Shown: positions 1-36,170 of the stretch, piece by piece
How the letters are laid out: every line of letters begins with the position of its first letter
Numbering within the stretch: position 1 is the first letter of the stretch
Notes under the pieces: generated by a model
Database searches by the model: none
What the model saw: the letters and a program-made list of their open reading frames with translations, nothing else
What the model was told of the DNA's origin: nothing
Origin: Myxococcales bacterium
GTDB lineage: Bacteria; Myxococcota_A; Polyangia; Polyangiales; Polyangiaceae
Assembly (NCBI GenBank): GCA_013297655.1
Contig: JAAFHV010000046.1
Span: 7,190 to 43,359, forward strand
Length of the DNA: 36,170 bases
Reading direction: 5' to 3'
Program-made: the position numbers and the translations under genes

Positions 1-1
1 G

Positions 2-481
2 GGGTACGACGCCCCGTGCGTGTCGCGCACCACCCCCAGCGCCGCGATGCGCATGAAGGACGCGATCCCCGCCACCAAGGAGTACCTCGGTGAGCAAGGT
101 GTGCCCCTCTCCACCACGTTCACCATGAAGGACGGCTCCGGCCTCGACGCTGGCAACGTGCTCACGATCGACGACCTGACCCGCCTCCTCGACGACGTGA
201 ACGTCGATCCGAAGCGCGCGGAGTTCCTCGACATGCTCGCGCAGCCTGGGGTCTCGTCCACGCTCCGCACCCGCTTCGCCGGCCTCGAGGGCAAGCTCTT
301 CGCGAAGACCGGCACGTATTACGAGGACGGCGGGGGCGTGAAGTCGCTCGCCGGGATCGTGGTCCTCGGCGGCGGCAAGTCGCTCGTCTTCGCGGTCGTC
401 GGAAACGGCACCGGGGACCCGAAAGCCGCGCTCGATCGCATCGAGAAGGCCGTCGTGGCCCACGTCGACGCCGCGCGCTGA
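2..481 (+). CDS. D-alanyl-D-alanine carboxypeptidase/endopeptidase (PBP4/DacB-like, peptidase S13), C-terminal part
   Basis: The reading frame is open from the first bases, so the gene begins upstream of the window and only its C-terminal ~159 codons are present. Two penicillin-binding-protein motifs are visible: DGSGLDAGN, which matches the DGSGLS-x-N segment carrying the SxN-type motif of S13 enzymes, and AKTGT, the KTG box, followed by a SLAGIVV strand. In this family the enzyme trims or cleaves peptidoglycan peptides in the periplasm. The catalytic SxxK would lie upstream and cannot be checked. A class A or C beta-lactamase-like hydrolase is the alternative, but the order and spacing of the two motifs favour S13. 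The N-terminal boundary is unknown. Confidence 0.75.
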   Translation, partial: GYDAPCVSRTTPSAAMRMKDAIPATKEYLGEQGVPLSTTFTMKDGSGLDAGNVLTIDDLTRLLDDVNVDPKRAEFLDMLAQPGVSSTLRTRFAGLEGKLFAKTGTYYEDGGGVKSLAGIVVLGGGKSLVFAVVGNGTGDPKAALDRIEKAVVAHVDAAR

Positions 482-534
482 CAGAATTTTCAGGTCGTGA
501 GAAACCACGGCCCCCGGAGCTCCGTAGTGGGGGC

Positions 535-1182
535 ATGACGTCCGACGCTCGTTTGTTCGCCTTCGCCACCGCGCTCACGCTCGCGCCCTTTGCCTCCCTC
601 CTCGGCGGGTGCGAGAGCGACGGGACCGACGGAACGAGCCCCACCCCGTCGAGCAGTGTCGCACCTTCGGCGAGCACCACGACGAGCCCGAGCGCCACCA
701 CGAGCAGCACCACCGACGCGGGCAGCCCGCCTCCTACGCCGCCGGCGACCGCAGGAAACGATCAGACCCCCGCGACCGGCGACGCCGCCGCGGTCAAGGC
801 GTGGCTCGACACCAAGGCCTACACGAAGTGGGCGTGCGAGCCCACGCCCCACCCGCGTCGCACCGGCTCCGGCCACTCCGCGAACCGCATCTGCTCGAAC
901 GGCCTGCTCTCCGCCCACGGCGCGGGCGAGTATCCGGTCGGCGCCGCCTCGGTAAAAGAGCTCTTCGACGGCAACAACAACCTCAATGGTTACGCCATGT
1001 TGCTCAAGGTCAAGGCCGGCGCGGCGGAGTCGTTTTACTGGTACGAGAACATCGGCGCGAGCGTGATCGCGAACGGCACCGGTGACAGCGGGAGCGCCAA
1101 GTCGGTCTGCACCGGCTGCCACTCCGGCGCCGGCGCGAACGGCCAGTCCGGCCACGACTTCGTCTTCACGCAGGTCAAGTAG
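535..1182 (+). CDS. Lipoprotein with a single c-type haem motif, cytochrome P460-like
   Basis: 215 residues. The N-terminus is a signal peptide with lipobox LGGC, followed by a Ser/Thr/Pro-rich linker to about residue 75. The folded part has one haem-binding motif, CTGCH, near the C-terminus, closely followed by HDFVFTQVK. A CxxCH followed by a D-[FY]-V-F segment, preceded by an aromatic stretch (SFYWYEN), resembles cytochrome P460-type domains, whose members oxidise hydroxylamine or related small molecules or have unknown roles. The P460 assignment is from memory of the family pattern. The haem motif and lipobox are read directly. The gene is convergent with the next one, 21 bases apart. An unclassified monohaem cytochrome is the alternative. 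Confidence 0.7.
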   Translation: MTSDARLFAFATALTLAPFASLLGGCESDGTDGTSPTPSSSVAPSASTTTSPSATTSSTTDAGSPPPTPPATAGNDQTPATGDAAAVKAWLDTKAYTKWACEPTPHPRRTGSGHSANRICSNGLLSAHGAGEYPVGAASVKELFDGNNNLNGYAMLLKVKAGAAESFYWYENIGASVIANGTGDSGSAKSVCTGCHSGAGANGQSGHDFVFTQVK

Positions 1183-1203
1183 CGAGCACGCCGCGCTCGA
1201 TCC

Positions 1204-2367
1204 TCACGGGGCCTTCGCAAAATCGGCGCGCCGTGAGACGGCTCCGGTCGCTCCGTCGAGCACGGTCACCGCGCTCCCCTCCGCGCAGAGCTCGGCGACC
1301 ACGAGATCCCTCGCCGGCCTCCCGAGGGCGATCGCGCAGGCCTTGGCTCCCTTCGCGGCGCGCGGCACCGACGCATCGAAGCGGGCGCGGAGCTCGTCGC
1401 CGCGCACCTCGTACACCCGCACGTGAATCGGGCTCTGCGCGCGGTCCGGCGGCGTCGACGCGTACGCCGCGAGCACCAGCATCGTTCCACCGGACGGCCC
1501 TGGGAGGGTGTCCTCCGCGTCGAGCACGACGAGCGTGTCCGCGTCGGCAAAAGGCACACTCTCGGACCACGTCGGCGTGCCCTCGCGCGGCTCGCTCCGC
1601 ACGCGCTCCACGCGCGCGCGGGTGACCACGAACGCGTCGCCCAACGAACCGCGGGTCGTGACGACACCGAGCGCGTCGAGGGGCAAATCGTAGCGCGCGC
1701 GTGATCCGGCGCGGGACGCAGAGGCCGCGAGGGTGCCCTTCGCGAGCGGCGGATCGAGGATGACGAGGTGCCCGGCTCCGGGGACCACCACGAGGCGCTC
1801 GTCGGCGACGTAGGGCGCGCCCGCGGAGGACGCAGGCGCGGCGGAGGACGCGACGGGGGTGGCGGGGGTCGGGAGGCTGGCGCGGAAGACCTCGTCGCCC
1901 TTTTTTGCGCCGAGCGCGACGACGTGGCGCTCGTCCGAGACGAGCACGAGCTCCCCCGGGAGCGCGAGCACACGCGCGCCTCGCTCGGCGTGGGTCCACA
2001 GGATCTTCCCCGTCCTGCGATCGAGCGCCGTCGCGCGCTCTCCGTCGTGGGCGATCACGTGGCGCGCGAGGATCGCGGCGCTCTTCGGAGGCGCGCTCGC
2101 TCCCGCGTCCGACGTCGCGAGCGACACGCGCCACGTCTCCGCGTCGCCCTCGTGGAGCACGAGCATCGGGCCATCGAACGTGGTGTGCGCGAACGGCGCG
2201 CGCTTCGCGGTCACCTCGCCCGTGTCGGCGTGGGCGAGGTGCGTTCGGCAATCGAGCGGCTCCTCGGCCCTGCGCGGCCCCGCGTCCCCCACGAAGACCA
2301 CCGCCGGGGCGGGATCTCGCGCACACCCACCCACGAGGGCCGCCGCCAGGAGCGCGCGTCGAAGCAT
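1204..2367 (-). CDS. Lipoprotein with PQQ-like beta-propeller repeats
   Basis: 387 residues starting MLRRALLAAALVGGC, a short signal peptide with a lipobox (VGGC), so probably a membrane-anchored lipoprotein. The body has propeller-blade-like stretches, the clearest being ATALDRRTGKILWTH and HVVALGAKKGDEVF, typical of quinoprotein-like or BamB-like WD/PQQ repeats (alternating strands with a D/G-x-x-T-G-[KE] turn). The repeats are degenerate and no catalytic residues or cofactor ligands were recognised, so a binding or scaffold role is likelier than dehydrogenase activity. A GGGAG sequence about 15 bases upstream of the ATG supports the start. The specific partner is unknown. Confidence 0.75.
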   Translation of the reverse strand: MLRRALLAAALVGGCARDPAPAVVFVGDAGPRRAEEPLDCRTHLAHADTGEVTAKRAPFAHTTFDGPMLVLHEGDAETWRVSLATSDAGASAPPKSAAILARHVIAHDGERATALDRRTGKILWTHAERGARVLALPGELVLVSDERHVVALGAKKGDEVFRASLPTPATPVASSAAPASSAGAPYVADERLVVVPGAGHLVILDPPLAKGTLAASASRAGSRARYDLPLDALGVVTTRGSLGDAFVVTRARVERVRSEPREGTPTWSESVPFADADTLVVLDAEDTLPGPSGGTMLVLAAYASTPPDRAQSPIHVRVYEVRGDELRARFDASVPRAAKGAKACAIALGRPARDLVVAELCAEGSAVTVLDGATGAVSRRADFAKAP

Positions 2368-2970
2368 GGGGTCACTTTACTCCCAGCCCCTGTGGAAAAC
2401 CCCTGAACAACCTGCGCAAGGCTTCGGGAGCACTTGTGTTCATGCCTGTCGCGGGTTCAGTGCCCTTGGAATTTGCTCCCTCGTCGGGGCCTATCGAACC
2501 GGCTCCTACCGGATGGAGTATCCATTCCGCTTGCGCGACCCCGTATCTAGGGGCTAAAGACTTCAAACGCCCCAAGGGACGGGGCGCCGGTGTCGTTCGA
2601 GCTCCCCGTCATCGGGCAGGCGTCGACCTCGGATCGAGCGCTCCACCGAGGCCACGGCTCCTCTTCACCGAGGTCACCGTGGAACTTCGATGGGAACGTC
2701 TGTCCCGTAGGACTGAACGGACGACACGACGACACCTGATCTCCGCTGAACGCCTCACCTACCGGGTCTCGACCCGGGCTTGGGGGCCAGGCGGGCACCA
2801 GTAGCAGCCCCGCGGCATCCGAGACGAGCCAAGACCTGAGGCTCCGCGAGGGACCGGACGCGAGAACCGCGCCCCACGAGACGCTTGGCCAAGCCGAGCA
2901 AATCAAGAGCCCAAAACTACCGGACGTGGTCGAAAAAACCGCGCCCACACGAGCGGGAGAAACTGGCGAG
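2368..2970. other. 0.6 kb gene-poor leader between the divergent beta-propeller lipoprotein and nrdJ genes
   Basis: No convincing gene lies here. It contains several short inverted repeats: GGGGC/GCCCC arms around 2551-2574; CGGA.TGGA/TCCA.TCCG at about 2511-2530; and CCGGGTC/GACCCGG at 2762-2777 with a 2-base loop. At 2391-2399 TGTGGAAAA is, on the minus strand, a full match to the DnaA-box consensus TTWTNCACA. The stretch presumably holds both promoters and the long nrdJ leader. I looked for the adenosylcobalamin-riboswitch core (for example CCCGCAACTG) because nrdJ needs B12 and did not find it. No NrdR-box pair was seen. Confidence 0.5.
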
Positions 2971-6417
<3,447 letters not shown>

Positions 6418-6428
6418 TCGAGCACGCG

Positions 6429-6445
6429 CGAGGGCCTGGCCCTCG
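6429..6445 (+). terminator. Short perfect hairpin just after nrdJ
   Basis: CGAGGGCC and GGCCCTCG flank a single T, 12 bases after the nrdJ stop. It folds as a tight GC stem (about 6 pairs with a 5-base loop). There is no T tract. It probably contributes to transcript-end formation or 3' protection together with the longer hairpin at 6468-6497. Confidence 0.4.
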
Positions 6446-6467
6446 CCCGAAGTAGCTCACGAATTCG

Positions 6468-6497
6468 AGGCCCTGATCGTGCACGCGATCGGGGCCT
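6468..6497 (+). terminator. Strong 12-bp stem-loop, probable nrdJ terminator
   Basis: AGGCCCTGATCG (6468-6479) pairs with CGATCGGGGCCT (6486-6497) through 12 positions with one G:T pair and a 6-base loop (TGCACG). It is followed by TGCTTCG rather than a full T run, as is common in very GC-rich genomes. It lies 50 bases past the nrdJ stop. Confidence 0.55.
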
Positions 6498-6652
6498 TGC
6501 TTCGTGCCGGACGCGTGCCGGGCGTGGCCCCGCTCGCGCATCCACGATCCAGCACAGTCACAAACGGGCGAACGCTTGTGGGTGCGCTCGCTCGCGGCTC
6601 CGATGCCCGCGGTGGCCGAACGGCGCGACGACGCACGACGATGGCGATCCCC

Positions 6653-6705
6653 CCCTTGAAAGTCCCTGACGAGGGACGGGATTCACCCTGATCGCTGCTC
6701 TAGAG
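6653..6705. repeat. Dispersed palindromic repeat, copy A
   Basis: This 53-base element matches copy B (6849-6901) at about 48 of 53 positions. Its core is GTCCCT-GACG-AGGGAC (6662-6677), a perfect 6-bp stem with a 4-base loop, followed by GGGATTCA and, 20 bases on, the palindrome CTCTAGAG. In copy A the right half is itself inside a hairpin: CCTGATCG (6687-6694) pairs with CGATCAGG (6709-6716), enclosing CTCTAGAG. Confidence 0.8.
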
Positions 6706-6848
6706 CGCCGATCAGGTTGAAGGACCGAGGATTTCGTGCGGTTAGCAAGCTGCGTCACCAGTGCGCGCGACGACGACGGATAGTCTTCTATCTTAGGAGG
6801 AGCAACGACGCGTCGCAGGCACGCCGCTAAACGTCCGAAAGCCGACGA

Positions 6849-6901
6849 CCCTTGGAAGTCCCTGACGAGGGACGGGATTCAACCTGTTCGGCGCTCTAGA
6901 G
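6849..6901. repeat. Dispersed palindromic repeat, copy B
   Basis: Direct repeat of copy A, 196 bases downstream, with the same GTCCCT-GACG-AGGGAC stem at 6858-6873 and CTCTAGAG at 6894-6901. Its left flank, ACGACCCTTGGAAGTC, reads in reverse complement into the repeat inside the acyl-CoA synthetase gene at 21323-21351 (28 of 29 bases). It sits directly after the stop codon of the minus-strand binding-protein gene (6915), where it could form an RNA hairpin at that transcript's end. Confidence 0.8.
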
Positions 6902-6914
6902 TGCGCTTGCCCGG

Positions 6915-8651
6915 TCAGCCGCCATCGGCGCCGGCGTCCCCCACGGGAGCGCCCGAGGGGCAGTTGTAGGCGCCCACGACCGTCTTGGCGGATGCGTTGA
7001 AATATTTGTCGGTGGAGAAGAACGAGGGCCCCGCCCCTCCGACGCCACGCTGCACGCACCAAATCTCGACGTCCGCAGGAGACTCGCCTGCGTCGTCGAA
7101 GTTGAGCGGGCTCGACGCGCCGGCGAGGTCGAAGTCGGTTCCGGACGCGAAGAGCGGGCGTGCTTGGTCGATCCCGTTCGGCCCTACTTCGATGCTCTTC
7201 CCCCCTTCCTTCGCGAGGCGGCGCACCCCGGTGGCGATCGCTTGTCCGTCGATCTTGTCGGTCGGGACGAAACCGAGCGCGTACAGGATGAGGTAGGCCG
7301 CGTCGTAGGCGCCCGCCGTACCGAAGCTGCCGACCTCGTTCGCGATCCTCGGATCAGGAAACGTGGACGTGAACCGGAGGGTGTACGAAGAAGTGATCGC
7401 GGTGGGACGCCCCGGCGCCGTGCCGCGAATGCGGTTGCGGAGCGGGCTCGGATTGCTCGTGGCGTCGTCCGCCTTGATGAGATCGAGGAGGCTCGCGCTC
7501 TTGAGGCCATCGCTCACGACAAAAACGGGCCGCGTCTTGCCTGCCGGCCACTGCGCCTCGAGCGGCTTCACCAGCTTCTCGACGCCCTCGTTCGTGCCGG
7601 CGATGACGATGATTTGCGGCTCGAACGCGATCGTCTCGGCGATGCGCTGGGAGAAATCGAACGTCGCCTCCGTGCCATACTCGAGCCCCTTGTAGGTCGC
7701 CGGGACGCCGATCGCGACGTTGTTGAGCGTCAGGTTCACGGCGAGCTGGTCGCGGAGGCCCTGCCCGTAGCTGTCGCCCTTACTGATGAAGACGAGCTTC
7801 TTCGTGCCCGTGGGGAGGGCCTTCTCGACGTCGCCGATCGCGGCCGCGAGCGGGATCGCCTGGAGGGCGTCGCTCGGCGCGGTGCGGAAGAAGAGCCCCT
7901 TTTTGTTCGGGTTCGACGTGAGCGCGGGGCTCGTCGCGCTGGGAGCGATGAGGACCGAGCCCTTCGCCGTGATCTCCACCAGCGCAGAGGTGGTCGTGCC
8001 GCTGTTGCCCGCGCCAACGACGGCCGGCACACCGACCGCCATGAGGTGCTTCGCCGACCGAACGACGGCGGGATCACCACCCGCGCCGGCGTCGGCGCCG
8101 ACCTGCTCCGTGTCGGTGCACGACAAGAACGCGAGCGGGCGGGTCCGGCCCGCGATCGGCAACGGGCGCGCCGAGAACTCTTGCAAGGCGAGCTGGAAGG
8201 CGGCGACACGCGCCTCGCCCTTCGTCTGGTTCGTGCCGTAGAGCGACGCGAGCGAGCCGAGCACGATCGTGTCGTCGGCCTCGACCGCGCGCCGATCGGT
8301 GACGACCTGACCGCCGGATGCGACCGAGAGAACGCTCGGGCAATCGGCGTTCGTGAGCCTAACGCAAACCTTCGTATCTTTTCGGCAAATTGCCGGCGCG
8401 CCGCCTTCGCGATCGATGCACTCGGTGTTGGTGGTGCAGCTCCCGCCGCCTTTCGTGACGCAGACGCCGTCCGCGGTGCAGCGCGCCCCGGGCCCGAACG
8501 CGTTCGTGCACGTCGCGGTGTCGTCAGGTCCGGCACACTGGGTTTCGCCACGCGTGACGAGGAAAGAGCAGGCGAGCAGCCCGCTCGCCGCCGCCAACAC
8601 CGCGCCCACCACGAGCCCACGCTTGAGGTCGCGGTTCGTTCGAATGTTCAT
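6915..8651 (-). CDS. Lipoprotein with Cys-rich N-terminal segment and periplasmic binding protein (type 1, branched-chain amino-acid type) domain
   Basis: About 578 residues. It starts MNIRTNRDLKRG, with signal peptide and lipobox LLAC; the ATG at 8651 follows GGGGAGCGCGGC, a better start than one 33 bases upstream. Residues ~30-95 carry about ten cysteines in short loops (for example CTADGVC, CTTNTEC). From ~105 onward the sequence looks like a LivJ/ANF-receptor-like fold: VLGSLASLYG, VPAVVGAGNSGTTTSAL, VLIAPSATSPAL, KLVFISKGDSYGQGL, IIVIAGTNEG. Such proteins bind small ligands outside the membrane. No ABC permease genes are adjacent; instead it lies 89 bases downstream of kinase 1 and its TPR/PEGA partner, suggesting a sensory rather than a transport role. 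Confidence 0.8.
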   Translation of the reverse strand: MNIRTNRDLKRGLVVGAVLAAASGLLACSFLVTRGETQCAGPDDTATCTNAFGPGARCTADGVCVTKGGGSCTTNTECIDREGGAPAICRKDTKVCVRLTNADCPSVLSVASGGQVVTDRRAVEADDTIVLGSLASLYGTNQTKGEARVAAFQLALQEFSARPLPIAGRTRPLAFLSCTDTEQVGADAGAGGDPAVVRSAKHLMAVGVPAVVGAGNSGTTTSALVEITAKGSVLIAPSATSPALTSNPNKKGLFFRTAPSDALQAIPLAAAIGDVEKALPTGTKKLVFISKGDSYGQGLRDQLAVNLTLNNVAIGVPATYKGLEYGTEATFDFSQRIAETIAFEPQIIVIAGTNEGVEKLVKPLEAQWPAGKTRPVFVVSDGLKSASLLDLIKADDATSNPSPLRNRIRGTAPGRPTAITSSYTLRFTSTFPDPRIANEVGSFGTAGAYDAAYLILYALGFVPTDKIDGQAIATGVRRLAKEGGKSIEVGPNGIDQARPLFASGTDFDLAGASSPLNFDDAGESPADVEIWCVQRGVGGAGPSFFSTDKYFNASAKTVVGAYNCPSGAPVGDAGADGG

Positions 8652-8740
8652 GCCGCGCTCCCCACGGTCGTTTGGCATAGGCACACCGCTCGCCGGCGGC
8701 TCACTTGAGTGTTCATCCCCACACCTCCAAAAAAGCCAAT

Positions 8741-9709
8741 CTAGAAAGAGCCCATCAGCACGCCGCCGCCGAGCGACGGCACGAGCTTGAGGCTCGATTT
8801 CGCCGTGCCGCTGCCCTTCTCGGGCCCGTCGGTGAGCGTGCGGATCGTGAGGTACGTGCCGACACCCGCCGCCACGATCGTGGCGCCGAGGAAAATGTCC
8901 GTCACGATCGCGAACGTGCCCACGTTGCTGTCGAGCGACTTGAGGTTCGCCGGATCCGCGTCCGGCTTCGCCTTCGCCTCGGCGAGGGAGCTCTCTTTGC
9001 CCGTCGTGAGGATGCCGAAGACGACGGTGCCGACAGCGAGGCCGCCTGCGACCGCGAACGCCACGACCGGCGGGGTCCAGTTGCGCTCGACCTCGGGCGC
9101 GGTGCCTCGTGCGGGCGCGGGGCTCGAGCCGGGCTTCAGCTTGACCTCGACCGTCTTCACGTCGCCACCGCCGATTTCGACGGTCTCGTTCGCGCGATCG
9201 TAGCCGCTCTCGGTGACCTCGATTTTGTGGCCGCCCGGGTTGAGCTTGATCCCATCGGTCTTCGTGACCGCCTCGCCGTCGACGGTGACCTTCGCCCCAG
9301 CCGGCTCCACCTTCACGGTAAGGAGGCCGACCCGACCCTTCAGCTTCGCGATCTCGGTGAGCACCTCACCGCGCCGCTCGTCCTTCACCTGCGCGCCGCC
9401 GTCGGCGAGGAACCGCTCGAACGACGAGAGCGCCCCGACGTAGTTCGTGAGCTGGTACTCGCACTGAGCGATGTTGTAGAGCACCCGGTAGTCGTGGTTG
9501 CTCGCGTCGTACGCGCGCTTGAACTCGACGAGGGCGGCGCGGAAGTCGGCCTCCTTGTAGAAGTCCACGCCGCGCTTGAAGAGCGTGTTCACTTGGTCCG
9601 ACGTGTCGGCACGGGCAGGTTCGGCGTAAGCGACGGAAGCTGCGGCGATGGCCAGCGCGATCCCGCACGCGCGAGACACGCGCGCGACGGACGGAAAGCT
9701 TCGACTCAT
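8741..9709 (-). CDS. TPR/PEGA-domain membrane protein (module 1 partner of kinase 1)
   Basis: 322 residues. The signal peptide ends near AYAEPARA. TPR-like helices lie at ~38-110 (FKRGVDFYKEADFRAALVEF; VLYNIAQCEYQLTNYVGALS). A PEGA domain lies at ~128-195 (LLTVKVEPAGAKVTVDGEA...GGHKIEVTESGYD). Two hydrophobic segments follow at ~215-240 and ~265-290, separated by a charged loop. PEGA domains are surface-associated beta-sandwich modules common in myxobacteria. The ATG overlaps the TGA of the kinase gene as ATGA, so the two are translationally coupled and probably work together. Architecture matches the TPR proteins at 23311 and 28811. Function is inferred: an envelope sensor or scaffold for the kinase. 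Confidence 0.8.
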   Translation of the reverse strand: MSRSFPSVARVSRACGIALAIAAASVAYAEPARADTSDQVNTLFKRGVDFYKEADFRAALVEFKRAYDASNHDYRVLYNIAQCEYQLTNYVGALSSFERFLADGGAQVKDERRGEVLTEIAKLKGRVGLLTVKVEPAGAKVTVDGEAVTKTDGIKLNPGGHKIEVTESGYDRANETVEIGGGDVKTVEVKLKPGSSPAPARGTAPEVERNWTPPVVAFAVAGGLAVGTVVFGILTTGKESSLAEAKAKPDADPANLKSLDSNVGTFAIVTDIFLGATIVAAGVGTYLTIRTLTDGPEKGSGTAKSSLKLVPSLGGGVLMGSF

Positions 9710-11541
9710 TTAAGAACCTCGATGATGGGACGGTCGGGCCGCTTCGGGCCCGTGGACGGCGGCGGCTGAGTAGCGGATGGCGGCGGAGGGGCAGCGCTCG
9801 GCGGCGGCGGGGCAGCGGCGGCGGGCTGCGTCTTCGGGGGCGTGTAGCCGGTGTGGTGGCCCCCTTGGTGCGGGGCGGCGGTGACGGTGGGCGTGGTGAC
9901 GACCGCCGCTTCGGCGACGAGGGCGAGCGAGATGCGCTGATCCTTGTCGAGGCGGATGGTCTCGTTGTGGTCCTTGTAGCCCTCCGCGCGGACGCGCAAG
10001 GTGTGGTCGGCGCTGTCCTTGGAGAAGCGAATGGGGCTCCCGACGGAGACCTCGCGACCATCGACGAACGCGGTCGGACGGGCCGGTCCGGCCGCGACTT
10101 GCACCTCGAGGCGAACGTCTTCCGCGACGGCGGCGGAGGGCTCCGGCTTGCCCGCCGCGCCCGTGTCTTTGCCGCGGAACGCGAGCGCCAAGGCGCCCAC
10201 GAGGAGCACGACGAGCGCGGCGCCGACCATGCCGATCTTCGCGATCGGCGAGATCCCGGGCGGGGGCATCGGCGCGGGGATGCTCGGAACGTGACCGGAG
10301 CCGGTGTAGGTGGAATGCGGCCCCATCACCGGTGCCACGAACGGCGCCGAGGTAGACGGCGTGAGCGTGCCCGGCGACGACGCCTCGCTCGCGAGCGGGA
10401 ACGAGCTGATCGACGGCTGTGACGGCGTGCCCGAGTGCGGGGCGAGCGACATCGTGTGCCCGGCGGTGGAGTGCGGGGTGAGCGCCGACATCGCGCCGCT
10501 CGACGTGAGCCCGAGCATCGCGGGGTACTCCGCCGTGCTCGAGGCCACGCGCACCTGACGGATCGCCTCGTCGACGACCTTGCGCCGCTTGTCGCGCTCG
10601 ACCCCGAAGTGGCGATTCAACAAATCGGCGAGCGAGCGCGCGCTCGTCTCGGAGCGCGGGAGGGTGTCGACGAAGGCCTCGAGCTCGTTCGCAAACTCGC
10701 GCGCGGTCTCGTAGCGGTTCTCTTTTTCCGCGGCGGTCGCTTTCGCGACGATGCGACGAAGCTCTGGCGCGATCGGCACCCCGTCGACCGCGTCGGGGAG
10801 CTGAGGGATCTCGCGACGAACGAGCTGCGCGAGCACCTGCACGTCGGTCATCGAGCCCCACATGCGGCCGCCGACGATGGCTTCCCACACGAGGACGCCG
10901 ACCGGGAAAATGTCGGCGCGGCGGTCGAGGTTCTCGCAGCGCGCCTGCTCCGGCGCCATGTACCCCACCTTGCCCTTGAGGACTCCGGTGCTGGTTTGGT
11001 GCTGCGAGCCTTTGGATTTTGCGATGCCGAAGTCGAGCAGCTTCGCGTGACCGTCGTACGAGACCATCACGTTGTGCGGAGACACGTCGCGGTGCACGAG
11101 GTGGAGCGGCGTGCCGTCGTGGTCCGTCATCTCGTGCGCGTAGTGGAGGCCCTCGAGCACGTCGACGACGAGGCGGAGGTGAGCGCCGAGGGAGAGCGCG
11201 CCGTTCTCTTGGAGGCGCTTGCGGACGATGCGGAGCGGCTGACCGTCCACGAAGTCCATCGCGATGTAGAAGTGCTCGTCCTGCACCCCGAGCTCGTGCG
11301 TCTGGACGACGTTCGGGTGGTTCAAGTTCGCGGCGATGCGCGCTTCGTCGCGGAACATCGCGAGGAACTCCTGGTCCTCCGCGAACTCGGGCTTCAGCAC
11401 CTTGAGGACGACGAGCTTGTTGAAGTTGCCGGCGCCGTTGACGAGGGCAAGGTACGCGTTGCCCATGCCTCCTCGCGCGACGAGCGCGATGGGCCGGTAC
11501 TTTCCGAGGGTTCGGGGCAGAGCAGTGGTGGACAAGAGCAC
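9706..11541 (-). CDS. Membrane Ser/Thr protein kinase with extracytoplasmic PEGA domain (kinase 1)
   Basis: 611 residues from the GTG at 11541, which places the kinase fold 12 residues from the start; upstream GTGs exist, so the start is uncertain. The Hanks-type kinase domain shows RGGMGNAYL (Gly-rich loop), K47, HRDVSPHN (150-157), DFG (170-172) and APE (196-198), all intact, so active kinase is expected. A Ser/Thr/Pro-rich juxtamembrane stretch follows, one transmembrane helix at ~433-455, a PEGA domain at ~475-545, and a Pro/Ala-rich tail. The kinase end faces the cytoplasm and PEGA the periplasm. It is first gene of an operon with the TPR/PEGA protein (ATGA overlap) and the binding-protein lipoprotein. 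Confidence 0.92.
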   Translation of the reverse strand: MLLSTTALPRTLGKYRPIALVARGGMGNAYLALVNGAGNFNKLVVLKVLKPEFAEDQEFLAMFRDEARIAANLNHPNVVQTHELGVQDEHFYIAMDFVDGQPLRIVRKRLQENGALSLGAHLRLVVDVLEGLHYAHEMTDHDGTPLHLVHRDVSPHNVMVSYDGHAKLLDFGIAKSKGSQHQTSTGVLKGKVGYMAPEQARCENLDRRADIFPVGVLVWEAIVGGRMWGSMTDVQVLAQLVRREIPQLPDAVDGVPIAPELRRIVAKATAAEKENRYETAREFANELEAFVDTLPRSETSARSLADLLNRHFGVERDKRRKVVDEAIRQVRVASSTAEYPAMLGLTSSGAMSALTPHSTAGHTMSLAPHSGTPSQPSISSFPLASEASSPGTLTPSTSAPFVAPVMGPHSTYTGSGHVPSIPAPMPPPGISPIAKIGMVGAALVVLLVGALALAFRGKDTGAAGKPEPSAAVAEDVRLEVQVAAGPARPTAFVDGREVSVGSPIRFSKDSADHTLRVRAEGYKDHNETIRLDKDQRISLALVAEAAVVTTPTVTAAPHQGGHHTGYTPPKTQPAAAAPPPPSAAPPPPSATQPPPSTGPKRPDRPIIEVLK

Positions 11542-11857
11542 CTCGAAAATCAGCGCGCGCCGTGGGCCCGGGACAGAAACCCGCTGGACGAGCCAACACT
11601 TCGAGGCTACCGGGCGCAACGCTCCGTGTCGACCAAAACACACGGCCGAGCCCGCCCCTTACGCGCGCGCCATCTGCGCGTTTCTCCGCGTTTTCGTGGC
11701 CTTCTGGCCGAGGTCGTCACGATCGCGAGCGATCTCGCCGAAACTCCCCGACTTTTGGGAATCGTGCGGTTCGGCGCGACGCCGACCGCGGAAGCCGGCG
11801 TGGAAATCGTAACGGCCGACGCAACACTCCCGGGCCGTCGGCCGAGGAGGGCGCACC
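11542..11857. promoter_or_regulatory. Divergent promoter region between kinase 1 and the PepSY/FTP-like protein
   Basis: 316 bases with no supported gene. It must carry promoters for both directions. A possible operator is GATCGCGAGCGATC at 11721-11734 (6-base arms, 2-base centre). GAGGAGGG just upstream of the ATG at 11858 is a strong ribosome site. No clear -35/-10 pair was found. Confidence 0.4.
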
Positions 11858-12586
11858 ATGAGCCCTCGCCTCTTTCCCATCGTCTTCCTCGTCTCCCAAG
11901 CGGCACTCTTCGGCGCGATGCGCGCGGAAGCGGCGCCTAAAACCAAAGCCAGCGTCGCTGCGAAGTCCGCGTCCCGCGCAGTGCGCGACGAGCGGCTCGC
12001 ACGGGCTGCGAGCGCCACCTTCGGCGGCGTGTTCCACGTGAGCCGCCAAGGCGACGCGCTCGTGCTCGACGCCGCGTCGGACTCCGGACCGCGACCGCGC
12101 GCGTTCCCGAAGGAGAACACCCGCCTCCTCCGCGCGTTCCTGCGCGCCGAAGCCGAGACCCTCGGCGGCGACGAGGGCGACGACTATCGCCTCCAGAGTT
12201 ACTTCGGAGATCCCCCCGCGGAGCCGCGGTACCTCGAAGCCTCCCAGCGCCTCGGCGCGAGTGAAATCCCAGGGGAATCGCCGCTCGTACGCGCCTGGTT
12301 CGACGAGGCGGGCCACCTCGTGCGCGTGCGCGTGAGCGGCGAGGCGATGCACGGCATGGCGAGGGTCGCGCGCACCCCGCGCGTCGACGAGGGCGCGGCC
12401 GCGACCTGCGCGCTCCGCGGCTCGTACGCGAAGCCGAGCGAGGTGATCACGAAGCTCGTGGTCGCGTCGCGAGCCGGCGTGCCCTACCTCGCGTGGAACG
12501 TGCACGCCCCTGCGGGCGCCGGGACCTTCGACGCGACGGTGGACGCGACCACGTGCACCGTCGTCGTGCACGAGGACAAACGCTGA
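11858..12586 (+). CDS. Secreted protein resembling a free-standing FTP/PepSY-type protease propeptide
   Basis: 242 residues with a signal peptide ending about AMRAEAA. The middle looks like the fungalysin/thermolysin propeptide region: a helix with repeated Arg/Ala/Leu (RLLRAFLRAEAETLGG), DDYRLQSYFGDP, then YLEASQRLG and a PLVRAWFDEAGHLVRVRVSG strand pair. The C-terminal part reads VPYLAWNVHAPAGAGTFDATVDATTCTV, like the PepSY strand region that precedes M4 metalloproteases. No HExxH zinc site exists in the gene or just downstream, so if the call is right this is a propeptide-like inhibitor or chaperone without its protease. The likeness is by eye only. GAGGAGGG sits before the ATG. A methyltransferase gene follows 27 bases later. 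Confidence 0.55.
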   Translation: MSPRLFPIVFLVSQAALFGAMRAEAAPKTKASVAAKSASRAVRDERLARAASATFGGVFHVSRQGDALVLDAASDSGPRPRAFPKENTRLLRAFLRAEAETLGGDEGDDYRLQSYFGDPPAEPRYLEASQRLGASEIPGESPLVRAWFDEAGHLVRVRVSGEAMHGMARVARTPRVDEGAAATCALRGSYAKPSEVITKLVVASRAGVPYLAWNVHAPAGAGTFDATVDATTCTVVVHEDKR

Positions 12587-12613
12587 TCGCGAGAGCGAGG
12601 TACCATCGGATTC

Positions 12614-13336
12614 ATGTTCCGTCCCGGAGGCCCTACGTTCCTCGAGCTCCTCGATCAAGCGATGAGCGAGACCACCGAAGGCTACGACAAGCTCGCCCCC
12701 AAATTCGATCGCACGCCCTTCCGAACGCCGGACGCGATGCTCGTCGAAATGGCGCGCAAAGCATCGGAAAAGCCCATCTTTTCGGCGCTCGACCTCTGCT
12801 GCGGAACCGGCGCCGCGATGCTCCATCTCCGCCCCTACTGCGCGACCCGGATCGTCGGACTCGACTTGTCTGCCGGCATGCTCGACGTGGCCCGCAAGAC
12901 GCTCGAGGGCTCTGGCGGTACCGCCCCGATCGACCTCGTGCAAGGCGACGCGCTCGACCTCCCGCCGAGCTTCGAGGGCGCGTTCGATCTCGTGACGAGC
13001 ACCGGCGCCTTCGGCCACATCGAGGTCCGCGACGAGCACCGCTTCCTCGTCGGAATTCGACGCGCCTTGAAGGAGGGGGGTCGCTTCGTGTTCGTCACCG
13101 CGAAGCCGCCCGGGCCGTTCGACGCGTGGTTCTGGCTCGCGCACGGGTTCAACGCCGCGATGCATGTCCGCAACGCGGTGCGGTCCCCGAAGTTCGTCAT
13201 GTACTACCTCACGTTCATGTGGCCGGGCGTGAAGCGGCGACTCGAGGGCGCGGGCTTCACCGTGACCGCCCGTCACGGCCTCTTCCCTGCCCCCTACTCG
13301 CGCTACGTCTACGTCGAGGCCACCCGCCGCGAGTGA
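12614..13336 (+). CDS. Class I SAM-dependent methyltransferase
   Basis: 240 residues of a Rossmann-fold methyltransferase. Motif I is LDLCCGTGAAM (E/DxGxGxG type), motif II VGLDLSAGMLDVAR with the acidic residue that binds the ribose, then VQGDALDLP and FDLVTSTGAFGHIE (motif IV region), and LKEGGRFVFVTA. The C-terminal part is hydrophobic and aromatic (DAWFWLAHGFNAAM; KFVMYYLTFMWPG), which may form a lid for a hydrophobic or lipid-like substrate; that is inference. The substrate is not recognisable. It is 27 bases after the PepSY/FTP-like gene and convergent with the first esterase. A UbiE/MenG-like enzyme is a possible relative but not specifically supported. Confidence 0.85.
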   Translation: MFRPGGPTFLELLDQAMSETTEGYDKLAPKFDRTPFRTPDAMLVEMARKASEKPIFSALDLCCGTGAAMLHLRPYCATRIVGLDLSAGMLDVARKTLEGSGGTAPIDLVQGDALDLPPSFEGAFDLVTSTGAFGHIEVRDEHRFLVGIRRALKEGGRFVFVTAKPPGPFDAWFWLAHGFNAAMHVRNAVRSPKFVMYYLTFMWPGVKRRLEGAGFTVTARHGLFPAPYSRYVYVEATRRE

Positions 13337-13375
13337 ACGCGGCCGGGGGCAGGCGCGGGGGCAGCGGTCGGTCCG

Positions 13376-14413
13376 CTACAGACCGAAAAAGTCCGCCGCG
13401 TAAGACGACGAGCAGAGCCCGGTGTCGAGCACGTAGGCCCCCGCCTTCCCGCAGCCCCCCTTCGGATCGACCGGCGTGCCGTGCCCCATCCCGGAGACGG
13501 TGAACGTCTCGACGATCTTGGCGCCCGAAGAGTCCGTGTAGATTCTCCGCGTCGCGCGACCGACGGTCTCGGTCTTCGTCGGCGCGTCCGGGAGGCCGTT
13601 CACGTTGGCCCATTGTTTCGCGAGCTCCGACGCGTTCATCGCGCGCACGGTGTAGTCCGCGTCGCCGTGCCACACCTGGAGCCTCGCGCGACCGGTGGTC
13701 GAAGCCGCGCGTACCAGGTCGCCCCACGCATCCGCGGTCTTCGTGCGCCCCGGGCTCATGCACGAGAACGCGTCGACCATGCTCGAGGCGCACTTGTACG
13801 GGATGCCGCTCATCACCGCGCCGGCCTCGAATAGGTCGGGGTAAGTCGCGAGCATCACCGCCGTCATCGCGCCGCCAGCGGAGAGCCCGGTGACGAACGC
13901 GCGGGTCGCGCCGGTGCGCGCCTTCACGTGCTCCACCATCGCCGCGATCGACGCCGGCTCGCCCGCGCCGCGGGTGGTGTGGGCGGCCTCGAACCAGCGA
14001 AAACAGCGGTTGGCGTTGTTCTTCGTCGATTGCTCCGGATAAACGACGAAGAACCCGCGCTCGTCGGCGAGCGCGTTCCACCCCGCCGCCTCGTACGCCG
14101 CGCTCGTCTGCGTGCAGCCGTGGAGCGCCACCACGATCGAAGGCGGGCTCGCGGGCGACGGCGGCGCGTGGACACGCATCGTGAGGTTGCCGGGGTTCTC
14201 GCCGAAGTCGTCGACGGCGGTCGTCGCCCCCGACGGGAGCGGCTCACCGACCGGAGCGGGAGGCGCGGTCATACCGGGGGGGAGCTCCGGGCTCCACGGC
14301 GCCGCGTCCGGGTCGCTCGTCGTCGACGACGGGGCGGCCGAGCCGCAGGCCGAGACCAGCGCGCCGAAGAGGAGAGGACCAAGAAGTCGTGTCGTATCGA
14401 GGACGTGTCGCAT
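13376..14413 (-). CDS. PHB-depolymerase-family (esterase D/PHB type) lipoprotein hydrolase 1
   Basis: 345 residues from the ATG at 14413; this start gives signal peptide plus lipobox VSAC, whereas a longer frame to 14479 would bury it. The alpha/beta-hydrolase has the oxyanion segment VVALHGCTQ, nucleophile elbow VTGLSAGGAM (GLSAG), acid-region WHGDADYTV and catalytic-His region SGMGHGTPVD. The family includes extracellular poly(3-hydroxybutyrate) depolymerases, acetylxylan and feruloyl esterases; substrate cannot be fixed from sequence. No substrate-binding domain is attached. It is divergently transcribed from a paralogous esterase across a 208-base gap that carries a perfect 16-base palindrome, so the pair may be co-regulated. 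Confidence 0.85.
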   Translation of the reverse strand: MRHVLDTTRLLGPLLFGALVSACGSAAPSSTTSDPDAAPWSPELPPGMTAPPAPVGEPLPSGATTAVDDFGENPGNLTMRVHAPPSPASPPSIVVALHGCTQTSAAYEAAGWNALADERGFFVVYPEQSTKNNANRCFRWFEAAHTTRGAGEPASIAAMVEHVKARTGATRAFVTGLSAGGAMTAVMLATYPDLFEAGAVMSGIPYKCASSMVDAFSCMSPGRTKTADAWGDLVRAASTTGRARLQVWHGDADYTVRAMNASELAKQWANVNGLPDAPTKTETVGRATRRIYTDSSGAKIVETFTVSGMGHGTPVDPKGGCGKAGAYVLDTGLCSSSYAADFFGL

Positions 14414-14527
14414 GCTGCACCGAGAGCAATCCACGTGCCCTCGCGTGATCGGCACGAAAGCCGCGCCCGCGAGCGGCACGGCCTCCTGCGGCGACCAGCG
14501 CCGACGCGGAGCTCGTCCCGATCGAGC

Positions 14528-14543
14528 GCGTCACCGGTGACGC
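14528..14543. promoter_or_regulatory. Perfect 16-base palindrome between divergent esterase genes
   Basis: GCGTCACCGGTGACGC is identical to its own reverse complement. It lies 115 bases upstream of the minus-strand esterase and 79 bases upstream of the plus-strand one, the position expected for a dimeric repressor operator serving both promoters. No regulator gene for it is recognisable next door. Confidence 0.45.
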
Positions 14544-14593
14544 AAGAAGAGCATTCGCGCTTGTTTCGCCGATGTTTCGTGGTGTCAGCGTGG

Positions 14594-14609
14594 TGGCACG
14601 GAGGGTGCT
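14594..14609 (+). promoter_or_regulatory. Possible sigma-54 promoter element before esterase 2
   Basis: TGGCACGGAGGGTGCT has the sigma-54 -24 box TGGCACG complete, and GG and GC are exactly 10 bases apart as required. The -12 box is GTGCT rather than TTGCA. The predicted transcript start, about 14620, would fall almost on the ATG at 14622, leaving no leader, which weakens the call. Confidence 0.3.
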
Positions 14610-14621
14610 CTAGGGCGCCGC

Positions 14622-15881
14622 ATGCGCACCACGGCAGTCCTCAGTTCGGTCCTCTTCATGGGCCTCGTCGCTTGCGGCAGCGACGACGGGTTCCACGACG
14701 CCCCTATCGGCGAGGCAAGCTTCGCCGCGACCACCCTTACGGAGGTGACGGGGTTCGGCACGAACCCGGGCGGGCTCAAGCTTTACCAATACGTGCCCGC
14801 CGGCGTGACGAAGGGCGCGCCGCTCGTGCTCGTGTTCCACGGCTGCACGCAGGGCGCGACGGACGCGACCCGCTTCGGCTGGAGTGAGCTCGCCGAGCAG
14901 CACAAGTTCGTCGTGGGGTACGTCGAGCAACCGACCACGAACAACCCGCTCCGCTGCTTCAACTGGGCCGGCGAGTACGGCGATCCAGCCAACGTGCAGC
15001 GCGGCAAGGGGGAGAACCTCTCCATCAAACAAATGGTCGACAAGCTCGTCGAGAGCCAGGGCGTCGACACGAAGCGCGTCTTCGCGGTCGGCTTCTCGGC
15101 CGGCGGCGCGGAGGCCGTGCTCGCGGCGGCGACGTGGCCCGAGGTGTTCGCCGGCGCCGCGTCGGTCGCAGGTGTGCCGTTCAACTGCACCACGGTGTAC
15201 GCCGAGGTCTCCGGGTGCCAGAAGCCGGGCAAGGATTTTACTCCCGACGCGTGGGGCGATCGTGTCCGCGCGGCGCACCCCGGCTTCGCGGGTCCGTATC
15301 CGCGGATGTCGGTGTGGCAGGGCTCGGCCGACGGCGTCGTCGGTCCCGGGAACCGCACCCAAATCGTCAAGCAGTGGACCAACGTGCACGGGCTCGCGCA
15401 GGCGGGCGTCGCGGACACCGTCGACGGCCAGAAGCACGAGGTGTGGAAGAGCGCGAGCGGGGTCGCGATGGTCGAGACCTACGAGATCGCGGGCATGGAC
15501 CACGCCTACCCGATCGCCGCCGGCTGCGGCACCGCCGGCGCGTACGTGGCCGACAAGGGCATCTGCGCGACGAAGCGTGTCGCCGACTTCTTCGGCATCG
15601 CGGGCGGCCCCAGCCCGATCCCTAGCGACGGCGGCGCGCCGAGCAGCGACGGCGGCAAGAGCTCTCCCTCGCCGTCCCCCTCCGGCAGCGCGAGCGGGAC
15701 ACCGAAGGGCGCGAGCGCGACGGACGATCCCATCGCCGAGCGCGCCGGGAGCACGTGCAGTATGCATGCACCCGGATCGACGAGCGGATCGACCGGCGCG
15801 TTCGGCGCGCTCCTCGTCGGTGGCCTCGTCGCCGCCGTGCGTCGCGCGCGGCGCGCCCGCCGAGAGGGGTGGTCGCGATGA
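14622..15881 (+). CDS. PHB-depolymerase-family lipoprotein hydrolase 2 with MYXO-CTERM-like tail
   Basis: 419 residues. It starts with signal peptide and lipobox LVAC. The hydrolase domain (~45-325) parallels esterase 1: LVFHGCTQG, nucleophile elbow AVGFSAGGAE (GFSAG), WQGSADGVVG and AGMDHAYPIA. A Ser/Gly/Pro/Asp-rich linker follows, then a C-terminal tripartite signal: a Cys (TCSMH), a hydrophobic helix (GAFGALLVGGLVAAV) and an Arg cluster (RRARRARRE), as in MYXO-CTERM sorting sequences of surface proteins. Having both a lipobox and this tail is unusual. It overlaps the MFS gene by ATGA. Probable role: surface-anchored polyester or carbohydrate-ester hydrolase feeding the transporter downstream (inference). 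Confidence 0.87.
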   Translation: MRTTAVLSSVLFMGLVACGSDDGFHDAPIGEASFAATTLTEVTGFGTNPGGLKLYQYVPAGVTKGAPLVLVFHGCTQGATDATRFGWSELAEQHKFVVGYVEQPTTNNPLRCFNWAGEYGDPANVQRGKGENLSIKQMVDKLVESQGVDTKRVFAVGFSAGGAEAVLAAATWPEVFAGAASVAGVPFNCTTVYAEVSGCQKPGKDFTPDAWGDRVRAAHPGFAGPYPRMSVWQGSADGVVGPGNRTQIVKQWTNVHGLAQAGVADTVDGQKHEVWKSASGVAMVETYEIAGMDHAYPIAAGCGTAGAYVADKGICATKRVADFFGIAGGPSPIPSDGGAPSSDGGKSSPSPSPSGSASGTPKGASATDDPIAERAGSTCSMHAPGSTSGSTGAFGALLVGGLVAAVRRARRARREGWSR

Positions 15882-17134
15882 GCTTCCTCTCGAAGACGCA
15901 GGAAGAGAGCGAGCTCCGCGGCGTTCCGACCCGCGCGCAGGTCGCGACGTTCACCGCCGCGTGGGCCGGCTGGGTCATGGATGCCTTCGATTTCACGGCA
16001 TTTTTGCTCGTGATGCCGGAGATCGAGAAGACGTTCGGGGTGAAGCACTCGGCGAGCGCGGGCGCGATCGCGCTCACGCTTCTCATGCGCCTCGTCGGTG
16101 GTTTCATCGCAGGCAAAGCGGCCGACAAGTGGGGCCGCAAGCTGCCCCTCCTCATCAGCGTGGTGTGGTTCGCGGTCTGCGACGGCGCGATCGCGATGGC
16201 GCCGAGCTTCACGTTCGTGCTCGTGCTCCGCACCTTGTTCGGGCTCGGCATGGGCGCGGAGTGGACCTCCGGCACCACCCTCGCGATGGAGAATTGGCCC
16301 AAGAAGTCGCGTGGCATCGCCTCCGGAGTGCTCCAGGGGAGCTGGGCGGTCGGTTACCTGCTCGCCGCGGCGGCCTCCGCGATCGTGGTGCCCCGCTTCG
16401 GCTGGCGCGCGCTCTTCGTCGTCACCGCGCTCCCGGCGCTCTTGGTCCTCCCGCTTCGCTCTTTCGTGCCCGAGAGCGAAGAGTGGAAGAAGGCTGCCAA
16501 GTCGCGGATCGCGCCGCTGTCCGAGCTCTTCAAGAGCACCCCCGGCCTCCTCGGCCGCGCGGTGTGGGGCTGCTTCGCGATGGCAGCGGGCTTCGGCGCC
16601 TACTACGCGCTCACCGGCCTCTACCCGACGATCCTCAAGGTGGAGCTCGGACAAGACGCGCGCGGCACGTTCTTCCTCGTCGCGCTCTTCAACGTCGGCA
16701 TGATGCTCGGCTCGATCGCGACCGGCTGGCTCGCGGCGAAGAAGAGCGTGTCCCTCGCGATCGCGATCCCGGCGGGCCTCTCGATCTTCGTCCTGCCGTT
16801 CTACGTGGGGCACGAGCCGGGGCACCTCTCGATCGGCGCGTTCCTCGGCGGCGCGTTCGGCGCGGGCTTCGCGGGCGTGACGCCGATGCTGCTCACCTCG
16901 ATGTTCCCCGCCGAGGCACGCGCGCGCCTCGTCGGCATCGTCTACCACGTGGGTGCGTTCTTCGCGGGCTTCGTGCCCTTGCTCACCGCGACCCTCGCGG
17001 AGCGAACGGGCATGACGCTCGGCACCGCGGTGATGGCGGTGACGGCCTCGCTCGAGGCGTGCCTCGTCGCGCTCGTGCTGCTCGCCGCGCGCCCACAAAA
17101 GTCATTCGCGGTCGCGCAGGAGGCGTCGTCATGA
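15878..17134 (+). CDS. MFS transporter, monocarboxylate/aromatic-acid symporter type
   Basis: 418 residues, about 12 hydrophobic segments. The start MSFLSKTQEE overlaps the esterase stop as ATGA. The first helix reads WAGWVMDAFDFTAFLLVMPEI, with the D-x-F-D-x-[TF] pattern typical of the sialate/lactate and aromatic-acid:H+ symporter groups, and loop 2-3 has the MFS signature ADKWGRKLPLL. LRTLFGLGMGAEWTSG is the helix-4/5 sequence of the same groups. The family takes small organic acids through the inner membrane with protons. In this operon the expected cargo is the acid released by the esterases (for example a hydroxyacid or short fatty acid); that is inference from neighbours. Confidence 0.88.
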   Translation: MSFLSKTQEESELRGVPTRAQVATFTAAWAGWVMDAFDFTAFLLVMPEIEKTFGVKHSASAGAIALTLLMRLVGGFIAGKAADKWGRKLPLLISVVWFAVCDGAIAMAPSFTFVLVLRTLFGLGMGAEWTSGTTLAMENWPKKSRGIASGVLQGSWAVGYLLAAAASAIVVPRFGWRALFVVTALPALLVLPLRSFVPESEEWKKAAKSRIAPLSELFKSTPGLLGRAVWGCFAMAAGFGAYYALTGLYPTILKVELGQDARGTFFLVALFNVGMMLGSIATGWLAAKKSVSLAIAIPAGLSIFVLPFYVGHEPGHLSIGAFLGGAFGAGFAGVTPMLLTSMFPAEARARLVGIVYHVGAFFAGFVPLLTATLAERTGMTLGTAVMAVTASLEACLVALVLLAARPQKSFAVAQEASS

Positions 17135-18282
17135 GCTCACATATCCGTTCGATTTCATTTGGATTTTTCGCTACGGCCTCCGTCGCTGCCTGCCTCGCGA
17201 CGTTGACCGGCGGGTGCCTCACCTCCGACGCGACACTCGCGAAGACCGACGCCGGAGGGAGCGACGCGAGCGTGGTCGTGGAGGGCTCCGATCCTTCGGA
17301 GAACCCTGGCAACGCCGACTCGCCGGACGTGAAGTACCGACCCCTCTCGGGCCACCCCGGGTGCACGAAAGACGGCCTCACCTACCCGGCCGCGGACATC
17401 CCCGGGTACGCGTGCGCCGCGAAGGCCTACCCCGTGACGAACGAGGACACGAAGAAGCCGATCGTGATCCTCGTGCACGGCAACTCTTCTTCTCCCGCCG
17501 ACTGGGAGAAGTTCCCCGCGGACAAAGCCGACGCGAAGCCGATGCTCGCCGAGCGCCTCTCCGGATCAGGCTTCCGCGTCCTCTCGGTCGACTTCCGGAA
17601 AGACAAGGTCGACGACCCTGCGGGGAACAACGACACCGAAAACACGGCGCAGAACTTCGACCATGCGTGGGCGGTGCCGATCCTCGAGTCGATGATCGAC
17701 GCGGTGCTGACCGCGAACCCAGGGAGGCAGCTCTCGCTCGTGGGCTTCTCGGTCGCTCCGACGATCGTGCGCGACGCGCTTCGACGGCTCCACCGCGCCA
17801 AGAAGAAGCCCTTCGAGCGGATCGCGACGCTCGCCCTCGCCGCGGGCGGCCACCACGGTGTGTCCACGTTCCGCAAGCTCTGCGGGCCGAACCCGACGAT
17901 GCGCGGGCGCGTCGCGTGCGAGCTCGGCGACCGCACCGACTTCAAGGAGACCCCGATCTCGAAATCGCTCAACGGCCCCGGCGGCGCCTGGGAGACGCCC
18001 TGCGGCGACGGCGACACCGCGTTCGGGCAGGCCGGCGTCTGCGGTGGCCACAAGGTGAAATACCTCACGATCGTGATGAAGGACGTCAAGGAGGGCACCT
18101 TCCAAGACGAGTTCGTCTCCGAGGGCGCGAGCCGCCTCCTCGGGGCCGACAACCGCACCGTCGAGCTTACCGACAACGACGACAGCGGCTTCTTCTTCAA
18201 CGGGATCTTCAAGAACCACTACGGGGCGATCCGGAGCGAGACCGCGCTCGGGATCCTCACGACGGCCCTCGCCGCGCCGTAG
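17131..18282 (+). CDS. Alpha/beta-hydrolase lipoprotein (lipase-like)
   Basis: 383 residues. The ATG overlaps the MFS stop as ATGA and follows AGGAGG, a strong ribosome site. Signal peptide with lipobox TGGC, then an acidic Ser/Asp linker. The hydrolase core shows the oxyanion segment VILVHGNSSSPADW and a nucleophile segment LVGFSVAPTIV. The elbow is G-F-S-V-A instead of G-x-S-x-G. A likely His lies in the C-terminal NHYGAIRS. Eight or so cysteines in the second half (for example PCGDGD, GVCGGH) suggest disulfides, fitting export. Probably a triacylglycerol or wax-ester lipase of the envelope; substrate unknown. Third gene of the ester-use operon. Confidence 0.8.
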   Translation: MSSHIRSISFGFFATASVAACLATLTGGCLTSDATLAKTDAGGSDASVVVEGSDPSENPGNADSPDVKYRPLSGHPGCTKDGLTYPAADIPGYACAAKAYPVTNEDTKKPIVILVHGNSSSPADWEKFPADKADAKPMLAERLSGSGFRVLSVDFRKDKVDDPAGNNDTENTAQNFDHAWAVPILESMIDAVLTANPGRQLSLVGFSVAPTIVRDALRRLHRAKKKPFERIATLALAAGGHHGVSTFRKLCGPNPTMRGRVACELGDRTDFKETPISKSLNGPGGAWETPCGDGDTAFGQAGVCGGHKVKYLTIVMKDVKEGTFQDEFVSEGASRLLGADNRTVELTDNDDSGFFFNGIFKNHYGAIRSETALGILTTALAAP

Positions 18283-18396
18283 CCCGCGACTTCCCTTCTT
18301 TCTCCCTCCGAGGCACGCCGCGCGCGCGACGCCTCGGCCCTCTTGCGCGCGCCCCTTCCCGCCCCGCGCGCCGCCGCGCCACGCCCACGGATCGTC

Positions 18397-19806
18397 ATGT
18401 CGAAATCGAGACTCGTCGCTACTTCCCTCTCCTTCGCCCTCGCTCTCGTCTCCTCGTCCGCCTACGCGGCGCGCCCGAAGCAGGACGAGCCCGCCGCGCA
18501 GACCGACCCGCCGCCGCGCACGGACACCGCGCCCGCCGCGACGGAGCCCCCGAAAAAGGACCCTCCCGCCACGCCTCCGCCGACGGTCCCCGCGCCCGCG
18601 CCCGAGTCGCCGCGCGCTGCGAACCTCGAAGGTCCCCCGGCAGGCACCGAGCCAACGCTCGCGGCGAAGGGATTCACCCTCACGCCCTACGCCGTCCTCG
18701 TCGCCGGGCTGAAGCTCGACAACGTCGTTCGGCGTGGCGCGACGCCGGGCGCCCCGAACGACGAGCGGCAAGACCGCATCACCACGTTCGCGATGAGCCG
18801 CTTCGGCTTGCTCGGCACCTATGGAGAGCACCTCTCCATCCAGAGCGAGCTCATGGCCTCCGGCGGCGCCGGCCTCCACGGGACGAGCACCTACGAAGGC
18901 CAAGCCGCCCTCCAAGTGCGCCAGCAGGTGATCCGCGTCATGGCGGACCGCTTCGTGATCGAAGGCGGGCGCGTGCTCGACGAGGCCTCCGCCGACTACG
19001 TGTCGAACCATGTGCAAGATACACTTTTTCAGGACACGGCCACGCGCGATCCCTTGCTCTACAGCGGGTACAACCTCGGCAACGGGCTCCGCGGCACGGC
19101 GCAGATCGTCCCCGGCCTCCGCCTCGGCTTCGCGTTCAACGCCGGCAACCCGGTGTCGAACACGGCGACGTTGATGATCGGCGGCACCTTCCCGCCCTTC
19201 GAGCGCCTCTTCACGCAGGCCTATCAGGCGGTGAACCAGGGGCCCAATCACTTCCCGGACGACACCTTCCACTCGATGATTTTCACCCCGTCGGTGCTCT
19301 TCGACTCGAAGTACGTCGACGCGAAGATCGCGTTTCAGGCGTTCACGGTGGACACCAACACGACGACGCCCGAAAACGACCCGATCCGCGGGTACAACGC
19401 GCGCGGCACGGTGCGGGTGAAGCTCGCCGGGGGCATGGTCGTCCCCTACTTCAACGCCGCGACGACCCGCAACGACACCGTGGTCCCGACCGCGGTCTCG
19501 ACCCGCTCGAAAGATCGGTACAAAGCGGTCGTTCTCGGCGGCGGGATCGACCTCAACCTCGCCCGCCGGCACACCTGCAAGCACGAGTGCGCGGACGGCT
19601 TCGGTCTCCAATTCGAGCAGGTGCAGTTCCAGGTCGGCGACGGCGTGGTCACCTCCCTCCGCTACGCGAACGTGGGCGCGACGTTCTGGGCGCTCCCCTA
19701 CCTCGCGATCGGCGCGCGCTTCGCGTGGTGGCAGCAGACCCAAAAGGGGATCGACGACACCGGCGAGCGGACCGTGACCCTCGGCCTCCGCGCGGTGCTC
19801 CAATGA
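18397..19806 (+). CDS. Putative outer-membrane beta-barrel (porin-like) protein
   Basis: 469 residues from the ATG at 18397, which gives a clean signal peptide ending AYA; upstream codons in the frame are Pro/Ala-rich and unlikely to be coding. Residues ~25-90 are a Pro/Ala-rich linker with acidic patches. The rest alternates polar and aromatic residues in strand-length runs, for example LTPYAVLVAGLKLDNVV, RFGLLGTYGEHLSIQSELMA, LRLGFAFNAGNP, and ends in a strand [11 protein letters not shown]. This pattern and the exported N-terminus suggest a barrel of the outer membrane, perhaps a porin for the ester-hydrolysis products. The 114-base gap before it may hold an internal promoter. It overlaps the synthetase gene by ATGA. 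Confidence 0.65.
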   Translation: MSKSRLVATSLSFALALVSSSAYAARPKQDEPAAQTDPPPRTDTAPAATEPPKKDPPATPPPTVPAPAPESPRAANLEGPPAGTEPTLAAKGFTLTPYAVLVAGLKLDNVVRRGATPGAPNDERQDRITTFAMSRFGLLGTYGEHLSIQSELMASGGAGLHGTSTYEGQAALQVRQQVIRVMADRFVIEGGRVLDEASADYVSNHVQDTLFQDTATRDPLLYSGYNLGNGLRGTAQIVPGLRLGFAFNAGNPVSNTATLMIGGTFPPFERLFTQAYQAVNQGPNHFPDDTFHSMIFTPSVLFDSKYVDAKIAFQAFTVDTNTTTPENDPIRGYNARGTVRVKLAGGMVVPYFNAATTRNDTVVPTAVSTRSKDRYKAVVLGGGIDLNLARRHTCKHECADGFGLQFEQVQFQVGDGVVTSLRYANVGATFWALPYLAIGARFAWWQQTQKGIDDTGERTVTLGLRAVLQ

Positions 19807-21353
19807 GCGCGCTCGTCCACACGCTCGCGCAGATCGGCGCGCGGTCCCCGTCCAAGACCGCGATCGTCGACGGCGCTCGTGTGGTCTCGTACGCCGCGCT
19901 GCTCGCAAAGATCGCGCGCGCGACGCGCTTCCTCGTCCACGAGCAGTCCGTGCGCGCGGGCGACCGGGTGGCGAGCGTGGTGGCGAGCGGAGAAGACACG
20001 ATCGTGCTTCTTTTTGCCTGCGCCGCGATCGGCGCGACGTTCGTCCCGTTGAACACGCGCCTCGCGCCGGGGGAGGTCGCGGCGCTCGTGCACACATGCC
20101 GCCCGCGGCTCGTGCTCGGCGACACGGGCGGCCTCGGGATCGGCGCGGGGATCTCGCTTCCTCCGTCGCTCGGGGAAGACGCGTCGTGGCCCGTGTCCCC
20201 GAGCTACGCCGCGAGCGCGAGCGTCACTCGTTCCGATGCGCCCGCGGTGCTGCTCTTCACCTCCGGCAGCACCGGCGCACCGAAGGGCGTGTGCATCACC
20301 GAAGCGCAGATCGTGGCGAACGCGCGCGCGACGAAGGACGCGTGGGACCTCTCCGACCGCGACGTCACGGTGAACGCGGCGCCGATGTTCCACGCCGGGG
20401 GCCTCTTCGTGCTCACGTTGCCGCTCTTGCTCGCTGGCGGCACGGTCGTCACGATGTCTCGCTTCGACGAGTCCGCGTGGGCCGCGCTCTCGGCCTCCCA
20501 CGGCGCGACGATCGGCTTCGGCGTACCGACGATGCTCGAGCGCCTCGCGCGCGATCCCTCGTTCGACGCGATCGCGCGCACGTCGCGCTTGTGGGTCTCC
20601 GGCGGCGCGCCCTGCCCTCCTTCCGTGTTCGCGGCGTTCCGCGAGAAGGGCGTGCGCCTCATCGCCGGCTTCGGGATGACGGAGGTGGGGCCGAACTGTT
20701 TCCAACCGGTCGACGGGATGGACGAAGCTTCGGTGGGCGTGCCCTCTGCGGGGCTCGTCGCGACCCTGGTGACCGACGGGCAGGCGCTCGATCCGAACGC
20801 GGACGGCACCGGCGAGCTCTGGCTCGCGGGCCCGCAGGTCGCGGCGGGATACTTCGAGCGCGACGACGAGACACGGGCCACGTTCGTCGGCGGCGCGGTT
20901 CGCACAGGTGACGTATTTACCCGCAAAAAAGGCCTCTATTTCGTCACCGGCCGCGTGAAGGACATGTACATCTCGGGCGGCGAGAACGTCTACGCGGGCG
21001 AGGTCGAGCGGGTGCTCGCGCTTCACCCCGCGGTGCTCGAGGCCGCGATCGTGGGTGTGCCCGATGCCACGTGGGGCGAGGTCGGCCACGCGTTCGTCGT
21101 CAGCCGAACCGTGCTCGACGAGGCCGAGGTCCGCGCGTTCGTCCGCGAACGTCTCGCGGCGTACAAAGTCCCGAAGCGGGTGTTCACCCTCGACGCGCTC
21201 CCGCGGACCGCGTCAGGCAAGGTCGCAAAGGGCGCGCTGCCGACACGCGCTCCACTCGTGCAACCGCCGGCCTGCGGCACCGACTTCCAACCGCCGGCCC
21301 GCGGCACCGACTTCCAAGGGTCGTCCCTCGTCAGGGACTTCCCAGGGTCGTGA
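19803..21353 (+). CDS. AMP-forming acyl-CoA synthetase (fatty-acid/carboxylate-CoA ligase) with repeat-derived C-terminus
   Basis: 516 residues of the ANL superfamily. The ATG overlaps the porin-like gene stop. Motifs: [14 protein letters not shown] (phosphate-binding loop), [10 protein letters not shown] (adenine/acyl region), [23 protein letters not shown] (hinge) and [11 protein letters not shown], whose Lys at about 473 is the acylation catalyst. The enzyme activates a carboxylic acid with ATP and CoA in the cytoplasm, the expected last step after uptake. Residues 487-516 are not family sequence: 27-base tandem repeats encode [30 protein letters not shown], the last from the dispersed repeat also seen at 6653 and 6849. 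Acyl specificity is not readable. Confidence 0.92.
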
Positions 21354-21360
21354 TAGCGTG
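21261..21360. repeat. 27-base tandem repeats inside the acyl-CoA synthetase 3' end, including dispersed repeat copy C
   Basis: Units lie at 21261-21287, 21288-21314, 21315-21341, and a partial one from 21342. Each begins C(A/C)(A/G) and the complete ones end GACTTC. Units 1 and 2 differ by one base. Unit 3 contains GTCCCT-CGTC-AGGGAC (21323-21338), and 21323-21351 is the reverse complement of repeat copy B at 28 of 29 bases. The 27-base period keeps the reading frame (9 codons per unit). The array runs almost up to the activator gene start at 21368. Confidence 0.8.
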
Positions 21361-21367
21361 GGTGCAT

Positions 21368-22741
21368 ATGGCGGAGGACGATTTCCCCGACGACGTGACC
21401 ACCCGGGTCGGCCACACGAACGCCCGCCCGAGGTCCCTCTCGGTCGAGCTCGTGATCGTCGATGGCCCCTCTCGCGGTGGTCGCGCGCGGGTTCCCCCGG
21501 GCGGGGTCGCGCGAATCGGCTCCTCCCCGAGCTGCGATCTTCAGGTCGACGATCGCGCGGTATCGCGCCTGCACTGCGAGGTCCGGCTCCGCACCCGGTC
21601 GATCCTCGTCCGCGACTCGGGCAGCACGAACGGCACCCACGCGCTGGGCCTCTCGCTCGTCGAAGCGGAGGTGCCCGCCGGCACCGTGCTCGGTCTCGGA
21701 TCGAGCGCGGTCCGCATCGAAGCCGACCTCGACGACGGCGACTTCGTCGAAATCTCGGACCACAAGTCGTTCGGTGAGCTGCTCGGCGAGAGCCTCGAGA
21801 TGCGGCGGCTCTACGCCGTGCTCGAGCGCGTCGCGAGCACCGACAGCACCGTGCTCGTCCGCGGCGAGACCGGCACGGGCAAAGAGGTCGTCGCGCGAAG
21901 CCTCCACGCCGAGTCGCACCGCGCGAAGGGCCCGTTCGTCGCCCTCGACTGCAGCACGATTCCCGAAAACCTCTTTGAATCCGAGCTCTTCGGCCACGTC
22001 AAAGGCGCGTTCAGCGGAGCCACACAAGACCGCGCGGGGGTGTTCGAGGAGGCCTCCGGTGGCACCCTCTTCCTCGACGAGCTCGGCGAGCTGCCCCTTC
22101 CGCTCCAAGCGAAGCTCCTCCGTGTGCTCGAGACGCGCACCCTCCGCCGGGTCGGGAGCAACACCCTCCGCGCGGTCGACGTGCGCGTGCTCGCGGCCAC
22201 GAATCGCCCGCTCGATCGCTGCGTGAACGAAGGTACGTTCCGCGAGGATCTCTACTACCGGCTCGCTGTCGTGGAGCTCGTGCTCCCGCCCCTCCGCTCG
22301 CGCCCCGACGACGTGCGCCTCCTCGCGACGCACTTTTTCCATGCGCGCGGCGGCGAGGGAGACCTCCCGGAGTCGTTCCTCGCGCGGCTCGAGCACCGCA
22401 GCTTCCCCGGCAACGTGCGCGAGCTAAAGCACATGATCGAGCGCGCGATGCTGCTCGGAACGATTCGCCCGGGACCGGTCCGAAGGCCGCCCGATCTCGG
22501 CGCGCGCATCGACGAGCTCCCGCCTTTGCACCTCCCGTTGAAAGACGCGCGCGTCGCGTGGACGGAGAACTTCGAGCTCCTCTACGTGAAGAGCGTGCTC
22601 GCGCGGGCGAACGGGAACGTGACCCACGCCGCCGAGCTGGCGGGAGTCTCGCGACGCTTCTTGCAGCGCCTCATCGTGCGCCTCGCAGGCCAAGGAGGAA
22701 CGGGGGAGCTCCTCGTCGATCCGCGTGAGCTCGGAGATTGA
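21368..22741 (+). CDS. FHA-domain sigma-54-dependent transcriptional activator (module 2)
   Basis: 457 residues. FHA domain at ~46-115 ([25 protein letters not shown]), a phosphothreonine-binding fold. AAA+ sigma-54 activator domain at ~133-370: Walker A GETGTGKE (166-173), the sigma-54-contact loop GAFSGA (213-218; usually GAFTGA), Walker [11 protein letters not shown], and [14 protein letters not shown]. Fis-type helix-turn-helix at 415-438 ([20 protein letters not shown]). There is no receiver domain, so control should come from Ser/Thr phosphorylation read by FHA, as known for several myxobacterial activators. It starts 14 bases after the synthetase gene but probably belongs with the kinase module downstream. 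The closest relative in the window is the protein at 25772. Confidence 0.93.
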
Positions 22742-22748
22742 TCCGACC

Positions 22749-22781
22749 GCGCAAATCTATGCAGAATGCATCGATTTGCGC
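22749..22781. terminator. Bidirectional hairpin between convergent activator and Cys-rich lipoprotein genes
   Basis: GCGCAAATC (22749-22757) pairs with GATTTGCGC (22773-22781); inside, after one T/C mismatch, ATGCA pairs with TGCAT around a GAA loop. That is 14 pairs in a 33-base element, 7 bases after the activator stop and 27 bases before the lipoprotein stop on the other strand. It suits a shared terminator; there is no long T run. Confidence 0.55.
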
Positions 22782-22808
22782 CGACGCGCGCGCGGCCGAG
22801 CGCCTGCG

Positions 22809-23303
22809 CTACGGGGAGCAACTGTTGGAGCCACCCTGGGTGAGGCAGGTCCCCTGGCTCGGGAGGAACGCGCACGAGCCGCAATGGTCGCGACACCCGG
22901 ACGCGCGCGCGAGGGCTATTTTTGCCTCGAATGCCATCGTCTCGGGGCTGTCCGAGGTACCCACGAAGTGCTCACAATCGCACTCGTCCTTCACCTTCGC
23001 GGCGCAGTGCCCGGCCCCGAGGGTGCACCGCCTCGCCTTCGCGCGGCTCGCGACCACTTCGGCGACCAAATCCGTGCACGAGGGCCCCCCTTCGATCGGT
23101 GGAGCCGCGTCGTTCTCCGTCGCGTCGGGGACGTCGCGATCGTCCGCCGGCGTCGCGGCGCTCGAGACGCCTCCGTCGGAGGGTGAGACGCGCGTCGTCC
23201 AGTCGAAGCACGCGCCCAGGATCGAAGCGGTCGCGAGGAGGATCGCGACACGCGCAGCTCCACGAGGGTGGACGTTCGGCGACACGGCTACGCATGGTAG
23301 CAT
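22809..23303 (-). CDS. Small Cys-rich lipoprotein (module 2)
   Basis: 164 residues. Signal peptide with lipobox LGAC, then an acidic Ser/Asp/Ala linker to ~80, then a Cys-rich domain with about twelve cysteines: CTDLV, CTLGAGHC, ECDCEHF, GCRDHCGSC, GTCLTQGG, CSP. The spacing suggests a disulfide-knotted extracytoplasmic domain; no known family was recognised. The start is the ATG at 23303, only 7 bases from the start of the divergent TPR gene; in-frame GTG codons inside the signal peptide (for example 23285) are alternatives. A Cys-rich lipoprotein also lies divergent to the TPR gene in module 3 (29876), which argues that the pairing is functional. Confidence 0.7.
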   Translation of the reverse strand: MLPCVAVSPNVHPRGAARVAILLATASILGACFDWTTRVSPSDGGVSSAATPADDRDVPDATENDAAPPIEGGPSCTDLVAEVVASRAKARRCTLGAGHCAAKVKDECDCEHFVGTSDSPETMAFEAKIALARASGCRDHCGSCAFLPSQGTCLTQGGSNSCSP

Positions 23304-23310
23304 CGTCACG

Positions 23311-24306
23311 ATGCGCGCGTGGGCGGCGGCCATCCTCCTTTCGGGGTGCCTCGTCGGAGCGGTAGCTCCGTCGGTCGCGCGCGCCGATTCCCCGTCGAGG
23401 GGCGAAACGAAGCGCGACGACGCAGCGCGGCTCGCGTACGAGCGCGGCCTTCGGGCGCACGCAGTCGGCGATCACCTCGCCGCGGCGCGCGCGTTTCTCG
23501 ACGCCGACCGCGCGGTGCCGAGCGACGAAGCGATGGAAGCGGCCCTCGACGCAGCGATTCGCGCAGACGACCCGGTCCTCGGGATGGAGCTCGTGGCCCG
23601 TGCCTCCGCGCGAGCCCTCGACCCCCGCGCGAGCGCCGCGCGAGACAAGGCGCGCATAGCCTTCGCAAACCGCGTCGCACGTCTCGTCGTCGCGTGTGAA
23701 GCGGCCGTCTACTGCCACGTCCGCGTCGACGCGGGAGAAGACGTCGACGCACGTGAGCCACTCTTCGTCGTCCCGGGTCCGCACACGGTCCGTGTCACCG
23801 CCGACGCCCGCTCCTTCGCCGAGAACGTCGCCGTCACCGCCGGGTCCGACGTGACCGTGCGCGCGCCGCGCGACGGGGCCCCCGGCTCGTCCGTACCCTT
23901 CGCGCCCGCGGGCCCGAACGACGACGGCGTGCGGCCCGGTCGCGTCGTGGTCGTCGTGGGGGCGAGCGTGACGGGCGTGCTCACCGCGTTCACGATCGCG
24001 TCGGCCGTCGACCTCTTCGCCACCCGCGGCGCGTTCCGCGACGAGCGCTGCGGGGCAGACGCGAGCCCGCTCACCGTGCCAGGCGCCACCTGCACCGACC
24101 TCGCCGCGGACGGAAAAGCAGCCGAGCTCAGGACGGGGGTCCTCCTCGGCTCGACCGCGGCGACCTTGCTCGCCACGATCGCGACCGAGCTGTTCTTCGT
24201 CCCTCCACGTGCCGCGAAGGCTGCGCTCGGCGCGACACCGATCAAGGTCCGCGTCGCGATCGGCGAGACACGGGTGGGGGTCGCGCTCGAGCTGCCGGTC
24301 CCATGA
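23311..24306 (+). CDS. TPR-type membrane protein (module 2 partner of kinase 2)
   Basis: 331 residues. Signal peptide ending ARA; a lipobox-like LSGC also sits at residues 10-13. TPR-like helices at ~38-100 include AIRADDPVLGMELVAR, almost identical to the paralog at 28811. A degenerate PEGA-like region follows (~118-185) with a C-x5-C pair (C129/C135) also kept in that paralog. Two hydrophobic helices at ~210-232 and ~274-297 flank a loop with Cys 247 and 261. The gene ends in an ATGA overlap with kinase 2, so the two proteins are coupled. Role inferred: envelope sensor or scaffold for the kinase. Confidence 0.78.
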   Translation: MRAWAAAILLSGCLVGAVAPSVARADSPSRGETKRDDAARLAYERGLRAHAVGDHLAAARAFLDADRAVPSDEAMEAALDAAIRADDPVLGMELVARASARALDPRASAARDKARIAFANRVARLVVACEAAVYCHVRVDAGEDVDAREPLFVVPGPHTVRVTADARSFAENVAVTAGSDVTVRAPRDGAPGSSVPFAPAGPNDDGVRPGRVVVVVGASVTGVLTAFTIASAVDLFATRGAFRDERCGADASPLTVPGATCTDLAADGKAAELRTGVLLGSTAATLLATIATELFFVPPRAAKAALGATPIKVRVAIGETRVGVALELPVP

Positions 24307-25742
24307 CCTCCTACCGCGTCCTCAACAAGGTCGCATCTGGCGGAAATGCCACGGTTTTTCGCGCACGAGCGGAGAGCGCGCTCGGAGTAACTCGCCTCGT
24401 CGCGCTGAAGAAACCGCACCCGCACTTGCTCGACGATCCCGAGATCGCGGACGCGTTTCGGCGCGAGGCGAGCATCTCGGTGCGCCTCCGTCACCCGAAC
24501 GTGGTGCAGGTGTTCGACGTCGTGGAGCACGAGGGCTCGCCGTCGCTCGTGCTCGAGCTCGTCGACGGCATGACCCTGTCGGAGCTCGTGCGAGCGCAGG
24601 TGCGGGCGAGCGACGACGCGCGCACGGTCCCCGCCGCGCTCAGGATCGTGATCGACGCCGCGCGAGGCCTCCACGCACTCCACGAAGCGACGGGCGACGA
24701 CGGCGCGCCGCTCGGGCTCCTTCATCGCGACGTGTCGCCGCAAAACGTGCTCCTCGATCGCTCGGGGGCCGTAAAGCTGTCCGATTTTGGCCTCGTGAAG
24801 GCGATGCTCGGCAAAGATCCGGCGACGACGGAGGGCATCCTCAAGGGCAAGGTCGGTTACCTCGCCCCCGAGTACGTGCGCGGCGAGCCCCTCGATCGAC
24901 GGAGCGACGTGTTCGCGCTTGGCGTCGTCGCGTGGGAGGCGCTCGCGAAGAAGCGGCTCTTCCGCGCCGAGCGCGAGACCGAGGTCCTCGAGAAGATCCG
25001 CACGATGCCGATTCCATCGCTCCGTGACGCCATCGGCGATCTCGCGACGGTCTTCGATCCCATCGTCGCGAAGGCCCTCGCCCGTGACGTGGCCGCGCGC
25101 TTCGCGACCGCGAAAGACCTCGCCGATGCGCTCGAACGCGTCGCCGCGAGCGAGAGAATCGCAGCCACCTCCGACGCCGTCGCGGCGGTCGTCGCGCGCG
25201 CCACCACCGCGGGAGCGAGCGTTCCGCCTCCACAGCTCGCGTCACCGAGCACACCGCCCCCGCCGAACGACACGCCGACAGTGACCGAGGTCCGCGCGGT
25301 GAGCGACGCACCGAGCGCGACGTGGATCGCGCCGACACGCGACACCGAGGTGGTGGCCTTGGAGCCGTCGCCCGCGCCCCCGCCCCCGTCGACCGTACCA
25401 GCCCGCGCTCCGCGGCACGTCCCGCGCCCGGCAGCGGTCGGACTCGGGCTCGTCCTCGTCGGAGGGGCCGCCCTCGTGCTCGCGGCGACGCGGTTCTTCG
25501 GCGGCTACGCGCGCGCGCCCGCGGCCGTGCCGCCCGCCACGACCGACGCGGGCTCGCCCACGGACACGAGCAGCGCATCACCGTCGGTCGCGCTACCTCC
25601 GGCGGGGATCGTGAAGACCGCCGCGCCCCTACCGCTGCCGTCGAGCTCGGCCAAGGTCCCTAAGTTTCCCGCCCCGAAGCTCCCGCCGAGCGCGACCCCC
25701 GCCGCCTCCAGCGGACCACGCCCGAACCCGTACGTGCGCTGA
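24303..25742 (+). CDS. Membrane Ser/Thr protein kinase (kinase 2)
   Basis: 479 residues. The Hanks-type domain starts at once: VASGGNATVF loop, K36, HRDVSPQN (141-148), DFG (161-163), LKGKVGYLAPE. All catalytic residues are present; the glycine loop is S-G-G-N rather than G-x-G-x-x-G. After ~270 comes a Pro/Thr-rich cytoplasmic linker, one transmembrane helix (about 378-400: VGLGLVLVGGAALVLAA), and a short Pro/Ser-rich outer tail ending RPNPYVR. The very similar ending PPNPYAH occurs in kinase 3. The ATG overlaps the TPR gene stop. It is convergent with the FHA activator of module 3, 29 bases apart. Likely targets are Thr residues recognised by the nearby FHA proteins (inference). Confidence 0.92.
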   Translation: MTSYRVLNKVASGGNATVFRARAESALGVTRLVALKKPHPHLLDDPEIADAFRREASISVRLRHPNVVQVFDVVEHEGSPSLVLELVDGMTLSELVRAQVRASDDARTVPAALRIVIDAARGLHALHEATGDDGAPLGLLHRDVSPQNVLLDRSGAVKLSDFGLVKAMLGKDPATTEGILKGKVGYLAPEYVRGEPLDRRSDVFALGVVAWEALAKKRLFRAERETEVLEKIRTMPIPSLRDAIGDLATVFDPIVAKALARDVAARFATAKDLADALERVAASERIAATSDAVAAVVARATTAGASVPPPQLASPSTPPPPNDTPTVTEVRAVSDAPSATWIAPTRDTEVVALEPSPAPPPPSTVPARAPRHVPRPAAVGLGLVLVGGAALVLAATRFFGGYARAPAAVPPATTDAGSPTDTSSASPSVALPPAGIVKTAAPLPLPSSSAKVPKFPAPKLPPSATPAASSGPRPNPYVR

Positions 25743-25771
25743 TCGTCCAGCCCACGTCGACGACACGAACC

Positions 25772-27121
25772 TCACTCGTCCGGATCGTCGCGACCGAGGC
25801 CGAGGCGCGCCAGCGTGCGCTGTAGAAAGCGTCGCGAGACGCCGGCGCGCTCGGCCGCGCGGGTGACGTTGCCGTGTGTCTCCGCGAGCATGGCGCGCAC
25901 GTAGATGCTCTCGAAGGCCTCGGTCCACTTCTCGCGCGCCTCTTTTAGCGGCAGGGAGAGCGGCACGAGAGACTCGAGCCCCTCGGGCACGAACGAGCGC
26001 GGCGGCGAGGCGACCGAAGGCGGCGCAGCTTCGTCGCGGAGCTCGCCCATCGCGACCGCGCGCTCGACGTGGTTTCGGAGCTCGCGCACGTTGCCCGGCC
26101 ACGAGCGAGCCTCGAGCTGCCCGAGCACGTCGCTCGAGAGGCGCGTGTTCGGCGGCGCGATCTTCCGGAAGAACCGGTTCGCGAGCAGCGTCACGTCGCC
26201 GCGGCGAGCGCGGAGCGGCGGAAGCTCCACCTCCACCACCGCGAGACGATAAAAGAGGTCCTCGCGGAAGGTGCCCTCGTTCACCGATCGCGCAAGCGTC
26301 CGGTGTGTCGCGGCGACGATGCGCACGTCGACCGGCGTGAGCGTGGAAGCGCCCACCCGCCGCACCGCGCGAGACTCGATCGCGCGGAGCAACTTGGGCT
26401 GCATCGAGAGCGGCATTTCGCCGATCTCGTCGAGGAAGAGCGTGCCTCCGTGCGCCTCCTCGAAGGCTCCCTTGCGGCTCTGGACCGCGCCTGTGAAGGC
26501 GCCACGAACGTGCCCGAACAGCTCGCTTTCAATCAGGTTTTCCGGGATCGCGCCGCAATCGACGGGCACGAACGGGCCTCGCCTCCGCGGCGACTCGGCG
26601 TGGAGCGCGCGCGCGACGACGTCTTTGCCGGTTCCGGTCTCGCCGGTGACGAGTACGGTCGAGTCGGTGCCCGCCACGCGCTCGAGGGTCGCATAGACCG
26701 CGCGCATCGCGAGGCTCGTCCCGACGAGCTCCCCGAACGACTCTCGCGCCGAGAGCGGCACCGCGCGCGCGTGCCCCTCGACCTCGATTCGAAAGGCAGA
26801 GTCGCCGATCCGCACCACCGCCCCGGGGAGCACCACCACGTCGCGCACCCGCAGCTCGCCGACGAACGTGCCGTTCGTGCTCCCGAGGTCCCTCAGCACG
26901 AGGGCGTCCTCGTCGACCTCGAGGCCGCAGTGCATCCTCGAGACGGCGGGATCGGTCACGCGCAACGTGCACGCCGCCGACGAGCCGATCGTCGCCTTCG
27001 TTCCTTCGACGCGAACCCGCGCCCCGCGAGACGGACCGTGCACCACCAAGAGCTCCACCTGGGGCACACGGAGCTGCGCGCGCTCGTTCGTTACCCGTCG
27101 GGTCTCGTCGTCGAAGGACAT
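25772..27121 (-). CDS. FHA-domain sigma-54-dependent transcriptional activator (module 3)
   Basis: 449 residues from the ATG at 27121. FHA at ~43-112 (TIGSSAACTL, SRMHCGLEV, DLGSTNGTFV). AAA+ domain: Walker A GETGTGKD (160-167), intact GAFTGA loop (207-212), Walker [25 protein letters not shown]. The Fis-like HTH at 416-440 ([20 protein letters not shown]) is close to that of the module 2 protein, including the exact GVSRRFLQR recognition region, so the two may bind related sites. No receiver domain. It is last of a minus-strand trio TPR - kinase 3 - activator, 102 bases after the kinase gene, with a hairpin in the gap. Confidence 0.93.
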   Translation of the reverse strand: MSFDDETRRVTNERAQLRVPQVELLVVHGPSRGARVRVEGTKATIGSSAACTLRVTDPAVSRMHCGLEVDEDALVLRDLGSTNGTFVGELRVRDVVVLPGAVVRIGDSAFRIEVEGHARAVPLSARESFGELVGTSLAMRAVYATLERVAGTDSTVLVTGETGTGKDVVARALHAESPRRRGPFVPVDCGAIPENLIESELFGHVRGAFTGAVQSRKGAFEEAHGGTLFLDEIGEMPLSMQPKLLRAIESRAVRRVGASTLTPVDVRIVAATHRTLARSVNEGTFREDLFYRLAVVEVELPPLRARRGDVTLLANRFFRKIAPPNTRLSSDVLGQLEARSWPGNVRELRNHVERAVAMGELRDEAAPPSVASPPRSFVPEGLESLVPLSLPLKEAREKWTEAFESIYVRAMLAETHGNVTRAAERAGVSRRFLQRTLARLGLGRDDPDE

Positions 27122-27148
27122 GATTTTTCTCGGGTTCCCACGAGCCGG

Positions 27149-27170
27149 GAGGGCGCGCAGGTTCGCCCTC
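27149..27170 (-). promoter_or_regulatory. Hairpin in the gap between kinase 3 and its activator gene
   Basis: GAGGGCG and CGCCCTC (7-bp stem, 8-base loop) lie 28 bases upstream of the activator start. It could be an attenuator or processing site that sets activator level relative to the kinase, or simply a chance GC stem. No promoter motif is evident in the 102-base gap. Confidence 0.25.
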
Positions 27171-27223
27171 ATTTTCGTACGATTCGCGGGCGCGAGCAAA
27201 CACCGCGCGGAGCCCGCGCCGAA

Positions 27224-28795
27224 TCAGTGCGCGTACGGGTTCGGCGGCGGGCTCCCGGGTTTCCCCGTTTTGTCGGCGGAGGGCTTCACCACCGGGACGT
27301 GCTTCGGTGCGGTCACGGGGAGAGGACCGGAGACGCTCGCGACGGACGCCGATACCGTGGCCGGCGCAGGCGGGGCGGGCGGCGCAGGCGCGACCGAGAC
27401 CACGATCTTCGCTGTGGCGGCGGAGGGCGCGGCAGCGGGGACGGCAGCGGGCCCGCGGCGTGAAGCGACGAGCACCACGCACGCGATCACGACCGCGAGC
27501 GCAGGAACACCGAGCCCTACGCTCCAGAAGAGCGCGCCCCGCGGCCGCGGGATCGACGCACGATCGAGCGTCGAGAGGGAGAGCGAGTCGTGGGTGACCA
27601 CCTCCGCGACTGCGATCGGACGCGAGGCGCCTCCGCTCTTCGGGCCGGTGCCCTCCATGAGCTCGACGGGCCCATCTTCCCTCAGCGTCGCGCCGAGGTC
27701 GGGGCCAGGGGCGAGCCCGCGGGGGCCTTCGGGATCACGAATGGTCGCGGGCGAGAGCGAGAGCGGCGCGGGCGCGGGGGCCCCCTTCGCGCCCTCGAAC
27801 AGGCTCGCCAACGAAGGCTCATGGGCCATCTTTTCGCGAATCTTTTCGCGACGTAGCGCCAGATCGGGACCAAACAGAGTCCGGACCAGCGCGCCCACGT
27901 CGCTCGGGCTCGCGGACAGGCCCGCCGAGCGCGCGGACGACTCGAGCGCCGCCGCCATCGCCGCCGCCGAGCCGAACCGATGTTGACGATCTTTCGCGAG
28001 CGCAGCTTCGAGGACGGCGTCGAGGCAACGCGCCGCCGGCACGAGGGACGAGACCGGCGCGGCCTCTTGCCCCAGCACGCGCTGCATCGTGTCGACGTCG
28101 TGGCTTCCGCGAAACAGGCGCACCGCGGTGAGCGACTCCCACAGAACGACGCCCATCGCGAACACGTCGAGGCCTCGATCGATAGGCTCGTTGCGCAGGT
28201 ACTCCGGCGCCATGTAGGCGATCTTGCCCTTGAGCTGACCCACCGTGGTCGAGTGGTCCTTCTTGTGGAACTTCGCGACGCCGAAATCGACGACCCGCGC
28301 GTGGCCGTCGACCCCGACGAGGATGTTCTGCGGGGACACGTCGCGGTGAACGAGCCCCACGTGCCTGCCGCGATCGTCGCAGAGCTCGTGCGCGGCGTGG
28401 AGACCCGCGAGGGCGTCGACGCAGATGCGCACCGCGATCGCCGGATCGAGCCTCTTTCCCTCGGATTGCAGGCGTGTGAGCAGCTCCGAGAGCGACGCGC
28501 CCTCGATGTAGTCCATGACCAGCGAAACGTCGTCGCCGAGCACCTCGACGTCGCGCACGTCGACCACGTTGGCGTGATGGATCGACGACGCAAGCTGCGC
28601 CTCGGCGAGCAGCTCCGCGCGGAAGTCGGCGTGCTCGACGAGGTGGGGATGGGGCTTCTTGATCGCGACGAGCTGACGGAACCCGAGCCCCCCGCGAACC
28701 GTGCCGACCCACACCGACGCCATGCCACCTTGCGCGAGCTTGAGCAGCGTCGCGTAGCGGGAGGTGGGCGGGGTAGGCACGACGGCCTGGCTCAT
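27224..28795 (-). CDS. Membrane Ser/Thr protein kinase (kinase 3)
   Basis: 523 residues. Hanks-type domain: LAQGGMASVWVG loop, K46 within VAIKKPHPHL (kinase 2 has VALKKPHPHL), HRDVSPQN (150-157), DFG (170-172), LKGKIAYMAPE. All catalytic residues are intact. The region ~275-425 is a linker with an LFGPDLALRREKIREKMAHEPSLASLFEG helix segment. A transmembrane helix follows near 430-452 (WSVGLGVPALAVVIACVVLV), then a Pro/Ala/Val-rich outer tail ending PPNPYAH. The gene lies 15 bases after the TPR partner gene. Closest in-window relative is kinase 2. Confidence 0.92.
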   Translation of the reverse strand: MSQAVVPTPPTSRYATLLKLAQGGMASVWVGTVRGGLGFRQLVAIKKPHPHLVEHADFRAELLAEAQLASSIHHANVVDVRDVEVLGDDVSLVMDYIEGASLSELLTRLQSEGKRLDPAIAVRICVDALAGLHAAHELCDDRGRHVGLVHRDVSPQNILVGVDGHARVVDFGVAKFHKKDHSTTVGQLKGKIAYMAPEYLRNEPIDRGLDVFAMGVVLWESLTAVRLFRGSHDVDTMQRVLGQEAAPVSSLVPAARCLDAVLEAALAKDRQHRFGSAAAMAAALESSARSAGLSASPSDVGALVRTLFGPDLALRREKIREKMAHEPSLASLFEGAKGAPAPAPLSLSPATIRDPEGPRGLAPGPDLGATLREDGPVELMEGTGPKSGGASRPIAVAEVVTHDSLSLSTLDRASIPRPRGALFWSVGLGVPALAVVIACVVLVASRRGPAAVPAAAPSAATAKIVVSVAPAPPAPPAPATVSASVASVSGPLPVTAPKHVPVVKPSADKTGKPGSPPPNPYAH

Positions 28796-28810
28796 GTCAG
28801 CAGGAGCGTA

Positions 28811-29854
28811 TCAGAATGCCCCGCCGAGACGGATCCCGGAGAGCCCGGGGCCGAGGAGCGGGCCCATGTCGACGCGCGCGGTGGTGGCGCCCTTTCCACC
28901 CCCGCCAAAATCGACGAGCGTGATCGCGAGCACGGTCGTGACGACGGCAAGGCCGCCGGTGACCGCGAGGAGCACGTTGGTGCGTGTTTGCGCGGATTCG
29001 CCGTCGGACGCGAGGCTCTGGCAGGCGGTCGATCCGAGGGTGGCGCAGCGCTGGTCGGCGAAATCGTCGTGTTTTCCCTGCACGTCGACCGCGCTGCCGA
29101 TCGCGATCCCGCCCGCGATCGCGGTGAGGCCGATGCCGACGAAGAGCACCGCGGGTGGCAATGGCTTGCGCGACGGCTCGGCGACGGGCGCCGGCGCGGC
29201 GGGGGCGGACGCCGGTGCGGGGCTCGCTGCCGGGCCAGGTGGGAGCGGCACCGGAGGAGGCGTCGCGGCGGGCGCGGTCGGCGTCGGCGCGGGGGCGACC
29301 CCGGGAAGGCCGAGCGCGGCGGAGGGACGCAGCTCGACGACCTCCTCCGCGATGACCTTGACCGACCTCGCCTCCTCGGCGCCCGCGACGCGAAAACGAA
29401 CCGCATGCTCGCCCACGACCACGTAGCGCTCGCTCCCCGCGGGGAGCGCGTTGCCGTCGACGGTGCCCTCGCACGGGGCGCCGTCGTTGCACACGACGAG
29501 GACCCGCCCGGTGCGTTTGGAGAAGCGCGCGCGCGCCTTCTCGAGGCTCGGCGTGAGCTCCGGCGTCGAAGCGCCCCGCTTCGATCGCGCGACGAGCGTC
29601 ATCCCGAGCACCGGATCGTCGGCCTCGATCGCAGCGTCGACGGCGGCGCGAAGAGCAACCGGGCTCGGCTGGAGCTCGTCCGCGAGGGCAAACTCTCGCG
29701 CGGCGACCGCAAATTGGCCCTTTTTGTGCGCATCGAGGCCTCGATCGTAGGCGCTCCGGGCGCGGTCGCGGACCGATTGCGCGCGCGCAGGCGTCGCCGA
29801 CGCGAGGAGCGCGACCCACACGAGCGAGAGAAGGACGGAGGACCGAAGCCGCAC
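28811..29854 (-). CDS. TPR-type membrane protein (module 3 partner of kinase 3)
   Basis: 347 residues from the GTG at 29854, chosen because it begins a normal signal peptide (VRLRSSVLLS...ATPARA); longer frames would run into the divergent gene. TPR-like helices at ~28-92 include AIEADDPVLGMTLVAR, shared with the module 2 paralog. The PEGA-like region has the same C-x5-C pair (C122/C128). A Pro/Ala-rich linker (~183-232) precedes two hydrophobic helices (~234-257, ~293-315) with a loop carrying Cys 270 and 278. No clear ribosome site is seen before the GTG. It leads the minus-strand trio with kinase 3 and the activator. Confidence 0.78.
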   Translation of the reverse strand: MRLRSSVLLSLVWVALLASATPARAQSVRDRARSAYDRGLDAHKKGQFAVAAREFALADELQPSPVALRAAVDAAIEADDPVLGMTLVARSKRGASTPELTPSLEKARARFSKRTGRVLVVCNDGAPCEGTVDGNALPAGSERYVVVGEHAVRFRVAGAEEARSVKVIAEEVVELRPSAALGLPGVAPAPTPTAPAATPPPVPLPPGPAASPAPASAPAAPAPVAEPSRKPLPPAVLFVGIGLTAIAGGIAIGSAVDVQGKHDDFADQRCATLGSTACQSLASDGESAQTRTNVLLAVTGGLAVVTTVLAITLVDFGGGGKGATTARVDMGPLLGPGLSGIRLGGAF

Positions 29855-29875
29855 GAGAGCTGGGAGTAAGCTACC

Positions 29876-30373
29876 ATGCTCCTTCGCGTGACCATGCTGT
29901 CGATCTCCCTCTCCCCTCGCCGCTTCGTGATCGCCGCTGCGCTCGTCGCGTCCGCGTCCGCGGGCGGAGCCTGCAGCTACGACTGGGACGTCGGCCCGAC
30001 CTCGAGCGTGCCCCCGTCGGACGGCGGCCCGAGCAGCGAGAGCGGCTCGCCGAGCGGCGCCACGAACGTGTGCAAACCGGCACAATTTTCATGTGATTTC
30101 ACCTGCACGTCCACATCGCCCACGGCGTGCGTGACGGACTGCCAGGGCGGGACCCAGTGCAGCAGCACCTGCGCGAAGCGGGGCTGCACGATGATCTGCC
30201 AGGGCGGCGCGCAGTGCGACTTCACGTGCTCCGGCGGTGGGTGCATCATGCAATGTGCGACCGGCTCGTCGTGCAAGGCCACCTGCAGCGGCGGCGGTTG
30301 CGAGTTCCGCTGCGGCCTCGGCTCGTGCGACACCACCTGCAGCGGTGGCGGCTGCACCACGACGTCACTGTGA
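29876..30373 (+). CDS. Cys-rich lipoprotein-like protein with CSGGGC repeats (module 3)
   Basis: 165 residues; the ATG at 29876 follows GGGAG. The N-terminus is a signal sequence ending near ASAGGAC; the Cys fits a lipobox poorly at -3, so lipid anchoring is likely but not certain. After an acidic Ser/Pro/Gly linker, residues ~64-165 hold about twenty cysteines in a repeated pattern: CQGG.QC, then three copies of TCSGGGC spaced 17-18 residues apart. The regular spacing suggests a stacked, disulfide-stapled structure exposed outside the cell. No enzyme motif. Start codons of this gene and the divergent TPR gene are 21 bases apart. A module 2 counterpart is at 22809. Confidence 0.72.
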   Translation: MLLRVTMLSISLSPRRFVIAAALVASASAGGACSYDWDVGPTSSVPPSDGGPSSESGSPSGATNVCKPAQFSCDFTCTSTSPTACVTDCQGGTQCSSTCAKRGCTMICQGGAQCDFTCSGGGCIMQCATGSSCKATCSGGGCEFRCGLGSCDTTCSGGGCTTTSL

Positions 30374-30541
30374 AGCCGTGACCACGTCCTCTCGTGCCTA
30401 CCCGCGACGTGACTCCGCCTCCTCCGCCTCCTCCGTCGCGCCCTCGGCCGCGGCCCGGCGACGCCGTGAGGTCCCGGGCGAAGCCGGCGCTTTCGACGCG
30501 CGCGTGACGATGACCTCGCTCTCCTCGAGCGTTCGACGTTC

Positions 30542-31666
30542 GTGAGTCGACGCGCGCTCCTCGCCCCGTTTGTCATCGTCGCGGCCTGCTCGCTGCGGAA
30601 CGGCGCGAGGAACGAGGCCCCCCCGACGGTCGCCACACGCGCCGGCGAACCGAGCGGCACGAGCACGTCCGCGCGCGAGCACACCGACGCGAGCCTCGAA
30701 GGCGGCGCGGTCGCGTCCACGATCCCCTCCGACGCGGACGCCGGAGCGCCGGCGCAGGCCGCCCCCGCCGACACGTCGCCCCTCCACAAATCGACGCGAG
30801 AGGACCTCCTCGGGCTCTTCACGACGAAAGCCCTCACCGACGAAGAGAAGGCGCGCATCCTCCCCGAGCGCTTCTTGAACGGCGTGTTCGGGGTCGGCAC
30901 CCCTGCCAAGATTCACCAAGGGAATCAGGCCATTGCCCTGCACGAAATCTCGCGCGCCGCCTGCTTGAAGGGCCTCGAAGGCGTCACCCTCCAATCGGCC
31001 GACCAGCGAAAAGCGTGCGGCCACGAGAACATGGTCCCGGTGCACCTCCGCGGCAAGGATCCGTACTTCTGCATCGACGTGTTCGAGTTCCCGAACAAGC
31101 CCTGCGAGCTCCCCTTCGTGTGGACGTCGCCTTCGTACGCGAAGAAGGTCTGCGAGCTCCAAGGCAAGCGGCTCTGCTCGCAAATCGAGTGGCAGCTCGC
31201 GTGCCACGCCGATCCGAACGACGGCCCGGACACGCGCTACGCCTACGGCGACACCCTCGATCTCGACGTCTGCCACACGAAACGAAGGCACCGCCAGGTA
31301 GCCGAAAAGCCCTGCACCAGCACCGACGCGCAGACGACCTACCGCACCTGCAGCACCGACACCGAGCCCTCCGGCTCGTTCCCCAAGTGCCGCTCGCGCT
31401 ACGGCGTCTACGATCTGCACGGCAACGTCGCCGAGATCATGATGAGGCGCGACGCCGACGGGAGCGTGAAGAGCCAGCTCAAGGGCAGCGCGTGGTTTTA
31501 CGACGAGGTCGCGCGCGAGGTGGGCGGCCCGCCGCTCCACGAAAATGCGCAGGGTGCTTACCCGGACCACTGCAATTTCGATCCACGCTGGCACGTCGAG
31601 AACATCGAGAACGCGTGGCACGTGAACTACCACCTCGGCTTTCGCTGCTGCAAAAGCATCCCCTAA
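30542..31666 (+). CDS. Lipoprotein with formylglycine-generating-enzyme (SUMF1/FGE-sulfatase) fold
   Basis: 374 residues from a GTG start with signal peptide and lipobox VAAC, then a Thr/Ala/Asp-rich linker to ~85. The domain at ~160-374 has SUMF1 hallmarks: YFCIDVFEFPNKPCELPFVWTS-like entry, AKKVCELQGKRLCSQIEWQLAC, RYAYGDT, RYGVYDLHGNVAEIM and the ending HLGFRCC. The C-x4-C copper-binding pair that catalyses formylglycine formation in true FGE is not seen in the expected region before GFRCC, so this is probably a non-FGE member of the fold (binding or other oxidation role). It follows the module 3 lipoprotein gene by 168 bases and could be part of the same envelope system. Confidence 0.82.
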   Translation: MSRRALLAPFVIVAACSLRNGARNEAPPTVATRAGEPSGTSTSAREHTDASLEGGAVASTIPSDADAGAPAQAAPADTSPLHKSTREDLLGLFTTKALTDEEKARILPERFLNGVFGVGTPAKIHQGNQAIALHEISRAACLKGLEGVTLQSADQRKACGHENMVPVHLRGKDPYFCIDVFEFPNKPCELPFVWTSPSYAKKVCELQGKRLCSQIEWQLACHADPNDGPDTRYAYGDTLDLDVCHTKRRHRQVAEKPCTSTDAQTTYRTCSTDTEPSGSFPKCRSRYGVYDLHGNVAEIMMRRDADGSVKSQLKGSAWFYDEVAREVGGPPLHENAQGAYPDHCNFDPRWHVENIENAWHVNYHLGFRCCKSIP

Positions 31667-31721
31667 CTCGTGCGCTCGTGCGCTCGATCCCTCGTGGGCC
31701 GGCGCTCCGTGCGCGCGCGGA

Positions 31722-32930
31722 TCAGCGATCGAGCAACCGGAGCACGCGGTCCATGACTTTGCGCGCTTGTGGCACGCCTTTCCACACGTAGAGCGAGGCC
31801 GCGTCGCTCTCGAGGATCTCTTCTCGTACCCGGAGCCGCTCGCTCGCGCAGAACACGATCCGCTCTCCGAGCCCGGCCTCGACGAGCTCCACTCGTTTCC
31901 ACACGGCGTCGCGGCTCCAAAAACCCAGGAGCTCCACGAAGACCTTCTTTTTCCCACGTTTCACTAACAAATCGGGGATCACGAGGCCCGCCCCGGGCAA
32001 GCTCACGAGCTCGGCGCAGAGGGTGCACGTCGCTCCCGCCTCCTTGCAGAGTGGCACCAGCGCCGCGCGAAGCTTCGCCACGTCGTCGGCGACCGGCGGC
32101 GCCACCGACGCGCCGAGGCCGGTGCCCCCGGCGAGCTTCATCACGAGCGGCGTGCGCTCTTTGCCCCACGCGATCTCGGCCTCCAGCTCGAACGCCTCGA
32201 CCATGTCGAGCGCCGGGAGCAGCATCGCGAACCCGAGCCCGTACTTCGTGACCGATTCGAACAAGCTGAACGGCCCCGAAACGCGCACGACGAACGTGCC
32301 CTCGCCTTGCGCCTCCACCTCGAAGAGCAAACGGTGAAACTTGAGCGTGCGGAAGAACGCGCGCACCGCCCCCGCGTCTTTCGACCGCACCGTGCACGTC
32401 ACGTGGGTCGCGCGCAAAAGTGCAGCCTTGGCCATCTCGCGCGGGAACACGTCGACGAACGAAGACCCGGACACCGAAGGCGCCCGGACGAGGGTGTCGG
32501 CGTCACGAAGATCCGAAAAGAGCCCTTGTTCCAGGGCCTCGGGCGCGATCGTCATCTGCGCCGCCACGTCGCGGATCACCGTCCCGCGGTCCAAGATTTC
32601 GCCCTCCGCGAGAGCACGTCGCGCGGCGGCGGCGGCGGTGAAGAGCTCGCGACGGTACGCGACCGCGTCCACGTCGGCAGCTTGCGAGAGCTCACACGCG
32701 TCGAGGACGAGCTTCTGGAGCCCCGTGACGATCCGCCGATCGAGCTTCTCGTCGCCGAGGTCGGTCCACGCGGCGGTGAGGCTCTCGCGCGACTCGCCCA
32801 CGTGCGCGCGGGCGGCGAGGACGAGCCCCTCCGCGAGCACCCGCGCCCGCGCCGTCTCGTCGTCCGTGAGCGCACGGAGGCGCAGCTCGCCCTTGTGCCG
32901 GCGCGAGAGCACGTGATCAACGGTAAGCAC
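31722..32930 (-). CDS. bax1: DUF790 / Bax1-type nuclease, partner of XPB helicase
   Basis: 402 residues. The GTG start lies inside the end of the helicase gene (14-base overlap), so the two are co-translated. The C-terminal part holds a nuclease-like core: GLVIPDLLVKRGKKKVFVELLGFW followed by a Trp/Lys/Arg helix, matching the PD-(D/E)xK-like signature of DUF790, where the D and E bind metal. N-terminal ~1-130 is helical (LTDDETARARVLAEGLV). Archaeal Bax1 binds the XPB helicase and cuts bubble DNA in nucleotide excision repair. The symbol is by family analogy. This pairing in a bacterium makes a repair role likely, but the substrate is not proven by sequence. Confidence 0.82.
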   Translation of the reverse strand: MLTVDHVLSRRHKGELRLRALTDDETARARVLAEGLVLAARAHVGESRESLTAAWTDLGDEKLDRRIVTGLQKLVLDACELSQAADVDAVAYRRELFTAAAAARRALAEGEILDRGTVIRDVAAQMTIAPEALEQGLFSDLRDADTLVRAPSVSGSSFVDVFPREMAKAALLRATHVTCTVRSKDAGAVRAFFRTLKFHRLLFEVEAQGEGTFVVRVSGPFSLFESVTKYGLGFAMLLPALDMVEAFELEAEIAWGKERTPLVMKLAGGTGLGASVAPPVADDVAKLRAALVPLCKEAGATCTLCAELVSLPGAGLVIPDLLVKRGKKKVFVELLGFWSRDAVWKRVELVEAGLGERIVFCASERLRVREEILESDAASLYVWKGVPQARKVMDRVLRLLDR

Positions 32931-34317
32931 TGTGCTCCCGCCTACGCTCGCTGGTGTACGTCTCGGAGGTGGCCTGCGTGACGAGCTCGTAGAGGCACGC
33001 GCGCTTGTTTTCCCCTTTGCGGAGCACGCGGCCGAGGCGCTGCACGTGCTCGCGCACGGAGCCTGATCCGGAGAGCACGATCGCCACGTTCGCCTCCGGT
33101 ACGTCCACGCCCTCGTTGAGCACGCGCGATGTGGAGATCACGCCGTAGCGACCGGAGCGAAAGCCCATCAGGATCTCGGTTCGCTCCTTCACCTTCGTCT
33201 GGTGGGTGATCACCGGCACGAGGAACGTGCGAGAGAGCGTGTAGGCCGTCGCGTTGTCCTGCGTGAAGAGCAGCACCTTGTCGTTGCGATGCACGTGGAG
33301 CAGGTGCTCGGTGTACTCGAGCTTGCCCTGCGCCGAGAACGCGAGCTCGCGTTGCCGCCGGTAGGCCGCCATCGCACGACGCCCCTCCGCCGAGCGCGCA
33401 GAGAGCATGACGAACTCCCCGAAGCCACGCGGGCTGCTCATTCGAATATGGTTCATCCCAATGAAATCTTTGTATATTTTTCGCTCGCTGTCGTACTCGG
33501 CGCGCTCCTCGGGGGAGAGGTCGACCGCGACCTGCTCGGTCTCGTACTCGGCGAGGTAGTCGCCCGCGAGCTCCACGATGTCGCGGCGGTACACGCACGG
33601 CCCTACGAGCTCGTCGAGCACCGCCTCGCGACCGTCTTGGCGCTCGGGGGTCGCGGTGAGACCGAGTCGAAACGGCGCGAGGCACTGCCTCGCCGCGAGC
33701 GCATAGGCGGGGCTCGGCAGGTGATGGCACTCGTCGAACACGACGAGACCGAAGCGCGCCCCGAGGTGGTCCATGTGGAGGTGGGCGGAGTCGTAGGTGG
33801 TGACCGTGATCGGCCGCACGTCGTGCTCGCCGCCGCCGACGACTCCGATCGCCTCGCCGAACGTCGCAGTGAGGAGGCCATGCCACTGCCGCACGAGATC
33901 GAGGGTCGGCGCGACGACGAGGGTCGCGCGCTTTTTTTCTGCGATCGCCATCACCGCGAGGTGGGTCTTTCCGGCGCCGGTGGGGAGCACGACGACCCCG
34001 CGACCGCCGACGCGTTTCCACGCCGCGAGCCCTTCGTCTTGGTACGGGCGCGCGGCGCGATGCGCGCGAGGGACACCGGCGACCTCGGGGTACGCGCGCG
34101 CCTCGTCGACGTACGGGATCTTGTCGCGACGGAGCGCGAGGACCACCTTCGCGTACGCCATCGCCGGGGCGCGGAGGCACGCCGTGCGGGCGTCCCACAC
34201 GAAGCCCTCGGGAGCGTCCTCGGCGGCGAGGCCGCGGAGCTCGAGGGTGCCCGCGGCGAAGCGAAGGGTGGCCGCCGTCGCCTGCGGTGCGAGGTCGGCG
34301 GGCTCGTTCAGGGACAT
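32917..34317 (-). CDS. XPB/Rad25-type superfamily 2 DNA helicase
   Basis: 466 residues from the ATG at 34317. Motifs in order: RPYQDEGLAAWKRVG (Q-like), LPTGAGKTHLAV (Walker A), TLVVAPTLDLVRQW (Ia), VTTYDSAHLH, VVFDECHHLPSP (DECH box), LGLTATPERQDG (III), then the second RecA domain with NDKVLLFTQDN, STSRVLNEGVDVPEANVAIVL and QRLGRVLRKGENK (VI). This is the order and spacing of XPB-family 3'-5' helicases. It lacks UvrABC-type or Mfd extra domains. The gene overlaps the upstream lipoprotein by 10 bases and the downstream DUF790 gene by 14, so helicase and nuclease are made together. Confidence 0.9.
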   Translation of the reverse strand: MSLNEPADLAPQATAATLRFAAGTLELRGLAAEDAPEGFVWDARTACLRAPAMAYAKVVLALRRDKIPYVDEARAYPEVAGVPRAHRAARPYQDEGLAAWKRVGGRGVVVLPTGAGKTHLAVMAIAEKKRATLVVAPTLDLVRQWHGLLTATFGEAIGVVGGGEHDVRPITVTTYDSAHLHMDHLGARFGLVVFDECHHLPSPAYALAARQCLAPFRLGLTATPERQDGREAVLDELVGPCVYRRDIVELAGDYLAEYETEQVAVDLSPEERAEYDSERKIYKDFIGMNHIRMSSPRGFGEFVMLSARSAEGRRAMAAYRRQRELAFSAQGKLEYTEHLLHVHRNDKVLLFTQDNATAYTLSRTFLVPVITHQTKVKERTEILMGFRSGRYGVISTSRVLNEGVDVPEANVAIVLSGSGSVREHVQRLGRVLRKGENKRACLYELVTQATSETYTSERRREHSAYR

Positions 34318-35168
34318 TCCTGGCCGACGGGCGCGCGCGTGGTCCCACAGAAGAGGAATCCTCCGCCCGTGGCGCGGGTCACGAGCACCACCGTGTCGGC
34401 GCGCGTCGCGAGGTCGATCGTGGGGAGCACGCGCCCCACGGCGTCGGCGTTTGCCTGGCTCGCGACGTAGACGTGCATGACCTGCTTGACCCACTTGTCG
34501 GCGGGCACGACGCGGGCGGTGGAGCCACGAATGCTGGTGAGCTTTTCTTCCAGCGATTTCTTGATGTCGGCGTCGGTCGGCTGCGGCTGGTTCGAAGGCT
34601 TGTAGACGCGGATCGGGTTCACTCCGACCTTCTTGCCGTCGATCTCGATCAGCAGATCGGTGATCGTGGTCGGCCCGCCGTCGACGACGGGACCGTAGAC
34701 GATCTCCTTCTCCGTCTTGAGGAGCGTCGCGCCTTCGCAGTGGTGCAAGATCTCGAAGCTCATCACCTCGGACTCGATCGAGCTGCCGCCCGCGTTCGGG
34801 TTGTCCAAGATGCGGTCGCCGCCGTCCGACAAGAACGCCTTGTCGAACGACTCCCCCGTCACGAACGTGAGCGTGTTCGAGAAGACCGAGGGCGTCGGCT
34901 TGTCGATTTCGCCACGAATGACGCCGCACGCGCCGGCGAGGGTGCCGAGGATGTCACCTGTCGGGCCGGTCTCTTTGGTGCTCGCGTCCGAGCTCGTGGA
35001 CCCGTCGAGGTTCGACGCGCCGTCGCCGTTCGCGGGGCCGTCGGGAGTCGCGCCGTCCTTGGTGGTGGCGTCGGCTTCGATCGTCGCGACGTCGCTGCTG
35101 CACGCGGCGAGCAGACCCACGGCGACGAGAGCCCCGACCCCGAACGAGACGATACGCGCACGAATCAT
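34308..35168 (-). CDS. Lipoprotein of unknown function
   Basis: 286 residues. Signal peptide with lipobox LAAC, then an Asp/Gly/Thr/Ser-rich linker to ~75 and a folded domain with two or three cysteines (GACGVIRGEI, HHCEGATLL, LFCGTTRAP) and clear beta-strand segments (TDLLIEIDGKKVGVNPIRVY; DTVVLVTRA). No family was recognised. It lies 31 bases after the FHA gene and overlaps the helicase gene by 10 bases, so translation may be linked, but a repair role for a lipoprotein would be odd. Sharing a transcript by chance is as likely. Confidence 0.7.
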   Translation of the reverse strand: MIRARIVSFGVGALVAVGLLAACSSDVATIEADATTKDGATPDGPANGDGASNLDGSTSSDASTKETGPTGDILGTLAGACGVIRGEIDKPTPSVFSNTLTFVTGESFDKAFLSDGGDRILDNPNAGGSSIESEVMSFEILHHCEGATLLKTEKEIVYGPVVDGGPTTITDLLIEIDGKKVGVNPIRVYKPSNQPQPTDADIKKSLEEKLTSIRGSTARVVPADKWVKQVMHVYVASQANADAVGRVLPTIDLATRADTVVLVTRATGGGFLFCGTTRAPVGQECP

Positions 35169-35199
35169 CGCCTCAAGCTACACCAACGAGGGCCTATCG

Positions 35200-35727
35200 T
35201 CAGTGGTTGTCGCGAGGCTTTTCGCGAGTGCCAGCGGCCACCACGTCGACCATCGCGTCGATGACACGGAGCATGCTCTCACGCGAGAGCCCGTCGATCG
35301 CGAGCCTCCGCACGAGCGACTCGGCGAGCTCTCGCTCCTTCACCGTTCGCGCCGCGTCGACGACCGGGCTCTCCATTCCGGCGCTCGTGGGCTCGTCCTC
35401 GTCGGCCGGAAGGCTCGGCATCGGCAGGGTGCGCCCCACCTCGAAGGTGAGGGTAAAATCACCGATTTGTACGATATCGCCGGGCTTGATGACGATCGCC
35501 TCGCGCGTCGCGACGCCGTTCACGAAGGTACCATTCATGCTCGCCAGGTCGCGGAGCCACAAGAGCCCGCCCTTCACCTGCGCGGTCGCGTGCCGCTTCG
35601 AGACGCGGGGGCAGAGGAGCATCACGTCGTTGTCCGGGCTGCGTCCGAGGGTGATCACGCCGTCGCCGCGGAACGTCTCGCGCCGCGACTCGCCTCCGCG
35701 GCGCCTCAGGGAAATCGTCGTGCCCAT
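35200..35727 (-). CDS. FHA-domain protein
   Basis: 175 residues from the ATG at 35727 (GGGAAAG before it); longer starts up to 35856 would cross the divergent gene. FHA domain at ~22-98: TLGRSPDNDV, CPRVSKRHATAQV, DLASMNGTFVNG, IVQIGDFTLTF, all contact residues for phosphothreonine present (GR, SxxH, NG). After ~105 comes an acidic linker and a helical C-terminus (KERELAESLVRRLAIDGL, MLRVIDAMVDVV). It can read the output of Ser/Thr kinases such as those upstream in this window, but no kinase gene is adjacent. First gene of a possible unit with the lipoprotein, helicase and nuclease. Confidence 0.87.
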   Translation of the reverse strand: MGTTISLRRRGGESRRETFRGDGVITLGRSPDNDVMLLCPRVSKRHATAQVKGGLLWLRDLASMNGTFVNGVATREAIVIKPGDIVQIGDFTLTFEVGRTLPMPSLPADEDEPTSAGMESPVVDAARTVKERELAESLVRRLAIDGLSRESMLRVIDAMVDVVAAGTREKPRDNH

Positions 35728-35827
35728 CTTTCCCAATCGTACCGCGTTCTCGGGCCAGGTGCGCGGTCGCGACGGTCGCATCGCGCTTCCTCTTGACCAC
35801 GGGCGGGAGGAAAGCTCCCCTACCCCC

Positions 35828-36170
35828 ATGGATCCGTACGCGCCCATCGCGGGCATCTCGCTCGAGCTCTACGCCGAGCTCTCCGCCGACGTCTCCGACC
35901 ACCTCAACGACCCCGCCAAACAGGTCGAGATCGTGGCCCAAAAAGGAGTCACCAAAGACGCGTGGGACGCCGCCAAGACTGGCTGGACCGCGCGGATGCA
36001 AGACATGTCGCTCATGGGCCAGGTCGCCATGCGCTACATGCCTCTCTACCAGGCCGCGCTCGAGAAAAAATCGGGCGGCAAGCCGCAGGTCACGTTCGAC
36101 GAGTACGTCGCGATGAGCGGCGCGGCGAAGGCGATGAGCATCGAGGGCATGTTCGCGTTCTACAAAATCA
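35828..36170 (+). CDS. Protein of unknown function, 3' end beyond the window (DUF6620-like by eye)
   Basis: The ATG at 35828 opens a frame that runs to the last base without a stop: at least 114 residues, beginning MDPYAPIAGISLELYAEL. It contains WDAAKTGWTARMQD and VAMRYMPLYQAALEKK, a helical pattern with conserved aromatic positions, and no signal peptide or membrane helix so far. The opening P-I-A-G-[IV]-S-L-E-x-Y pattern recalls a myxobacterial uncharacterised family (DUF6620), an impression only. It is divergent from the FHA gene with 100 bases between starts. A frame of the same strand beginning at 35793 is out of phase and discarded. Confidence 0.6.
   Translation, partial: MDPYAPIAGISLELYAELSADVSDHLNDPAKQVEIVAQKGVTKDAWDAAKTGWTARMQDMSLMGQVAMRYMPLYQAALEKKSGGKPQVTFDEYVAMSGAAKAMSIEGMFAFYKI

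Follow-up and report, generated by a model that had tools for sequence, protein, structure and literature searches.

A putative amino-acid receptor encoded by a linked Ser/Thr kinase, TPR/PEGA protein and Venus-flytrap lipoprotein in a myxobacterial genome

Three neighboring genes in the stretch of DNA analyzed here probably encode a transmembrane receptor, in which a lipoprotein is the sensor, a TPR/PEGA protein is the go-between, and a Ser/Thr kinase signals into the cell. The stretch (the window, 36,170 nucleotides, contig label G000:C401) comes from a draft genome of 9.9 Mb, and the related genomes belong to Polyangia/Myxococcota. The computed basis of this reading is the gene anatomy, the predicted fold, the pocket residues, the conserved linkage of the genes, the lack of permease linkage, and gene fusions in relatives. 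From these we infer the ligand class, the inner-membrane topology, the contact among the three proteins, and the sign of regulation. In the periplasm, the Venus-flytrap domain of the lipoprotein would close around its ligand, an alpha-amino acid or some other molecule whose amino-acid backbone is free. The closed lipoprotein would be read by the inner-membrane TPR/PEGA protein and/or by the periplasmic PEGA domain and tail of the kinase, and this reading would make the Ser/Thr kinase domain in the cytoplasm more or less active.

All three genes are on the minus strand, in the order kinase (9706-11541), TPR/PEGA protein (8741-9709), and lipoprotein (6915-8651). The kinase stop and the TPR/PEGA start overlap as ATGA at 9709-9706, and the lipoprotein ATG lies about 90 bases past the TPR/PEGA stop. 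Given the overlap and the short gap, the three genes are likely one operon. A promoter and terminator scan gave nothing usable. The original prediction named the same three genes and the ATGA overlap, and the open reading frames (ORFs) and Pfam matches confirm all three. The set also lacks an FHA activator, as predicted; the nearest FHA-sigma54 activators are at 21071 and 25772. The features of the locus are as follows.

9706..11541, minus strand: kinase 1 coding sequence (Pfam Pkinase 4.6e-33, 115 bits; PEGA 1.2e-7)
10630..11502, minus strand: kinase catalytic domain (Pfam Pkinase; alignment of relatives' kinases)
10177..10239, minus strand: single transmembrane (TM) helix of kinase 1, about aa 435-455, from sequence, GMVGAALVVLLVGALALAF
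9919..10101, minus strand: PEGA domain of kinase 1, aa 481-541 (Pfam PEGA 32.0 bits, cut-off 20.8)
8741..9709, minus strand: TPR/PEGA partner coding sequence (Pfam PEGA 33.4 bits; TPR matches weak and below cut-off)
6915..8651, minus strand: binding-protein lipoprotein coding sequence, ATG at 8651, 578 aa (Pfam ANF_receptor 41.4 bits, 1.2e-10, cut-off 25.4)
8568..8651, minus strand: lipoprotein signal peptide with lipobox LLA-C28, from sequence
8340..8537, minus strand: Cys-rich N-terminal domain, residues 39-104 (pLDDT mostly 74-95)
6972..8276, minus strand: type-I periplasmic-binding (Venus-flytrap) domain (structure matches, profile search)
7509..8003, minus strand: candidate amino-acid-backbone residues S217, S238, T240, Y295, and D381 (alignment with E. 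coli LivJ)

Kinase 1 has an N-terminal Ser/Thr kinase domain, one TM helix, a PEGA domain, and a Pro-rich C-terminal tail that ends RPIIEVLK. Its start codon is uncertain (GTG at 11541, with the frame open to 11643). The catalytic K47, the HRD at 150-152, N157, and the DFG at 170-172 are invariant in an alignment of 15 kinases, and nearly all of the relatives' kinases have a hydrophobic segment at the position of the TM helix. The kinase's own PEGA domain had been predicted and scores well above its Pfam cut-off; we place it in the periplasm by inference. A match to the PASTA kinases (PknB/Stk1; NCBIfam 226.5 bits) is confined to the kinase domain and falls below the cut-off of 450, and the Pfam scan of kinase 1 found neither PASTA repeats nor a TPR domain.

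The TPR/PEGA partner consists of a signal peptide, TPR helices, a PEGA domain, and two long hydrophobic helices, and is conserved in 15 relatives. Its AlphaFold2 model (pLDDT 77.6) has helices at 36-126, a beta domain at 128-190, and helices at 213-247 and 253-293. A periplasmic adaptor anchored in the inner membrane would be the natural reading of a modeled TPR block followed by a PEGA beta domain and two hydrophobic helices. A periplasmic C-terminal tail of the form (I/L)DxxDP(W/Y) or NPY is conserved in kinases that have a TPR/PEGA partner (L038-L132 and modules 2 and 3 of the window). Among kinases whose gene is directly followed by a TPR/PEGA gene, 16 of 28 have the motif P[WYF] within their last eight residues (e.g., RPIDTENPWQ). 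The same is true of 5/40 other unfused kinases, and for four of those five a TPR/PEGA gene lies elsewhere at the locus. The Fisher p for this enrichment is 1.2e-4, with the motif chosen post hoc and relatedness ignored. The kinases of modules 2 and 3 end NPYVR and NPYAH (C-termini at 25728-25742 and 27227-27241). The tail of kinase 1 differs from the class found in most TPR/PEGA-linked kinases, a point against the receptor reading; its RPIIEVLK ending is like that of some kinases in other Myxococcota operons. That the kinase tail docks in the TPR groove is offered only as a hypothesis.

The lipoprotein carries a type-I periplasmic-binding domain, as the original prediction had it. The predicted model has a mean pLDDT of 88.7 with 53 homologues, the Cys-rich part included. 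The closest solved structures are LivK (3td9, Z 33.8), LivJ (4gnr, Z 32.7), and Atu2422 (3ip5, Z 32.5), followed by AmiC (Z 29) and the mGlu ectodomains (Z about 28). A profile of the lipoprotein family finds the LivJ-type protein 4gnr at an E-value of 5e-32. The protein has 13 cysteines. Ten of these, starting with the lipobox Cys, fall within residues 28-104, in agreement with the roughly ten N-terminal cysteines noted before. The lipobox Cys is kept in 56/57 core homologues, and C72, C78, C89, C96, and C104 are kept in most core homologues and in 14/14 homologues that are fused to a kinase (see below). The Cys-rich domain has no Pfam family above cut-off; EB, Dickkopf_N, and DUF7107 were considered as known families and set aside, each match being sub-threshold.

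Mapping of the pocket was by sequence alignment to E. coli LivJ, as opposed to structural superposition, and pairs S79 with S217, A100 with S238, T102 with T240, Y150 with Y295, and E226 with D381, an Asp where LivJ has a Glu. In LivJ, S79, T102, Y150, and E226 are residues that hold the backbone of the ligand. The equivalent positions are conserved in 53/54 (S217), 51/54 (T240), 47/54 (Y295), and 49/54 (D381) family members. Mean column identity across the family alignment is 28%, and the pocket positions are among the best-kept columns in the stand-alone lipoproteins. The position of the LivJ side-chain residue Y202 is variable in the family. Kept backbone residues together with a variable side-chain position favor an alpha-amino-acid-like ligand, with no particular side chain indicated.

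The trio had been described as a divergent version of a set that recurs in modules 2 and 3. This holds for the kinase and TPR component types, but not for the lipoprotein, which has no related counterpart there. The kinases of the three modules are paralogues (34-40% identity), and the TPR protein of module 3 is a distant relative of the TPR/PEGA protein (27%, 9e-8). A scan for lipoboxes found no gene-supported Cys-containing lipoprotein beside module 2. Beside module 3, the sole Cys-containing candidate was an FGE-sulfatase-like protein (30542-31666, plus strand, 15 Cys), which has no similarity to the binding lipoprotein. The lipoprotein as an altered copy of a module 2 or 3 Cys-rich lipoprotein was thus rejected. 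Nor is it supported that the lipoprotein "gained" a binding domain, as had been supposed; the binding and Cys-rich domains together are the conserved core of its family.

Homologues of the lipoprotein were found in 33/59 related genomes, with up to 12 copies per genome, and 79 named loci of a genome collection contain them. The strong homologues are from Myxococcota (including Polyangium, Labilithrix, and Byssovorax) or from delta/proteobacterial MAGs. Linkage was assessed at 39 non-redundant, close, unfused loci with enough flanking sequence (i.e., not at a contig edge), with limits of 2.5 kb for a kinase and 1 kb for a TPR/PEGA gene. A kinase is near the lipoprotein homologue at 29 of these loci, and a kinase plus a TPR/PEGA gene at 22; neither partner is within the limits at 10. 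Some loci have the trio in co-directional order and others in convergent order. Two cultivable Polyangium strains, sp. 6x1 and y55x31 (L130, L132), are among the carriers of the trio. Compared with the genome densities of kinase and TPR/PEGA genes, rough binomial p values are 5e-12 (kinase) and 5e-21 (TPR/PEGA); these are approximate and overstate significance because the loci are related. The relatives hold about 25-35 kinase candidates per Mb, and part of the kinase linkage is background because myxobacterial genomes are rich in kinases. For TPR/PEGA genes, a few per cent of loci would be expected to have one within 1 kb, vs. 22/39 observed. In relatives, the three genes lie together far more often than expected by chance, and background is a very unlikely explanation of this. 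Several loci (L060, L117, L118, L123, L134, L141, L147) have paired adjacent binding-protein genes, possibly encoding hetero-dimeric sensors. Upstream of the Myxococcus/Pyxidicoccus homologues (L156, L169, L172, L174), at about 480-555 bp, lies a TPR/PEGA-like gene, with no kinase within 4 kb of them.

In 14 homologues, kinase, TM helix, Cys-rich domain, and binding domain are in a single ORF (L062, L063, L064, L066, L067, L068, L071, L072, L076, L084, L085, L089, L090, L096; mostly genome G010). Pfam confirmed the kinase in 12/12 fused ORFs scanned; Pfam matches to the binding domain are weak or absent, and this domain was assigned by match to the lipoprotein family itself. The fused proteins form one clade (support 100), which also takes in two rows truncated at contig ends. 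The tree places this clade among the lipoproteins, from which the fusions are derived. The window's own genome has a complete kinase-TM-ANF_receptor ORF of a more distant subtype (G000:C542). A further frame with TM, Cys-rich, and binding domains is cut by a contig end (G000:C291) and is placed in the fused clade. Fusion of a sensor gene to a kinase gene is good evidence that the two parts work together. The fused homologues keep 8/8 cysteines checked, while the lipobox is lost and the amino-acid pocket is mostly lost. With such altered pockets, the fused proteins may sense other ligands or use the domain only as a scaffold, a point against the amino-acid-receptor reading. FHA-sigma54 activator genes are within 3 kb of about 5/16 kinase-binding-domain fusions (L063, L072, L078, L083, L062), including two in the window's own genome, and are a candidate output from kinase to transcription.

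The fold and pocket of the lipoprotein are those of LIV-type import proteins, and the draft genome has two BPD_transp_2 permease genes (its only ones), both on other contigs. The lipoprotein could on these grounds be an orphan ABC importer subunit that feeds a LivHM-type permease encoded elsewhere, its adjacency to the kinase being due to chance or co-regulation. We consider this improbable. A LivH/M permease is beside the lipoprotein homologue at 0/39 close unfused loci, although distant actinobacterial homologues do have adjacent permeases, which indicates that the linkage test is able to detect them. Permease calls rest on Pfam PF02653, which matches in 16/17 genomes and never beside an unfused lipoprotein gene; at one fused locus (G014), Pfam places a permease on the opposite strand at a distance of about 2.7 kb, which a profile seeded from one ORF missed. 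One genome (G023) has the trio and no PF02653 match anywhere, and the binding domain is fused to kinases in relatives. The original prediction held that the binding protein serves signaling rather than import, unless relatives link it to permeases. That linkage is absent, both at the 39 loci and by whole-genome PF02653 positions, and sensing is therefore favored over import; the kinase-binding-protein fusions support the same conclusion.

A similarly small probability is given to a purely structural use of the fold, as a ligand-free protein-interaction piece through which the kinase responds to the state of the envelope. LpoA-type activators of penicillin-binding proteins pair TPR with a binding-protein fold, which the trio resembles, and the loss of pocket residues in the fused relatives would also fit. 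The lipoprotein, however, has no match to the LppC/LpoA family (the Pfam scan lists only ANF_receptor and Peripla_BP_6), and conservation of 47-53/54 at the LivJ pocket positions of stand-alone lipoproteins, against the low mean identity, argues against this reading. Least probable, in our view, is that the system comprises only the kinase and the TPR/PEGA protein, next to a lipoprotein with a role of its own (e.g., scavenging), the association being a by-product of kinase-rich genomes. The kinase density of the relatives and the 10 loci that lack both partners are consistent with this, but the excess of TPR/PEGA genes within 1 kb and the 14 sensor-kinase fusions speak against it.

The receptor we propose has parallels among known systems. 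For the GlnH-GlnX-PknG system of Actinobacteria, the proposal is that a Ser/Thr kinase is controlled by a binding lipoprotein, which signals and does not import (PMC6069109). There, too, the gene of an amino-acid-binding lipoprotein is linked to those of a Ser/Thr kinase and of a membrane protein that mediates between the two, and a TPR element is involved (PMC6069109). The membrane protein GlnX has four-helix bundles in the periplasm, whereas the partner in the window has TPR, PEGA, and two hydrophobic helices. PknG is a soluble kinase with its own TPR, whereas the kinase in the window spans the membrane, has a PEGA domain, and has its TPR in a separate partner. The closest known folds of the window lipoprotein are LivJ/LivK, which also sets it apart from that system. 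Single-chain SBP-kinases, actinobacterial MSMEG_1200/StpK7 and others, exist as well (PMC6069109). They resemble the 14 fused relatives and G000:C542 in joining kinase and binding domain in one polypeptide, but in the window the three components are encoded by separate genes, the fused relatives add a Cys-rich domain, and the NCBIfam StpK7 score (154.8) is far below the cut-off of 900. Membrane topology, partner proteins, Cys-rich domain, and taxon differ from both actinobacterial systems. The lipoprotein shares its fold and backbone-binding residues with LivJ/LivK of the LIV type (HAAT), but differs in the lack of permease linkage, the N-terminal Cys-rich domain, and the conserved C178, C532, and C564. 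AmiC and the class C GPCRs (mGlu, CaSR) likewise use the type-I Venus-flytrap fold for signaling. AmiC is cytoplasmic and class C GPCRs signal through G proteins, while the output of the window system is a bacterial Ser/Thr kinase. We found no description of the trio in myxobacteria in the open-access literature.

A broader scenario is speculative and, on balance, doubtful: in Polyangia, modular receptor Ser/Thr kinases gated by amino acids may have arisen and grown into a large family. Each would combine three proteins: the kinase, a Venus-flytrap lipoprotein with a Cys-rich domain, and a membrane TPR/PEGA adaptor that holds a conserved C-terminal kinase tail in its TPR groove. Sensor-kinase fusions would then have given single-chain receptors with pockets diversified to new ligands, like the ectodomains of class C GPCRs.

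What switches bacterial Ser/Thr kinases on has been called an outstanding question (PMC6069109), and the kinase sets of myxobacteria are among the largest known (PMC2887360). The input of one kinase class is now testable, through a soluble sensor domain with a recognizable amino-acid pocket and conserved partners, and the natural fusions point to which kinase the sensor talks to. The host is a soil myxobacterium. Some of its relatives make the binding protein and the kinase as a single polypeptide, and this speaks for sensing over nutrient import.
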